In this document: positions 1-64,000 of the stretch, piece by piece
How positions within the stretch are numbered: position 1 is the first letter of the stretch
How the letters are laid out: every line of letters begins with the position of its first letter
Source of the DNA: Neobacillus sp. PS3-12
GTDB lineage: Bacteria; Bacillota; Bacilli; Bacillales; Cytobacillaceae
DNA length: 64,000 nucleotides
Assembly (NCBI RefSeq): GCF_030915385.1
Contig: NZ_CP133268.1
Coordinates: forward strand, 4,190,001-4,254,000
Direction of reading: 5' to 3'
Program-made: the position numbers and the translations under genes
Notes under the pieces: model-generated
Database searches by the model: none
Seen by the model: the letters and a program-made list of their open reading frames with translations, nothing else
What the model was told of the DNA's origin: nothing

Positions 1-80
1 AGATTTGGGAAGACTACTTTATACAGTCGGAAGAGTCATTTGCCGAAATTGCTGAAAATATGATTGGTTTTGATATATAA
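1..80 (+). CDS. mraZ: MraZ, C-terminal end (partial)
   Basis: The window opens inside an open frame that reads [19 protein letters not shown] and ends at TAA 78-80. Ending just before rsmH, and beginning with a W-E-x-Y type stretch, it fits the last 26 residues of MraZ, the conserved DNA-binding regulator that heads dcw clusters. The start and both AbrB-like domains lie outside the window, so the assignment rests on position plus this short tail. Confidence 0.8.
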
Positions 81-133
81 TGGGAAAGTTGTTTTTATCG
101 AAACCAAGTGCGTTCGATTGGAAGGGTGAAAAA

Positions 134-1066
134 ATGTTTGAACATAAGACAGTACTATTAGAAGAAACAGTGAACGGATTAAATATTAAACCTAATGGAA
201 CATATGTGGATTGTACATTAGGCGGTGCAGGACACAGTTCCCTCATCCTCTCAAAGCTTGGGCAGGATGGCAGATTAATCGCCTTTGATCAGGATGAGAT
301 AGCCATTGCCAATGCAAAGGAAAGGTTAGCAGCTTACAGTCAGCAGCTAACTGTCGTAAAAAGTAATTTCTTATATTTAACAGAAGAACTTAATAAGCTG
401 GGAATTGAGCGTGTTGATGGAATTTTGTACGACCTCGGTGTGTCTTCACCACAGTTAGATACACCTGAAAGAGGCTTCAGTTACCATCATGACGCACCAC
501 TCGATATGAGAATGGACTCTGATGCAGCATTGTCTGCTTATGATGTAGTAAATGATTGGCCATATGGAGATTTAGTTCGTATCTTTTTTCGTTATGGGGA
601 AGAGAAGTTTTCAAAACAAATTGCCCGAAAAATTGAAGCTGCAAGAGCTGTAAAGCCAATTAAATCAACCGGAGAACTGGTGGAATTGATAAAAGACGCT
701 ATTCCAGCTCCAGCGAGAAGAAAAGGCGGGCATCCGGCAAAACGTATTTTTCAAGCGATCCGTATTGCGGTAAATGATGAATTATCCGTATTTGAACAAT
801 CCTTACAAGAGGCTATCGAGCTTTTAAACCCAGGTGGGAGGATCAGTGTCATTACGTTCCATTCTTTAGAGGACAGAATCTGCAAGGCAACCTTTAAAAA
901 GGCAAGTGAAACTCCAGATTTGCCCCCAGGCCTTCCGATAATTCCTGAAGAATATAAACCCGTATTAAAACTTATTACGAGAAAACCAATAGGTCCATCT
1001 GATGAAGAATTAGAGATCAACAACCGAGCTAGGTCGGCAAAGCTTCGGATTGCCGAAAAACGATAG
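134..1066 (+). CDS. rsmH: 16S rRNA (cytosine-1402-N4)-methyltransferase RsmH (MraW)
   Basis: RsmH methylates N4 of C1402 in the ribosomal decoding centre using S-adenosylmethionine. The 310-residue product has the usual family length. It shows the SAM-binding stretch [11 protein letters not shown] (residues 25-35), then [17 protein letters not shown] and the C-terminal [10 protein letters not shown] motif. I chose ATG 134 because GAAGGGTGA lies just upstream and because the protein then begins MFEHKTVLL as in relatives; an upstream ATG at 80 would overlap the mraZ stop and add 18 unconserved residues. It is the second gene of the dcw cluster and ftsL follows after 27 bases. Confidence 0.96.
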
Positions 1067-1093
1067 AAAATTGACATTTCAGGAGGGGAAAGA

Positions 1094-1456
1094 ATGAGTA
1101 ATCTTGCCAGAGAGCTAGAGCAACAGCAAAAAGAACAACAAATGCAGGACATTCAAAAACAAAAAAGGGCAGTAAAGAAATCTTGGTTAACCCCTGGAGA
1201 GAAATTTCTCAGTTTAGCATTTGCTGGGTTAGTTTGTCTTGGTGCGGTTCAGATGATCTCTAATCAAGCTAAGATTTATAAAGTTAATGAAGATATTCAG
1301 AAGGTCCAATCTTCCATCAATGATCAACAAAAGGTAAATGGCGATTTGAAGGTCCAGGTAAGCAAATTAAGCAACTATAACCGCATAGCGGATAAAGCTA
1401 AGAAAATGGGACTTGAATTAAATGAAAATAACGTTAAGGTAGTGCAGAGTAAATGA
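1094..1456 (+). CDS. ftsL: Cell division protein FtsL
   Basis: FtsL is a small bitopic protein that joins DivIB and DivIC at the septum and helps activate the FtsW/PBP2B synthase. The 120-residue product has a very polar Gln/Lys-rich cytoplasmic start (about residues 8-30), one membrane segment at about 38-55, and an extracellular heptad-like coiled coil at about 60-105. A strong AGGAGGGG site precedes ATG 1094. Its last bases overlap pbpB by four (ATGA), so the two are probably translationally coupled. Sequence conservation in this family is low; position between rsmH and pbpB is the best evidence. Confidence 0.93.
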   Translation: MSNLARELEQQQKEQQMQDIQKQKRAVKKSWLTPGEKFLSLAFAGLVCLGAVQMISNQAKIYKVNEDIQKVQSSINDQQKVNGDLKVQVSKLSNYNRIADKAKKMGLELNENNVKVVQSK

Positions 1457-3654
1457 TAAAGAAGCAAAAAAATATGAATGTCGGAGCAGCGATATTATTT
1501 TTAATATTCAGCCTGCTCTTTTTTATATTAATCTACCGTTATTTTTCGATTCAAATCTCAGGAGAAGTGGGCGGTGAGCCCTTAGCGGCAAAAGCCAAAC
1601 AAAAATACAGCAGGGTGGGGGTTGTCGAAGCCCAAAGAGGAACAATTTTTGATCGAGTGGGTGAGGCTGTGGCTGAGGATAGCTCTGCCTATACCCTTAT
1701 TGCAATTTTAGATAAAAAAATGACAACCAATCCTAAAAAACCTCAGAATGTTGTAAACCCGCAAGAAACGGCATTGGAGCTGTCCAAATATATTCCGATA
1801 AGTGAATCGAAAATATACAGCATTTTAACTCAAAAAAACAGATTTCAGGTGGAATTCGGAAAAGCCGGACGGGATATTGATTTTGAAACCAAACAGAAAA
1901 TAGAGAAGCTACACTTACCGGGAATTACGTTTACACGCAGTTCAAAGCGTTTTTACCCAAATGGGATTTTCGCTTCACACCTAGTTGGTTATGCAGAGCA
2001 GGTTGAGCAAAAAGATGGATCGTCTAAGACAGTAGGAAAAATGGGGATTGAAAAACAATATAATAAAGCTTTAACAGGTACAGATGGGAAGATTGATTAT
2101 GAAAGTGATATTTGGGGATATATTCTGCCGAACAATAAACCCAAAGTGACAGCTGCGAAAGATGGTAATGATGTTTATTTAACGATCGATAAAAAAATTC
2201 AAACTTTCGTTGAAGATGCAATGAATACGGTCGATAAGGAATACAAACCGAAAATGATGGTTGCAATTGTCGCAGATCCAAAAACAGGAAATGTTTTAGC
2301 TATGGAGCAGAGACCGACATTCGACTCAAATACTAGAGATGGAATTGATAAAGCTTGGCAAAATGAAGCCATTACTCCTTTTGAACCGGGATCCACAATG
2401 AAGATTTATACGCTGTCGGCTGCGGTCCAAGAAAATGTTTTTAACCCGAATGAAACGTATCAATCAGGTTCTTACCAAGTAACCCCTAAAAGTCCAGCCG
2501 TTCATGACTGGAACATTTCGGGTTGGGGTGCTATAACGTACTTGGAAGGGGTCCAAAGATCTTCAAACGTTGCCTTTGCTAAATTAGCTAATGAAAAATT
2601 AGGATTTGATAAATTCAGGGAGTACTTGACTAAATTTGGTTTAGATAAGCCAACGGGAATTGAACTTCCGAATGAAGCAGGTGGACAGATTCCATTTCAA
2701 TATCCAATTCAAAAAGCGACAACCGCCTTTGGACAAGGAGCAGCGATTACACCAATGGAACAAATCCAAGCAGCAACAGCGGTTGCAAATGATGGTAAAA
2801 TGATGAAGCCGAATATAGTGGAAAAAATTGTTGATCATGATACAGGTAAAGTAATAAAAAAGACCAAACCTGAAGTGGCTGGTACACCAATTTCTGCCGA
2901 AACGGCGAAAACAGTACGTGACATTCTCGAAACAGTCGTAACCTCACCAAAAGGGACAGGAAGCCGCTATAAAATAGATGGCTATAGTGTTGCTGGTAAA
3001 ACAGGAACTGCGCAAATTCCTGGGCCAGGTGGAAAATATTTAACCGGACCAAGCAATTATGTATTTTCATTTATGGGTATGGCTCCAAAGGATGACCCAA
3101 AGCTTTTGGTCTATGTTGCCGTACAACAGCCAAAAATTGATGATTATTCAAAAGGATCGATTCCGGTTTCAATGATTTTTGACCCTGTTATGAAAAATAG
3201 TTTACAGTATTTAAATATTCAGCCATCAAGTGCGGGGAAAGCTACAACCAATAAGCTGACTGATTTAACAGGAGAATCAGTTGATGCTGCAGCCAAAGAC
3301 CTGCAAGGTAAAGGGTTCGAAACGGTAGTTGTTGGTAAGGGAACGAAGGTGGAAAGTCAATTACCTCTAGAAGGGACAACGATTCTTGAAGGCGAGAAGG
3401 TTATCCTTCGCACAGATGGGGACCCCATTGCCCCTGATATGACAGGATGGTCTTTAAGGGATGTCATGAAAGTGGCGAAAATTTCTGATTTAAAGTTAGA
3501 AACTGACGGCAGCGGCTATGCTGTAAGCCAAACGATTGCACCAGGAGCAGTCCTTCATCAAGGAGATCAGTTAAAGGTTGCCTTTGCGCTTCCAGATCAG
3601 CAAAAAAATGATTCATCAACTAACTCAGATAAAGCAAAACAATCAGGACAATGA
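1453..3654 (+). CDS. pbpB: Penicillin-binding protein 2B, septal transpeptidase
   Basis: This is the class B PBP that cross-links septal peptidoglycan. A membrane anchor lies at about residues 10-30, followed by the dimerisation domain and the transpeptidase domain with S314 in GSTMK, S370-x-N372 and K516-TG. The C-terminus carries two PASTA-like repeats (about 597-715) and an Asn/Ser-rich tail. At 733 residues it is slightly longer than the B. subtilis protein. The start overlaps the ftsL stop. Two PASTA domains and the position before spoVD distinguish it from SpoVD. Confidence 0.95.
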   Translation: MIKKQKNMNVGAAILFLIFSLLFFILIYRYFSIQISGEVGGEPLAAKAKQKYSRVGVVEAQRGTIFDRVGEAVAEDSSAYTLIAILDKKMTTNPKKPQNVVNPQETALELSKYIPISESKIYSILTQKNRFQVEFGKAGRDIDFETKQKIEKLHLPGITFTRSSKRFYPNGIFASHLVGYAEQVEQKDGSSKTVGKMGIEKQYNKALTGTDGKIDYESDIWGYILPNNKPKVTAAKDGNDVYLTIDKKIQTFVEDAMNTVDKEYKPKMMVAIVADPKTGNVLAMEQRPTFDSNTRDGIDKAWQNEAITPFEPGSTMKIYTLSAAVQENVFNPNETYQSGSYQVTPKSPAVHDWNISGWGAITYLEGVQRSSNVAFAKLANEKLGFDKFREYLTKFGLDKPTGIELPNEAGGQIPFQYPIQKATTAFGQGAAITPMEQIQAATAVANDGKMMKPNIVEKIVDHDTGKVIKKTKPEVAGTPISAETAKTVRDILETVVTSPKGTGSRYKIDGYSVAGKTGTAQIPGPGGKYLTGPSNYVFSFMGMAPKDDPKLLVYVAVQQPKIDDYSKGSIPVSMIFDPVMKNSLQYLNIQPSSAGKATTNKLTDLTGESVDAAAKDLQGKGFETVVVGKGTKVESQLPLEGTTILEGEKVILRTDGDPIAPDMTGWSLRDVMKVAKISDLKLETDGSGYAVSQTIAPGAVLHQGDQLKVAFALPDQQKNDSSTNSDKAKQSGQ

Positions 3655-3698
3655 TTGTTAAATTGTTAAGCTGTTCTAAACAATAAGGGTACAAGCAT

Positions 3699-3733
3699 AT
3701 ACATGAACGTGAAAAGGAGGCTCGTTCATGTAT
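3699..3733 (+). promoter_or_regulatory. Hairpin over the spoVD ribosome-binding site and start codon
   Basis: A perfect inverted repeat (TACATGAACG at 3700-3709, CGTTCATGTA at 3723-3732; one more A-T pair is possible at 3699/3733) encloses a 13-base loop containing AAAAGGAGG (3712-3720). The right arm runs into the ATG start at 3732. In RNA the Shine-Dalgarno would be displayed in the loop while the start codon is paired. The structure is read directly; a regulatory role is inference. Confidence 0.5.
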
Positions 3734-5651
3734 GCGTGTATCTAATGTAACCGTTAGGAAACGGTTAATGATTGCATTATTCATAGGTATTTTGGCCTTT
3801 TTTGTGATTGACGTAAGACTAGGCTATGTTCAATTTGTCCTTGGAGATATGTTAACGGGCATGGCAAAAGGTTCGTGGAGCAGAAATATTCCTTTTGAAC
3901 CAAAACGTGGTGAAATTGTTGATCGTAATGGAGTTCCATTGGCAACTAACGTAAGTGCACCAACAGTATATGTTGTTCCAAGACAAGTAAAAGACCCTGC
4001 TGTAACAGCAGAAAAACTAGCATCTGTTTTAAACATGTCGAAGGAAAAAGCGTATCGGGATATCACCAAGAAATCATCAATGGTTACGATTAAAGAAGGA
4101 AAGAAAATTTCTAATGCCAAAGCGAAGGAAGTTAATGCTCTTGGGCTTCCTGGTGTCTATATAGGGGAAGATTCTAAACGTCATTATCCATTTGGGACAT
4201 ATTTATCACATGTTCTCGGTTTTGCCGGTGTAGATAACCAAGGGTTAATGGGGCTTGAGCTTTATTATGATAAAGAGCTAAGCGGCAAAAAAGGCGCTGT
4301 TAAATTTTACGCTAATGCCAAAGGTGAACGGATGAAAAATATGGCGGATGATTATGAACCGCCAGTAAATGGTCTCAATTTAAAGCTGACGATCGATACA
4401 AAGATTCAAACCATCATGGAAAGAGAGATGGAAATTGCTCAGGCAAAATATAATCCTGATGGTATCGTTGCAATTGCGATGAATCCAAATAATGGTGAAA
4501 TATTGGGGATGTCAAGCAGACCAAGCTTTGACCCTGCTAATTTCCGAAATGTGCCGCAAGAGGTTTATAACCGAAATCTACCAGTCTGGTCAACGTATGA
4601 GCCTGGTTCAACATTCAAAATCATCACGCTTGCTGCTGCTTTAAATGAAGGGAAGGTGGACTTAGATAAGGAACATTTCCATGACCCTGGTTTTGTTGAG
4701 GTCGGCGGAGCAAGACTGAAGTGCTGGAAAAGAGGAGGACATGGAGATGAAACCTTCCTACAAGTCGTACAAAACTCCTGTAACCCTGGGTTTGTTAATT
4801 TAGGTGAAAGATTAGGAAAAGATACTTTATTTAAGTACATTAAAGATTTTGGATTTGGCCAAAAGACAGGGATAGACCTGCAAGGGGAAGGAACGGGGAT
4901 TTTGTTTCCTTTGAATCGAGTTGGTCCGGTTGAATTGGCAACGACTGCTTTTGGTCAAGGGGTATCGGTAACACCGATTCAACAGGTAACCGCTGTGGCA
5001 GCTGCGATAAATGGCGGTATTCTTTACAAGCCCTATATCGCTAAAGAACTGATTGACCCTGTCACAAAAGAAGTTGTAATGAGAAACTCGCCAGTAGAAA
5101 AAAGAAGGGTTATTTCCGAGGAAACTTCGAAAAAGGTTCGTTATGCCCTAGAAAGTGTTGTCGCTCAAGGTTCAGGGGGAAAGGCCTTTATTGATGGTTA
5201 CCGAGTAGGAGGTAAGACAGGTACTGCTCAAAAGGCAGCAAACGGAAGATACTTGGAAAACAACTATGTACTTTCCTTTATTGGTTTTGCTCCAGCAGAT
5301 GACCCGCAGCTTGTTGTTTATGTTGCCGTTGATAATCCGAAAGGTACTATCCAATTCGGTAGCCAGGTTTCTGCACCAATAGTCGGAAATATTATGAAGG
5401 ATGCACTGCCAGCACTCGGGGTGAAGCCTAGAACGAATCAAATGGAAAAGAAAATGACGGTATTAGATACTCCAATGGTCCAGGTTCCAGATTTAGTGGG
5501 TATGACCAAAGTAGACATAATGGACCAAATGGTGAATTTAAGAATCGATGCCAGCGGTTCCGGTGACGTTGTTGTGCGCCAATCTCCTGAAGCAGGAGCA
5601 AAGGTGAAGGCAGGGTCAACGATTCGTTTGTACTTTGATAAAAAAGAGTAA
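3732..5651 (+). CDS. spoVD: Stage V sporulation protein D, cortex-specific class B PBP
   Basis: SpoVD is the sporulation transpeptidase that works with SpoVE to make spore cortex. The 639-residue product has an N-terminal membrane helix at about 12-32, a PBP dimer domain, and a catalytic domain with S293 in GSTFK, S349-C-N351 and K495-TG. It ends in a single PASTA domain (about 582-638), which is the SpoVD arrangement rather than that of PBP2B. The ATG at 3728 is excluded because it runs into a stop after five codons; ATG 3732 has AAGGAGG 11 bases upstream. A strong terminator follows, separating it from murE. Confidence 0.95.
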   Translation: MRVSNVTVRKRLMIALFIGILAFFVIDVRLGYVQFVLGDMLTGMAKGSWSRNIPFEPKRGEIVDRNGVPLATNVSAPTVYVVPRQVKDPAVTAEKLASVLNMSKEKAYRDITKKSSMVTIKEGKKISNAKAKEVNALGLPGVYIGEDSKRHYPFGTYLSHVLGFAGVDNQGLMGLELYYDKELSGKKGAVKFYANAKGERMKNMADDYEPPVNGLNLKLTIDTKIQTIMEREMEIAQAKYNPDGIVAIAMNPNNGEILGMSSRPSFDPANFRNVPQEVYNRNLPVWSTYEPGSTFKIITLAAALNEGKVDLDKEHFHDPGFVEVGGARLKCWKRGGHGDETFLQVVQNSCNPGFVNLGERLGKDTLFKYIKDFGFGQKTGIDLQGEGTGILFPLNRVGPVELATTAFGQGVSVTPIQQVTAVAAAINGGILYKPYIAKELIDPVTKEVVMRNSPVEKRRVISEETSKKVRYALESVVAQGSGGKAFIDGYRVGGKTGTAQKAANGRYLENNYVLSFIGFAPADDPQLVVYVAVDNPKGTIQFGSQVSAPIVGNIMKDALPALGVKPRTNQMEKKMTVLDTPMVQVPDLVGMTKVDIMDQMVNLRIDASGSGDVVVRQSPEAGAKVKAGSTIRLYFDKKE

Positions 5652-5665
5652 ATTCGAAAGTAAAC

Positions 5666-5700
5666 AAAAAGGCGGTCGGAAAAATTTCCGCCGCCTTTTT
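5666..5700 (+). terminator. Intrinsic terminator after spoVD
   Basis: A GC-rich stem AAAGGCGG...CCGCCTTT with an inner CGG/CCG pairing closes on the loop AAAAATTT and ends in a T run. It sits 15 bases after the spoVD stop, so murE probably needs its own promoter or read-through. Confidence 0.85.
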
Positions 5701-5786
5701 AACTTTTTAATACCTTTATTTCCAATTTTTAAAGAGGTTAGCGTAAAAAGTAATTTTCATGTAAAATAAGGGAGGACTTCATAGGT

Positions 5787-5805
5787 TATGGGTAAAAAAC
5801 CCATA
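5787..5805 (+). other. Small perfect hairpin in the murE leader
   Basis: TATGGGT and ACCCATA form a seven-pair stem around five A bases, 26 bases before the murE ATG. It lacks a T run, so it is not a terminator. Function unknown. Confidence 0.4.
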
Positions 5806-5831
5806 TATTGTGACGAGAGGATTTGAGAAAA

Positions 5832-7295
5832 ATGAGGTTACAAGAGCTGCTCAAAAGCTTGCATTCATTAAGCCCTTTAACAGAGGCAAACCCGGAGATT
5901 ACTTCAATTGAAAATGATAACCGGAAGGTGCAACAAGGGAGCTTGTTTATTTGTATAAAAGGTTATACAGTGGATGGTCATGATTTTGCCCAATTAGCAG
6001 TTGAAAACGGCGCTTCAGCAATCTTGGCAGAAAGACCATTAAAACTAGATGTTCCAGTGTTAGTTGTGAATGATACCAAGAGGGCGATGGCTGTTTTAGC
6101 TGATACGTTTTATGAGCATCCGACCAAACAGCTTCATCTAATTGGAATTACTGGTACAAACGGGAAAACAACCACAAGCCATTTAATTGAAAAGATTTTT
6201 TCAGATGCTGGTAAAAAAACTGGTTTAATTGGAACGATGTATACAAAGATTGGCGATGAGATTCTTGAAACGAAAAATACAACACCTGAAAGCCTGACAC
6301 TTCAAAAAACGTTTAAAAGTATGGTAGACGCAAGTGTTGAAGCTGCGGTTATGGAAGTATCATCCCACGCACTCGACCTGGGAAGAGTCCATGGTTGTGA
6401 TTATAATGTGGCAGTATTTACTAATCTGACCCAAGACCATCTTGATTATCACCATACAATGGAAGAATATAAACGAGCTAAAAGCTTATTGTTTTCGCAG
6501 CTTGGGAATACCTATGATGTAAAGCATCCTAAGTTTGCTGTTTTAAATGCAGATGACCCTGCATCCGAGACATATAAAAAATCAACTGCAGCCCATGTTG
6601 TTACATATGGAATTGATCAAAATGCAGATATAAAAGCAATTGATATTGAAATGACCTCCAGTGGAACAAGGTTTATCCTTCAAACATTCGGTAAGCATCT
6701 TCCAATGGAGATCCAGCTTATTGGGAAATTTAGTATCTATAATGTTCTGGCAAGTGTGGCTGCTGGTCTTGTTTCGGGGATACCGATTGAAAGAATTATC
6801 GGTTCAATCGAAAATGTTAAAGGCGTTGCCGGCAGAGTCGAATTAGTGAATGCAGGTCAAAACTTTACTGTCATCGTTGATTATGCGCATACCCCAGATA
6901 GTTTGGAAAATGTTTTAAAGACCGTTCAACAATTTGCGAAAAGAAAAGTTTTTGTTGTCGTTGGCTGTGGAGGGGATCGGGATCGAACAAAACGTCCATT
7001 AATGGCAAAAATTGCTTGTCAGTTTGCTACAGATCCGATTTTCACCTCAGATAACCCTAGAAGTGAAGATCCTCTGGCAATCCTAAAGGATATGGAAGAA
7101 GGTGTTCACGGAGAAAATTATTTGGTCATTCCTGATCGAAAACAGGCTATCGACACTGCTATTCAAAATGCCGCTAACGGAGATGTTATTTTGATAGCCG
7201 GAAAAGGTCACGAAACCTACCAAATAATCGGCAAGCAAGTACATGATTTTGATGATCGTCTCGTAGCTAAAGAAGCCATAATGGGGAAAAAGTGA
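5832..7295 (+). CDS. murE: UDP-MurNAc-tripeptide synthetase MurE, meso-DAP type
   Basis: MurE adds the third residue of the cell-wall stem peptide in the cytoplasm. The three Mur ligase domains are present, with the ATP loop [12 protein letters not shown] (K112). The substrate motif D407-NPR-410 is the signature of meso-diaminopimelate-adding enzymes, which fits a Bacillus cell wall. I prefer ATG 5832, about 10 bases after GAGAGGA, giving 487 residues; a TTG at 5823 is only two bases from that site. Confidence 0.95.
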
Positions 7296-7468
7296 AATAT
7301 TACTTATTAAAAAAAGAAAAATAGATATAAATAAGATGGAGAATAAAGTTAAAATGGAAAATACAAACTTATTGTTTAGAAAAATTCTTAATCAATTGAA
7401 GGGTACATATGATAGAGCGGTAATGCCTAACAAAGTATCAAATTCAAGCAATGGAAGGAGGGGGTAAA

Positions 7469-8437
7469 ATGCTAGCACAAGTTATCTTTTTCACAATAAT
7501 ATTAGCATTTTTAATCACCGTTTTACTTTCTCCGGTTTTTATTCCCTTCCTAAGAAGGTTGAAATTTGGACAAAGCATTCGTGAAGAAGGACCGAAGTCG
7601 CACCAGAAAAAGTCTGGTACTCCAACAATGGGCGGTGTCATGATTTTATTATCAATTGTGATTTCGACACTCGTTATGACTGGAAAGTTTTCTGAACCAA
7701 CAGTTAAAACCTTTCTGCTAATTTTTGTTACATTAGGTTTTGGGTTATTGGGATTTTTAGATGATTTTATTAAAGTTGTGCTAAAAAGGAATTTAGGTTT
7801 GACTTCCAGACAAAAACTCCTGGGTCAAATCATCATCTCAGCAATCTTTTATTTGATTTATAAACATAATAACTTTTCTACTGATGTTCGCTTTGGGGAT
7901 TATTCGATTGATTTAGGCTGGCTCTTTGTGTTCTTTATTATTTTCTGGCTTGTAGGATTTTCAAACGCAGTTAATTTAACGGATGGTCTGGATGGCTTGG
8001 TCTCTGGAACGGCAGCCATTGCATTTGGGGCATATGCGGTGTTAGCATGGAATCAATCGCAATATGAAGTGGCTATTTTCTCCGTTGCCGTTGTCGGAGC
8101 AGTGTTAGGATTTCTCGTTTTTAATGCCCATCCGGCAAAGGTTTTCATGGGAGATACTGGGTCACTGGCTCTTGGCGGAGCAATTGCCACGATTGCCATT
8201 TTAACAAAATTAGAAATTTTATTGATCATCATTGGAGGAGTATTTGTCATTGAGACACTCTCTGTTATTTTGCAGGTTGCCTCCTTCAAAACAACAGGAA
8301 AGCGAATTTTCCGCATGAGCCCATTGCATCATCATTATGAGTTAAGCGGCTGGTCTGAATGGAGAGTAGTCGTAACCTTCTGGAGTGTTGGATTGTTATT
8401 TGCCATTATAGGAATCTATATCGAGGTGTGGTTGTAA
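7469..8437 (+). CDS. mraY: Phospho-MurNAc-pentapeptide transferase MraY
   Basis: MraY makes lipid I by moving phospho-MurNAc-pentapeptide onto undecaprenyl phosphate. The 322-residue product has about ten hydrophobic helices and the family motifs [28 protein letters not shown] and [13 protein letters not shown] 7469 follows a very strong AAGGAGGGGG; an in-frame ATG at 7451 would put that site inside the gene. The 173-base gap after murE is AT-rich and I see no clear structure in it. The stop codon directly abuts the murD start. Confidence 0.96.
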
Positions 8438-9790
8438 GTGAAGCAGATTAAAACGTATCATCATAAAAAAATTCTTGTTCTTGGTTTAGCCAAAAGTGGT
8501 GTTGAAGCTGCTGCCCTTTTGCATCAGCTTGGAGCGTTTGTAACGGTCAATGATAAAAAACCTCTATCAGAAAATCCTGAGGCTCAGAGCCTCTTGGAGC
8601 AGGGAATCAAAGTGATTTGTGGAGACCATCCCATTGAACTTCTCGAGGAAGGGTTTGAACTAATCGTGAAAAACCCTGGTATTCCTTATACGAATCCAAT
8701 GATTCAAGGCGCACTTGAAAAAGAGATCCCTGTTATTACCGAAGTGGAGCTGGCCTATCAAATTTCTGAGGCTCCTTTTATCGGTATAACGGGTACAAAT
8801 GGAAAAACGACAACAACCACTTTAGTCTATGAAATGCTAAATACAGGTAATAAACAGCCATTGATTGCTGGAAACATCGGAAAAGTTGCATCAGGTGTTG
8901 CCCAGAAAGCAACAAAAGAGAATACAATTGTGATTGAATTGTCGTCATTCCAACTTATGGGAATTCACACGTTTAATCCACATATTGCGATTATTACCAA
9001 CCTTTACAGTGCTCATTTAGACTATCATGGTACAAGAGCGGAATACATAGCAGCAAAGGCAAATATCACTAAAAACCAAACTGCTGCTGATTACCTAATT
9101 GTGAATGCAGAACAGCCGGATGTTATGAATATTGCAAAGTCATCAAAGGCCAAGATTGTCCCTTTTTCTGCTAAAAATGAATTGGCTGAAGGTGCATATG
9201 TTAGCGATGGTTGGCTTTGTTTTAATGGAGAAAAGGTTATGCAAATTGAAGATATAGCGCTTCCGGGTGCACACAATCTTGAAAATATTTTATGTGCGAT
9301 GGCAGCTGCGAAGCTTTCTGGCGTTGCTAATGAAGCAATTAACGAAGTGCTGCGAACATTTACTGGGGTAAAGCACCGATTGCAATATGTTGCTGAGGTT
9401 TCCGACAGAAAGTTTTACAACGATTCAAAAGCTACTAATATACTAGCAACTGTTAATGCCTTAGCAGCTTTTAAACAGCCTATCATTCTTCTTGCTGGGG
9501 GCTTAGACCGCGGAAATGAGTTTGACGAGCTTATTCCCTATTTAAAAAATGTGAAAGCTCTTATTACTTTTGGGCAAACTGCACCAAAAATAGAGCGTGT
9601 GGGGAAAGAGGCAGGAATAAAACAAATCATCCATGTCGATAATGTTGACAAAGCTGTGCCTGTTGCATACCAGCAATCCGCTGCGGGGGATGTAATTTTA
9701 TTATCACCTGCTTGTGCAAGCTGGGATCAATATAAAACTTTCGAAGTCAGGGGAGACATTTTTATCGAAGCTGTGCATAAGCTTAAGTAA
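8438..9790 (+). CDS. murD: UDP-MurNAc-L-alanine--D-glutamate ligase MurD
   Basis: MurD adds D-glutamate to UDP-MurNAc-L-Ala. The 450-residue product shows an N-terminal Rossmann-like start ([11 protein letters not shown]), the ATP loop [21 protein letters not shown], and the C-terminal NDSKATN and [10 protein letters not shown] motifs. The GTG start at 8438 begins at the base after the mraY stop, with GAGGTG inside the end of mraY serving as ribosome-binding site, so translation is probably coupled. Confidence 0.96.
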
Positions 9791-9867
9791 GGGCTTGTCT
9801 TTAACAGATTCTATTGGGTGTAACTGACTTTAAGGCCCTAATATTGCGTCTTCGAGGTGTGGTATCG

Positions 9868-10968
9868 GTGCCGACAAAGAGAACAACTCCTGATTATATT
9901 TTATTAATTGTAACACTTACACTCCTGACAGTGGGACTAATCATGGTATACAGCGCGAGCGCAGTGTGGGCAGAGTATAAGTTTCATGATTCATTCTTCT
10001 TTGCGAAAAGACAAATGCTGTTTGCAGGAGTAGGAATTGCGGCAATGTTTCTTATCATGAATGTCAATTACTGGACATGGCGGACACATGCCAAGACAAT
10101 CTTAATTGTGTGCTTTGTTTTACTGATTCTTGTCCTAATCCCAGGTGTGGGAAATGTCCGAAATGGATCAAGGAGCTGGATTGGTGTTGGAGCTTTCTCG
10201 ATTCAGCCTTCTGAATTCATGAAATTGGCGATGATCGCATTCTTGGCCAAATACTTATCAGAGCGGCAAAAGCTCATTACCTCCTTTACAAAAGGACTTA
10301 TTCCATCATTAGGATTAGCTTTTGCCGCCTTTGCAATGATTATGCTTCAACCCGACCTTGGAACGGGTACGGTAATGATGGGAACCTGTGTTGTCATGAT
10401 ATTTATTGCAGGTGCAAGAATTAGTCATTTTGCTGCATTAGGTTTAATGGGGGTTGCTGGGTTTGTTGGATTAATTATTTCAGCTCCATATCGGATGAAA
10501 AGAATAACGTCTTTCTTAGATCCTTGGTCAGACCCATTAGGAAGCGGCTTCCAAATCATACAATCATTATATGCAATTGGACCTGGCGGGCTGTTTGGGC
10601 TTGGTTTAGGGGAAAGCCGCCAAAAGTTTTTTTACCTGCCAGAGCCACAAACCGATTTTATTTTTGCCATTCTATCTGAAGAGCTGGGTTTTATTGGCGG
10701 TTCCTTTGTTTTACTGTTATTTTCCCTCTTGTTATGGAGAGGCATAAGAATTGCTCTTGGAGCTCCTGATTTGTACGGCAGTTTCCTAGCCGTAGGGATC
10801 ATTGCTATGGTTGCCATCCAGGTCATGATTAATATTGGTGTTGTCACCGGATTAATGCCCGTAACGGGAATTACTTTACCATTCTTAAGCTATGGCGGAT
10901 CATCGCTAACCCTTATGCTCATGGCTATCGGTGTTCTGCTAAATATTAGCAGATACGCAAGGTATTAA
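9868..10968 (+). CDS. spoVE: Stage V sporulation protein E, SEDS-family glycosyltransferase
   Basis: SpoVE is the FtsW/RodA-type polymerase that pairs with SpoVD for spore cortex synthesis. About ten membrane segments are visible, with the family stretches YSASAVWAEYK, RSWIGVGAFSIQPSEF, QPDLGT, and ITLPFLSYGGSS near the C-terminus. I chose GTG 9868, eight bases after GAGGTG, because it gives 366 residues, the same as B. subtilis SpoVE; an in-frame TTG at 9814 would add 18 residues that do not resemble the family start. A terminator follows. Confidence 0.94.
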   Translation: MPTKRTTPDYILLIVTLTLLTVGLIMVYSASAVWAEYKFHDSFFFAKRQMLFAGVGIAAMFLIMNVNYWTWRTHAKTILIVCFVLLILVLIPGVGNVRNGSRSWIGVGAFSIQPSEFMKLAMIAFLAKYLSERQKLITSFTKGLIPSLGLAFAAFAMIMLQPDLGTGTVMMGTCVVMIFIAGARISHFAALGLMGVAGFVGLIISAPYRMKRITSFLDPWSDPLGSGFQIIQSLYAIGPGGLFGLGLGESRQKFFYLPEPQTDFIFAILSEELGFIGGSFVLLLFSLLLWRGIRIALGAPDLYGSFLAVGIIAMVAIQVMINIGVVTGLMPVTGITLPFLSYGGSSLTLMLMAIGVLLNISRYARY

Positions 10969-10987
10969 TTTTTATAAATTATTCAAT

Positions 10988-11014
10988 ACCCTGTTCTAAA
11001 CAGGGTTCTTTTTG
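10988..11014 (+). terminator. Intrinsic terminator after spoVE
   Basis: ACCCTGTT and AACAGGGT form a perfect eight-pair stem with a three-base loop, followed by TCTTTTTG. It lies 20 bases after the spoVE stop and closes the murE-spoVE transcript. Confidence 0.8.
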
Positions 11015-11162
11015 TTTAAAGCTGAAATAAGATGTTCTATAATGGATTACGCATTGTTACATTTCTCTAACATTCTTTTTTCAGACCCGTTTTTTTCTTC
11101 TATTTTATAGTAGAATGGGTTGGGTCAAAAAAGTTCTGTAATTTTTTATTGGAGTGGTTGGT

Positions 11163-12254
11163 ATGAAAATAGTGATTAGCGGCGGCGGAACAGGAGGCCA
11201 TATCTATCCTGCCCTTGCCCTTATCAGAGAAATTCAAAAAGAAACAAAGGATGCTGAATTTTTATATATAGGAACGACAAATGGGCTGGAAAGTAAACTT
11301 GTCCCGAGAGAAAATATTCCTTTTAAATCCATACATATAACAGGCTTTAAGCGTAAACTTTCATTTGAAAATGTAAAAACAGTTTACCGATTTTTTAAAG
11401 GGGTAAGTGACAGCAAAAAAATATTGAAGGAATTTAAAGCAGACGTTGTCATTGGTACTGGAGGCTATGTCTGCGGGCCTGTTGTTTATGCGGCAGCTAA
11501 GCTGAAGATTCCAACAATCGTTCATGAACAAAATAGTGTTCCTGGTTTAACTAATAAATTCTTAAGCCGATATGTAAATAAAATTGCGATTTGTTTTGAA
11601 GAAGCAAAGGACTATTTTCCTGCGGATAAAGTGATATTTACAGGTAATCCACGGGCAACAGAGGTGATTGGACAGGATGGTATTCGCGGCCGACTCTCTG
11701 TTGGACTGAGCACAACGTTGCCGTCTGTGTTAATTTTTGGAGGAAGCCGCGGGGCAAGGCCGATCAATGAAGCGGTTGTTAAATCTTTATCAGATTTCAG
11801 CAAAAAACCATATCAGGTTCTTTATATCACTGGAGATGTCCATTATGAAGCTGTAAAAAAGGAAGTAGAGCTTGTCGGGAGTCCTGAAAATGTGATTATT
11901 AAACCATTTGTCCATAATATGCCGGAAGTTCTCGCTGGAATTGACTTAGTTGTATCAAGAGCAGGGGCAACAACACTAGCAGAATTAACTTCACTGGGGA
12001 TTCCGAGTATATTGGTTCCAAGCCCATATGTAACAAATAATCACCAGGAAAAAAATGCTCGTTCACTTTCTGACCATGGTGCCGCTGAACTTTTGCTGGA
12101 AAAAGATTTAAACGCAAAGACCCTTATTAAGCAAATCGACTCGATTTTATTAGATAAAGATAAGTTAAATGCAATGAAAACAAAAGCCAAAAAGATGGGT
12201 GTCCCCGATTCAGCTCAAAGACTGTTTCATGTGATCAAACAGTTAAAAAAGTAG
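11163..12254 (+). CDS. murG: UDP-GlcNAc transferase MurG (lipid II synthesis)
   Basis: MurG converts lipid I to lipid II on the inner face of the membrane. The 363-residue product has two GT-B domains with [15 protein letters not shown] at the start, [10 protein letters not shown] in the middle, [10 protein letters not shown], and the UDP-GlcNAc-binding [11 protein letters not shown] near residue 265. ATG 11163 lies five bases after GGAGTGG; a TTG three codons earlier sits within the ribosome-binding site and is unlikely. A repeat element begins soon after the stop. Confidence 0.96.
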
Positions 12255-12268
12255 GATGTGTTCAAGTC

Positions 12269-12485
12269 ATTGGTGATTTTTTAACCTGTTGATTGGAGCG
12301 GAGGGCACTTGACTCCTCGAAAATGCTATCGCATTTCCTTCGTGCGTGGGCGGATTCGAGGATGCTATTCAATGTCCTGCGGGAGTACGGGGCAGGGGAG
12401 ACCCCACAGGCGCTTATGGCGCCGAGGAGGATCCACTTATACCCAGGCGGAAAGCAAGTGCCTGGAGCGGAAATCAACAGCCAAA
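12269..12485 (+). repeat. Structured intergenic repeat, copy A (with 61-base insert)
   Basis: This fills most of the 326-base murG-murB gap. The core runs from CTGTTGATT (12286) to its exact complement AATCAACAG (ending 12480). Inside are the conserved hairpins GGGG-AGA-CCCC and GGCGCT-TAT-GGCGCC (12409-12423). Compared with copy B it has 61 extra bases at 12318-12378 that contain their own hairpin. No transposase is present. Short open frames inside it are artefacts of the repeat. Confidence 0.85.
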
Positions 12486-12580
12486 GTTACATATCCAATA
12501 AATGAAAAACAAAAGTAGCCCAATTGAATCCCGGGCATAAACTAAATTAACCAACAAAAGAAAGAAAGGGAGGTTAATAC

Positions 12581-13489
12581 ATGGACGAAATAATCAAAGA
12601 ACTGCAAGCATTAAACATCGGCATTGTTAAACAAAATGAACCACTATCCCAATATACAACAATGAAAATTGGCGGGCCTGCTGATTTGTTTATTGAACCT
12701 TCCTCCGTCGAAAGCTTACAAAAGGTTATGGGAATTATAAAAGCACACAATATAAATTGGAGAGCAATCGGCAGAGGATCCAATCTGCTTGTTTCAGATA
12801 AAGGGATTGAAGGAGTCGTTATTCGTTTAGGTGCAGACCTGGCAGAGGTTGAAATAAACGGAGACAAAGTTAAAGTTGGAGGCGGCTACTCACTTGTAAG
12901 CCTTGCAACAATGATTAGTAAAAAAGGTTTATCAGGTTTGGAATTTGCCAGCGGAATTCCAGGTTCTGTAGGCGGTGCAGTTTATATGAATGCAGGAGCA
13001 CATGGATCGGATATCAGTAAAATTTTAACCAAAGCACATATTTTGTTTGAAGATGGAATGATGGAATGGCTATCAAATGAGGAAATGGAATTTTCATACC
13101 GAACTTCTATTTTACAAAAAAAACGTCCAGGTATTGTGGTAGAAGCTGTTTTTAAGCTCGCTCATGGAGACCGCACTGAAATTGTAAAGACCATGCAAAA
13201 AAACAAAGATTATCGTAAAGAAACACAGCCATGGAATTTTCCGTGTGCAGGAAGTATCTTTCGCAATCCCCTGCCGAGTTTTGCAGGAAGGCTGATTGAG
13301 GAAGCCGGGTTAAAGGGCTTCTCAATTGGCGGTGCAAAAATATCGGAAATGCATGGGAATTTTATCGTCAATGCAGGGAACGCTACCGCACAAGATGTAC
13401 TGGATGTGATTCAACATGTAAAGGATACGATCTTTGATTTGTATCAAATCAAAATGGAGACAGAAGTGGAAATAATCGGCAGAAAATAA
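12581..13489 (+). CDS. murB: UDP-N-acetylenolpyruvoylglucosamine reductase MurB
   Basis: MurB reduces the enolpyruvyl group to give UDP-MurNAc, using NADPH and FAD. The 302-residue product shows the PCMH-type FAD-binding N-terminus ([38 protein letters not shown]), the reactive CAGSIFRNP loop near residue 225, and [15 protein letters not shown]. The length fits the shorter type II MurB of Gram-positives. A strong GGGAGG precedes ATG 12581. Confidence 0.96.
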
Positions 13490-13521
13490 CAGGAAATAAA
13501 TCTCACTAATTACCAATAATG

Positions 13522-13530
13522 TGGTATAAT
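13522..13530 (+). promoter_or_regulatory. Extended -10 promoter candidate for divIB
   Basis: TGG followed by the perfect hexamer TATAAT (13525-13530) makes an extended -10 element in the murB-divIB gap. No good -35 hexamer lies at 17 bases, which is tolerable for extended -10 promoters. Confidence 0.5.
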
Positions 13531-13571
13531 TACTCATTATCAATGGCTAAAAATGCGTAAAAAGTTGAATG

Positions 13572-13599
13572 ACGGCATGAAATATCGTGCCGTTGTTTT
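13572..13599 (+). other. Hairpin between murB and divIB
   Basis: ACGGCATGA pairs with TCGTGCCGT (one G-T wobble) around AATA, followed by TGTTTTC. It could be a weak terminator or, lying just downstream of the extended -10 at 13525, a leader structure of the divIB transcript. Confidence 0.4.
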
Positions 13600-13682
13600 C
13601 GCATTAAGAAGGGATCCTTCGAATTTGAATAAAATGGTTGGACAAGCTTCCACGGCAAATATGGTGTGCAGGGAGGGGAAAT

Positions 13683-14477
13683 ATGGAAAAAGAAAATGTT
13701 GTCTCCCTTGAGGAACGAATCCCAAAGTTAAAGCAGCAGAGACGCAGAAAAGCAAATAGAAGGTTGATTTTTCTTTTAGTCTTATTTTTTGCTCTTATCG
13801 TTATTGTTGCCTATATTCAATCACCATTAAGTCGGGTTAAGGCTATCACTGTTAAAGGAAATGAATTTTATTCAAGCCAAGAAATTATCCAGAAAACAGG
13901 GATATCAAAAAGCACAAATATCTGGACGGTAAAGAAAAGTGAAATTGCCGCGAATCTTGAGCATCTTCCAGAAATCAAAACAGCAGATGTAAAAATGAAC
14001 TGGCTTAATTCAATTGAGATTAAGATAACTGAACATAAAAAGCTAGCCTACTTGAAAAAGGATTCTTTTTATTACCCTGTTTTAGAAAACGGTGCTATTT
14101 TGGAAAATAGAAAAACTGGCAGGGTTCCCATTAATGCTCCTATTTTAATAGGCTTTAAAGAAGGAACGGCTCTTAAAGAAATGTTAAAAGAGATGGGGAA
14201 ATTACCTAAAGTTGTTCTTAATTCTGTTTCGGAAATTCACTATGAACCTAGTAAAACGGATCTGTTCCATATTACATTATTCATGAATGATGGTTTTGAA
14301 GTGAGTGCCTCAATTAAAAGCTTTTCTGGAAAAATGGCTCATTATCCTTCCATTATAAGCCAACTGGACCCTAGTAAAAAAGGCATCATTGATTTAGAAG
14401 TGGGCTCCTATTTTAAGGCTTATGCACCAGCAGCAAAAGGGGAGGATCCTGTTGAAAAAGATAAGAGTACAAAATAG
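13683..14477 (+). CDS. divIB: Cell division protein DivIB (FtsQ)
   Basis: DivIB is the FtsQ homologue of Gram-positives and stabilises FtsL and DivIC at the septum. The 264-residue product has a basic cytoplasmic tail (RRRKANRR near residue 25), one membrane helix at about 33-50, then a POTRA domain (SRVKAITVKGNEFYS) and the beta domain. ATG 13683 directly follows GGGAGGGGA; an in-frame TTG 15 codons upstream would misplace that site. The end overlaps ylxW by 26 bases. Confidence 0.93.
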   Translation: MEKENVVSLEERIPKLKQQRRRKANRRLIFLLVLFFALIVIVAYIQSPLSRVKAITVKGNEFYSSQEIIQKTGISKSTNIWTVKKSEIAANLEHLPEIKTADVKMNWLNSIEIKITEHKKLAYLKKDSFYYPVLENGAILENRKTGRVPINAPILIGFKEGTALKEMLKEMGKLPKVVLNSVSEIHYEPSKTDLFHITLFMNDGFEVSASIKSFSGKMAHYPSIISQLDPSKKGIIDLEVGSYFKAYAPAAKGEDPVEKDKSTK

Positions 14478-15162
14478 GTATTTAGTTTTATCGTTTGTAT
14501 GTCTTGTCCTTGGATATTTGCTGGCTTATTCCTATCAATTAACCCAAAAGGAAAATGAATCCAAAACAAATAAACTTTCCGACAAACAATGGGAAAAAAC
14601 AATTGCACTGAGGAATCAACTTAACGATCAAGAAGAAATGAATCGAAAGCTCGAAAAAGAATTAAGTCAGAAACAAGCAAAAGTGTTGAAAAATGAACAG
14701 GAGCTATCAAAGGAAACGCAAGGTAACTATAATTTTGCCGAGGATGCAGAAAAATATCGGATGTTTCTAGGTCAAGTTAAGGTTCAAGGTAAAGGTGTAA
14801 AAGTTACCTTAGCAGATGGGGCATATAATCCTAAGGACCCAAATGTAAACAATTATCTTGTTCATGAAATGCATGTTTTTAAAGTGGTTAACGAGCTTTA
14901 TATTTCTGGTGCATCTGCAGTAGCCATAAACGGACAAAGATTGACAAGCCGCTCCTATATAGTTTGTAATGGTCCAGTCATTACGGTGGATGGAAACCAA
15001 TACCCTGCTCCATTTGTCATTACAGCCATTGGCGACCCCGATATATTATCAGCAGCATTAAACCTTACAGGCGGGGTAAGAGATCAGCTAGTACAGGATA
15101 ATATTATCTTTAAAATGGAGAAGCAAGATGATATTGTGCTGGACCCAATCCTAGGAGGTTAG
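14452..15162 (+). CDS. ylxW: UPF0749 (DUF881) protein YlxW
   Basis: The protein belongs to the DUF881/UPF0749 family found between divIB and ftsA in Bacillus; its function is not established. One N-terminal membrane segment (about 10-25) is followed by a coiled coil (about 30-85) and an extracellular domain with GKGVKVTLADGAY and NGPVITVDG. TTG 14452 is preferred because GGGGAGG ends seven bases upstream, giving 236 residues; an ATG at 14422 has no such site. It is the first of two tandem paralogues. Confidence 0.85.
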   Translation: MKKIRVQNRYLVLSFVCLVLGYLLAYSYQLTQKENESKTNKLSDKQWEKTIALRNQLNDQEEMNRKLEKELSQKQAKVLKNEQELSKETQGNYNFAEDAEKYRMFLGQVKVQGKGVKVTLADGAYNPKDPNVNNYLVHEMHVFKVVNELYISGASAVAINGQRLTSRSYIVCNGPVITVDGNQYPAPFVITAIGDPDILSAALNLTGGVRDQLVQDNIIFKMEKQDDIVLDPILGG

Positions 15163-15216
15163 TTTAAATGCCTTAAGTGTCCACGTAAGGAAAATAAATG
15201 GTGTGGGGAGAAATAA

Positions 15217-15954
15217 GTGGACAAATCAAAAAAAAAATTTAGTTTTGTTATCATTACATTTATTATCGGTTTTATGATTGCGGTCCAATTTCAAACGGTT
15301 CAAAAGCCAATTGAGCGAGATACAAGGGATATATGGCAATTGCGAGAAGCACTTTTAAAAGAAAAAGAATTGGAAACCAATTTATTAAAGGAAATCCGAT
15401 CGAATGATGAAAAAATAGATTCATATGAGTCGCAAAAAAAGCAAAGTAAAGAACAAACTTTGAAAAATACTTTACAGGAACTAAAGGCTGAAGCCGGGAT
15501 GACTGAAGTTAATGGTCCGGGAATTATTCTAAAAATAGAACCGGTCATGGAAAATATCAGACTTGGTGAACCAGTAACAAAAGTGATTTCCCCTGACTTA
15601 TTAAAGAGACTTTTAAATGAATTGAATATGTATGAGGCCAAGTATGTATCCATTGATGATCAAAGGGTAATTAATACCACCGTTATTCGTGATATCAATT
15701 CAGATACAAAAATTGATGGTCATACGATCAAAAGCCTTCCGATAGAGGTAAAGGTTATTGCTGAATCAAAGCAAAAAGCAGAAAAACTATATAATCGGAT
15801 GCAAGGTTCAAAATCAACAGAGGAATTTTTTATCGATAACTTAAAGTTGACCATTTCACCGCCAAGTGAGAATATTACGATTCCTGCCTATGATAATCCT
15901 ATACATATCCGTTACATGGAACCTGTGAAAGACACTAAAGGAGGCAAATCATAA
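15217..15954 (+). CDS. ylxX: UPF0749 (DUF881) protein YlxX
   Basis: This is a second DUF881 protein, with the same layout as its neighbour: N-terminal membrane helix (about 8-25), a coiled coil rich in Lys/Glu to about residue 100, and the domain starting EVNGPGIILKIE. It starts at GTG 15217 after GGGGAG and has 245 residues. The tandem pair looks like an old duplication kept in all Bacillus dcw clusters. The stop is followed at once by the sbp start. Function unknown; a role at the division site is only suggested by context. Confidence 0.85.
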   Translation: MDKSKKKFSFVIITFIIGFMIAVQFQTVQKPIERDTRDIWQLREALLKEKELETNLLKEIRSNDEKIDSYESQKKQSKEQTLKNTLQELKAEAGMTEVNGPGIILKIEPVMENIRLGEPVTKVISPDLLKRLLNELNMYEAKYVSIDDQRVINTTVIRDINSDTKIDGHTIKSLPIEVKVIAESKQKAEKLYNRMQGSKSTEEFFIDNLKLTISPPSENITIPAYDNPIHIRYMEPVKDTKGGKS

Positions 15955-16317
15955 ATGTGGCTGCCAATTTTGGGGTTAATCGTTGGGATTATTCTTGGGC
16001 TGATCACCGATATTAGAATACCCGAAGAATATTCCAATTACTTATCGATTGCCGTACTTGCTGCTTTTGATACATTATTTGGGGGAATAAGGGCTTATTT
16101 GCAAAATATTTACGATGATAAAGTCTTTGTTTCAGGTTTCTTTTTTAATATTGGACTTGCTGCAAGTTTAGCTTTTCTAGGTGTTCATCTTGGTGTAGAC
16201 TTGTATCTGGCGGCTGTTTTTGCTTTTGGCGTTAGGTTATTTCAAAATATAGCCGTGATCAGACGAATATTATTGACAAAATGGTCAACAAACCATGAAA
16301 AAATAGAAAAAAAGTAA
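15955..16317 (+). CDS. sbp: Small basic membrane protein Sbp (DUF1290)
   Basis: A 120-residue, mostly hydrophobic protein with three or four membrane segments and a lysine-rich end. It matches the DUF1290 'small basic protein' that sits just before ftsA in Bacillus. It begins at the base after the ylxX stop, so the two are likely coupled. No biochemical function is known to me. Confidence 0.88.
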   Translation: MWLPILGLIVGIILGLITDIRIPEEYSNYLSIAVLAAFDTLFGGIRAYLQNIYDDKVFVSGFFFNIGLAASLAFLGVHLGVDLYLAAVFAFGVRLFQNIAVIRRILLTKWSTNHEKIEKK

Positions 16318-16325
16318 TTTTTTTT

Positions 16326-16354
16326 AAAGGGAATAGTTTAGTTGTGACGAATAT
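16326..16354 (+). promoter_or_regulatory. Candidate SigH-type promoter for ftsA-ftsZ
   Basis: AAAGGGAAT (16326-16334) and GACGAATAT (16346-16354), 11 bases apart, resemble the SigH elements RnAGGAwWW and RnnGAATww with one mismatch in the -35 core. B. subtilis ftsAZ is known to have a SigH promoter raised at the start of sporulation, which makes this site plausible. Confidence 0.4.
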
Positions 16355-16439
16355 TTTTATAAGATAAGCGTAGATACGAAAAATTAAACTTAGAGGATTT
16401 GTTGTTCTTTTTAAGGAAGGATAAAGGAGGTGCCAAAGA

Positions 16440-17735
16440 ATGAACAGCAATGAAATTTATGTTAGTCTTGACATCGGTACGTCCAGTGTAAAGGTCATCA
16501 TTGGAGAAATGGTCAATGATACTCTCAATATTATTGGCGTTGGTAATGTCAAGTCACAGGGATTAAGAAAAGGATCTATTGTTGATATAGATGAAACCGT
16601 TCATTCAATAAAAAAAGCAATTGAACAGGCTGAAAGAATGATTGGTATGGAAATCAGGCAGGTTATTGTTGGAATACCTGGTATTCATGTTTCCCTTCAG
16701 CCTTGTCATGGTGTGGTAGCTGTTTCAAGCCAAAATCGGGAAATAACGAATGAGGATGTTGTCCGTGTAATCGATGCAGCACAAGTAGTCTCGATCCCGC
16801 CAGAACGAGAAATTATTGGGGTTGTGGCAAAACAATATATTGTTGATGGACTTGATGAAATCAATGATCCTCGTGGAATGATCGGTGTCCGCCTGGAAAT
16901 GGAAGGCACCATTGTAACCAGTTCTAAAACCATATTGCATAATACACTCCGTTGTGTTGAACGTGCTGGCTTGGAGATTTTGGATATTGCTCTTCAACCG
17001 CTTGCAGTGGGTTCTTTTGCGTTATCAAAGGATGAGCAGAATTTAGGTGTAACACTACTTGACTTAGGCGGCGGTTCCACAACAATCGCTTATTTTGAGC
17101 AGGGCCAGCTTAAGGCTGCAAGCGTTATTCCAGTAGGTGGAGACCACATTACAAAGGATATTTCAATTGGTCTTAGGACCTCTACAGAGGATGCTGAAAA
17201 AATTAAAATAAAGCATGGACATGCTTTTTATGATGATGCATCAGAAGAAGAAATATTCAGTGTTCCAATTATTGGAAGTGATCAACATCAACAATTTAAC
17301 CAGCTTGAGATTTCTGATGTTATTGAAGCAAGAATGGAAGAAATTTTTGAACTAGTTTTTCAAGAAATGAAACGAATAGGTATACGGGATTTACCAGGGG
17401 GATATGTTTTAACTGGTGGGGTGGCCAATATGCAAGGGGTGCTTGAACTTGCAGAAGAGATCCTGCAGGCTAGAGTGCGTATAGCGGCTCCCGATTATAT
17501 TGGTGTTCGAGAACCACAATATACAACGGCAGTTGGATTGATTAAATATGCCTATAAGAATGCTAGATTACCAGGAGGGCACTCCTTGGAACCATCACCT
17601 GTTACTGTTGCGGAAACGGTAGAAAAGCGGATTCCTAAACAACAGCAGCAACAACCTAAAGTAAAGCCAGAAAAACATCCGGAAGAAAAAATGTCATCGA
17701 AAGTGAAAAAATTCCTTAGTACCTTTTTCGAATAA
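16440..17735 (+). CDS. ftsA: Cell division protein FtsA
   Basis: FtsA is the actin-like protein that ties FtsZ filaments to the membrane and recruits later division proteins. The 431-residue product has the nucleotide motifs VSLDIGTSSVKVIIGE (start), LLDLGGGSTTIAYFEQG (near 205) and GGYVLTGGVANMQG (near 320), plus the SHS2 insert in between. A Gln/Pro/Lys-rich linker leads to the C-terminal amphipathic helix KVKKFLSTFFE that binds membrane. AAAGGAGGTG gives a strong start, and ftsZ follows after 43 bases. Confidence 0.96.
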   Translation: MNSNEIYVSLDIGTSSVKVIIGEMVNDTLNIIGVGNVKSQGLRKGSIVDIDETVHSIKKAIEQAERMIGMEIRQVIVGIPGIHVSLQPCHGVVAVSSQNREITNEDVVRVIDAAQVVSIPPEREIIGVVAKQYIVDGLDEINDPRGMIGVRLEMEGTIVTSSKTILHNTLRCVERAGLEILDIALQPLAVGSFALSKDEQNLGVTLLDLGGGSTTIAYFEQGQLKAASVIPVGGDHITKDISIGLRTSTEDAEKIKIKHGHAFYDDASEEEIFSVPIIGSDQHQQFNQLEISDVIEARMEEIFELVFQEMKRIGIRDLPGGYVLTGGVANMQGVLELAEEILQARVRIAAPDYIGVREPQYTTAVGLIKYAYKNARLPGGHSLEPSPVTVAETVEKRIPKQQQQQPKVKPEKHPEEKMSSKVKKFLSTFFE

Positions 17736-17778
17736 TCAAAAAGTGTAAAGGGCTATCGATGAATTAGGAGGATTTGTC

Positions 17779-18918
17779 ATGTTAGAGTTTGATACAAATT
17801 TAGATTCTCTTGCTACCATAAAAGTCATCGGGGTTGGCGGTGGTGGAAATAATGCGGTGAACCGAATGATCGAGCACGGCGTTCAAGGTGTTGAGTTTAT
17901 CGCTGTCAATACAGATGCTCAAGCATTAAACCTATCTAAAGCAGAAGTAAAGATGCAAATAGGTGCCAAATTGACCAGAGGTCTTGGAGCTGGAGCAAAT
18001 CCTGAGGTTGGGAAAAAAGCAGCAGAAGAGAGTAAAGAACAAATTGAAGCTGCCTTAAGCGGTGCTGATATGGTATTTGTTACTGCAGGAATGGGAGGCG
18101 GAACAGGAACAGGAGCAGCCCCTGTTATCGCTCAAATTGCCCGAGATCTTGGGGCATTAACCGTTGGAGTTGTTACAAGACCATTTACTTTTGAAGGAAA
18201 AAAACGTGCTAATCAAGCTTCTGGCGGAATTGGAGCCATGAAAGAAGCAGTTGATACTTTAATTGTCATTCCAAATGACCGACTGTTAGAAATTGTGGAT
18301 AAAAGTACACCAATGCTTGAAGCTTTCCGTGAAGCGGATAATGTTCTTCGTCAAGGGGTTCAGGGTATTTCTGACTTAATTGCTACCCCTGGTCTTATTA
18401 ACCTTGACTTTGCTGACGTAAAAACGATTATGTCAAGCAAGGGTTCTGCATTAATGGGTATAGGAGTGGCCGCAGGTGAGAATCGTGCAGTAGAAGCAGC
18501 TAAAAAAGCTGTCAGCTCACCATTATTGGAAACTTCAATCGATGGTGCTCAAGGGATCTTAATGAATATTACAGGCGGAATGAATTTAAGCCTATATGAA
18601 GTTCAGGAAGCTGCTGATATTGTGGCTTCGGCTTCAGACCAAGAAGTAAATATGATTTTTGGTTCAGTTATCAATGAAAACCTTAAGGACGAAATTATTG
18701 TAACTGTTATTGCTACTGGTTTTAGAGAGGATGTAGCACAACCTAAAATCACAAGGCCTTCATTCGGACAACCTAAATCCAATATTGGTGTAGTAAAAAG
18801 AGAACCGAAACGAGAAGAACCGCAGCAAGAACCACAACCACAGCGGACATCTTCTTCATCACAGGAAGATGCATTGGATATTCCAACCTTCCTGCGCAAT
18901 CGTAACCGCAGAAGATAA
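17779..18918 (+). CDS. ftsZ: Cell division GTPase FtsZ
   Basis: FtsZ polymerises into the Z ring that organises septum formation. The 379-residue product shows [16 protein letters not shown], the tubulin signature GGGTGTG (residues 106-112), and [11 protein letters not shown] (T7 synergy loop region). A Gln/Pro/Glu linker leads to the C-terminal peptide [14 protein letters not shown], which binds FtsA, SepF and other partners. It ends the division operon; a strong terminator and repeat copy B follow. Confidence 0.98.
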
Positions 18919-18930
18919 ATATGATCGTAA

Positions 18931-18965
18931 AAAAGGCATAGCCCATCAGGAGCTATGCCTTTTTA
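18931..18965 (+). terminator. Intrinsic terminator after ftsZ
   Basis: AAAAGGCATAGC and GCTATGCCTTTT make a perfect stem around a nine-base loop, with a T run. It ends the dcw transcript 13 bases after the ftsZ stop. Confidence 0.9.
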
Positions 18966-18972
18966 TTTGTTA

Positions 18973-19159
18973 GCTGTGTTAAAGGAAATTGGTGATTTTT
19001 TAAACCTGTTGATTGGAACGGAAGGCACTTGACTCCTGCGGGAGTACGGGGCAGGGGAGACCCCACAGGCGCTTTAAGCGCCGAGGAGTCTCCCGGGCAC
19101 GCCCGCGGGAAGCATGTGCCTGGAGTGGAAATCAACAGCCAAATTTAACACAGCCAATT
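18973..19159 (+). repeat. Structured intergenic repeat, copy B (most complete)
   Basis: Nested inverted repeats are seen: outer GCTGTGTTAAA (18973) with TTTAACACAGC (ending 19154), inner CTGTTGATT (19006) with AATCAACAG (ending 19138), then AGGCAC with GTGCCT. Within are GGGG-AGA-CCCC and GGCGCT-TTA-AGCGCC (19068-19082). The element begins almost on the ftsZ terminator and ends shortly before the spoIIGA promoter. The right 31 bases (19129-19159) recur exactly at 53747. Confidence 0.88.
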
Positions 19160-19178
19160 GTTTATAGAACAAAATATA

Positions 19179-19255
19179 TCAGACAAAATCCGCATAAATT
19201 TCTGATTTTTTGTTAACAGAAACTGACAGTATTAGCATGAAAGATACGATATACT
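19179..19255 (+). promoter_or_regulatory. spoIIGA promoter candidate with Spo0A-like sites
   Basis: CTGACA (19223-19228) and TATACT (19250-19255) are 21 bases apart. The B. subtilis spoIIG promoter is known for an unusually long spacer and needs Spo0A~P with SigA. A Spo0A-like box (complement TTTTGTCTGA, 19179-19188) and TTTGTTAAC (19209-19217) lie upstream. Box matches are imperfect, so this is a candidate only. Confidence 0.5.
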
Positions 19256-19333
19256 TTTCCCTAAACAGAAAATAAAAATGATAGAAAGGTCGATGACAAA
19301 AAGCAATTTGGGGGTTACTGCGGGGGATTAAAC

Positions 19334-20272
19334 ATGACTGTTTATTTGGATGTTATTTGGTTGTTAAACTTTTTATTTGATAGCCTGCTCCTTTATTTAA
19401 CAGCCTTATTTCTAAAGCGTAAGATTCGCATTTGGAGGCTGGCAGCCGGTGGTTTCATCGGATCTATGATCATCATCCTTGCGTTCACACCAATCAGCAG
19501 TATGACGAACCATCCAATCAGCAAATTCATTTGTTCAATCCTCATGATTCTTACAGTATTCGGCTACAAAAGATGGAGTTACTTCTTCAAAGGATTGATG
19601 ACACTGTATTTAGCTACTTTTTTACTTGGAGGTGCACTAATTGGAGCACACTATTTTATTCAATATGATTCCAGATTAACAACAAGTGTAATCCTTTCAA
19701 GTGCTCAAGGTTTTGGTGATCCAATCAGCTGGCTTTTTGTGTTACTTGGCTTTCCGATTGCATGGCATTTCTCTAAAACCAATATAGAGAGTTTGGAAAT
19801 GGTAAAAATCCAATATGATCAAATTGTTGACGTTAGCGTTTCAATTAATGGAGATGTTCTAATTTTTAAAGGGTTAGTTGATAGTGGTAATCAGCTTTAT
19901 GATCCATTGTCGAAAATGCCTGTGATGTTTGTTTCGATAAAACAGCAATTTGAACAGGTCTCTGAGCCGATAAAGATGCTAGCAAATGATGGAGAGGCAG
20001 TGATTATGGGCAGCTTAGAAATCCCGACAGAATGGCAAAACAGGCTAAGAGTCGTTCCGTATAGTGTGGTTGGACAAGAGAGACAGCTGATTGCAGCGAT
20101 TAAACCTGATCAGATCGTAATCAGCAAGGACAATGACCAATACATGTGTGAAAAAGGACTCGTGTCATTTACGATGCAGCAGCTTTCCGCTGACAACGCT
20201 TTTGAATGTATTGTACATCCTAAAATGCTGACGGGGTCACGGGGCAGCAAGGATTCAGAGAAGGTAAGCTAA
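19334..20272 (+). CDS. spoIIGA: SpoIIGA, membrane aspartic protease that activates pro-SigE
   Basis: SpoIIGA sits in the septal membrane of the sporulating cell and cleaves pro-SigE after a signal from the forespore. The first 150 residues hold five hydrophobic segments. The cytoplasmic half carries the aspartic protease motif VDSGNQLYDPLS, with D183 as the catalytic residue, at the same position as in B. subtilis. Its substrate gene sigE follows 45 bases downstream. Length (312) is normal. The bpr gene found here in B. subtilis is absent. Confidence 0.95.
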   Translation: MTVYLDVIWLLNFLFDSLLLYLTALFLKRKIRIWRLAAGGFIGSMIIILAFTPISSMTNHPISKFICSILMILTVFGYKRWSYFFKGLMTLYLATFLLGGALIGAHYFIQYDSRLTTSVILSSAQGFGDPISWLFVLLGFPIAWHFSKTNIESLEMVKIQYDQIVDVSVSINGDVLIFKGLVDSGNQLYDPLSKMPVMFVSIKQQFEQVSEPIKMLANDGEAVIMGSLEIPTEWQNRLRVVPYSVVGQERQLIAAIKPDQIVISKDNDQYMCEKGLVSFTMQQLSADNAFECIVHPKMLTGSRGSKDSEKVS

Positions 20273-20317
20273 TATTACTATACTCAGGAAATACGCAATT
20301 TAGAAGGAGGAACATTC

Positions 20318-21037
20318 ATGAAAAAGTGGCGGCTTCACCTATCATATCTTTGGTACAAAATTCTTATTAAGCTTGGAATTAAAACCGATGAAGTCTATTA
20401 TATTGGCGGAAGTGAAGCATTGCCGCCTCCTTTAAGTAAAGATGAGGAGGAACTATTATTAAAAAAATTGCCTAGCGGAGATAAGGCTGCTCGCTCAATC
20501 TTAATTGAAAGAAATTTAAGATTAGTCGTTTATATTGCGAGAAAGTTTGAAAATACAGGGATAAACATTGAAGATTTAATCAGTATTGGAACCATCGGTC
20601 TTATCAAAGCGGTAAATACCTTTAACCCTGAAAAGAAAATTAAGCTTGCTACATATGCATCAAGATGTATTGAAAATGAAATTCTAATGTATTTGCGCAG
20701 GAATAATAAGATAAGATCAGAAGTATCTTTTGACGAACCATTAAACATTGATTGGGATGGGAATGAACTTTTACTATCCGATGTTCTTGGAACAGATGAG
20801 GATATTATAACGAAGGATCTTGAGGCAAATGTTGATCGAAAGCTGCTGACAAAAGCATTACATCAACTCTCTGACCGTGAAAAACAAATAATGGAATTGC
20901 GTTTTGGCCTCGCAAATGGCGAAGAAAAGACACAGAAGGATGTTGCCGACATGCTTGGTATCTCGCAATCATATATTTCGAGACTGGAAAAAAGAATCAT
21001 AAAAAGACTCCGTAAAGAATTTAATAAAATGGTTTAA
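20318..21037 (+). CDS. sigE: RNA polymerase sigma-E, mother-cell sporulation sigma factor
   Basis: SigE directs early mother-cell transcription. The first 30 or so residues ([20 protein letters not shown]) are the amphipathic pro-sequence that SpoIIGA removes. Region 2 follows with [18 protein letters not shown] and [20 protein letters not shown], and region 4 with [15 protein letters not shown] and the helix-turn-helix [19 protein letters not shown]. The 239-residue length is exactly that of B. subtilis. A strong AGAAGGAGGA precedes the ATG. Confidence 0.97.
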
Positions 21038-21146
21038 TCAAAAAATATTTTTAAAAGTAAAATGGCATAAACTAGGGAATTTTACTATATTTCTATAATT
21101 TTTAGCTGTCTTAGGGCTTAGGACAAGTGCATATTTTTCCTTCTCA

Positions 21147-21186
21147 AGGAGATACTGTTTTTTGTACAGCAACTCCTGTGAGGAGG
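21147..21186 (+). promoter_or_regulatory. sigG leader with competing hairpins over the Shine-Dalgarno
   Basis: AGGAG (21147-21151) and CTGT (21155-21158) can pair with ACAG (21166-21169) and CTCCT (21173-21177). The same CTCCT can instead pair with the ribosome-binding AGGAG at 21181-21185 across a three-base loop. The two folds are mutually exclusive. A leader hairpin that lowers sigG translation has been reported in B. subtilis, which supports a role here. Confidence 0.55.
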
Positions 21187-21196
21187 GAAAAAGGGT

Positions 21197-21976
21197 TTGA
21201 CTCGAAATAAAGTTGAAATTTGCGGTGTCGATACATCAAAACTTCCTGTTTTAAAGAACGAAGAAATGAGATTACTCTTCAAGCAAATGCAAGCGGGCGA
21301 GATTAGTGCCCGTGAAAAACTGGTCAACGGAAACCTGAGACTTGTTTTAAGTGTCATCCAACGATTTAATAATCGGGGCGAGTTTGTTGATGACCTGTTC
21401 CAGGTTGGCTGTATTGGACTTATGAAATCCATTGATAATTTTGATCTAGGTCAGAATGTAAAGTTTTCTACCTACGCAGTACCAATGATTATTGGGGAGA
21501 TTAGACGCTACTTGAGGGATAATAATCCGATCCGTGTTTCCCGTTCACTCCGCGATATTGCCTATAAGGCATTACAGGTTAGGGAACGGTTAATGAGTGA
21601 AACCTCCCGCGAGCCAACGGCTGAAGAAATTGCTAAGGTTTTGGATGTCCCGCATGAGGAAATCGTTTTTGCCCTTGACGCTATTCAAGATCCTGTTTCT
21701 TTATTTGAGCCTATCTATAACGATGGGGGAGACCCGATCTATGTGATGGATCAATTAAGTGATGAAAGAAATAAAGACACACATTGGATTGAAGAATTAG
21801 CGTTAAAAGAGGGAATGAGAAGGTTAAATGACCGAGAAAAGCTAATCCTCAGGAAACGTTTCTTTCAAGGAAAGACACAAATGGAAGTCGCTGATGAAAT
21901 TGGAATCTCGCAAGCACAAGTTTCAAGGCTTGAAAAAGCAGCTATTAGACAAATGAATAAGAATATACAAAGTTAA
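21197..21976 (+). CDS. sigG: RNA polymerase sigma-G, late forespore sigma factor
   Basis: SigG drives late forespore gene expression. The 259-residue product starts TRNKVEICGVDTSKLPVLKNEE, matching the characteristic SigG beginning, followed by region 2 (VDDLFQVGCIGLMKSIDNFD, KFSTYAVPMIIGEIRRYLRD) and region 4 (LNDREKLILRKRFFQGKTQ, DEIGISQAQVSRLEK). The start is TTG at 21197, 11 bases after AGGAGGG; no ATG is available. It has 159 bases of its own leader after sigE and is probably both co-transcribed and transcribed alone. Confidence 0.96.
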   Translation: MTRNKVEICGVDTSKLPVLKNEEMRLLFKQMQAGEISAREKLVNGNLRLVLSVIQRFNNRGEFVDDLFQVGCIGLMKSIDNFDLGQNVKFSTYAVPMIIGEIRRYLRDNNPIRVSRSLRDIAYKALQVRERLMSETSREPTAEEIAKVLDVPHEEIVFALDAIQDPVSLFEPIYNDGGDPIYVMDQLSDERNKDTHWIEELALKEGMRRLNDREKLILRKRFFQGKTQMEVADEIGISQAQVSRLEKAAIRQMNKNIQS

Positions 21977-21981
21977 TGACT

Positions 21982-22007
21982 AAAGCTGTCCAAAAGGGCA
22001 GCTTTTT
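21982..22007 (+). terminator. First of two tandem terminators after sigG
   Basis: AAAGCTGTCC pairs with GGGCAGCTTT (one wobble) around AAAA, with a T run. It begins five bases after the sigG stop. Confidence 0.8.
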
Positions 22008-22010
22008 CAG

Positions 22011-22047
22011 ATTGTCGAGAAAGGGCATTTCCCTCGGCAATTTTTTA
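22011..22047 (+). terminator. Second tandem terminator after sigG
   Basis: ATTGTCGAG pairs with CTCGGCAAT around a short inner stem and is followed by six T residues. With the previous hairpin it insulates sigG from ylmC. Confidence 0.8.
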
Positions 22048-22099
22048 TTTTGTTATCGATTTAAAATACCAAATTGATTGATGGTTCCTGCAAATGGGC

Positions 22100-22182
22100 C
22101 TATTGATTTCCGCTTCGGGCACTCGCTTTCCGCAGGGAGGCACGCCTGCGGAAAGCGAAGTGCCTGGAGCGCCAATCAACAG
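22100..22182 (+). repeat. Structured intergenic repeat, copy D (short variant)
   Basis: TTGATT (22103) and AATCAA (22174-22179) flank a long hairpin: GGCACT plus CGCTTTCCGCAGG pairs with CCTGCGGAAAGCG plus AGTGCC across an eight-base loop, with one bulged A at 22158. Its right end AAGTGCCTGGAGCG is shared with copies A and B, so it is a shortened relative. The 110 bases between it and ylmC hold only an AT-rich stretch and a possible weak promoter. Confidence 0.75.
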
Positions 22183-22290
22183 ACATGTTCAATGCGGTGA
22201 TTTATTGGAAGCTTTATTTTTTTCTAAAGGTTTTATTAAAGCTGAAGAATCATATATTTTCTATAGTACACTTTTCGGGGAGGTCACTTA

Positions 22291-22560
22291 ATGGTTAGAA
22301 TATCTGAATTTCAAATAAAAGATGTTGTGAATATTTCCGATGGAAAAAAACTAGGTAATATTGGAGATATTGATATTAACTTAACAACTGGAAAAATTGA
22401 GGCAATTGTTATTGGAAAAAGCGGAAGGATGCTAGGGCTTTTTAGCAAGGATGAAGATATCGTTATACCGTGGCGCAATATCTTAAAAATTGGAGAAGAT
22501 GTTATTTTGGTAAGATATTCAACAGCTGATAATACAACTTCAGACCTTGTGAATGATTAA
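22291..22560 (+). CDS. ylmC: YlmC/YmxH family PRC-barrel protein
   Basis: An 89-residue protein consisting of one PRC-barrel domain (VVNISDGKKLGNIGDIDINL, then KDEDIVIPWRNILKIGEDVI). This family sits next to sigma-factor and division genes in spore-formers and is often called a sporulation protein, but its role is unclear. GGGGAGGTC precedes ATG 22291. It heads the ylmC-ylmD-ylmE-sepF-ylmG-ylmH group. ylmA and ylmB, found just upstream in B. subtilis, are absent. Confidence 0.85.
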   Translation: MVRISEFQIKDVVNISDGKKLGNIGDIDINLTTGKIEAIVIGKSGRMLGLFSKDEDIVIPWRNILKIGEDVILVRYSTADNTTSDLVND

Positions 22561-22634
22561 CGTATTGTTGGTGACAATAACCATTTCTTTAGCGAATTAT
22601 GGTAGACTATAGAAAAACATAGAGAGGTACTTTC

Positions 22635-23462
22635 ATGGAACCATTTGTTTTACAGCAAGAATCCCTTTTTCTTATCAAAAATTGGACGGACCAATATAAG
22701 AATTTAGTCGCAGGAATGACGACTAAAAATGAAGGCTACAGTAAAGAAGCCTTTAATAGTTTGAATCTTGGTTTTCACGTTGGGGATGTGCTCATAGATG
22801 TTTGTACAAACCGTCAAAAAGTGGCAGAAGACGTTGGTTTTCCGTTGGAGCATTGGGTGGGTGCCGAACAAATCCATGAAAAGCAAATTCAGAAAGTAAC
22901 CAGGGCTGACAGGGGAAGAGGTTCTAATCTTTATGACACCTCTTTTAAGGGAACAGACGGTTTTTACACGGATGAAAAAGGGATATTATTAACATTATGC
23001 TATGCTGATTGTGTTCCGCTCTTTTTTATAGCCCCTGAATGGGGAATGATCGGTGCTGCACATGCGGGCTGGAAAGGCACTGTTAAGCAAATTGCAGCAG
23101 AAATGGTCGAGCTTTGGGGGATGGAGGGAATTCGTCCCCAACAAATATTTGTCACAATAGGCCCATCAATATGTAAAAAATGTTATATTGTAGATAAACG
23201 TGTTATCGATTTAGTTCAAAATATACTAGTAGATGTCGAAGAAAAACCATATAATTTAGTAAAAGAAAATGAATATTGTTTAGATTTACGTGAAGTGAAT
23301 CGGCTTGTGCTGCAAAAAGCGGGAGTGCCCAATGAAAACATCTCCTCAACTGGATACTGTACCAGCTGCGACCAAGATAAATTTTTCTCACATCGCCGCG
23401 ACCATGGCCGAACAGGAAGAATGTTAAGTTTCATTGGTTGGAAGGAGGATTCTTGTTTTTGA
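22635..23462 (+). CDS. ylmD: YlmD, multicopper-like purine nucleoside phosphorylase (laccase-domain, YfiH family)
   Basis: The 275-residue product belongs to the YfiH/DUF152 family, long called polyphenol oxidases but shown in some members to act on purine nucleosides. Family motifs are [31 protein letters not shown] and the late [15 protein letters not shown], which supply the Cys/His metal site. It overlaps ylmE by one base. Its physiological substrate here cannot be told from sequence. Confidence 0.85.
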
Positions 23463-24139
23463 TGAAAGTTGCTGTAAAACTTGAAGTGATAAAACAACAA
23501 ATAAATGAAGCCTGTCAAAAGGCAAACAGAAATCCAGAGGAAGTAAGACTCATTGCTGTCACTAAATATGTAAGTGTTGAAAGAGCTATGGAAGCCCTTG
23601 AAGCAGGTGTTACAAACCTTGGAGAGAATCGTGATGAAGGACTCTTAGCAAAATGGGAAATCTTACAGGACAAGCCTGTGTGGCATTTTATCGGCTCATT
23701 GCAAACCAGAAAGGTTAAAAATATTATTAACATAGTAGATTATATCCATTCTCTGGACCGTTTGTCCCTTGCTGAAGAGATTAGTAAACGGGCTGGTAAA
23801 CCGATAAAATGTTTGATTCAAGTAAATGTTTCTGGTGAAGAGTCCAAGCATGGAATGGAAGCGGATGAAGTGCTTACTTTTGTTAAACAGCTAAGCGGGT
23901 TAGAAAATATTCAAATCGAAGGCTTAATGACAATGGCTCCGTTAACAAGTGATGAAGGTGTTCTTCGCAGATGTTTTCGGCAGCTAAAAGAGTTAAGAGA
24001 TGAAGTGCAGGCGCTTCATTTAGCTTATGCACCATGTAAAGAACTTTCAATGGGAATGTCGAATGATTTTTCGATTGCAGTTGAAGAGGGGGCAACGATG
24101 ATTAGAATTGGTACAGCCCTTGTCGGTGATGAGAATTAG
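23462..24139 (+). CDS. ylmE: YggS-family PLP-binding protein YlmE (PLP homeostasis)
   Basis: PLPBP/YggS proteins bind pyridoxal phosphate on a single TIM barrel and take part in vitamin B6 and amino-acid balance, with no known catalysis. The PLP lysine lies in [17 protein letters not shown] and SMGMSNDF are further family motifs. I take ATG 23462, which overlaps the ylmD stop (TGATG); TTG codons at 23453 and 23459, nearer the AAGGAGG site, are possible alternatives. In relatives its loss affects division when combined with other defects. Confidence 0.9.
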
Positions 24140-24150
24140 GAGGTGTCAAA

Positions 24151-24612
24151 ATGGGGATTAAATCAAAATTTAAATCATTTTTCTTTTTAGAAGATGAATA
24201 TGATGAACCAGAAGAAGAATATCAAGAGGAACTGGAACCTATGATCAAACATCAAAAACAACAACAACCTGTTAAACAGGCTGTAAAACCGCAAGCCCAA
24301 AATGTAGTCAGCTTGCAGAGTGTCCAAAAAGCATCGAAGGTTATTTTAGTAGAACCGCGTGTGTATTCCGAAGCGCAGGAAATTTCAGACCATTTAAAGA
24401 ATCGCCGAGCTGTGATTGTGAACTTGCAGCGCATTGAGCATGATCAAGCAAAACGAATTGTTGATTTTTTAAGCGGGACGGTTTATGCCATTGGGGGAGA
24501 TATCCAAAAAATAGGCCCAAGTATTTTCCTCTGCACACCTGATAATGTTGAAATTTCTGGGAATATTTCGGACTTAATTCAGGAGCATGATCTTCAAGAT
24601 ACGAGGTGGTAA
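24151..24612 (+). CDS. sepF: Cell division protein SepF
   Basis: SepF binds FtsZ filaments and, through an N-terminal amphipathic helix, the membrane, overlapping FtsA function. The 153-residue product starts [18 protein letters not shown] (membrane helix), then a Gln/Pro-rich linker, then the SepF core from about residue 65 ([46 protein letters not shown]). A strong AGGAGGTG precedes ATG 24151. Confidence 0.95.
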
Positions 24613-24618
24613 ATTAGA

Positions 24619-24882
24619 ATGAATATCGTTTTTAACTTGTTAGTAGATGTCATTAATGTGTATTACTATGCATTAATTATTTATATCTTAATGTCATGGT
24701 TCCCTAATGCGAGAACTTCAAAAGTTGGTCAATTTTTTGCGAGAATTTGCGAACCATACCTTGAACCATTTCGAAAAATCATTCCTCCTCTGGGGATGAT
24801 CGATATTTCCCCAATTGTGGCAATTTTCGTGTTGAAATTTGCTGTAAGCGGACTTGCACAACTTTTTAATTGGATTGCATAA
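24619..24882 (+). CDS. ylmG: YggT-family membrane protein YlmG
   Basis: An 87-residue protein with two membrane segments and the family signature [11 protein letters not shown] and [20 protein letters not shown]. YggT proteins next to sepF are implicated in division or membrane organisation, but the mechanism is unknown. It lies six bases after sepF. Confidence 0.9.
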
Positions 24883-24897
24883 CTTTTTAAAATGAAT

Positions 24898-24928
24898 ACA
24901 GAGATGAGATTTTATCTCTGTGTTCTGC
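24898..24928 (+). terminator. Possible terminator between ylmG and ylmH
   Basis: ACAGAGAT and ATCTCTGT form a perfect eight-pair stem around GAGATTTT; a short T-rich stretch comes eight bases later. The distance to the T run makes it weak. Confidence 0.4.
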
Positions 24929-24954
24929 TATTTTTACGGGGAGTTTTTTAGGTC

Positions 24955-25728
24955 ATGAATATATACCAACACTTCCGTCCCGAAGAAAAGGAATACATCG
25001 ACCAGGTGTTAAATTGGCAGGACATGGTCGAAAGAACCTTCACACCTAAACTTACGGATTTCCTTGATCCAAGAGAACAGCACATTATGAAAATGTTGAT
25101 TGGCGAACACTCTGATGTGAAATGTGAATTTTTTGGAGGAGACAAGAACGCAGAAAGAAAAAGAGCCATTATTATGCCTGATTATGAAAACGTAACAAAA
25201 GATGATTTTCAAATCAGTTTATTTGAAATTGACTATCCTTCAAAATTTATCACAATTGAGCATCCTCAAGTGTTGGGTACATTAATGTCAGTCGGTTTAA
25301 AACGCGGAAAGTTCGGTGATATCCTTCTGAAAGACAAAAGAATCCAATTTTTTGTCTGCGAGGATGTGGGTAGTTATATTGTTGGACAAGTACAGTCCAT
25401 TGGGAGAGCATCTGTCTCCTTAGTGGAGCTGGATCTTGAAAGTGCAATAGATTCCGGAGAACTATGGGAAGAAGATACAATTACCATCTCGTCGCTGAGA
25501 TTGGATACGGCTTTATCGGGTATTCATCATTTGTCCCGCCAAAAATCCCAAGTATTGATTGGATCAGGCCTTGTGAAAGTAAACTGGATAATAACGGAAA
25601 GTCCTTCATTTGAGTGTCAAATGGGTGATCTTATCTCTGCCAGGGGATTTGGCCGTGTGAAAATCTTGTTAATAGATGGGAAAACAAAAAAGGATAAATG
25701 GCGGATCACGATTGGAAAACAAAAATAA
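24955..25728 (+). CDS. ylmH: S4-domain RNA-binding protein YlmH
   Basis: YlmH binds RNA through a C-terminal S4 domain (about residues 180-240, with SSLRLDTALSGIHHLSRQK) after an N-terminal domain found only in this family. B. subtilis YlmH has been linked to ribosome-associated quality control, where it acts on stalled 50S-peptidyl-tRNA complexes. That is of note here because rqcH lies 18 kb away in the same window. Length 257 is normal. Confidence 0.9.
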   Translation: MNIYQHFRPEEKEYIDQVLNWQDMVERTFTPKLTDFLDPREQHIMKMLIGEHSDVKCEFFGGDKNAERKRAIIMPDYENVTKDDFQISLFEIDYPSKFITIEHPQVLGTLMSVGLKRGKFGDILLKDKRIQFFVCEDVGSYIVGQVQSIGRASVSLVELDLESAIDSGELWEEDTITISSLRLDTALSGIHHLSRQKSQVLIGSGLVKVNWIITESPSFECQMGDLISARGFGRVKILLIDGKTKKDKWRITIGKQK

Positions 25729-25758
25729 ATTTTTTGCAGTTGAAGGAAAAAAATGAAA

Positions 25759-25797
25759 TTTGTCGAATGAATGTATATACATAAATTTTTAGACAAA
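25759..25797 (+). promoter_or_regulatory. Inverted Spo0A-like boxes around a palindrome upstream of divIVA
   Basis: TTTGTCGAA (25759-25767) matches the Spo0A box exactly. TTTGTC is repeated inverted as GACAAA at 25792-25797, and between them is the perfect 12-base palindrome ATGTATATACAT (25771-25782). Placement just before the divIVA ribosome-binding site suggests regulation, but this is inference. Confidence 0.4.
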
Positions 25798-25816
25798 GGA
25801 TTATGGAGGTGGCATC

Positions 25817-26332
25817 ATGCCATTAACGCCGTTAGATATACACAATAAAGAATTTAATAAGGGCTTTAGAGGATACGATGAAGATGAAGTAAATGAGTTT
25901 CTTGACCAAGTAATTAAGGACTATGAATTAGTTCTGCGCGAGAAAAAGGAACTTGAAGAACAACTCTCAGATATGAAAGACCGTTTAGGTCATTTTTCAA
26001 GTATAGAAGAAACATTAAATAAATCAATTATTATTGCGCAAGAAGCCGGAGAAGAAGTAAAGCGAAATGCACAAAAAGAAGCAAAACTTATTATTAAAGA
26101 AGCCGAAAAAAATTCAGACCGAATTGTAAATGAATCTCTTTCTAAAGCAAGAAAAATTGCGCTGGAAATTGAGGAATTGAAAAAACAGTCAAAAGTATTT
26201 AGAACTCGTTTCAAAATGTTGGTTGAGGCTCAGCTTGATCTGTTAAATAATGATGATTGGGATCATTTGCTGGAATATGAATTGGATTCCACTGAATTAA
26301 AAGCATCTGAAGCAGAAGATTCATTAGCTTGA
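25817..26332 (+). CDS. divIVA: DivIVA, pole and septum curvature-sensing protein
   Basis: DivIVA gathers at curved membrane and recruits MinJ/MinCD and, in sporulation, chromosome-anchoring proteins. The N-terminal lipid-binding domain is clear (LTPLDIHNKEFNKGFRGYDEDEVNEF), followed by long coiled coils to about residue 140. The 171-residue length is a little above B. subtilis. ATGGAGGTGG precedes the ATG. The stop codon overlaps the -35 of the ileS promoter. Confidence 0.96.
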   Translation: MPLTPLDIHNKEFNKGFRGYDEDEVNEFLDQVIKDYELVLREKKELEEQLSDMKDRLGHFSSIEETLNKSIIIAQEAGEEVKRNAQKEAKLIIKEAEKNSDRIVNESLSKARKIALEIEELKKQSKVFRTRFKMLVEAQLDLLNNDDWDHLLEYELDSTELKASEAEDSLA

Positions 26333-26357
26333 CGTTTTTGTTTGTTTCGCATATAAT
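26329..26357 (+). promoter_or_regulatory. SigA promoter for the ileS T-box leader
   Basis: TTGACG (26329-26334) and TATAAT (26352-26357) are exactly 17 bases apart. The -35 overlaps the divIVA TGA stop. Confidence 0.8.
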
Positions 26358-26429
26358 TTTTTAAACAGTAAAATAGAATGGGCATTGACGTTGAAGGGGA
26401 CAGTACAATTTTTCAAATAACTTTTTAAC

Positions 26430-26641
26430 AGCGAATCGGGAATGGTGGGAGCCCGAAAAAAGGTGAAAAATTGGAAAATCACCCTGGAGTTCCAAACTGA
26501 AATCAATTGAGAGTAAGTTGCGGCGAGTTATTCACGTTACGAATGGTCATAAGAGGATGGCAGAAAGACTGCCGTCTATCAGGGTGGTACCGCGGGAATA
26601 AACCTTCTCGTCCCTATATTGGGATGAGAAGGTTTTTTTAT
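26430..26641 (+). promoter_or_regulatory. T-box riboswitch (isoleucine) with terminator
   Basis: The invariant T-box AGGGTGGTACCGCG is at 26581-26594 and pairs with the uncharged tRNA acceptor end. Stem I lies around 26430-26500, with a likely specifier ATC (isoleucine) at 26478-26480. The terminator is AACCTTCTCGTCCC (26601-26614) against GGGATGAGAAGGTT (26621-26634), then T residues. When uncharged tRNA-Ile binds, the antiterminator forms and ileS is read. Confidence 0.93.
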
Positions 26642-26693
26642 TTGATTTTTAGTCTATTCTGTTGACAAGAGTGAAATACAGGAGGAAGAATAA

Positions 26694-29465
26694 ATGGAGT
26701 ATAAAGATACGTTATTAATGCCGAAAACCGATTTTCCGATGCGTGGTAATCTTCCACAAAGAGAACCGGAAATTCAAACGAAATGGGAAGAAATGAATAT
26801 CTATCAAAAAGTACAGGAGCGGACAAAGGGACGTCCAATGTTTGTTTTACATGATGGACCTCCGTATGCGAATGGCGATATTCATATGGGTCATGCTTTA
26901 AATAAAATTTTAAAGGACTTTATCGTTCGCTTTAAATCAATGAGCGGCTTTCATGCTCCATATGTACCGGGCTGGGATACACATGGTCTTCCAATTGAGC
27001 AAGCCTTAACAAATAAAGGGGTAAAACGCAAAGAAATGACTGTTGCTGAATTCCGAAAGCTTTGTGAGGAATATGCACTGGTGCAAGTTGATAATCAACG
27101 TACACAATTTAAGCGTCTTGGTGTCCGAGGTGACTGGGAAAATCCATATATTACTCTTAAACCAGCTTATGAGGCTCAACAAATTAAGGTTTTTGGAGAG
27201 ATGGCGAAAAAAGGCTATATCTATAAAGGGAAAAAGCCTGTTTATTGGTCACCATCCAGTGAGTCAGCACTTGCTGAAGCAGAAATTGAATATCAAGATA
27301 AACGTTCTGCATCTATTTATGTTGGCTTTAAAGTAAAAGATGGCAAGGGTGTTCTTGATACTGATACTGAAATCGTAATTTGGACGACAACTCCATGGAC
27401 GATTCCGGCAAACCTTGGAATCTCCGTTCATCCGGATTTAACCTATGTCGTTGTGAAGGTAAATGATCAAAAGTATTTAGTGGCTGAAGCTCTATTAGAA
27501 TCTACAGCGAACGAAATTGGCTGGGAAAATCCAGAAGTCGTTCAAAAAGTAAAAGGATCAAGCCTTGATAGGATCATTGCATTACATCCATTATATGGAC
27601 GTGATTCACTTGTTATGCTTGGCGAGCATGTAACAACAGATGCCGGAACAGGCTGTGTTCATACTGCTCCAGGACATGGAGAAGACGACTTTTACGTTGG
27701 TCAAAAATATGGTTTGGAAGTTCTATGTCCTGTTGATGATAAAGGCTGCATGACAGAAGAAGCGCCTGGTTTTGAAGGCTTATTTTATGATAAGGCCAAT
27801 AAACCAATTACCGAGGCATTAGAAAAAGCGGGTGCGTTATTAAAGCTTTCGTTTTTTACTCACTCCTACCCACATGACTGGAGAACGAAAAAACCTGTTA
27901 TCTTTAGAGCAACTGCACAGTGGTTTGCTTCGATTAAAGACTTCCGTGAGCAACTTCTTGATGCTGTTAAAGAAACAAAATGGGTACCTGCATGGGGTGA
28001 AACCCGATTATTTAATATGGTTCGTGATCGGGGAGATTGGTGTATCTCCCGTCAGCGTGCATGGGGTGTGCCTATTCCAGTTTTTTATGCTGAAAATGGT
28101 GAAGCCATTATTAACGATGAAACCATTAATCATGTTTCATCATTGTTCCGTGAACACGGTTCAAATGTTTGGTTTGAACGTGAGGCAAAGGATCTTCTTC
28201 CTGAAGGCTTTACGCATCCTGGAAGTCCAAATGGAATCTTTACAAAAGAAACAGATATCATGGATGTTTGGTTTGATTCAGGTTCTTCGCATCAAGCTGT
28301 TTTGGAAGAAAGAGAAGATCTGCAGCGTCCAGCAGACCTTTATCTGGAAGGCTCAGACCAATACCGCGGCTGGTTTAACTCTTCCTTATCAACGGCTGTT
28401 GCTGTTACTGGGAATGCACCATATAAAGGTGTGCTAAGCCATGGCTTTGCTCTTGACGGTGAAGGCCGTAAGATGAGTAAATCACTGGGGAACACGGTAG
28501 TTCCTGCGAAAGTAATGAACCAGCTTGGTGCCGATATTCTGCGACTCTGGGTTGCATCAGTGGATTATCAGGCAGATGTGCGCGTTTCTGACGCTATTCT
28601 TAAACAGGTTGCAGAAGTCTATCGGAAGATTCGTAACACGTTCCGCTTTTTGCTGGGGAACTTAGCAGACTTTTCACCTGAAAAAGATGCAATTGAATAT
28701 GATCGCTTACGAGAAGTTGATCAGTTTATGCTTGTAAAATTAAATAAATTAATCAAAAATGTTCGGAATGCCTATGAAAATTATGAGTATGCAGTCATCT
28801 ATCATGAAGTAAATAATTTCTGTACCCTTGACCTGAGTGCCTTTTATTTAGACTTTGCCAAAGATGTTCTCTATATTGAGGCAAAAGATAACCATGAGCG
28901 CCGTTCCATTCAAACGGTTCTATATGAGTCACTATTGGCTCTAACTAAATTAACAGCACCAATTCTTGCTCATACGGCAGATGAGGTTTGGAAATTTATC
29001 CCTGCTGTTGAAGAAGACAGTGTTCAATTAACCGATATGCCAGAAGTTCAGGCACTAAAAAATGCGGAACAGCTTGAGGAGAAATGGAATGCATTTTTAC
29101 GACTTCGTGATGATGTCTTAAAGGCACTTGAAGAAGCTCGGAACGAAAAAGTTATTGGTAAATCGTTAAATGCAAAAGTAACGTTATATGTAAGTGAAAA
29201 AACAGGAAAACTTCTTGATAGGATTCAAGAAAGTGTAAGACAGCTGTTTATAGTTTCTGATTTTGAAGTGGCCGGAACTTATGAAGATGCACCGGAAAAT
29301 GCCTTGAAACTTGAAACTGCAGCAATTGTTATTTCAAAAGCAGAAGGCGAAACTTGTGAAAGATGCTGGACCATTACACCTGAAGTTGGTAAGGAGCCAG
29401 AACATCCAACACTTTGCCATCGCTGTGCCGAGGTCGTAAAACAGAACTATTCAAATCTTGCTTAA
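26694..29465 (+). CDS. ileS: Isoleucyl-tRNA synthetase
   Basis: IleRS charges tRNA-Ile and edits misactivated valine. The 923-residue class I enzyme has H64-MGH (HIGH box), the CP1 editing domain ([13 protein letters not shown]), K593-MSKS, the anticodon-binding domain, and a C-terminal zinc finger with two CxxC pairs (CERCWT, CHRC). The length and zinc finger fit the ordinary bacterial type rather than the mupirocin-resistant IleS2. AGGAGGAAG precedes ATG 26694, and expression is governed by the T-box upstream. Confidence 0.97.
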
Positions 29466-29470
29466 TTCCA

Positions 29471-29512
29471 AAAAGCTTCCATGGGATTTATCCCAATGGG
29501 AGCTTTTTTTTG
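29471..29512 (+). terminator. Intrinsic terminator after ileS
   Basis: AAAAGCTTCC (29471-29480) pairs with GGGAGCTTTT (29498-29507), with the inner ATGGGA/TCCCAT stem and a long T run. Confidence 0.85.
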
Positions 29513-29624
29513 AAAAAAAATCCTTCCTGACTAATTGTTGCAGTCATTGTCAAATGTTTAAACGTGTCTGTTAAGGCTGAACGGAAATAATAAAATAACA
29601 ATACATCTTGCGGAGGTAGACAAC

Positions 29625-29912
29625 ATGGATGCACTGCACGAAATGCTGTACGATGAACTCCGTCAAACTGAACAAGAAGTTTTACAATCACTGCAAAATA
29701 AAGATGCGAATCATCGATTAAAATCAATTTTGGAAGAAGAACTCGAAGATATTCAGTCAGCCATTAGAAAAGTAAAAAATGGAAATTATGGATTGTGTGA
29801 ATTCTCTGGAGATTTAATTCCCGAGGAACTTTTAAAATCTGTCCCTACATTAAAGTCTGTTCATGATTTGGGGAATTTTAAGAGCTTTTATCGAAAACCG
29901 CTTTATTTTTAA
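29625..29912 (+). CDS. ylyA: YlyA, DksA/TraR-like protein with degenerate zinc finger
   Basis: The 95-residue product is mostly an alpha-helical hairpin (residues 5-55) followed by GNYGLCEFSGDLIPEELL, which aligns with the C4 zinc-finger region of DksA/TraR proteins. Only the first of the four cysteines is kept, so it should not bind zinc in the usual way. Position between ileS and lspA is that of YlyA in B. subtilis, reported to bind RNA polymerase and influence SigG-dependent genes. Confidence 0.78.
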   Translation: MDALHEMLYDELRQTEQEVLQSLQNKDANHRLKSILEEELEDIQSAIRKVKNGNYGLCEFSGDLIPEELLKSVPTLKSVHDLGNFKSFYRKPLYF

Positions 29913-29987
29913 TGTACCATTTTCGTTATGGCCTTGAGTATGCTAAAATGCTAAGGAAGTATCCGAGAAGATGTGGAGGTTTTCTTA

Positions 29988-30479
29988 GTGTTTTATTACC
30001 TAATTGCAATATTGATTATTCTATTGGATCAGTTTACAAAATGGCTTATTGTCAGCAAAATGACCTTTGGTGACAGTATTCCAATCATCAATAATGTTCT
30101 TTACATTACCTCGCACCGTAACAGAGGAGCCGCATGGGGGATATTGCAGGGGCAAATGTGGCTTTTTTATGCGATAACACTAGTTGTCATTATTGCAATC
30201 ATCTATTATATTCAAAAAGCAGCAAAAGGCAAGTGGCTCTTAGGAATCTCACTTGGTCTAATGCTGGGAGGAGCAATCGGTAATTTCCTCGACCGCGTTA
30301 TCAGAAAAGAAGTTGTTGATTTTATTCACACTTATATTCTTGGCTATAATTTTCCGGTATTTAATATTGCGGATTCATCTCTTTGTATCGGTGTAGTGCT
30401 ATTAATGATTGTGATGCTTCGGGACGAGAGAGAAACAAAGGAGAAATCTTATGGAGAAAATGGAACACATCATTCTTGA
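29988..30479 (+). CDS. lspA: Lipoprotein signal peptidase II
   Basis: LspA removes signal peptides from prolipoproteins after lipid attachment. The 163-residue product has four membrane helices and the conserved [24 protein letters not shown] and [11 protein letters not shown] motifs, which include the two catalytic aspartates. GTG 29988 follows GGAGG by eight bases; a GTG at 29973 would lie upstream of that site. It overlaps ylyB by 29 bases. Confidence 0.93.
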
Positions 30480-31357
30480 GGAACAAAAAGGAGACAGAAT
30501 TGATAAAGCTGTTTCCATGCTTGATTCAGAATGGTCAAGAACACAGGTTCAGCAATGGATTAAAGAGGGGCATGTTCTCGTTAATGGAAGCCCCGTTAAG
30601 AGTAATTATAAATGTTCAATCAATGATAAGATTGAAATCTTCATACCTAGACCTGGAAGTGCTGGATGTTCTTCCAGAGGAAATGGACTTGGATATTTAT
30701 TATGAGGACAAAGATGTCCTGGTTGTAAATAAACCGCGCGGGATGGTGGTTCATCCTGCACCAGGTCATTTAACAGGTACACTTGTAAATGGTTTAATGG
30801 CCCATTGCAAAGATTTATCAGGTATTAATGGTGTCTTAAGACCTGGAATTGTTCATCGAATTGATAAAGACACCTCTGGACTGTTAATGGTGGCAAAAAA
30901 TGATATGGCGCATGAAAGCCTTGTGAATCAGCTTGTTGAAAAAACGGTCACAAGAAAATATAAAGCGATTGTTCATGGTGTGATTCCACACGATTTTGGA
31001 ACAATCGATGCTCCGCTGGGAAGAGACCCAAAGGACCGCCAGAGTATGACGGTAGTAGATGATGGGAAGCATGCTGTCACCCATTTCCACGTCTTGGAAC
31101 GATTTAATGCTTTTACGTTAGTTGAATGTCAATTGGAAACAGGACGCACACACCAAATACGTGTTCATATGAAGTACATTGGCTACCCGCTTGCAGGAGA
31201 CCCAAAATATGGTCCGAAAAAAACGCTTGAAATTGACGGACAGGCATTGCATGCGGGAGTACTTGGGTTTACCCATCCAAGAAGCGGGGAGTATTTAGAA
31301 TTTGAAGCACCACTGCCTGAAGATTTTAAACAGCTTCTCGATCAACTTCGAAAATAA
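30451..31357 (+). pseudogene. ylyB: RluD-family rRNA pseudouridine synthase YlyB, frameshifted
   Basis: The first frame (30451 to about 30654) encodes an S4 RNA-binding domain, RIDKAVSMLDSEWSRTQVQQ. The second frame continues with EMDLDIYYEDKDVLVVNKPR, the catalytic HRIDKDTSGLLMVAK and GRTHQIRVH. Passing from one to the other requires skipping one base; removing one G of the pair at 30655-30656 gives PRPEVLDVLPEEMD, as expected for the family. As written, the frame ends at 30705 after 84 residues. ATG 30451 has AAAGGAG seven bases upstream. It may be a true mutation or a sequence error. Confidence 0.85.
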
Positions 31358-31360
31358 TGA

Positions 31361-31389
31361 TTGACACAATAAACAATGTAAAGTAAGAT
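31361..31389 (+). promoter_or_regulatory. SigA promoter of the pyr operon
   Basis: TTGACA (31361-31366) and TAAGAT (31384-31389) are 17 bases apart, starting four bases after the ylyB stop. It drives the PyrR-attenuated operon. Confidence 0.85.
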
Positions 31390-31406
31390 AACAATAGTTA
31401 AATAAG

Positions 31407-31523
31407 CCTTTAAAATCAGTCCCGTGAGGCTGAGAAGGAAACGGATTATAATAGAGCGAGCTATGCTTCTATTTTGCTTTAATCATGTACCTCTCACCGC
31501 TCGGAATGGTGAGGGGTTTTTTT
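31407..31523 (+). promoter_or_regulatory. PyrR attenuator 1 (pyrR leader)
   Basis: The PyrR-binding hairpin carries CAGTCCCGTGAGGCTG (31417-31432), clamped by CCTT/AAGG arms. The terminator is CCTCTCACC (31490-31498) with GGTGAGGGG (31508-31516) and seven T residues. PyrR bound to UMP stabilises the first hairpin, which prevents the antiterminator and stops transcription. Confidence 0.88.
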
Positions 31524-31543
31524 ATGAAAAGGAGCAGGTGTAG

Positions 31544-32089
<546 letters not shown>

Positions 32090-32093
32090 ATAA

Positions 32094-32199
32094 CCCTTTT
32101 AATTGCAGTCCTGTGAGGCTGTCAAAGGGGAATGTTCCCAAAGCTTTTTCTTGGCGGATTCTACCTCTTTGTACATCAGCACACAAAGGGGTTTTTTAT
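32094..32199 (+). promoter_or_regulatory. PyrR attenuator 2 (pyrR-pyrP)
   Basis: The PyrR loop GCAGTCCTGTGAGGCTG (from 32105) is clamped by CCCTTTT/AAAGGG. The terminator is CCTCTTTGT (32164-32172) against ACAAAGGGG (32183-32191), then T residues. Confidence 0.85.
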
Positions 32200-32291
32200 T
32201 GAAAAAAGGTTATTCTAAAAAGAACAAGCTTAAAAAAGCCCACAATGTAATCAAAATAGAGCTCGTGGGAACGTTATAGGAGGAGAACAAA

Positions 32292-33614
32292 ATGAGTACC
32301 AAACCAATTCTTGAGGTTAATGAAATACCAAAACCTGGACAATGGATAACATTGAGCTTACAGCACTTATTTGCCATGTTCGGTTCAACTATACTTGTAC
32401 CATATCTGGTAGGATTAAGCCCAGCACTGGCCTTAATTTCAAGCGGAATAGGAACGTTAGCATTTATTATCCTGACAAAATGGAAAGTTCCTGCCTATCT
32501 TGGCTCTTCCTTTGCATATATTGCACCAATTATTGCCTTAAAAGCACAAGGCGGTGCAGGAAAAGCAATGATTGCGACATTTGTTGTGGGTGTAGTTTAC
32601 TGGCTGGTTTCGCTTATTATTAAAAAAGCAGGATATGAGTGGTTAATGAGATTGCTTCCACCTGTCGTTGTTGGTCCAGTTATTATTGTAATCGGTTTGG
32701 CATTATCGGGTACAGCAGTAGGTATGGCAATGGATAACCCTGCTGGTAAATATAGTCTTCTCTACTTTTCAGCAGCACTTGTAACCTTGGTTGCAACAAT
32801 TATTTTCTCGGTTTGTTTCAAAGGAATGCTAAGTATCATTCCGATTCTTGCCGGAATTATTATCGGGTATATTTATTCAGTATTTATTGGAATCGTCAAT
32901 TTTAAACCTGTAATCGAAGCTCATTGGTTTGAAATGCCAAAATTTCTCTTCCCGTTTGTGAGCTATAAAGTGAATTTTTCATGGGATATCGTCCTGATGA
33001 TTGTCCCTGTTGCAGTGGTTACCTTATCAGAGCACATCGGTCACCAGCTTGTTCTTAGTAAAGTAGTTGGCCAAAACTATATAAAAGATCCGGGCCTTCA
33101 TCGTTCCATTTGCGGTGATGGAACAGCAAGTATTATCTCAGCTTTAATCGGCGGTCCGCCAAAAACTACTTATGGTGAAAATATTGGTGTCATTGCTATC
33201 ACTCGTGTATATAGCGTGTACGTCATTGCCGGTGCAGCAGTTGCCGCAATTATCTTTGGATTTATCGGTAAAATTACAGCATTGATTCATTCAATTCCAA
33301 CACCTGTAATGGGAGGGGTATCCATCCTGTTATTCGGAATTATCGCATCATCAGGATTAAGAATGCTTGTCGACAGTAAAATTGATTTTGGAAATAACCG
33401 AAACCTTGCGATTTCATCTGTCATCTTAGTCATTGGTATTGGTGGGGCCTTTATTAAAATATCTGATCAATTTCAAATTCAAGGGATGGCACTAGCAGCC
33501 ATTATCGGAATCATTTTAAATCTTGTCCTGCCTGGGAAACCGGATGTATCAGCAGATGATATGTTTGAAACTGAAACAGAAACTGAAAAAAAAACGATTA
33601 AAAAATTAGCATAG
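32292..33614 (+). CDS. pyrP: Uracil permease PyrP
   Basis: PyrP imports uracil as a member of the NCS2 family. The 440-residue product has about 12-14 membrane segments and the conserved QHLFAMFGSTILVP, TLSEHIGHQ and ICGDGTASIISALIGGPPKTTYGENIG stretches (shown in part). It is intact, which matters because the downstream biosynthetic genes are interrupted and uracil uptake could supply the pathway. Confidence 0.95.
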   Translation: MSTKPILEVNEIPKPGQWITLSLQHLFAMFGSTILVPYLVGLSPALALISSGIGTLAFIILTKWKVPAYLGSSFAYIAPIIALKAQGGAGKAMIATFVVGVVYWLVSLIIKKAGYEWLMRLLPPVVVGPVIIVIGLALSGTAVGMAMDNPAGKYSLLYFSAALVTLVATIIFSVCFKGMLSIIPILAGIIIGYIYSVFIGIVNFKPVIEAHWFEMPKFLFPFVSYKVNFSWDIVLMIVPVAVVTLSEHIGHQLVLSKVVGQNYIKDPGLHRSICGDGTASIISALIGGPPKTTYGENIGVIAITRVYSVYVIAGAAVAAIIFGFIGKITALIHSIPTPVMGGVSILLFGIIASSGLRMLVDSKIDFGNNRNLAISSVILVIGIGGAFIKISDQFQIQGMALAAIIGIILNLVLPGKPDVSADDMFETETETEKKTIKKLA

Positions 33615-33620
33615 AACGAA

Positions 33621-34729
<1,109 letters not shown>

Positions 34730-35973
34730 AGAAGGAAACATACAACAAGGGGATATTTTTGTTGAGGATGGTGTCATTAAGCAAATTGGTCCTAACTTAG
34801 AACAGGATGCAGAACGAAAGATTGATGGTCAGGGACTCTTAGTATCACCAGGATTTATTGATTTGCACATACACCTCCGTGAACCGGGCGGTGAAAAGAA
34901 AGAAACAATTGCTACTGGAACGATGGCTGCTGCTCATGGGGGCTTTACAACGGTGGCGGCAATGCCAAACACAAGACCTGTTCCAGATTCAAAAGAACAA
35001 ATGGAATCAATGCAAGCTCGAATTAAGGAAAATGCTAACGTTCGGGTTTTACCATACGGATCCATTACAATCAGGGAATTAGGCCAAGAGATAACAGATT
35101 TTGCAGGATTAAAAGCAGCTGGTGCTTTTGCCTTATCTGATGATGGTGTAGGAGTACAATCGGCTGGAATGATGCTTGAAGCGATGAAAAAGGCAGCAGA
35201 AAATGACCTTGCGATTGTTGCCCATTGTGAAGAAAATTCCCTGATAAACAAAGGTTCAGTCCATGAAGGTGCTTTTTCAAAGCAACAAGGTCTAAATGGA
35301 ATTCCATCTGTTTGTGAATCAGTTCAAATTGCAAGGGATGTTTTACTTGCGGAAGCAGCAGGCTGTCATTATCATGTCTGCCACATCAGTACAAAAGAAT
35401 CAGTTCGGGCTGTACGAGATGCGAAACGTGCTGGCATCCAGGTAACAGCGGAGGTTACACCGCACCATCTATTATTATGTGATGAAGATATTCCTGGGCT
35501 GGATGCAAATTACAAAATGAACCCGCCGCTACGGGGTGCCGAAGATCGTGCTGCATTAATCGAGGGCCTAATGGATGGAACAATTGACTTTATTGCAACC
35601 GACCATGCTCCGCACACAATGGAAGAAAAAAGTGAAGGAATGCAATTAGCACCATTTGGAATTGTCGGACTTGAAACTGCATTTCCACTGCTTTATACAA
35701 ACTTTGTGCTTGAAAATAAAATGACGCTTGAGCAATTAATTGCTTATTTAACAAAAAGCCGGCTGATGCATTTGGCTTACAGTTAGGAACGATTGAAATA
35801 AATGCACCTGCTGATCTTGTTCTTTTAGATTTAAATGAAGAAAAATCCATTGATCCAAAGGAATTTTTATCAAAAGGAAAAAACACACCGTTCAATGGCT
35901 GGAATTGTAAAGGCTGGCCTGTTATGACGATTGCAGAAGGAAAAATTGCTTGGGAAAAAGGACGTGTCACAGT

Positions 35974-37065
35974 ATGAAGAAACAATTAATTTTAGCGGAC
36001 GGAACAATATTTATCGGAGAAGGCTTTGGCAGTGATGCAGATACAGTTGGAGAAGTCGTTTTTAATACAGGAATGACAGGATACCAGGAAATTCTTTCTG
36101 ACCCATCATATTGCGGACAAATTGTTACTTTAACCTACCCTCTTATCGGAAATTATGGAATCAATCGAGATGATTTTGAATCGATTAATCCGGCAGTTCG
36201 TGGCTTTATTGTGAAGGAAGCTGCAGATTTTCCTTCAAACTGGCGTAATGAATTCACCATTGACGAATATTTCCGCATGAAAAAGATACCTGGGATTGCA
36301 GGAATTGATACACGAAAATTAACAAGAATTATCCGTCAATATGGAACATTGAAAGGGGCAATTTGCAGCATTGAAGAGGATGCCGAAAAGGTGTTGGAAG
36401 AACTGCGCAACAAAAGTCTGCCGACGGATCAAGTTCATCAGGTTTCAACGAAGAATCCATATCCTAGCCCTGGTCGCGGAAAAAGAGTTGTGCTTGTGGA
36501 TTTTGGCATGAAGCATGGGATTCTTAGAGAATTAAATCAACGTGATTGTGATGTCATTGTTGTCCCTTATAATACAACAGCCGAAGAAATTCTGATGCTT
36601 CGTCCCGACGGAATTATGTTATCGAACGGACCTGGTGATCCAAAAGATGTTCCAGAAGCAATTGAGATGCTAAAAGGTGTTTTAGGGAAGATACCACTTT
36701 TTGGAATTTGTTTAGGACATCAATTATTTGCGCTTGCAAGTGGTGCTGATACAACAAAAATGAAGTTCGGTCATCGCGGCTCAAACCATCCAGTTAAGGA
36801 TTTAGCGACTGGAAAAGTTGCAATCACATCACAGAACCATGGATATACAGTCGATCTTGACTCGATTGCAGGAACTCGATTAGAAGTTACACACATTGCT
36901 TTAAATGATGGAACGGTTGAAGGACTTAAACATCTTGATTATCCTGCCTTTACGGTTCAATACCATCCGGAAGCATCCCCGGGACCAGAAGATGCGAACT
37001 ACTTATTTGACAAGTTTATGGAAATGATCGAATCAGCAAAACAGGAGGTTGGACAGCATGCCTAA
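35974..37065 (+). CDS. carA: Carbamoyl-phosphate synthase small subunit (glutaminase)
   Basis: CarA (PyrAA) releases ammonia from glutamine for CarB. The 363-residue product has the N-terminal CPSase domain ([19 protein letters not shown]) and the class I glutaminase domain with C246 in FGICLGHQ and the [10 protein letters not shown] histidine motif. ATG 35974 overlaps the restored pyrC stop (ATGA), which supports both the start and the claim that pyrC once read to 35977. The gene is intact but its partner carB is interrupted. Confidence 0.95.
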
Positions 37066-40000
37066 ACGTACAGATATTAAAACTATTCTCGTAATTGGTT
37101 CAGGACCGATTGTAATCGGGCAGGCCGCAGAATTTGACTATGCAGGAACACAGGCATGTATTGCTTTAAGAGAAGAAGGATACCGTGTTATTCTTATTAA
37201 CTCAAATCCAGCAACAATCATGACCGATACAGAAATTGCTGATACAGTCTATATTGAGCCATTAACACTTGAGTTTGTCAGCAGGATCATCCGCAAAGAG
37301 CGACCTGATGCCTTGCTGGGGACACTTGGCGGGCAGAGCGGATTAAATCTCACGGTAGAATTAGCAAAGTCTGGTGTTCTCGAAGAATGCAGCGTAGAGA
37401 TTCTTGGCACCAAGCTTACAGCTATTGAAAAAGCAGAAGACCGTGAGCTATTCCGCAACCTAATGAATGAATTAAATGAGCCAGTCCCAGATAGTGATAT
37501 TATTCATGACCTTGAAGCAGCGAAGAAATTTGTTGAACGAATTGGTTTTCCAGTCATTGTCCGTTAGGCTTATACCCTTGGAGGCACAGGCGGAGGAATT
37601 TGCAAAAACCATGAAGAACTTGAGGAAATTGTTACCAGCGGATTGAAGAATAGTCCTGTTCACCAATGTTTACTTGAGAAAAGTATTGCTGGATACAAAG
37701 AAATAGAATATGAAGTTATGCGTGATTCCAATGACAATGCGATTGTTGTTTGTAACATGGAAAACATTGATCCAGTGGGAGTTCATACAGGGGATTCAAT
37801 CGTTGTTGCCCCAAGTCAAACCTTGAGTGACCGAGAATATCAATTATTAAGAAATGTATCTTTGAAAATCATTCGTGCTCTTGGAATCGAAGGCGGCTGT
37901 AACGTTCAGCTAGCACTTGATCCATATAGTTTTAAATACTATATCATTGAGGTAAATCCAAGGGTAAGTCGTTCATCAGCGCTTGCTTCAAAAGCAACAG
38001 GGTACCCAATTGCGAAGCTTGCCGCGAAAATAGCAGTAGGACTAACGCTAGATGAAATGTTAAACCCTGTGACGGGGAAAACCTATGCAAGCTTTGAGCC
38101 AGCTCTTGATTATGTGGTGACAAAAATTCCACGCTGGCCATTTGACAAATTTGAATTAGGTAATCGTTCTCTCGGAACGCAAATGAAAGCAACGGGAGAA
38201 GTAATGGCGATCGGCCGCAACTTTGAAGAATCCCTGTTAAAAGCAATTCGTTCGCTTGAATCAGGTGTATTCCATTTTGAATTAAATGGGGCTTCAGATA
38301 TTGAAAATGAGCTGTTGGAGAAACGGATCAAGAAAGCAGGAGATGAACGATTATTCTACATTGCTGAAGCGCTAAAACGTGGTGTGACCATCGATACGAT
38401 TCATCAGTGGAGCCAAATCGATTTATTCTTCCTTCATAAAATGGAACGGATCATTAAGCTTGAAGCAGTGTTGGCTGAAAATCCTTTTAATAAAGACATC
38501 CTGCATGAAGCAAAGAAAAAAGGCTTCTCAGATAAAACGATTGCCAAGCTGTGGGGCGTAACCGAGCAGGCAATTTACGAATATCGTAAAGAAAATGGTA
38601 TCATCCCTGTTTATAAAATGGTTGACACATGTGCATCTGAATTTGAATCAGAAACACCATATTATTATGGAACCTACGAAGAAGAAAATGAATCAGTTGT
38701 TACTGACAGAAAAAGTGTGATTGTCCTTGGATCTGGGCCAATTCGCATTGGTCAAGGGATCGAATTCGACTATGCAACGGTACACTCAGTAAAAGCCATT
38801 AAAGAAGCAGGCTATGAAGCAATTATTATCAATAGTAATCCAGAAACAGTATCGACCGATTTTAGTATTTCAGATAAGCTTTATTTTGAACCGTTAACGA
38901 TTGAAGATGTCATGCATATCATCGATCTTGAACAGCCAATGGGAGTTGTTGTCCAATTTGGCGGACAGACTGCCATCAATCTTGCTTCCAGATTAGAGGC
39001 CAATGGTGTAAAAATTCTTGGAACAGGCCTTGAGGATTTAGACCGTGCCGAGGATCGTGATAAATTTGAACATGCCTTAAGGGAACTGGGCATTCCAATG
39101 CCGCTGGGAAGAACAGCCCTTTCCGTTGAAGAAGCACTTGTCATCGGGAAAGAAATTGGTTATCCGGTACTTGTTCGTCCTTCCTACGTACTTGGAGGCC
39201 GTGCGATGGAGATTGTTTATCGCGAGGAAGAACTCTTGCATTATATGGAAAATGCGGTAAAAGTAAATCCAGAGCATCCAGTCCTGATTGACCGTTATTT
39301 AACTGGTAAAGAAATTGAAGTAGATGCGATCTGCGATGGCAAAGATGTTTTAATTCCTGGAATCATGGAGCATATCGAGCGTGCCGGCGTTCACTCTGGT
39401 GACTCGATTGCGGTTTATCCGCCGCAAACACTTTCTGACCAAGTGAAACAGACGCTGGTTGATTATACACAAAGAATGGCAAAAGGCTTAAACATTATTG
39501 GACTTCTAAATATTCAATATGTACTCTCGGGCGGGCAGGTCTATGTGCTCGAAGTAAACCCTCGTTCAAGTCGTACAGTGCCATTTTTAAGTAAAATTAC
39601 AAACGTGCCAATGGCAAAACTTGCAACGAAAGTAATCTTAGGCTTCTCCTTGGAGGACCAAGGTTATCATTCCGGACTTTACCCTGAGAAAGAAGGAGTG
39701 TTTGTTAAGGTTCCTGTCTTCTCGTTTGCCAAGCTAAGAAGTGTGGATATCACTCTCGGACCAGAAATGAAGTCAACTGGAGAAGTAATGGGTAAGGACT
39801 TTACGCTTGAGAAAGCTCTATATAAAGGGTTAGTTGCCTCAGGAATAAGCATCCAAAAATTTGGAACAGTGTTATTTACGGTTGCTGACAAGGATAAGCA
39901 AGAAGCATTAGGCTTAGCAAAACGATTTGTTGCCAATGGCTATCGACTTATGGCCACAAATGGAACGGCGGCCTTCTTAAAAGCCAACGGTCTGCCAGTT

Positions 40001-40260
40001 GAGGTAGTTGGAAAAATTGGTGCAGAAGGGACAACATTAATTGATGTCATCCATCAAGGCAAAGTCCAATTTATCATCAACACATTGACAAAAGGAAAGC
40101 AGCCAGAAAGAGATGGATTTGGAATCCGTCGTGAAGCAGTCGAGAATGGCATTCCATGTTTAACCTCTTTAGATACAGCAGATGCAATCTTAAGAGTAGT
40201 TGAGTCAATGAATTTTTCAGCAGAAGCCATGACTCCTGCAGAGAAGGTGGCTGTATTAGC

Positions 40261-40264
<4 letters not shown>
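37058..40264 (+). pseudogene. carB: Carbamoyl-phosphate synthase large subunit, in-frame stop
   Basis: CarB (PyrAB) makes carbamoyl phosphate. The frame from ATG 37058 (AGGAGG nine bases upstream) runs to a TAG at 37565-37567, codon 170, where [15 protein letters not shown] is expected; a proline codon has become a stop through at least two base changes. After it the same frame continues unbroken through both ATP-grasp halves, the oligomerisation domain and the allosteric domain, to 40264. The full frame would be 1068 residues, the normal length. Reading frame and codon use downstream are well kept, so the change is recent or an error. Confidence 0.92.
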
Positions 40265-41947
<1,683 letters not shown>

Positions 41948-41948
<1 letters not shown>

Positions 41949-42661
41949 TGGATAAAGAGCTAATCGTTGCGCTGGATTTTGCAAATGCAGAAGAGGTTGT
42001 GCAATTTTTAAAGCCGTTTGAAAACCAAAAGCTTTTTTTAAAGGTTGGGATGGAGCTGTTTTATCAAGAAGGTCCATCCATTGTCCATTCATTGAAAGAA
42101 GCGGGCCATCAGATCTTTTTAGATTTAAAGCTTCATGATATTCCTAATACTGTAAAAAGTGCGATGAGGGGGCTTGCAGGCTTAGGGGTTGACCTAGTTA
42201 ACGTTCATGCTGCAGGGGGCACAGAAATGATGGAAGCAGCAATTGAAGGACTTGAAGCAGGCACTGCGGCTGGTCAAAATCGCCCTGCATGCATTGCCGT
42301 GACACAGCTGACTAGCACCTCAGAAGAACAAATGAACAAAGAGCAGTTGATTCCTGTTGCGCTTAAGGAATCTGTTCTCCATTATGCATCATTAGCGATG
42401 GGTGCCGGTTTGGATGGCGTCGTCTGTTCAGCACTGGAGGCTGTATCGATTCGAAAACGATTAGGCAGTTCTTTTTACACAGTGACACCTGGAATTCGCA
42501 TGAAATCAGATCAGGTTCAAGACCAAAAGCGGGTCGCAACTCCGGAATTTGCCAGGGATGCAGGGGTGTCTGCGATTGTGGTGGGACGTTCGATTACAAG
42601 AGCAGATGACCCGTTGAAAAGCTATCAACAATGGATTCAAGCATGGAAAGGGGAAGAATAA
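41948..42661 (+). CDS. pyrF: Orotidine-5'-phosphate decarboxylase
   Basis: PyrF decarboxylates OMP to UMP. The 237-residue TIM barrel shows [11 protein letters not shown], the catalytic [12 protein letters not shown] (Lys-Asp network) and [21 protein letters not shown] 41948 overlaps the pyrD stop (TAATG), preceded by GGAAGGAG; a longer in-frame start inside pyrD is less likely. Intact. Confidence 0.95.
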
Positions 42662-43308
42662 TGAAACACTTTATTGCAGAACAACTACTAGAAATTAATG
42701 CGGTTGCCTTAAAACCAACCGATCCTTTTACATGGACATCCGGGATGCGCTCTCCGATTTATTGTGACAATCGCTTAACATTGTCATATCCTGCAGTGAG
42801 AAGAGAAATTGCTGCTGGCTTGAAAAAGCTCATTCTTGAGCAATTCCCAGAAGCAGAAGTAATTGCTGGCACTGCCACTGCCGGAATACCACATGCGGCG
42901 TGGGTCAGTGAGTTAATGGGCCTGCCAATGTGCTATGTTCGTTCAAAAGCTAAAGAACACGGTAAAGGAAACCAAATTGAAGGTAAAGCGGAAAAAGGAC
43001 AAAAAGTAGTCGTTGTTGAGGATTTAATTTCGACGGGCGGAAGTGTGATTACTGCTGTTCAAGCATTAAGGGAAGCCGGCTGCGAAGTATTGGGAGCAGT
43101 GTCGATTTTTACATATGGACTGGAAAAAGGAAAAGAGCTGCTGCAGCAGGCTAATATCCAAACAGAATCTCTAACAAATTTTGCTGTACTTGTAGAAGCT
43201 GCCATAAATAAAGGCTACATCAGCCAGGATGACCAAGAAAGTCTCTTGGCATGGAGCAAAGATCCATCTGCATGGAGTAAAGCACATGGGGAAGTACAAA
43301 AAGCATAG
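42661..43308 (+). CDS. pyrE: Orotate phosphoribosyltransferase
   Basis: PyrE joins orotate to PRPP to give OMP. The 215-residue product has [16 protein letters not shown] and the PRPP loop [19 protein letters not shown] 42661 again overlaps the preceding stop (TAATG). It is the last gene of the operon; a terminator hairpin follows within 15 bases. Confidence 0.95.
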
Positions 43309-43320
43309 GTAGTTTATCAA

Positions 43321-43352
43321 GTGAACCCCGTTCAAAGGAGAACGGGGTTCAC
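43321..43352. terminator. Hairpin between convergent pyrE and rqcH
   Basis: GTGAACCCCGTT (43321-43332) and AACGGGGTTCAC (43341-43352) pair perfectly over 12 bases with an eight-base loop. The T tract is poor on both strands, but the placement between convergent genes fits a shared terminator. Confidence 0.7.
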
Positions 43353-43361
43353 TCGTTTATT

Positions 43362-45077
43362 TTATATGCTTTTTTTTAATGTCAATACTACTTCCACATC
43401 TGGTGTTACATAAACAGTTTGCTGGTTTTCATAGATGACAAATCCAGGTTTAGCGCCGCTTGGCTTTTTGACATAACGGACCTTTGTAAAATCAACTGGG
43501 ACAGAGCTTGATTGACGCGCTTTACTAAAATAGGCCGCCAGGATTGCTGCTTCACGGATCGTAGCATCAGCCGGCTCTTTACTGCGGATGACCACATGCG
43601 ACCCAGGGATATCCTTTGTATGCAGCCATATTTCATCTCGGGCAGCAAGTTTATTCGTTAAATAATCATTCTGTTTATTATTTTTCCCAACAATAATTTC
43701 AGTTCCGTCACTGGCAAGATAATGATCGAGTATTGGTTTAGCGTTATTGGCCTTTTTCCCATGGCGCTTTTGACGTTCACGAATATATCTACCTTCCACA
43801 AGCTCTTCACGAATTTCCTCGATATCCTTTGGAGAAGCGCTTTGAACCTGCTGGAGCAGCGAATCAAAGTACTCGACTTCTCCTTTCGCTTTATCAATTT
43901 GCTCGACAACAACCGAGATTGCGTTTTTGGCTTTCTGATATTTTGAAAAGTATTTTTGCGCATTTTCAGATGGCGTTTTCCGTGGGTCAAGAGGGATTAT
44001 GACTGTTGCCCCGTTTTCATCATAATAATTGATGACTTCGATTTCTTTCATCCCTTTTTTTGCTGCATAAAGATTGGCCGTTAACAATTCCCCGTAGCGC
44101 TGAAGTTGATCAGACTGTTCTGCTTCTTTTAGAGTTTCTTCGAGTTTAATAATTTTCTTTTCATTTTTTTCTTTTTCATTAACGATAAACCGTTCTAAAT
44201 CATGGGAAAATTGTTTAACCCTGTCCTGTTCTGCCTTTCCGAAATAAAAACGGTCGAGCATTTCGCTAAGACTGGAAAAAATCCTTGATTGTCCCTTTAA
44301 ATGCTCAAGCGGGAAAAGGTAAAAAGATTCTTTGTTCCCTGTCTCAGTAATCGCAGGAGAAAGTTCCCCACGTTTGAGCAAATCGATCATCCCGATAAAT
44401 GTTTTTGGCAAGGTCGTTCGATTGGCAATTCCGCTTTTAAACAGCGCCTCTTTTGCAAATAGAGGAGAAACACCTGAGAAATACTCAACCAGCTGTTTAT
44501 CGAGTTTACCGCTATTAAAGTCGAGACTCTTTAAAACATCCTCCTCGGTTGCTGAAAAAGGATCCTGTTTGTGCTGCTCCGGAGGGGCAATATATGGCTG
44601 TCCTGGCAAGATGGCACGAACACTATTAACGGCAAATGAAACATGTTTCACGCTGTCTAAAATAAGCTGGCGAGGTTTATCCACTAAAATAATGTTGCTA
44701 TGTCTGCCCATGATCTCGACAATCAGCTGCTTATGGCTGATATCACCAATTTCATTGCGGCCACGAATTTCAAAGATGATGATACGGTCAGAATCAACCT
44801 GATAGACATCCTCTAAAATATAACCTTCTAAATATTTTCTTAACAGCATACAAAACATTGGCGGCTCACTAGGGTTGTCATATGTTTCATGTGTAAGTTG
44901 AACCCTGGCATAGCTTGGATGTGCAGATAGCAGGAGTTTATGATTGACCCCGCCGGCACGAATGATTAGGATGACTTCGTTTTTATATGGCTGATGGATC
45001 TTATTAATCCTCCCGCCCTTCAACGAGCTAGTGAGCTCAGAAACCATTGCTTTTGTAAATAAACCATCAAATGACAT
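43362..45077 (-). CDS. rqcH: RqcH (NFACT/FbpA family), ribosome quality-control factor
   Basis: RqcH binds obstructed 50S subunits and recruits tRNA-Ala to add alanine tails that mark stalled peptides for degradation. The 571-residue product starts [19 protein letters not shown], with NFACT-N motifs ([24 protein letters not shown]), a long coiled coil (about 290-430) and an NFACT-R domain near the end ([20 protein letters not shown]). The start at 45077 agrees with the family; an ATG 13 codons earlier does not. It is often misnamed a fibronectin-binding protein. Confidence 0.94.
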
Positions 45078-45213
45078 CGGTATACATCCTCTTCTAAGTT
45101 CTATTGAACATTTCAACTACGTATATAATAATAGCATTTTTTGGGACGAGGCTGAATAAGCTTTGTTGAGAGATAAACTCTGGATGATTTTTTAAGGGGA
45201 TGTGGTTGAAGAG

Positions 45214-47892
45214 ATGAAGTTCCATGAAATGGATATTAACGAAGTGGAAAAAGCATTAGATGCTGATTTTTCGTCCGGATTATCGATGGAACAAGCAACA
45301 AAACGAATCAAACAGCTGGGCTACAATGAACTGGAAGAAGGGGAAAAGCAATCGGCTTTGCTCTTATTTTTTAGCCAATTCAAAGATTTTATGGTGCTTG
45401 TTCTGCTGGCGGCAACATTAATTTCTGGTCTGCTTGGTGAATACATTGATGCGATTGCCATCATTGCAATTGTCATTACAAATGGCTTTTTAGGATTTTT
45501 CCAAGAACGAAGGGCAGAGAAATCCCTTCAGGCATTAAAAGAATTATCTGCTCCGCAAGTTCATGTATTAAGGGACGGGGAGTGGGTTCGAATTCCTTCG
45601 AAAGAAGTAACAGTCGGTGATATTTTACGTTTTACCAGTGGAGACCGTATTGGGGCTGATGTTAGGATTATCGAGTCAAAAAGTCTGGAAATTGAAGAAT
45701 CTGCCTTAACGGGTGAATCATTACCAGTGGCCAAACATAATGATCCTCTTCATGCTGATAATCCAGGGATTGGAGATATGGAAAATATCGCTTTCATGGG
45801 GACGATGGTGACCAGGGGCAGCGGTACGGGTGTCGTCATTGCCACCGGTATGAAAACGGCAATGGGGCAAATTGCTAATTTATTGCAGACCGCCGAGGCA
45901 TCTGACACCCCATTACAGCGGCGCTTAGAACAATTAGGGAAAATCTTAATTGTGGCTGCCCTATTTTTAACCGTTCTTGTGGTGGTAATCGGTGTCATTC
46001 AAGGGAATGATTTATATACGATGTTTTTAGCAGGAGTATCACTGGCGGTTGCCGCCATACCTGAAGGGCTGCCGGCGATTGTAACAGTGGCTTTGTCACT
46101 TGGCGTGCAAAAAATGATTAAGAAAAACGCCATTGTCAGAAAGCTCCCAGCTGTTGAAACTCTTGGCTGTGCCTCGGTGATTTGCTCTGATAAAACAGGA
46201 ACTTTAACACAAAACAAAATGACCGTTACCCATCTGTGGAGCGGCGGGAAAAATTGGACTGTTGATGGTGTAGGCTATGAACCATCAGGGCAATTTTATC
46301 ATGGGGAAAATCCCATTCAGGTTCAAGAAGAGAAGTCATTGCAGCAGATGCTTTTGTTTGGAATGCTTTGTAATCACTCAAGATTAATAAATAATGAGGA
46401 TGATATTGCCCTTGACGGCGATCCAACAGAAGGTGCATTGTTGGTCAGTGCGATGAAGGCAGGATTCGACCGAGACAAGCTCTTGAATGAATTCACGATT
46501 ATTAATGAATTTCCATTTGATTCAGCAAGGAAAATGATGAGTATTCACGTAAGAGATTCGGGGGGCCGCCATTTTATCATTACAAAAGGAGCACCAGATG
46601 TTCTTATTGGTGTGAGTGAATCCATCCTTTGGGAAGGGCGGCTGCAGCATTTTGGAACGGATATGGCTGGCAAGGTTCAGGATGCAATCAACACCCTCGC
46701 TTCTAAAGCATTAAGAACGATTGCCATTGCCTTTAAATCTGTCCCAGCAGATACGGTTATTTTAAGTGAGCTCGAAGCTGAAAAAAACTTAACCTTTATT
46801 GGTGTTCAGGGAATGATTGATCCGCCAAGACCAGAAGTGAAACAAGCCGTTAAGGAGTGTAAAGAAGCTGGTATTAAAACAATCATGATTACAGGTGACC
46901 ATGTTATTACGGCAAAAGCAATTGCCGAACAGCTTGGAATCTATACAAATAAAAGTAAAGTACTAGATGGTAAGGCATTAGCGAATATGTCAGTCGATGA
47001 TCTTGAAGATGAGGTCGAAAATGTTTCCGTGTTTGCCAGGGTTTCTCCCGAACATAAACTTAAAATCGTTAAAGCTCTGCAAAACCGTGGTCATGTGGTT
47101 GCGATGACAGGTGACGGGGTAAATGATGCACCTGCCATTAAGGCAGCGGATATTGGAGTTGCGATGGGAATCACCGGGACCGATGTTGCTAAGGAGGCTT
47201 CTGCACTTGTATTATTGGATGACAACTTTGCAACCATCAAAGCGGCAATTAAAGAAGGAAGAAACATTTATGAAAATATCCGTAAATTCATTCGCTATTT
47301 GCTTGCTTCAAATGTGGGTGAAATTTTAGTGATGTTATTCGCAATGATCCTTGGTCTGCCGCTTCCATTGGTACCCATCCAAATCCTTTGGGTTAATCTC
47401 GTAACTGATGGCCTGCCTGCAATGGCACTTGGAGTTGACCTTCCTGAAGAAAACGTAATGAAACGTAAACCACGCAGCCCTAAAGAAGGAGTATTTTCCA
47501 GAGGTCTTGGCTGGAAAGTCGTTTCCCGCGGATTTTTAATTGGAGCAATGACTTTGCTTGCTTTTATGATTGTTTATCATAATGATTCATCCAAACTGTC
47601 ATATGCTCAGACTGTTGCATTTGCAACCCTTGTCATGGCTCAATTAATTCATGTATTTGATTGCCGCAGTGAAAAATCAGTATTGTCAAGAAATCCATTT
47701 GGCAATATGTTCTTAGTATGGTCGGTCATTTCGTCGCTTGCTTTGGTCCTTGTTGTCATTTATTATCCGCCTTTGCAGCCAATTTTCCATACGCTACCAA
47801 TCGCAGGAAAGGATTGGCTTCTCATCATTGGATTATCCTCAATACCAACTTTTTTACTTGCTGGTTCATTTTTGGCAAGAAAAACAAAATAA
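45214..47892 (+). CDS. yloB: P-type calcium-transporting ATPase (YloB type)
   Basis: A P2-type ATPase that exports Ca2+, in B. subtilis linked to spore formation and germination. The 892-residue product has the actuator TGES, the phosphorylation site D326 in CSDKTGTLTQNKM, KGAPDVL, TGDGVNDAPAIK, and ten membrane helices, with NLVTDGLPA and the calcium-site PEGLPAIVT. I choose ATG 45214 (MKFHEMD, as in relatives); GTG 45202 lies too close to the AAGGGG site, though it cannot be excluded. Confidence 0.93.
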   Translation: MKFHEMDINEVEKALDADFSSGLSMEQATKRIKQLGYNELEEGEKQSALLLFFSQFKDFMVLVLLAATLISGLLGEYIDAIAIIAIVITNGFLGFFQERRAEKSLQALKELSAPQVHVLRDGEWVRIPSKEVTVGDILRFTSGDRIGADVRIIESKSLEIEESALTGESLPVAKHNDPLHADNPGIGDMENIAFMGTMVTRGSGTGVVIATGMKTAMGQIANLLQTAEASDTPLQRRLEQLGKILIVAALFLTVLVVVIGVIQGNDLYTMFLAGVSLAVAAIPEGLPAIVTVALSLGVQKMIKKNAIVRKLPAVETLGCASVICSDKTGTLTQNKMTVTHLWSGGKNWTVDGVGYEPSGQFYHGENPIQVQEEKSLQQMLLFGMLCNHSRLINNEDDIALDGDPTEGALLVSAMKAGFDRDKLLNEFTIINEFPFDSARKMMSIHVRDSGGRHFIITKGAPDVLIGVSESILWEGRLQHFGTDMAGKVQDAINTLASKALRTIAIAFKSVPADTVILSELEAEKNLTFIGVQGMIDPPRPEVKQAVKECKEAGIKTIMITGDHVITAKAIAEQLGIYTNKSKVLDGKALANMSVDDLEDEVENVSVFARVSPEHKLKIVKALQNRGHVVAMTGDGVNDAPAIKAADIGVAMGITGTDVAKEASALVLLDDNFATIKAAIKEGRNIYENIRKFIRYLLASNVGEILVMLFAMILGLPLPLVPIQILWVNLVTDGLPAMALGVDLPEENVMKRKPRSPKEGVFSRGLGWKVVSRGFLIGAMTLLAFMIVYHNDSSKLSYAQTVAFATLVMAQLIHVFDCRSEKSVLSRNPFGNMFLVWSVISSLALVLVVIYYPPLQPIFHTLPIAGKDWLLIIGLSSIPTFLLAGSFLARKTK

Positions 47893-47907
47893 ATTATGAT
47901 ATAATCC

Positions 47908-47944
47908 AAAAGGTAGTAGAGATGATCTATTACCTTTTATTTAC
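47908..47944 (+). terminator. Likely terminator after yloB
   Basis: AAAAGGTA (47908-47915) pairs with TACCTTTT (47931-47938), with inner TAGA/TCTA. It lies 15 bases after the yloB stop. An extended -10 TGATATAAT (47897-47905) directly before it could be a yicC promoter, placing the hairpin at the start of that transcript. Confidence 0.55.
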
Positions 47945-47977
47945 TTTTGGCTTCATAGTAGATTGGATGTGCTGAAG

Positions 47978-48853
47978 ATGGTTATCAGTATGACAGGCTT
48001 TGGTAGAAGCAGAGCAGAATCCGGAGCATTTTCGATAACAGTTGAAATAAAAACGGTCAATCACCGCTTTTGTGAATTTAATATCCGCATGCCCCGTCAG
48101 CTCTTAAAAATAGAAGAAAAAATTAAAAAAAAGTTAAATCAATATATACGCCGTGGAAGAGTTGAAGTATATGTGACCCTCGAAGGTGAAGGGAATGTGA
48201 CCCGAACGGTACATGTTGACTGGAAACTGATCGAGGAATATCATCAGTTCATTAGTGAAGCAAAGGAAAAATATAAAATTGAAGGAAACCTAACGTTACA
48301 AGACCTCTTGAATCGAGAAGAACTTGTACATATAGAAGAAAGTGAAGGCGGAAACGAAGAACTTGAAAATTTAGTACTGACCGCCATCGAAGAGGCAGCA
48401 CAGTTACTGAAAAAAATGCGAATTTTAGAAGGCGAAGAATTAAAGAAGGACATTACCGCCAATTTGCATCAAATCGAAAAAGTTGTTCGTGATCTTAGAA
48501 ACGATGCGCCGTTGGTTGTAAAAGCATATCAAGAACGATTGACCAAAAGAATGCAGGAGTTCTTAAATGGGCAGTTTGATGAATCAAGAATTTTGACAGA
48601 AGTAGCCGTGTTTGCTGATAAGGCGGATATTAATGAAGAGTTAACAAGGCTCATTAGTCATGTTCAGCAATTTTACCAGACGCTCGAAGATCAGGAGCCT
48701 ATCGGCCGCAAACTGGATTTTCTTGTACAGGAAATGAATCGGGAAGCTAACACAATTGGTTCGAAGGCAAATGACTCCAATATTGCAAAAAAAGTAGTGA
48801 ATATGAAAAGTTTGCTTGAGAAATTAAAAGAACAGATTCAAAATATAGAATAG
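47978..48853 (+). CDS. yloC: YicC/YloC family endoribonuclease
   Basis: The 291-residue product matches the YicC family: [13 protein letters not shown] at the start, [19 protein letters not shown], and a C-terminal DUF1732 region ending [22 protein letters not shown]. coli YicC has ribonuclease activity toward small RNAs; the Bacillus role is less clear. ATG 47978 gives the conserved beginning; an upstream TTG adds five residues without support. Confidence 0.88.
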
Positions 48854-48911
48854 GTATGGTTTAGAAAATGTTAGACACGTCCAAAATATATGGATAGATT
48901 GGGGAATCATC

Positions 48912-49175
48912 ATGTCAATAAAATTGATTAATATTGGATATGGAAATATTGTATCCGCTAATCGGATTATTTCCATTGTCAGCCCTGAATCCGCTCCAAT
49001 AAAAAGGATCATCCAGGATGCCCGCGATCAGGGATCATTAATCGATGCTACATATGGAAGGCGCACACGCGCTGTTATTATTATGGATAGCGACCATGTG
49101 ATCCTGTCAGCTGTTCAGCCGGAAACGGTAGCAAATCGGCTTGCGGGCCCAGATGAAATTACTGATGAAGGGTAG
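48912..49175 (+). CDS. remA: RemA (DUF370), DNA-binding regulator of matrix genes
   Basis: RemA activates biofilm matrix and osmoprotection genes in B. subtilis by binding DNA as a ring. The 87-residue product has the conserved [26 protein letters not shown] (seen in two halves) and [23 protein letters not shown]. It keeps its typical place just before gmk. Confidence 0.95.
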
Positions 49176-49799
<624 letters not shown>

Positions 49800-49801
49800 T
49801 T

Positions 49802-50020
49802 ATGTTATATCCGTCAATTGACCGATTGTTAGAAAAAATTGATTCAAAATACTCGCTTGTTTCTGTAGCCGCAAAGCGTGCTCGTGTTATGTCGCAAAAA
49901 AGGGATGAAAGATTAACAAAGTATGTATCCCATAAATGTGTAGGAAAAGCGTTAGAGGAAATTTACGCAGGCGAACTAACCTACCGAATTGCCAAAAAAC
50001 CAGAAGTTCAAGGAGAATAG
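49802..50020 (+). CDS. rpoZ: RNA polymerase omega subunit
   Basis: Omega helps RNA polymerase assembly. The 72-residue product has [20 protein letters not shown] and the conserved [11 protein letters not shown], followed by [13 protein letters not shown]. It begins two bases after the gmk stop, as usual. Confidence 0.94.
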
Positions 50021-50039
50021 TTTTTAGCGACAACCTAGG

Positions 50040-50063
50040 CTCGCCAACTGGCGAGTTTTCTTT
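50040..50063 (+). terminator. Intrinsic terminator after rpoZ
   Basis: CTCGCC (50040-50045) and GGCGAG (50050-50055) pair around AACT, followed by TTTTCTTT. Confidence 0.75.
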
Positions 50064-50129
50064 ATTTTAAACATTGCTTATTATCAATCATAATGGAAAA
50101 ATAGAGATAAATGAGAATAGGGGGATATA

Positions 50130-51338
50130 ATGGTGAAGGACAAAAAAATATTATTGTGTGTAACTGGAGGTATAGCTGTATATAAAGCTGTCGCATTGAC
50201 AAGTAAGCTTGTTCAAGCAGGGGCGCAGGTTAAGGTGCTGATGAGTGATTCTGCCGCAAAATTTGTCACACCATTATCCTTTCAAGCCCTATCCCGAAAC
50301 GAAGTATATACCGACACGTTTGACGAGAAAAACCCTCAAAAAATTGCTCACATTGACCTTTCTGATTGGGCCGACCTTGTCATCGTCGCTCCGGCAACCG
50401 CAAACACGATTGGTAAAATGGCCAGTGGAATCGCAGATAACATGATTACAACAACTTTATTAGCAACAACAGCTCCAGTATGGATTGCCCCTGCCATGAA
50501 TGTACATATGTACGAACACCCCGCTGTCAAAAAGAACCTTGCTATTTTAGCAGAAATGGGCTGCCAATTTATCGAGCCTAGTGAAGGTTTTCTTGCCTGC
50601 GGGTACATAGGGAAAGGTCGTCTGGAGGAACCGGAGAAAATCGTTGCTTTGATCGAAAAGTTTTTTCATAAGGAACCATTAAGTTTAGAAGGCAAAAAGG
50701 TGGTTGTTACCGCTGGCCCAACAAGGGAAAAGATCGATCCTGTCCGCTTTATTTCCAATCATTCTACTGGGAAAATGGGCTATGCCCTTGCAGAAGCTGC
50801 AAAAAAAGCTGGTGCAAAAGTCGTCTTAATTTTAGGTCCTGTGTCAATTTCTGCCCCTACTGGTGTGGAAGTCATTAAGGTTGAAAGTGCCCAAGAAATG
50901 TATGATGCCTGTGTCAATGTTTTTGATGATGCTGATGTTGTGATTAAAACAGCTGCCGTAGCAGATTATCGGCCAAAAACAAGTTATGACCATAAAATTA
51001 AAAAGCAGCCAGGAGATGCGGTCATTGAGCTTGAAAGAACAAAGGATATTCTTAAAGAGCTTGGACTAAGAAAAACAAACCAAATTCTTGTCGGGTTCGC
51101 TGCAGAAACAAATCATATCGAAGAGTACGCAATAAAGAAGTTAAGAGAAAAAAATGCAGATATGATCGTGGCTAATAATGTTAAAGAAGCTGGGGCAGGC
51201 TTTGGCACTGATACCAACATTGTGACCCTTTTCAAAAAGGATGGAACAGTCGCAAACTTGCCCTTAATGGCAAAACAAGCAGTCGCAGATAAAATTATCG
51301 CTGAAATTTTTCAGCTGATAAAGGATCGGGAGCAATGA
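50130..51338 (+). CDS. coaBC: Bifunctional phosphopantothenoylcysteine decarboxylase/synthetase CoaBC
   Basis: CoaBC performs two steps of coenzyme A synthesis. The N-terminal flavin-dependent decarboxylase (CoaC) shows CVTGGIAVYKA, the active-site region PAMNVHMYEHPAVKKN and GFLACGYIGKGRLEE. The C-terminal synthetase (CoaB), from about residue 188, has VTAGPTREKIDPVRFISNHS (part) and GKMGYALAEAA. The 402-residue length is normal. It overlaps priA (ATGA). Confidence 0.95.
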   Translation: MVKDKKILLCVTGGIAVYKAVALTSKLVQAGAQVKVLMSDSAAKFVTPLSFQALSRNEVYTDTFDEKNPQKIAHIDLSDWADLVIVAPATANTIGKMASGIADNMITTTLLATTAPVWIAPAMNVHMYEHPAVKKNLAILAEMGCQFIEPSEGFLACGYIGKGRLEEPEKIVALIEKFFHKEPLSLEGKKVVVTAGPTREKIDPVRFISNHSTGKMGYALAEAAKKAGAKVVLILGPVSISAPTGVEVIKVESAQEMYDACVNVFDDADVVIKTAAVADYRPKTSYDHKIKKQPGDAVIELERTKDILKELGLRKTNQILVGFAAETNHIEEYAIKKLREKNADMIVANNVKEAGAGFGTDTNIVTLFKKDGTVANLPLMAKQAVADKIIAEIFQLIKDREQ

Positions 51339-53743
51339 ATGTTGCCAGTGTTATTGTAGATGTCCCGGCAAAACAAACTGATAAAGCGTTTGATTATCTT
51401 ATTCCAGATAAATGGATGGACATTATTCAGCCTGGGATTAGGGTAATTGTTCCGTTTGGACCCAGAAAAATTCAAGGATTTGTTATTGGTTTAAAATTGC
51501 ACTCGGACTTTGATAAATTAAAGGAGATTATTGAACCGATCGATTTGGTACCTGTCTTAAATAAGGATTTATTAGAGCTTGGACATTGGTTAACGGAAAG
51601 CACATTAAGCTTTAAAATTATCACCTACCAAGCGATGCTTCCCGCTGCGTTAAAAGCAAAGTATGAGAAAAAAGTAAGCTTGGCTCCGGGAATTAATCGT
51701 GAAGAACTTCCAGAGGAACTACAACCTCTGTTTCAAAATAATCGGGAATTGGCGTGGGATCTTGTATTGAATTCCAGCCTTGAACGGAAATTGCATAAAG
51801 AAGCAGCTGCAGGAAAGTTAGAAGTGATTTATGAAGTAAAAGAACGGCTTCATAAGAAAAAATTAAAATATGTTCTTCCCCTCATGTCAGCAGAAGAATT
51901 AACAATGGAACTCGAGCAAATACCGGCACGAGCAGGGAAGCAAAGAGAGCTAGTAAGTTATTTTATTTTAAATTCCGCCCCGATTGAATATAGAAAGCTT
52001 CATGATTTAGGATTGTCTGCTTCTGCAGTGAAGCCTTTGGCTGCAAAAGGCTTAATAGCAGAAAAGGATATGGAGGTTTATCGTGACCCATATGAAAATC
52101 GGGAATTTAAAAGGACGAGTCCTCTTTCCTTAACAGCAGCACAAAAGGAAGCAATTGAACCAATTCTAGATAGTATTCAAAATAATCTCCATAAAGTATT
52201 TTTACTTTATGGGGTAACAGGAAGCGGTAAAACAGAAATTTATTTGCAATCGATTCAAGATGTTATTAACAGAGGGAAAGAGGCCATTGTACTTGTTCCG
52301 GAAATTAGTTTAACACCGCAAATGGTTAATCGCTTTAAAGGGCGATTTGGTGATCTTGTTGCTGTTATGCACAGCGGCTTGTCCGCAGGTGAAAAATATG
52401 ATGAATGGCGAAAGATTCAACGTAAGGAAGTTAAGGTCGTTGTAGGGGCAAGGTCAGCGATTTTCGCACCATTTGAAAATCTAGGCATTATGATCATTGA
52501 TGAAGAGCATGAAACAAGCTATAAACAGGAAGAAATGCCTCGCTATCACGCAAGAGATGTCGCCATTGAAAGAGCTGTTAGATCGAACTGCCCTGTTGTC
52601 TTAGGAAGTGCAACACCAGCTTTAGAATCCTTTGCCAGAGCGAAAAAAGGCGTTTATGAACTCTTAACCCTTCCTAGCCGAATGAATGAACAGGCACTGC
52701 CTGCGGTAGAAATCATTGATATGCGTGAGGAACTAAGAGGCGGCAATCGTTCGATGTTTTCAAGAACCTTATTTGAAAAATTGCAGGAGCGCCTTGAAAA
52801 AAAACAACAAACGGTCCTGTTTTTAAATAAACGTGGATTTTCATCATTTGTCATGTGCAGGGATTGCGGTTATGTCGTCAATTGCCCAAATTGCGATATT
52901 TCCTTAACCTATCATCGCGTAACAGAACAAATGAAATGCCACTATTGCGGTTATGAGGGCAGGGTGCCAGCCGCATGCCCTGAATGCGGCAGTGAGCATA
53001 TTCGCTATTTTGGAACAGGGACACAGAAAGTTGAGGAAGAGCTGGGGAAAATCCTTCCTGAGGCAAGAGTGATCCGTATGGATGTAGATACAACGAGTCG
53101 AAAAGGATCACACGAGCGTCTGTTAACAGACTTTCAAGAAGGAAAAGCTGATATTTTATTAGGTACCCAAATGATTGCTAAGGGTCTTGATTTTCCGAAT
53201 ATCACTCTTGTGGGTGTTCTCTCTGCGGATACGATGTTGCATTTGCCAGATTTTCGCTCGTCCGAAAAGACATTTCAACTGTTAACACAAGTCAGCGGTC
53301 GGGCAGGACGCCATGAACTTCCCGGTGAAGTGGTGATTCAAACCTATACGCCGGAGCATTATAGTATTGAATTATCCGGAAAACAAGACTATGACCTTTT
53401 TTATAACCAGGAAATGATGGTAAGGAAAATTCATAAATATCCGCCCTTTTATTATCTTTCAATGATCAATATCAGCCACGAGCAATTAATGAAAGCCGTA
53501 TCGGTAACGGAAAAGATTGTCCAGTATGTTCGGTCCCGTCTTTCAAATGAAACGGTTGTCCTGGGACCAGTGGCTTCGCCAATCCCGCGAATTAACAATC
53601 GCTATCGCTATCAGTGTTTGATTAAATACAAGCGGGAACCAAACTTGACCGTAACTCTAAAGAACATCCTTAATCAATATCAGAAGGAAGCTGCAGCAGG
53701 CCTCCAAGTTTCAGTAGATACCAATCCATATATATTGATGTAG
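51335..53743 (+). CDS. priA: Primosomal helicase PriA
   Basis: PriA restarts stalled replication forks and loads the primosome. The 802-residue product has the N-terminal DNA-binding domain, the Walker A loop GVTGSGKT (residues 293-300), Walker B IIDEEHETSYKQ, a zinc-binding region with four CxxC-type pairs (CRDCGYVVNCPNC, CHYCG, CPECG), and the helicase motif QVSGRAGR. It ends normally with NPYILM. A solo right end of the intergenic repeat begins four bases after its stop. Confidence 0.96.
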   Translation: MNVASVIVDVPAKQTDKAFDYLIPDKWMDIIQPGIRVIVPFGPRKIQGFVIGLKLHSDFDKLKEIIEPIDLVPVLNKDLLELGHWLTESTLSFKIITYQAMLPAALKAKYEKKVSLAPGINREELPEELQPLFQNNRELAWDLVLNSSLERKLHKEAAAGKLEVIYEVKERLHKKKLKYVLPLMSAEELTMELEQIPARAGKQRELVSYFILNSAPIEYRKLHDLGLSASAVKPLAAKGLIAEKDMEVYRDPYENREFKRTSPLSLTAAQKEAIEPILDSIQNNLHKVFLLYGVTGSGKTEIYLQSIQDVINRGKEAIVLVPEISLTPQMVNRFKGRFGDLVAVMHSGLSAGEKYDEWRKIQRKEVKVVVGARSAIFAPFENLGIMIIDEEHETSYKQEEMPRYHARDVAIERAVRSNCPVVLGSATPALESFARAKKGVYELLTLPSRMNEQALPAVEIIDMREELRGGNRSMFSRTLFEKLQERLEKKQQTVLFLNKRGFSSFVMCRDCGYVVNCPNCDISLTYHRVTEQMKCHYCGYEGRVPAACPECGSEHIRYFGTGTQKVEEELGKILPEARVIRMDVDTTSRKGSHERLLTDFQEGKADILLGTQMIAKGLDFPNITLVGVLSADTMLHLPDFRSSEKTFQLLTQVSGRAGRHELPGEVVIQTYTPEHYSIELSGKQDYDLFYNQEMMVRKIHKYPPFYYLSMINISHEQLMKAVSVTEKIVQYVRSRLSNETVVLGPVASPIPRINNRYRYQCLIKYKREPNLTVTLKNILNQYQKEAAAGLQVSVDTNPYILM

Positions 53744-53746
53744 CGA

Positions 53747-53777
53747 AAATCAACAGCCAAATTTAACACAGCCAATT
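53747..53777 (+). repeat. Structured intergenic repeat, copy C (solo right end)
   Basis: These 31 bases are identical to the right end of copy B (19129-19159) and include AATCAACAG and TTTAACACAGC. No matching left arm or body is present, so this is a remnant or a half-element. Confidence 0.8.
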
Positions 53778-53844
53778 TTTAAATAAAGATTTTTTGGGCG
53801 AAAATGAATAATAGCAAATTAACGGTTTATTGGAGGAGCTTTTT

Positions 53845-54327
53845 TTGACGGTAAAAAAAATAGTCATGCACCCAGCAGAAATATTAGAGCAGGAATGCAA
53901 GGAAGTAACAAAGTTTGATAAAAAACTTGGCAAGCTGCTGGATGACATGTATCATACAATGATTGAATATGACGGTGTGGGCTTAGCCGCCCCACAAATT
54001 GGATTAGACCAACAAATTGCGGTAGTTGATGTTGAGGACGATCACGGGACAATTGAAATGATCAACCCACGGATACTAGAAACTTCTGGTGAGCAAACAG
54101 GCCCCGAGGGCTGCTTAAGCTTTCCAGGAATTTATGGGGAAGTAACAAGACCAAATTACGTAAAGATCGAAGCACTTAATCGAAAAGGAAAAAAGTATAC
54201 TTTGGAAGCGGAAGGATTTTTAGCACGGGCAATCCAACATGAAATCGACCATTTACATGGTGTTTTATTTACTTCGCTCGTTACCAGGTATTTAACGGAT
54301 GAGGAGCTAGGAGGACAAGAGGAATGA
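53845..54327 (+). CDS. def: Peptide deformylase
   Basis: Def removes the formyl group from new proteins. The 160-residue product (equal to B. subtilis Def) has the three metal-site motifs [17 protein letters not shown] and [10 protein letters not shown] choose TTG 53845, eight bases after GGAGGAG, since it gives the family start [14 protein letters not shown] 53830 would overlap the ribosome-binding site. It overlaps fmt by four bases, pairing the formylation and deformylation genes. Confidence 0.93.
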
Positions 54328-55268
54328 CAAAAATTATTTTTATGGGAACCCCGGACTTCGCCGTTCCTGTATTAAGGCAAGTCATTAATGATGGATTTGA
54401 GGTGATTGCAGTCGTAACCCAGCCGGACCGTCCTGTCGGAAGAAAGAAAGTAATGACACCACCGCCGGTAAAGGTTGAGGCTGAAAAACAAGGAATTCCT
54501 ATTTATCAGCCTGAAAAAATTCGTGAAAAGAATGAACTTGAAAAAGTTTTAGCATTGAAACCTGACCTAATCATTACAGCAGCGTTTGGACAAATTTTAC
54601 CTAACGAGCTTCTAGAAGCACCAGCCCATGGCTGTATTAATGTTCATGCATCCCTTTTACCAGAGCTTCGAGGCGGTGCACCGATTCATTATGCAATCCT
54701 ACAAGGCAAGAAAAAAACAGGAATTACAATTATGTATATGGCTGAAAAGCTTGATGCGGGTGATATTATCACACAAGTGGAAGTACCAATTACGGAAGAA
54801 GACAATGTGGGTACATTACACGACAAACTAAGCATAGCAGGTGCAAAATTATTATCGGAAACATTGCCCCTGTTGCTTGAAGGAAACCTGACTGCTACAC
54901 CGCAAGATGAGACGTTAGCAACATTTGCTCCTAATATCAAACGCGAACAGGAAAAAATGGATTGGACAAAATCAGGGGAGGAAATCTATAACCATATCCG
55001 CGGATTAAATCCATGGCCGGTTGCTTTCACGATCCTGGATGGAAAGATATTAAAAATCTGGAATGCCGAAAAAATTCCAGGTAAAGCTAGTGGTACCTCG
55101 GGAACCATTGTCCAAGTTGGACAAGAGGGAATCACGGTAATAACAGGTGATGATACCCTGATAAGGATTAAAGAGCTTCAGCCTTCTGGTAAAACGAAAA
55201 TGTCTGTAGAGGATTTTTTAAGGGGAGCAGGGTCCAAACTAACGACAGGGGTTAAGCTAGGAGAGTAA
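54324..55268 (+). CDS. fmt: Methionyl-tRNA formyltransferase
   Basis: Fmt formylates initiator Met-tRNA. The 314-residue product has [16 protein letters not shown], the catalytic [16 protein letters not shown] and DAGDIITQ, then the C-terminal tRNA-binding barrel ([10 protein letters not shown]). It is translationally coupled to def. Confidence 0.96.
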
Positions 55269-55270
55269 TA

Positions 55271-56620
55271 ATGAATTCGAAGAAAAAGAATGTTCGTGAA
55301 ACAGTGCTTGAATTGTTAGAGACAATCGAAAAAAATCAATCGTACAGCAATTTGCTTCTGCATCATGCGATTGAAAAAAATTATTTGCCAACAAAGGATA
55401 TCGGGTTATTAACGGAACTAACGTACGGTACTTTGCAAAGAAAAATGACGCTGGATTTCTTTTTAAAGCCTTTTTTAAAAAAAGCGAATAAAATAGAAAG
55501 CTGGGTCAAAAATTTGCTGCGGCTTACCCTTTATCAGATGGTCTATCTTGATAAAATACCTGATCGGGCAGCGATTTTTGAAGCTGTAGAAATTGCTAAA
55601 AAACGCGGTCATAAAGGAATCGCAAGCATGGTAAATGGTGTTTTGAGAAGCATTCAACGCGAGGGTCTTCCTTCCCTTACATCGATTGAAGATGCCGCAG
55701 AACGGCTTGCGATCGAGACAAGCCATCCCCAATGGCTGATCAAAAGATGGATTGAGCAATTTGGCTATGAAAGAACAAAGGCAATGGGCGAGATCAATCT
55801 TACGGCGCCGCTGCAAACGGCAAGGGTCAACACCACCAGGATTACCAGAGAAGAATGCTCCAAGCGTCTTCTTGAAGAAGGATTTCAATTAGAACTAAGT
55901 CCGATCATACCTGAAGCAATTCGAGCATTAAAAGGAAATCTTGCATCATCCGCTGCGTTTAAGGAAGGCTTGCTGACGATTCAGGACGAAAGCTCCATGC
56001 TCGTTGCTTATGCGCTTGGTGCAGCAAAAGATGAAATGGTGTTAGATGCATGTGCAGCTCCGGGAGGCAAGAGTACCCATATTGCCGAAAAAATGAAAAA
56101 TAGGGGACAAGTGATCTCACTTGATCTTCATGAACACAAAGTAAAATTAATCAACGATAATGCAAGAAGACTTGAGCTGCACAATATCCAAACAAGAACA
56201 ATGGACTCTCGCCAAGCAGCTGAAAATTTTCCTCCAGAGTCCTTTGATCGAGTTCTTCTCGATGCCCCATGCTCAGGGCTTGGTGTGATGAGAAGAAAGC
56301 CCGATATGAAATATACAAAAAAAGAACAGGATATATTTCAATTAAGCAATATCCAGCGAGACTTGCTGGAATCTGTCTCATCCCTTGTAAAAAAAGGCGG
56401 GGTACTTGTTTATAGTACGTGTACGGTAGACCGTGAAGAAAACGAAAATACGGTTGCGGACTTTTTGAAACACCATCTTGATTTTGAAGGGGACACTAAC
56501 TTTAAAGATAGGATGCCCGAAGCCGTACGTCCGCTTATTATTGGTTTTGACCTCCAGGTCTTACCGCAAGACTTTGGCTCAGACGGATTTTATATTGCTT
56601 GCTTAAGAAAGAAGGTGTAA
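55271..56620 (+). CDS. rsmB: 16S rRNA (cytosine-967-C5)-methyltransferase RsmB
   Basis: RsmB methylates C967 of 16S rRNA. The 449-residue product has an N-terminal NusB-like RNA-binding domain (about 1-130) and a Rossmann methyltransferase with DACAAPGGKSTHIAEKM, DAPCSGLGVMRRKPD (partner cysteine) and YSTCTVDREENE (catalytic cysteine). It follows fmt after two bases. Confidence 0.95.
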   Translation: MNSKKKNVRETVLELLETIEKNQSYSNLLLHHAIEKNYLPTKDIGLLTELTYGTLQRKMTLDFFLKPFLKKANKIESWVKNLLRLTLYQMVYLDKIPDRAAIFEAVEIAKKRGHKGIASMVNGVLRSIQREGLPSLTSIEDAAERLAIETSHPQWLIKRWIEQFGYERTKAMGEINLTAPLQTARVNTTRITREECSKRLLEEGFQLELSPIIPEAIRALKGNLASSAAFKEGLLTIQDESSMLVAYALGAAKDEMVLDACAAPGGKSTHIAEKMKNRGQVISLDLHEHKVKLINDNARRLELHNIQTRTMDSRQAAENFPPESFDRVLLDAPCSGLGVMRRKPDMKYTKKEQDIFQLSNIQRDLLESVSSLVKKGGVLVYSTCTVDREENENTVADFLKHHLDFEGDTNFKDRMPEAVRPLIIGFDLQVLPQDFGSDGFYIACLRKKV

Positions 56621-56623
56621 CGG

Positions 56624-57715
56624 TTGGAACAAATTAATACAACCATGACAAACGAAGCAACAGAAACAATCAAACCCTCCATTTATTCACTACAACTGCC
56701 GGCATTAAAAGGGTGGTTAGCTGAAAATGGTGAAAAACCATTCCGTGCAGAACAAGTTTTTGATTGGCTCTATAAAAAAAGAATTTCTTCCTTTGAGGAA
56801 ATGAGCAATGTATCAAAAGGGTTAAGAGATAAGCTGGAGAGCGCTTTTGTGATTACGACGTTAAAAACAATCATTAAACAAACATCTTCTGATGGGACAA
56901 TCAAGTTTTTATTTGAGCTTCATGATGGTTATTCCATTGAAACGGTGTTAATGCGCCATGATTACGGAAATTCGGTTTGTGTTACAACCCAAGTGGGTTG
57001 CCGCATTGGCTGTACCTTCTGCGCTTCTACTTTAGGAGGACTAAAGCGCCACCTTGAGGCAGGAGAAATTGTTTCTCAGGTAGTTACTGTTCAGCAGGCC
57101 TTGGATGAAACCGATGAACGAGTCAGTTCAGTCGTCATTATGGGAATCGGTGAACCATTTGATAATTATGACAATATGTTGTCTTTTCTAAAAATTATCA
57201 ATCACGAAAAAGGGCTAAATATTGGTGCTCGTCATATTACGGTTTCAACAAGCGGCATTATTCCAAAAATTTATCAGTTTGCCGATGAAAATATGCAAAT
57301 CAATTTTGCCATCTCCCTACACGCTCCAAATACCGAATTGCGGTCAAAATTAATGCCGATCAATAAAGCTTATAAACTTGATGACTTAATGGATGCAGTG
57401 CGGTATTATATCGATAAGACAGGAAGGCGGATTAGTTTTGAATATGGCCTGTTTGGCGGTGTAAACGATTCGGTTGCACATGCCGAAGAATTATCTCTTC
57501 TTTTAAAAGGGCTAAAATGTCATGTTAATCTAATACCTGTTAACTATGTTCCAGAGCGGAATTATGTTAGAACGCCAAAAGATCAAATCTTTGCTTTTGA
57601 AAAAACATTAAAGAAAAATGGGATTAATGTAACCATCCGCCGAGAGCACGGTCATGATATCGACGCAGCATGTGGACAACTTCGTGCAAAGGAGCGGAAA
57701 GAGGAGACGAGGTGA
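56624..57715 (+). CDS. rlmN: 23S rRNA A2503 / tRNA A37 C2-methyltransferase RlmN
   Basis: RlmN is a radical-SAM enzyme that methylates A2503 in the peptidyl-transferase centre. The 363-residue product has the cluster motif [11 protein letters not shown] near residue 125, [18 protein letters not shown], and the late catalytic cysteine in AACGQLRA. The start is TTG 56624, six bases after GAAGGTG. It is not Cfr: there is no sign of the resistance paralogue. Confidence 0.94.
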
Positions 57716-57719
57716 TCGA

Positions 57720-58472
57720 ATGAAAGCTGTATTTATGACACACCAAGGTAAAGTTCGCCAGCATAATGAAGATTCTGGCGGGGTTATTTTAAATCCTGAA
57801 GGTCATCGCCTAGCCATTGTTGCCGATGGAATGGGCGGTCACCTTGCTGGTGAGGTAGCGAGCGGGATGACATTAACAGAATTAAAAAAACAGTGGGAAA
57901 TCGCAAAAGGAATTAATACGGCTGACATAGCAGAAAAGTGGTTAAAAGAGCATATTTCAAATGTAAATGAAATTTTGTTTAACCATGCCCGCAATCATTC
58001 TGAATGTGATGGAATGGGGACAACCATTGTTGCCGCCATTAGCACAGAGCATTTCGCTACCGTTGCCAATATCGGTGACAGCCGATGCTATTTGCTAAAT
58101 GAATCAGGGTTTAAACAGGTTACGGAAGACCATTCTCTCGTAAACGAACTTGTTCGATTTGGGCAAATTTCTAAGGAGGATGCAGAGCACCATCCGCGGA
58201 AAAATGTATTGCTGCGCGCCTTAGGCACAGAGGAAAAAGTAGAAATGGATATTAAAACGATTATTTTTGAAGCAGGCGACGTTCTATTATTATGCTCTGA
58301 TGGGTTGTCCAATAAAGTAAGTGAAGAAGAAATGAAAGAAATACTCGCAAACGATGATGAACTGGAGCAAAAAGCAGCAAAGCTTATTTCTCTTGCAAAC
58401 GACTATGGCGGTGAAGATAATATTTCCCTGGCGATTGTTGAGTTTTCTGAACCTAGTGAGGGTGTTAAATAG
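57720..58472 (+). CDS. prpC: PP2C-type protein phosphatase PrpC
   Basis: PrpC removes phosphate from PrkC and its targets. The 250-residue product has the PP2C metal-site motifs VADGMGGHLAGEVAS, DGMGTTIVAA, NIGDSRCYL, LCSDGLS and GGEDNIS. ATG 57720 follows GAGGTG and lies four bases after the rlmN stop; an upstream in-frame ATG inside rlmN is unlikely. The stop directly abuts prkC. Confidence 0.95.
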   Translation: MKAVFMTHQGKVRQHNEDSGGVILNPEGHRLAIVADGMGGHLAGEVASGMTLTELKKQWEIAKGINTADIAEKWLKEHISNVNEILFNHARNHSECDGMGTTIVAAISTEHFATVANIGDSRCYLLNESGFKQVTEDHSLVNELVRFGQISKEDAEHHPRKNVLLRALGTEEKVEMDIKTIIFEAGDVLLLCSDGLSNKVSEEEMKEILANDDELEQKAAKLISLANDYGGEDNISLAIVEFSEPSEGVK

Positions 58473-60440
58473 ATGATGATTGGGAAAAGAATAAGCGGCC
58501 GTTATAAAATTTTGGATATGATCGGCGGCGGGGGAATGGCCAATGTTTATCTCGCGCATGATATGATCCTTGATCGAAATGTAGCCGTAAAAATGCTCCG
58601 ACTTGATCTAACAAATGATGAAGAATTTATTCGCAGGTTTCACAGGGAGGCGCAGTCAGCAACAAGTCTAACGCATCCCAATATTGTGAATATCTTTGAT
58701 GTTGGTGAAGAAGATGATATTTATTATATCGTCATGGAGCATGTTGACGGTCAAACATTAAAACAATACATACAGCAATATTCTCCCATAAGTGTGGAAG
58801 AGGCAATTGGAATTATGCGCCAGTTAACCTCAGCCATTGCACATGCCCATCAAAATAATATTGTCCACCGCGATATTAAGCCGCATAATATTTTGGTAGA
58901 TCGGGATGGGAAAGTAAAAATAACCGATTTTGGAATTGCGATGGCCTTGAGTGCAACAAGTATTACGCAGACCAATTCTGTTCTGGGTTCTGTTCATTAT
59001 TTATCGCCTGAACAAGCCCGCGGAGGAATGGCAAATAAAAAATCGGATATCTATTCCCTTGGAATTGTCTTTTTTGAACTTTTAACAGGCAGACTGCCTT
59101 TTTCAGGTGAATCAGCAGTCTCGATTGCCCTTAAGCATTTACAATCCGAGACACCATCAGTAAGAAGATGGAATCCGGATATACCGCAAAGTGTAGAGAA
59201 TATCGTTTTAAAAGCAACGGCAAAGGACCCTTTTCATCGCTACAATAGTGTCGAGGAGATGGAGGAGGACCTTAGAACAGCACTCGACCCTGAGCGTTTA
59301 AATGAACCGAAGTTTTATATTCCGATCGATGAAGAAGCAACTAAAGCAATTCCGATCATCACCAGTGATCACCCTATACAAAGTTTGGACGAAACCCTCG
59401 TTCATAATACAGATAAACATATAATTAAATCGCCAGATGACACAAAAAAGGGGAATAATAAGAAAAAACGTAAAAAGTGGCCGATTATTTTAATTTCCAG
59501 TTTAGCCGCACTAGCCATTATTGTGATTTTAGTTATTTTTACATTACCGAGCTTTTTTCCAAAGGATGTTACGATTCCTGATGTCAGCGGTTTAAACTAT
59601 GATGATGCGGTTTCTTCACTTAGTACCAAAGGCTTCGTGATTGGTAAAACAAGTACGATGACGGATGATAAGATCGAAAAAGGCAAGGTTATTAAAACGG
59701 ACCCCGAGGCAGGCACTACAGCTAAAGAGGGGACGAAAATTAATTTATATACATCATCTGGCAAAAAGAAATATGAACTTAGTGATTATACTGGACGCCA
59801 ATACGATGATGTGGCCAGCCTCTTAAAAGGCCAAGACTTTAAACATATTACCAAAACCGAGGCCTATAGTGATAGTGATCCAGCCGGAACCATCATTGGA
59901 CAAGATCCTCCTGCTGGGAAAAAGGTTTCACCTGATAGTGCAGTTATAACCTTTAAAGTAAGTAAAGGGCTGAAAAAAATTACGCTAAAAGATCTTACAC
60001 AATACAGCTCAAAAGCAGCTCAGGATTATGCCCAATCGGAAGGCTTAACATTTGACGGTAGCCAGCAACAATACAGTGACACTGTACCTGCAGGAATGGT
60101 AATCTCTCAATCGCCGACTGCTGGAACAGAAATGCAAAAGGGAGATAAGGTTTCGGTTATTATTTCAAAGGGTGTAGAAGAAAAACCGCCAAAAGCGTAT
60201 AAACAAGAAGTTTCAATCCCATATCAGCCTACAGAACCAGGGAAAACACAAAGTATCCAAATATATATTGATGATATGAACCATACTCTTACAGTCCCGG
60301 CTGATACCTTCAATATTTCAGAAGATAGTAAAAGAGAGATTGATTTAAATATCGCAGATGGGAAAACAGCTGAATATAAAGTAGTGCGTGATGGCACCGT
60401 AATTACTGATGAATTTGTTAATTATGATAATGTACAGTAA
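58473..60440 (+). CDS. prkC: PASTA-domain Ser/Thr protein kinase PrkC
   Basis: PrkC senses muropeptides and, in spores, triggers germination. The kinase domain has GGGGMANVYLAHD, K40, catalytic D134 in HRDIKPHNIL and DFGIA. A Lys-rich stretch precedes one membrane helix (about 337-357). Outside, three PASTA repeats (about 365-570) are followed by a folded C-terminal domain. At 655 residues it is normal. It begins at the base after the prpC stop. Confidence 0.96.
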   Translation: MMIGKRISGRYKILDMIGGGGMANVYLAHDMILDRNVAVKMLRLDLTNDEEFIRRFHREAQSATSLTHPNIVNIFDVGEEDDIYYIVMEHVDGQTLKQYIQQYSPISVEEAIGIMRQLTSAIAHAHQNNIVHRDIKPHNILVDRDGKVKITDFGIAMALSATSITQTNSVLGSVHYLSPEQARGGMANKKSDIYSLGIVFFELLTGRLPFSGESAVSIALKHLQSETPSVRRWNPDIPQSVENIVLKATAKDPFHRYNSVEEMEEDLRTALDPERLNEPKFYIPIDEEATKAIPIITSDHPIQSLDETLVHNTDKHIIKSPDDTKKGNNKKKRKKWPIILISSLAALAIIVILVIFTLPSFFPKDVTIPDVSGLNYDDAVSSLSTKGFVIGKTSTMTDDKIEKGKVIKTDPEAGTTAKEGTKINLYTSSGKKKYELSDYTGRQYDDVASLLKGQDFKHITKTEAYSDSDPAGTIIGQDPPAGKKVSPDSAVITFKVSKGLKKITLKDLTQYSSKAAQDYAQSEGLTFDGSQQQYSDTVPAGMVISQSPTAGTEMQKGDKVSVIISKGVEEKPPKAYKQEVSIPYQPTEPGKTQSIQIYIDDMNHTLTVPADTFNISEDSKREIDLNIADGKTAEYKVVRDGTVITDEFVNYDNVQ

Positions 60441-60528
60441 AACAAGTTCTAAAAGCTTGCTGTGAAAAAAGTAACCCAAATTAGTTGAAGTTTACGAAAG
60501 AAATGGCAATCTGCCAAGGAGTGTTGCT

Positions 60529-61410
60529 ATGCCTGAAGGAAAGATCATCAAAGCTTTAAGTGGATTTTATTATGTCCTTCAAAATGATGAGATCATTCAA
60601 TGTCGGGGGAGAGGGGTGTTTCGAAAAAATAAAATTACTCCTCTCGTCGGAGACGAAGTTGTTTTTCAAGCTGAAAATGTACAAGAAGGATATATCCTTG
60701 AAGTTAAAGAAAGAAAAAATGAATTGGTTCGGCCTCCGATTGCCAATGTGGACCAGGCCATTCTTGTTTTTTCTGCAGTTGAGCCAGATTTCAGTCCTAT
60801 TTTATTAGACCGTTTTCTGGTCTTGATTGAATTTAATCATATACAACCGCTAATTTGTATAACCAAATTAGATTTAGCGACACCCGAACAACATTTGAAA
60901 ATTGAACAATACGTTGAAAGCTATCGGCGTGCAGGTTATGTCGTCATTTTAACTTCGAGTGAAACCGAAGTAGGCATTGAACAGCTTTTCCCGCAGTTAG
61001 AAAATAAAATTTCTGTATTTGCGGGACAATCGGGTGTTGGTAAATCGTCTTTATTGAATGCTTTAAAACCCGAACTTGATCTAAAGACAAATGATATTTC
61101 TTCGCATCTTGGACGGGGAAAGCATACAACCAGGCATGTAGAATTAATTCATGTTGGTCATGGTCTCGTTGCGGACACCCCTGGATTTAGTTCACTGGAA
61201 TTTACAAACATTGATGCCGAAGATCTAACCTTTTGTTTTCCTGAACTGCAAAAGGAGAGTGAATATTGTAAGTTCAGAGGCTGCCTCCATTTAAAGGAAC
61301 CAAAATGTGGTGTGAAGGCAGCTGTTGAATCTGGAGAAATTCCAGCATTTCGCTATGAGCATTACTTAGATTTTTTACAAGAGATAAAAGATAGAAAGCC
61401 GAGGTATTAA
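60529..61410 (+). CDS. rsgA: Ribosome small-subunit GTPase RsgA (CpgA)
   Basis: RsgA is a circularly permuted GTPase that helps 30S maturation. Its motifs appear in permuted order: G4 (TKLD), then G1 (GQSGVGKSS, from residue 166), then G3 (DTPGFSS). An N-terminal OB fold and a C-terminal zinc site ([14 protein letters not shown]) complete it. In B. subtilis it is also a substrate of PrkC, its neighbour here. AAGGAGTG precedes the ATG. Confidence 0.95.
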
Positions 61411-61414
61411 AGAG

Positions 61415-62059
61415 ATGGTAAAAATTGCACCGTCCATATTATCTGCAGACTTTGCAAAATTGGGGGCAGAGGTTTTAGATGTTGAACAAGGTGGTGCAGA
61501 TCTCATCCATGTTGATGTAATGGATGGACATTTTGTACCTAATATTACGATTGGGCCCTTGATTGTAGAGGCAATTAGGCCTGTTACAAAGCTTCCGCTT
61601 GATGTTCACTTAATGATTGAGGATCCTGACCAATATATTGAGGCATTTGCAAAAGCGGGAGCAGATTATATAACCGTTCATGTGGAGGCCACAAGACATC
61701 TTCACCGTACCCTTCACTTGATTAAATCTTTAGGAGTGAAGGCAGGAGTTGTGCTTAATCCAGCAACACCAGTCGAAACGATTCAGCATATTATTGCTGA
61801 TATTGATATGGTACTGCTAATGTCGGTTAACCCAGGTTTTGGCGGTCAAAAGTTTATTCCCGAGGTATTGCCTAAAATCAAGAAAGTAAAAGAATTAGCT
61901 GCCGAAAAAGGAGCTGCCATTGAAATTGAAATTGATGGCGGTGTCAATCCTGAAACAGCCAAGCTTTGCATCGAAGCTGGAGCAACCGTTCTTGTTGCCG
62001 GCTTTGCTGTTTACAATCAAGAAGACCGAAAAAAAGCCATTGAATTAATAAGAGGTTAA
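61415..62059 (+). CDS. rpe: Ribulose-phosphate 3-epimerase
   Basis: Rpe interconverts ribulose-5-P and xylulose-5-P. The 214-residue TIM barrel has [46 protein letters not shown] and EIDGGVN, which include the metal ligands and the catalytic aspartates. It follows rsgA after four bases. Confidence 0.96.
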
Positions 62060-62062
62060 TGG

Positions 62063-62092
62063 AAAAAGCTAGCGTAGTTGCTGGCTTTTTTC
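62063..62092 (+). terminator. Intrinsic terminator after rpe
   Basis: AAAAAGCTAGC pairs with GCTGGCTTTTT (one wobble) around GTAGTT, with a T run. It lies in the rpe-thiN gap. Confidence 0.7.
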
Positions 62093-62112
62093 TTTGAAGG
62101 GAGTTATAACAG

Positions 62113-62760
62113 ATGATCATCAATATTTTAGGAGGAGGACCTGCAGACCTGCTCCCTGAATTAAATAATTACTATGAAGCGGATAGCATCTGGGTTGGCG
62201 TAGATAGAGGAGTGTATACCCTAATAAGCAGTGGTATTCAACCCGACATTGCCTTTGGTGACTTTGACTCCGTATCCACTGAAGAATTAACTGAAATTGA
62301 AAAAAAAGTAAAACACCTAGAAAAATTCAAACCTGAAAAAAATGAAACCGATATGGAACTGGCCTTAAATTGGGCAATAAAACAGAAACCAGACCAGATA
62401 CGAGTTTTTGGTGCAAGCGGCGGAAGGCTTGACCATTTTTTCGCTAACGTTCAACTATTAATCAAACCTGTCTTAGCAGGGACAGAAACTGAAATTTTTC
62501 TGATTGACCGCAAAAATATCATTTTTGTGAAAGCAGCAGGAAAATATGAAATAAAAAAAATGTATGAAAAAAAATATATTTCTTTTATCCCCGTTACCTT
62601 AAATATTCAGGATCTCACGCTTGAAGGCTTTAAGTACCCTTTAAAAGATTGTCATATTTCAATTGGTTCGACATTATGTATTAGTAATGAGCTTATTAGG
62701 GATTGTGGTACTTTTTCTTTTTCAGAAGGCATATTAATAGTGGTAAGAAGCAATGATTAA
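62113..62760 (+). CDS. thiN: Thiamine pyrophosphokinase
   Basis: ThiN converts thiamine to thiamine diphosphate using ATP. The 215-residue product has GVDRGVYTLISSGIQPDIAFGD (in part), DFDSVS, EKNETDMELAL, and GASGGRLDHFFANVQLL. A good AAGGGAG precedes ATG 62113. Confidence 0.92.
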   Translation: MIINILGGGPADLLPELNNYYEADSIWVGVDRGVYTLISSGIQPDIAFGDFDSVSTEELTEIEKKVKHLEKFKPEKNETDMELALNWAIKQKPDQIRVFGASGGRLDHFFANVQLLIKPVLAGTETEIFLIDRKNIIFVKAAGKYEIKKMYEKKYISFIPVTLNIQDLTLEGFKYPLKDCHISIGSTLCISNELIRDCGTFSFSEGILIVVRSND

Positions 62761-62853
62761 AAAGCTTATTAAAAGTAAGTACTTATTTCTTTCCTTTGAA
62801 TAATATGATATGGTGTTACGCTCAAGCAGTGTAAGATTGTGAGGAGGGACAAT

Positions 62854-62937
62854 ATGAAATTTTATACAATTAAACTGCCGAGATTCTTAGGCGGACTTGT
62901 CCGAGCGATGATTGGGGCTTTTAAGAAAAACGACTAA
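62854..62937 (+). CDS. spoVM: SpoVM, small spore-membrane peptide
   Basis: SpoVM is a tiny amphipathic peptide that recognises the convex forespore membrane and anchors SpoIVA to start the coat. This 27-residue frame begins MKFYTIKLPRFLGG and ends GAFKKND, matching the known 26-residue peptide, including the key proline at position 9. AGGAGGGAC precedes ATG 62854. Position between thiN and rpmB is the same as in B. subtilis. Confidence 0.95.
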   Translation: MKFYTIKLPRFLGGLVRAMIGAFKKND

Positions 62938-62973
62938 AATAAATGTATTTTCTAAAAACCTATCAAAAACTGT

Positions 62974-62997
62974 GCACCCTATTTTAGGGTGCCTTTT
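62974..62997 (+). terminator. Intrinsic terminator after spoVM
   Basis: GCACCCTA and TAGGGTGC pair perfectly around TTT, followed by CTTTTA. It is close in sequence to the third pyr attenuator terminator, probably by chance. Confidence 0.75.
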
Positions 62998-63023
62998 ACA
63001 TTAGAGCGCAAAACACAGCCTAA

Positions 63024-63052
63024 AAATAAAAAGACACCCATAAAGGATGTCT
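63024..63052 (-). terminator. Intrinsic terminator of rpmB (minus strand)
   Basis: On the minus strand AGACATCC pairs with GGGTGTCT (wobble allowed) around TTTAT and is followed by a T run, 15 bases beyond the rpmB stop. Confidence 0.75.
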
Positions 63053-63067
63053 AATTGATGTTGCGTT

Positions 63068-63256
63068 TTATACGCGCTCTACTTTACCGGATCTTAACGC
63101 TCTTGTAGAAACCCAAACACGTTTTGGTTTTCCATCAACAAGAATACGAACTTTTTGAAGGTTTGCACCCCATGTGCGCTTATTAGCGTTCATTGCGTGA
63201 GAACGTGCGTTACCAGTAGTTGTTTTTTTACCAGTTATAACACATTTACGTGGCAT
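63068..63256 (-). CDS. rpmB: 50S ribosomal protein L28
   Basis: The 62-residue product reads [20 protein letters not shown] and ends [11 protein letters not shown], a standard L28. It has one cysteine only, so it is the zinc-independent form. The minus-strand ATG at 63256 follows AGGAGGGG. It is on the strand opposite its neighbours, as in B. subtilis. Confidence 0.96.
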
Positions 63257-63644
63257 ATTTTTCCCCTCCTTAATAACCAAAAGCAATAATGCTTTAAAAA
63301 GACTAATTTAGATGTTTCCATCGGTTAGATAAAGAAAATGGTATAACCATATTTCCTGCCTAAAGATACTTTAATAATTTATCATACAACGTATTAGATT
63401 GCAATAGTATAACGCGTAGCTTTCAAGAAAAATACCTTGACATTGAGAAAATAGATGGGGGATAGCGATCTATTTATTGTTATAATACAGAAACAAAAAT
63501 AATCAAGTTTCTGATTGATTTTAGCAATTTAAACCATAAAAATAAAGCTTTTATCCTAAAATAATATAATTTTATCTCTATTGTTATAATACAGGGTTTT
63601 GATTAGTTAAAATAGATTGAAAAAGGGAGAAAAGGAGAAAAAAA
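63257..63644. other. Divergent intergenic region with duplicated -10 element
   Basis: This 388-base gap holds the rpmB leader on the minus strand and the control region of the next gene on the plus strand. The 16-mer TATTGTTATAATACAG occurs exactly twice, at 63475-63490 and 63579-63594, each providing an extended -10 (TGT-TATAAT). TTGACA is at 63437-63442 but is not well spaced for either. A small palindrome ATGGT-ATA-ACCAT lies at 63338-63350. No gene is visible. Confidence 0.6.
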
Positions 63645-64000
63645 GTGGACTATCAAAATCGAATTAAAAATCCTCATTTGCTTGATCGCATAATGAGCGC
63701 AGAAGAAGCAATCAATTATATTAAAAACGGTATGAGTATTGGTTTCAGCGGATTTACCTCTTCAGGTGATCCTAAAGTGATTCCTGTAACACTTGCTGAA
63801 CAGGCTAAAAAAGAGGGGCAGCCATTTAAAATAAATGTCTATACGGGAGCTTCTGTTGGACCTGAAATTGATACCGTTTTAGCTGAAGCTGGCATTGTAG
63901 GGCTACGACTGCCTTTTCAGTCTGATAAACATACACGAAATGAAATCAATAAAGGAAATATCGATTATTTAGATCCCCATCTATCAGATACAGCTGATAT
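63645..64000 (+). CDS. Acetyl-CoA hydrolase / succinate CoA-transferase family protein (partial)
   Basis: The frame from GTG 63645 (AAAGGAG upstream) runs off the window end. The visible 118 residues include ITFGFSGF-like GMSIGFSGFTSSGDPK, VYTGASVGPEID, RLPFQSDKHTRNEINKG and DPHLSDTAD, typical of the N-terminal domain of the Cat1/YgfH-type CoA-transferases that move CoA between succinate and acetate or propionate. The catalytic glutamate lies in the missing part, so exact substrates are unknown. B. subtilis has yloU-yloV here, so this marks a break in gene order. Confidence 0.85.
   Translation, partial: MDYQNRIKNPHLLDRIMSAEEAINYIKNGMSIGFSGFTSSGDPKVIPVTLAEQAKKEGQPFKINVYTGASVGPEIDTVLAEAGIVGLRLPFQSDKHTRNEINKGNIDYLDPHLSDTAD

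Follow-up and report, generated by a model that had tools for sequence, protein, structure and literature searches.

A promoter spacer as predicted Shine-Dalgarno cover: the sigG control region of Neobacillus sp. PS3-12 as a probable start-site gate and damper

Introduction

Translation of sigG in Bacillus subtilis is dampened 2-4-fold by a small RBS hairpin, as documented with reporters and mutation (Mearls 2018, PMC5942855). According to the available part of that paper, this hairpin has 5 pairs, made from five of the six bases altered in a +10 to +15 mutant, the sigG leader is 30 nt long with the core RBS at +19 to +23, and among the Bacilli surveyed RBS hairpins were present in 15 of 15 and a 14-bp promoter spacing in 14 of 15. 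The same part credits Masuda et al. 1988 with the proposal of a hairpin of 20+ pairs in RNA that reads through from spoIIG into sigG, a structure that cannot form in RNA begun at the sigG promoter, PsigG. It also describes that sigG expressed free of restraint leads to premature sigma-G activity and to such activity during growth (PMC5942855), and the leader hairpins count among these restraints.

A similar design is known from phage T4. Long early RNA of genes e, soc, 49 and I-TevI hides the RBS, which is best shown for gene e, and the late promoters give shorter RNA that lacks the 5′ part of the structure and is translated (PMC3014915, in its available part). The T4 gates concern different genes and organisms, and no relation is claimed.

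Both leader folds of the locus described here are already known from B. subtilis, one of them shown there by mutation, and finding them is in itself ordinary. We add evolutionary support for the older and less tested read-through hairpin, in that the promoter spacer tracks the Shine-Dalgarno (SD) region across species. All support presented is computed, and Bacillaceae is used as our own label for the host group.

The sigG locus and its promoter

The window, that is the whole stretch of 64,000 nucleotides of Neobacillus sp. PS3-12 that was analysed, contains spoIIGA, sigE and sigG in this order, with sigG downstream, and all three score above the curated NCBIfam equivalog cut-offs (Table 1). 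The closest named matches of SigG were from Neobacillus citreus, a Bacillus sp. and Neobacillus drentensis, each with 96% identity.

Table 1. Genes and control elements of the sigG region in window coordinates.
Feature	Position	Strand	Basis
spoIIGA (sigma-E processing peptidase), first gene in upstream operon	19334..20272	+	NCBIfam TIGR02854, 295 bits, cut-off 209.55
sigE (spoIIGB)	20318..21037	+	NCBIfam NF006158/TIGR02835, 448/447 bits, cut-offs 339/348.6
-35 element GCATA of the sigma-F/sigma-G promoter PsigG	21129..21133	+	pattern match
Promoter spacer, 14 nt; 21134-21146 (UUUUUCCUUCUCA) predicted to double as the 5′ arm that covers the SD in the read-through hairpin	21134..21147	+	RNA folds; spacer shuffle and swap tests
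AGGAG, predicted partner of CTCCT in read-through RNA only	21147..21151	+	sequence; fold
-10 element GGAGATACT, including GGAG of the upstream AGGAG	21148..21156	+	pattern match; leader comparison
PsigG +1 (inferred), leader 33 nt	21164	+	position carried over from B. subtilis
CTCCT, anti-SD arm in the RBS hairpin and inner 3′ arm in the read-through hairpin	21173..21177	+	sequence; folds
SD AGGAGG, within the 3′ arm of both hairpins	21181..21186	+	sequence; folds
sigG, TTG start (21197)	21197..21976	+	NCBIfam TIGR02850, 514 bits, cut-off 457

A sigma-F/sigma-G promoter with a short 14-nt spacer is present at 21129-21156, and its sequence GCATA-N14-GGAGATACT fits the sigma-F/sigma-G consensus. 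The pattern GCATA-N14-GGNNANANT had a sole exact match in the 64-kb window, with 0.22 expected. The spacing is identical to the 14 nt of B. subtilis PsigG given in the available part of PMC5942855. The B. subtilis start was mapped onto the leader of Bacillus mojavensis (L031), and by this analogy transcription from PsigG probably begins at about 21164.

A scan for sigma-70-type promoters returned two sites on both strands together (0.8 expected), and the only one on the + strand, at 21062-21091, is weak. The terminator scan of 20900-21300 found no terminator-like site. Located 5′ of the -35 box, at 21107-21125, is a hairpin TGTCTTA-GGGCT-TAGGACA with no T run, which the scan does not call a terminator.

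Two transcripts with different predicted access to the Shine-Dalgarno sequence

RNA from PsigG can form a 5-bp hairpin, CTCCT-GTG-AGGAG, of -5.6 kcal/mol (ViennaRNA). It is like the RBS hairpin of B. subtilis (PMC5942855, available part) in the gene concerned, the promoter with a 14-nt spacer, the 5-pair CTCCT stem and the non-ATG start; the start codon is however TTG here and GTG in B. subtilis, the last stem pair is U-A here and, judging from B. mojavensis L031, U-G in the B. subtilis group, and the stability reported there, with RNAstructure, is -6.2 kcal/mol. In the earlier note this fold had been taken for a second, directly anti-SD layer on top of the known leader hairpin, when it is the published B. 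subtilis hairpin itself, pair for pair. That note was right in having the SD covered by a hairpin of the leader, and by analogy with B. subtilis the small hairpin is expected to dampen sigG translation here; the switch role given to it was not supported.

Read-through RNA from spoIIGA-sigE is predicted to fold into one 22-pair hairpin with the SD within its outer stem, through pairs 21134-21146/21179-21191, 21147-21151/21173-21177 and 21155-21158/21166-21169. The fold is above chance, at -37.4 kcal/mol against -26.2 (sd 3.7) for shuffles of 21100-21220 (z -3.05), of which 3/200 fold as well as the native sequence. As in the B. subtilis spoIIG-sigG hairpin described in the available part of PMC5942855, with 20+ pairs there and 22 here, a structure of at least 20 pairs that covers the RBS is restricted to RNA starting 5′ of PsigG; the arm sequences vary between species.

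When the 5′ end was moved along the region, the energy for opening the SD was 14.0-14.7 kcal/mol for sampled ends from 21038 to 21134 (14.6 at 21134) and 2.9 kcal/mol for an end at 21164, and the SD was nearly free only for ends at about 21144-21148 (0.8-1.4 kcal/mol, with the minimum of 0.8 at 21145). Two start sites give, in folding models that leave out ribosomes and folding order, two RNAs with very different predicted SD access. RNA from the weak sigma-70-type site would begin 5′ of the spacer arm and would be closed too.

The earlier note had proposed a simple switch, in which CTCCT alternates within one RNA between the upstream AGGAG, leaving the SD free, and the SD, which is then hidden. 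Direct reading confirmed the arms at the positions claimed (Table 1), both pairings are possible in the sequence, and RNA with a 5′ end in the narrow range of 21144-21148 would indeed leave the SD nearly open; the promoter scans predicted no promoter that would start RNA there. The AGGAG however overlaps the -10 element and precedes the inferred +1, and should therefore be absent from PsigG mRNA, within which the two folds then cannot compete. Two of the five AGGAG:CTCCT pairs were checked in the read-through RNA and both have a probability >0.999, yet the SD stays hidden because UUUUUCCUUCUCA, just upstream of AGGAG, pairs with it (spacer:SD probabilities of 0.98-0.99, against about 1e-8 for the CTCCT:SD pairs checked). 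Neither RNA has the SD freed in the 5′-end scan, in contrast to the claim that one fold frees it. In addition, the -10 element has GGAA and not GGAG in 11/68 distinct leaders of the comparison below, yet CTCC is kept in those inspected by eye. With its upstream arm overlapping the -10 box, and with the SD hidden in both expected RNAs, the two-state switch was rejected as highly improbable. The choice of fold depends on the transcription start and therefore points to a start-site gate instead.

The sigG control region is in our reading very probably such a gate combined with a damper. Read-through RNA would carry the 5′ arm UUUUUCCUUCUCA into a 22-bp hairpin that buries the SD, and sigma-G should therefore not be made from that RNA. 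RNA begun at PsigG would start inside the long hairpin, without the 5′ arm, and would be translatable, although weakly, because CTCCT would still pair with the SD; unlike in the T4 gates, the short RNA would thus be partly closed by a second hairpin. The same stretch of DNA would serve as -35/-10 spacer and, once transcribed, as SD cover. Read-through from spoIIG presumably occurs and is silenced in the present organism, and the arrangement would keep sigma-G out of the cells and times in which the spoIIG operon is read.

Leaders compared and conservation of the small hairpin

A pattern of promoter and leader, allowing up to 3 mismatches, matched in 166/193 genomes of the family. Ten of the 27 genomes without a match were looked up. 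In nine of them promoter and leader are present but fall short of the pattern by one base; the tenth, G153, gave no leader match. Loss in one genus, g14, with 0/21 pattern matches, was considered and rejected, as four g14 genomes were among the ten looked up and 9/10 of these have the leader.

The comparison comprised 112 leaders, from the window, 80 named loci and 31 further ones. A promoter was recognised in 108/112, with the strict pattern in 84 and with the relaxed pattern only in 24, and the spacer was 14 nt long in 96 of these promoters, 15 in 9 and 16 in 3. Excluded from the counts were L049, L051, L054 and L077, with no recognised promoter near the start, and L038, with no recognised SD. 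The remaining 107 were split by organism name, a division of our own choice, into 82 Bacillaceae-type leaders and 25 others, and removal of identical copies of spacer plus leader left 68 distinct Bacillaceae-type sequences and 23 distinct others, mostly Paenibacillaceae. For the covariation alignment, 38 of the 51 distinct sequences of equal length were retained after thinning by eye. The -10 element GGAGATACT was exact in 55/68 distinct Bacillaceae-type leaders. At the sigE stop of L051 and L054, both Brevibacillus, there is a promoter-like GCATA motif; their sigG leaders are much longer, with a different stem over the SD.

Our own scan found a terminator-like site in the sigE-sigG gap in 12/67 Bacillaceae-type sequences and 3/22 others, and a read-through hairpin should matter less where the gap has such a site. 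In L004 and L009 the terminator-like site is 5′ of sigG, with the -35 TGCATA as its 3′ arm and the spacer T run as its tail, so that terminator and promoter may overlap.

Taken as a single sequence the RBS hairpin is ordinary (z +0.27 against shuffles), and opening the SD of the PsigG leader in the window takes 3.2 kcal/mol, compared with 2.3 for shuffled leaders (p 0.24). The sequence CTCCTNNNAGGAGG has one exact occurrence in the window and, with one mismatch allowed, two matches against 0.42 expected, both being the sigG site on the two strands. The 38 aligned sequences, the window included, have 3/5 pairs of the stem invariant and 97.4% of cells pairing, and no covariation was found for the RBS hairpin among them. 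By a loose criterion, a stem of at least 4 pairs overlapping or abutting the SD is found in 67/68 distinct Bacillaceae-type leaders; the SD-proximal stem is not CTCC-based in a few, such as L045, L070 and L078, and L002 and L006 have no CTCCT but can pair in a new register, with a stem of 6 pairs. Compared with shuffled leaders the hairpin was hardly stronger, with a mean of 3.90 versus 3.18 in the Bacillaceae-type group, with p <= 0.05 in 3/68, and 4.72 versus 4.93 in the other group, with p <= 0.05 in 0/23. The RBS hairpin is raised above chance by conservation and not by single-sequence stability.

Matching of spacer and Shine-Dalgarno region across species

The SD was more hidden in read-through RNA than in PsigG RNA in 67/68 Bacillaceae-type sequences, by at least 3 kcal/mol in 60, and in 21/23 others. 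The exception, L097, has read-through RNA that is no more closed than its PsigG RNA. In the mostly Paenibacillaceae group the read-through form was more closed by at least 3 kcal/mol in 12/23 and less closed in 2. When the spacer alone was shuffled with its composition kept, 60 times per leader, the mean SD opening energy fell from 11.35 to 6.52 kcal/mol in the Bacillaceae-type group (p <= 0.05 in 51/68) and from 8.85 to 4.78 kcal/mol in the others (p <= 0.05 in 15/23).

Exchange of spacers between species gave a reduction, from 11.36 to 9.72 kcal/mol for the 51 sequences with distinct spacers and from 11.21 to 10.01 kcal/mol for the 36 with spacers of equal length, and in both sets 0/20000 permutations were as good; among the 51, the native spacer exceeded its own row mean in only 36. 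Because related species share both spacer and SD region, the swap was redone for the 36 spacers with one fixed reordering of positions applied to all. The native order had z 4.56, against 0.81 for the reversed order and -0.78 to 2.38 for 11 random column scrambles. Pairs of near relatives had positive coupling in 17/26 (mean 2.04 kcal/mol, one-sided Wilcoxon p 0.009); over all pairs 974/1273 were positive, a count in which related sequences enter many times. None of nine other promoter-like sites reached p <= 0.05, these controls coming from 10 genomes searched with the 14-nt spacer pattern and several of them probably being chance matches, and two 15-nt spacer patterns used for promoter controls in the organism's own genome gave no match. 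The energy-based swap tests preceded the fixed-column counts and RNAalifold, and the order-scramble and other-promoter controls came after.

Covariation in fixed columns of the long hairpin was mixed. Eight pairs were changed on both sides, and 1/500 shuffles was as high, but structures slid by +1 and +3 had covariation scores of 0.135 and 0.137 against 0.128 in register, and those slid by -1 and -2 had 20 and 21 doubly changed cells against 17 in register. RNAalifold on the 38 leaders missed the long hairpin; it returned the small one together with a local 5′ stem, and no pair changed on both sides. Inspection by eye revealed shifted pairing registers in several species (L088 for instance), which counts in a fixed register cannot follow. 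The pairings read by eye were spacer CCCACCC with GGGAGGG in B. mojavensis L031, CCTTACAGG with CCTGTAAGG in L088, GTC with GAC in L024, ACCCTCC with GGAGGGT in L042, where the flanking U-A pair is replaced by A-U, and, in Alicyclobacillus L077, CCCCCC with GGGGGG, there separated by a much longer leader. The independent events are modest in number because one general layout is common to most of the family.

The RNAalifold result, together with a small stem that is nearly invariant and is the hairpin for which B. subtilis mutants were studied (PMC5942855, available part), would suit an explanation in which only the small RBS hairpin matters and the complementarity of spacer and SD is a by-product of a pyrimidine-rich spacer. 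Shuffles that preserve the composition of the spacer nevertheless lose about 5 kcal/mol, the species matching in true order exceeds all 12 order-scrambled controls, and the spacer effect is seen at 0/9 of the other promoter-like sites, and we consider this explanation unlikely. Across species, the base order of the spacer fits the local SD region. This matching favours selection on the read-through hairpin, although fixed-column covariation is mixed. We lean, by a little, towards the wider view that in Bacillaceae, and probably in Paenibacillaceae, the sigG spacer is a dual-use element also selected as RNA, tracking the SD region so that upstream transcripts are silenced and the internal promoter gives the sole translatable form. 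Searches in a limited collection of literature found no report of species-matched sigG spacers.

If this wider view is true, a developmental sigma factor is gated by the start of its mRNA, as T4 lysozyme is, and SD tracking could be one constraint that helps to hold the spacer at a suboptimal 14 nt. Confirmation would make sigG a bacterial-chromosome case in which the start site gates translation and the promoter lies within the silencing hairpin.

Other features of the region

The stretch ACAGCA at 21166-21171, just 3′ of the inferred +1, is at least 90% conserved in every column of the 38-row alignment. Its partner CTGT at 21155-21158 is not conserved, being for instance CTTA in L031, and ACAGCA is accounted for by neither hairpin. 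This unexplained conservation could fit a leader that responds to a metabolite or protein by switching the RBS hairpin, a possibility raised by Mearls et al. (PMC5942855, available part). The leader is however only about 33 nt long, no Rfam family reached the gathering threshold in the sigG leader region when the whole window was searched, and weakening or strengthening the hairpin in B. subtilis has effects at early as well as late stages of sporulation (PMC5942855, likewise the available part), so that a responsive leader is barely credible here.

Elsewhere in the window the Rfam search returned ordinary elements, a T-box leader at 26382-26618 and PyrR binding sites at 31403-31525 and 32092-32199. 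Downstream of sigG, at 22124-22157, there is a long inverted repeat, CGCTTTCCGC...GCGGAAAGCG, the exact pattern of which occurs at one site in the genome.
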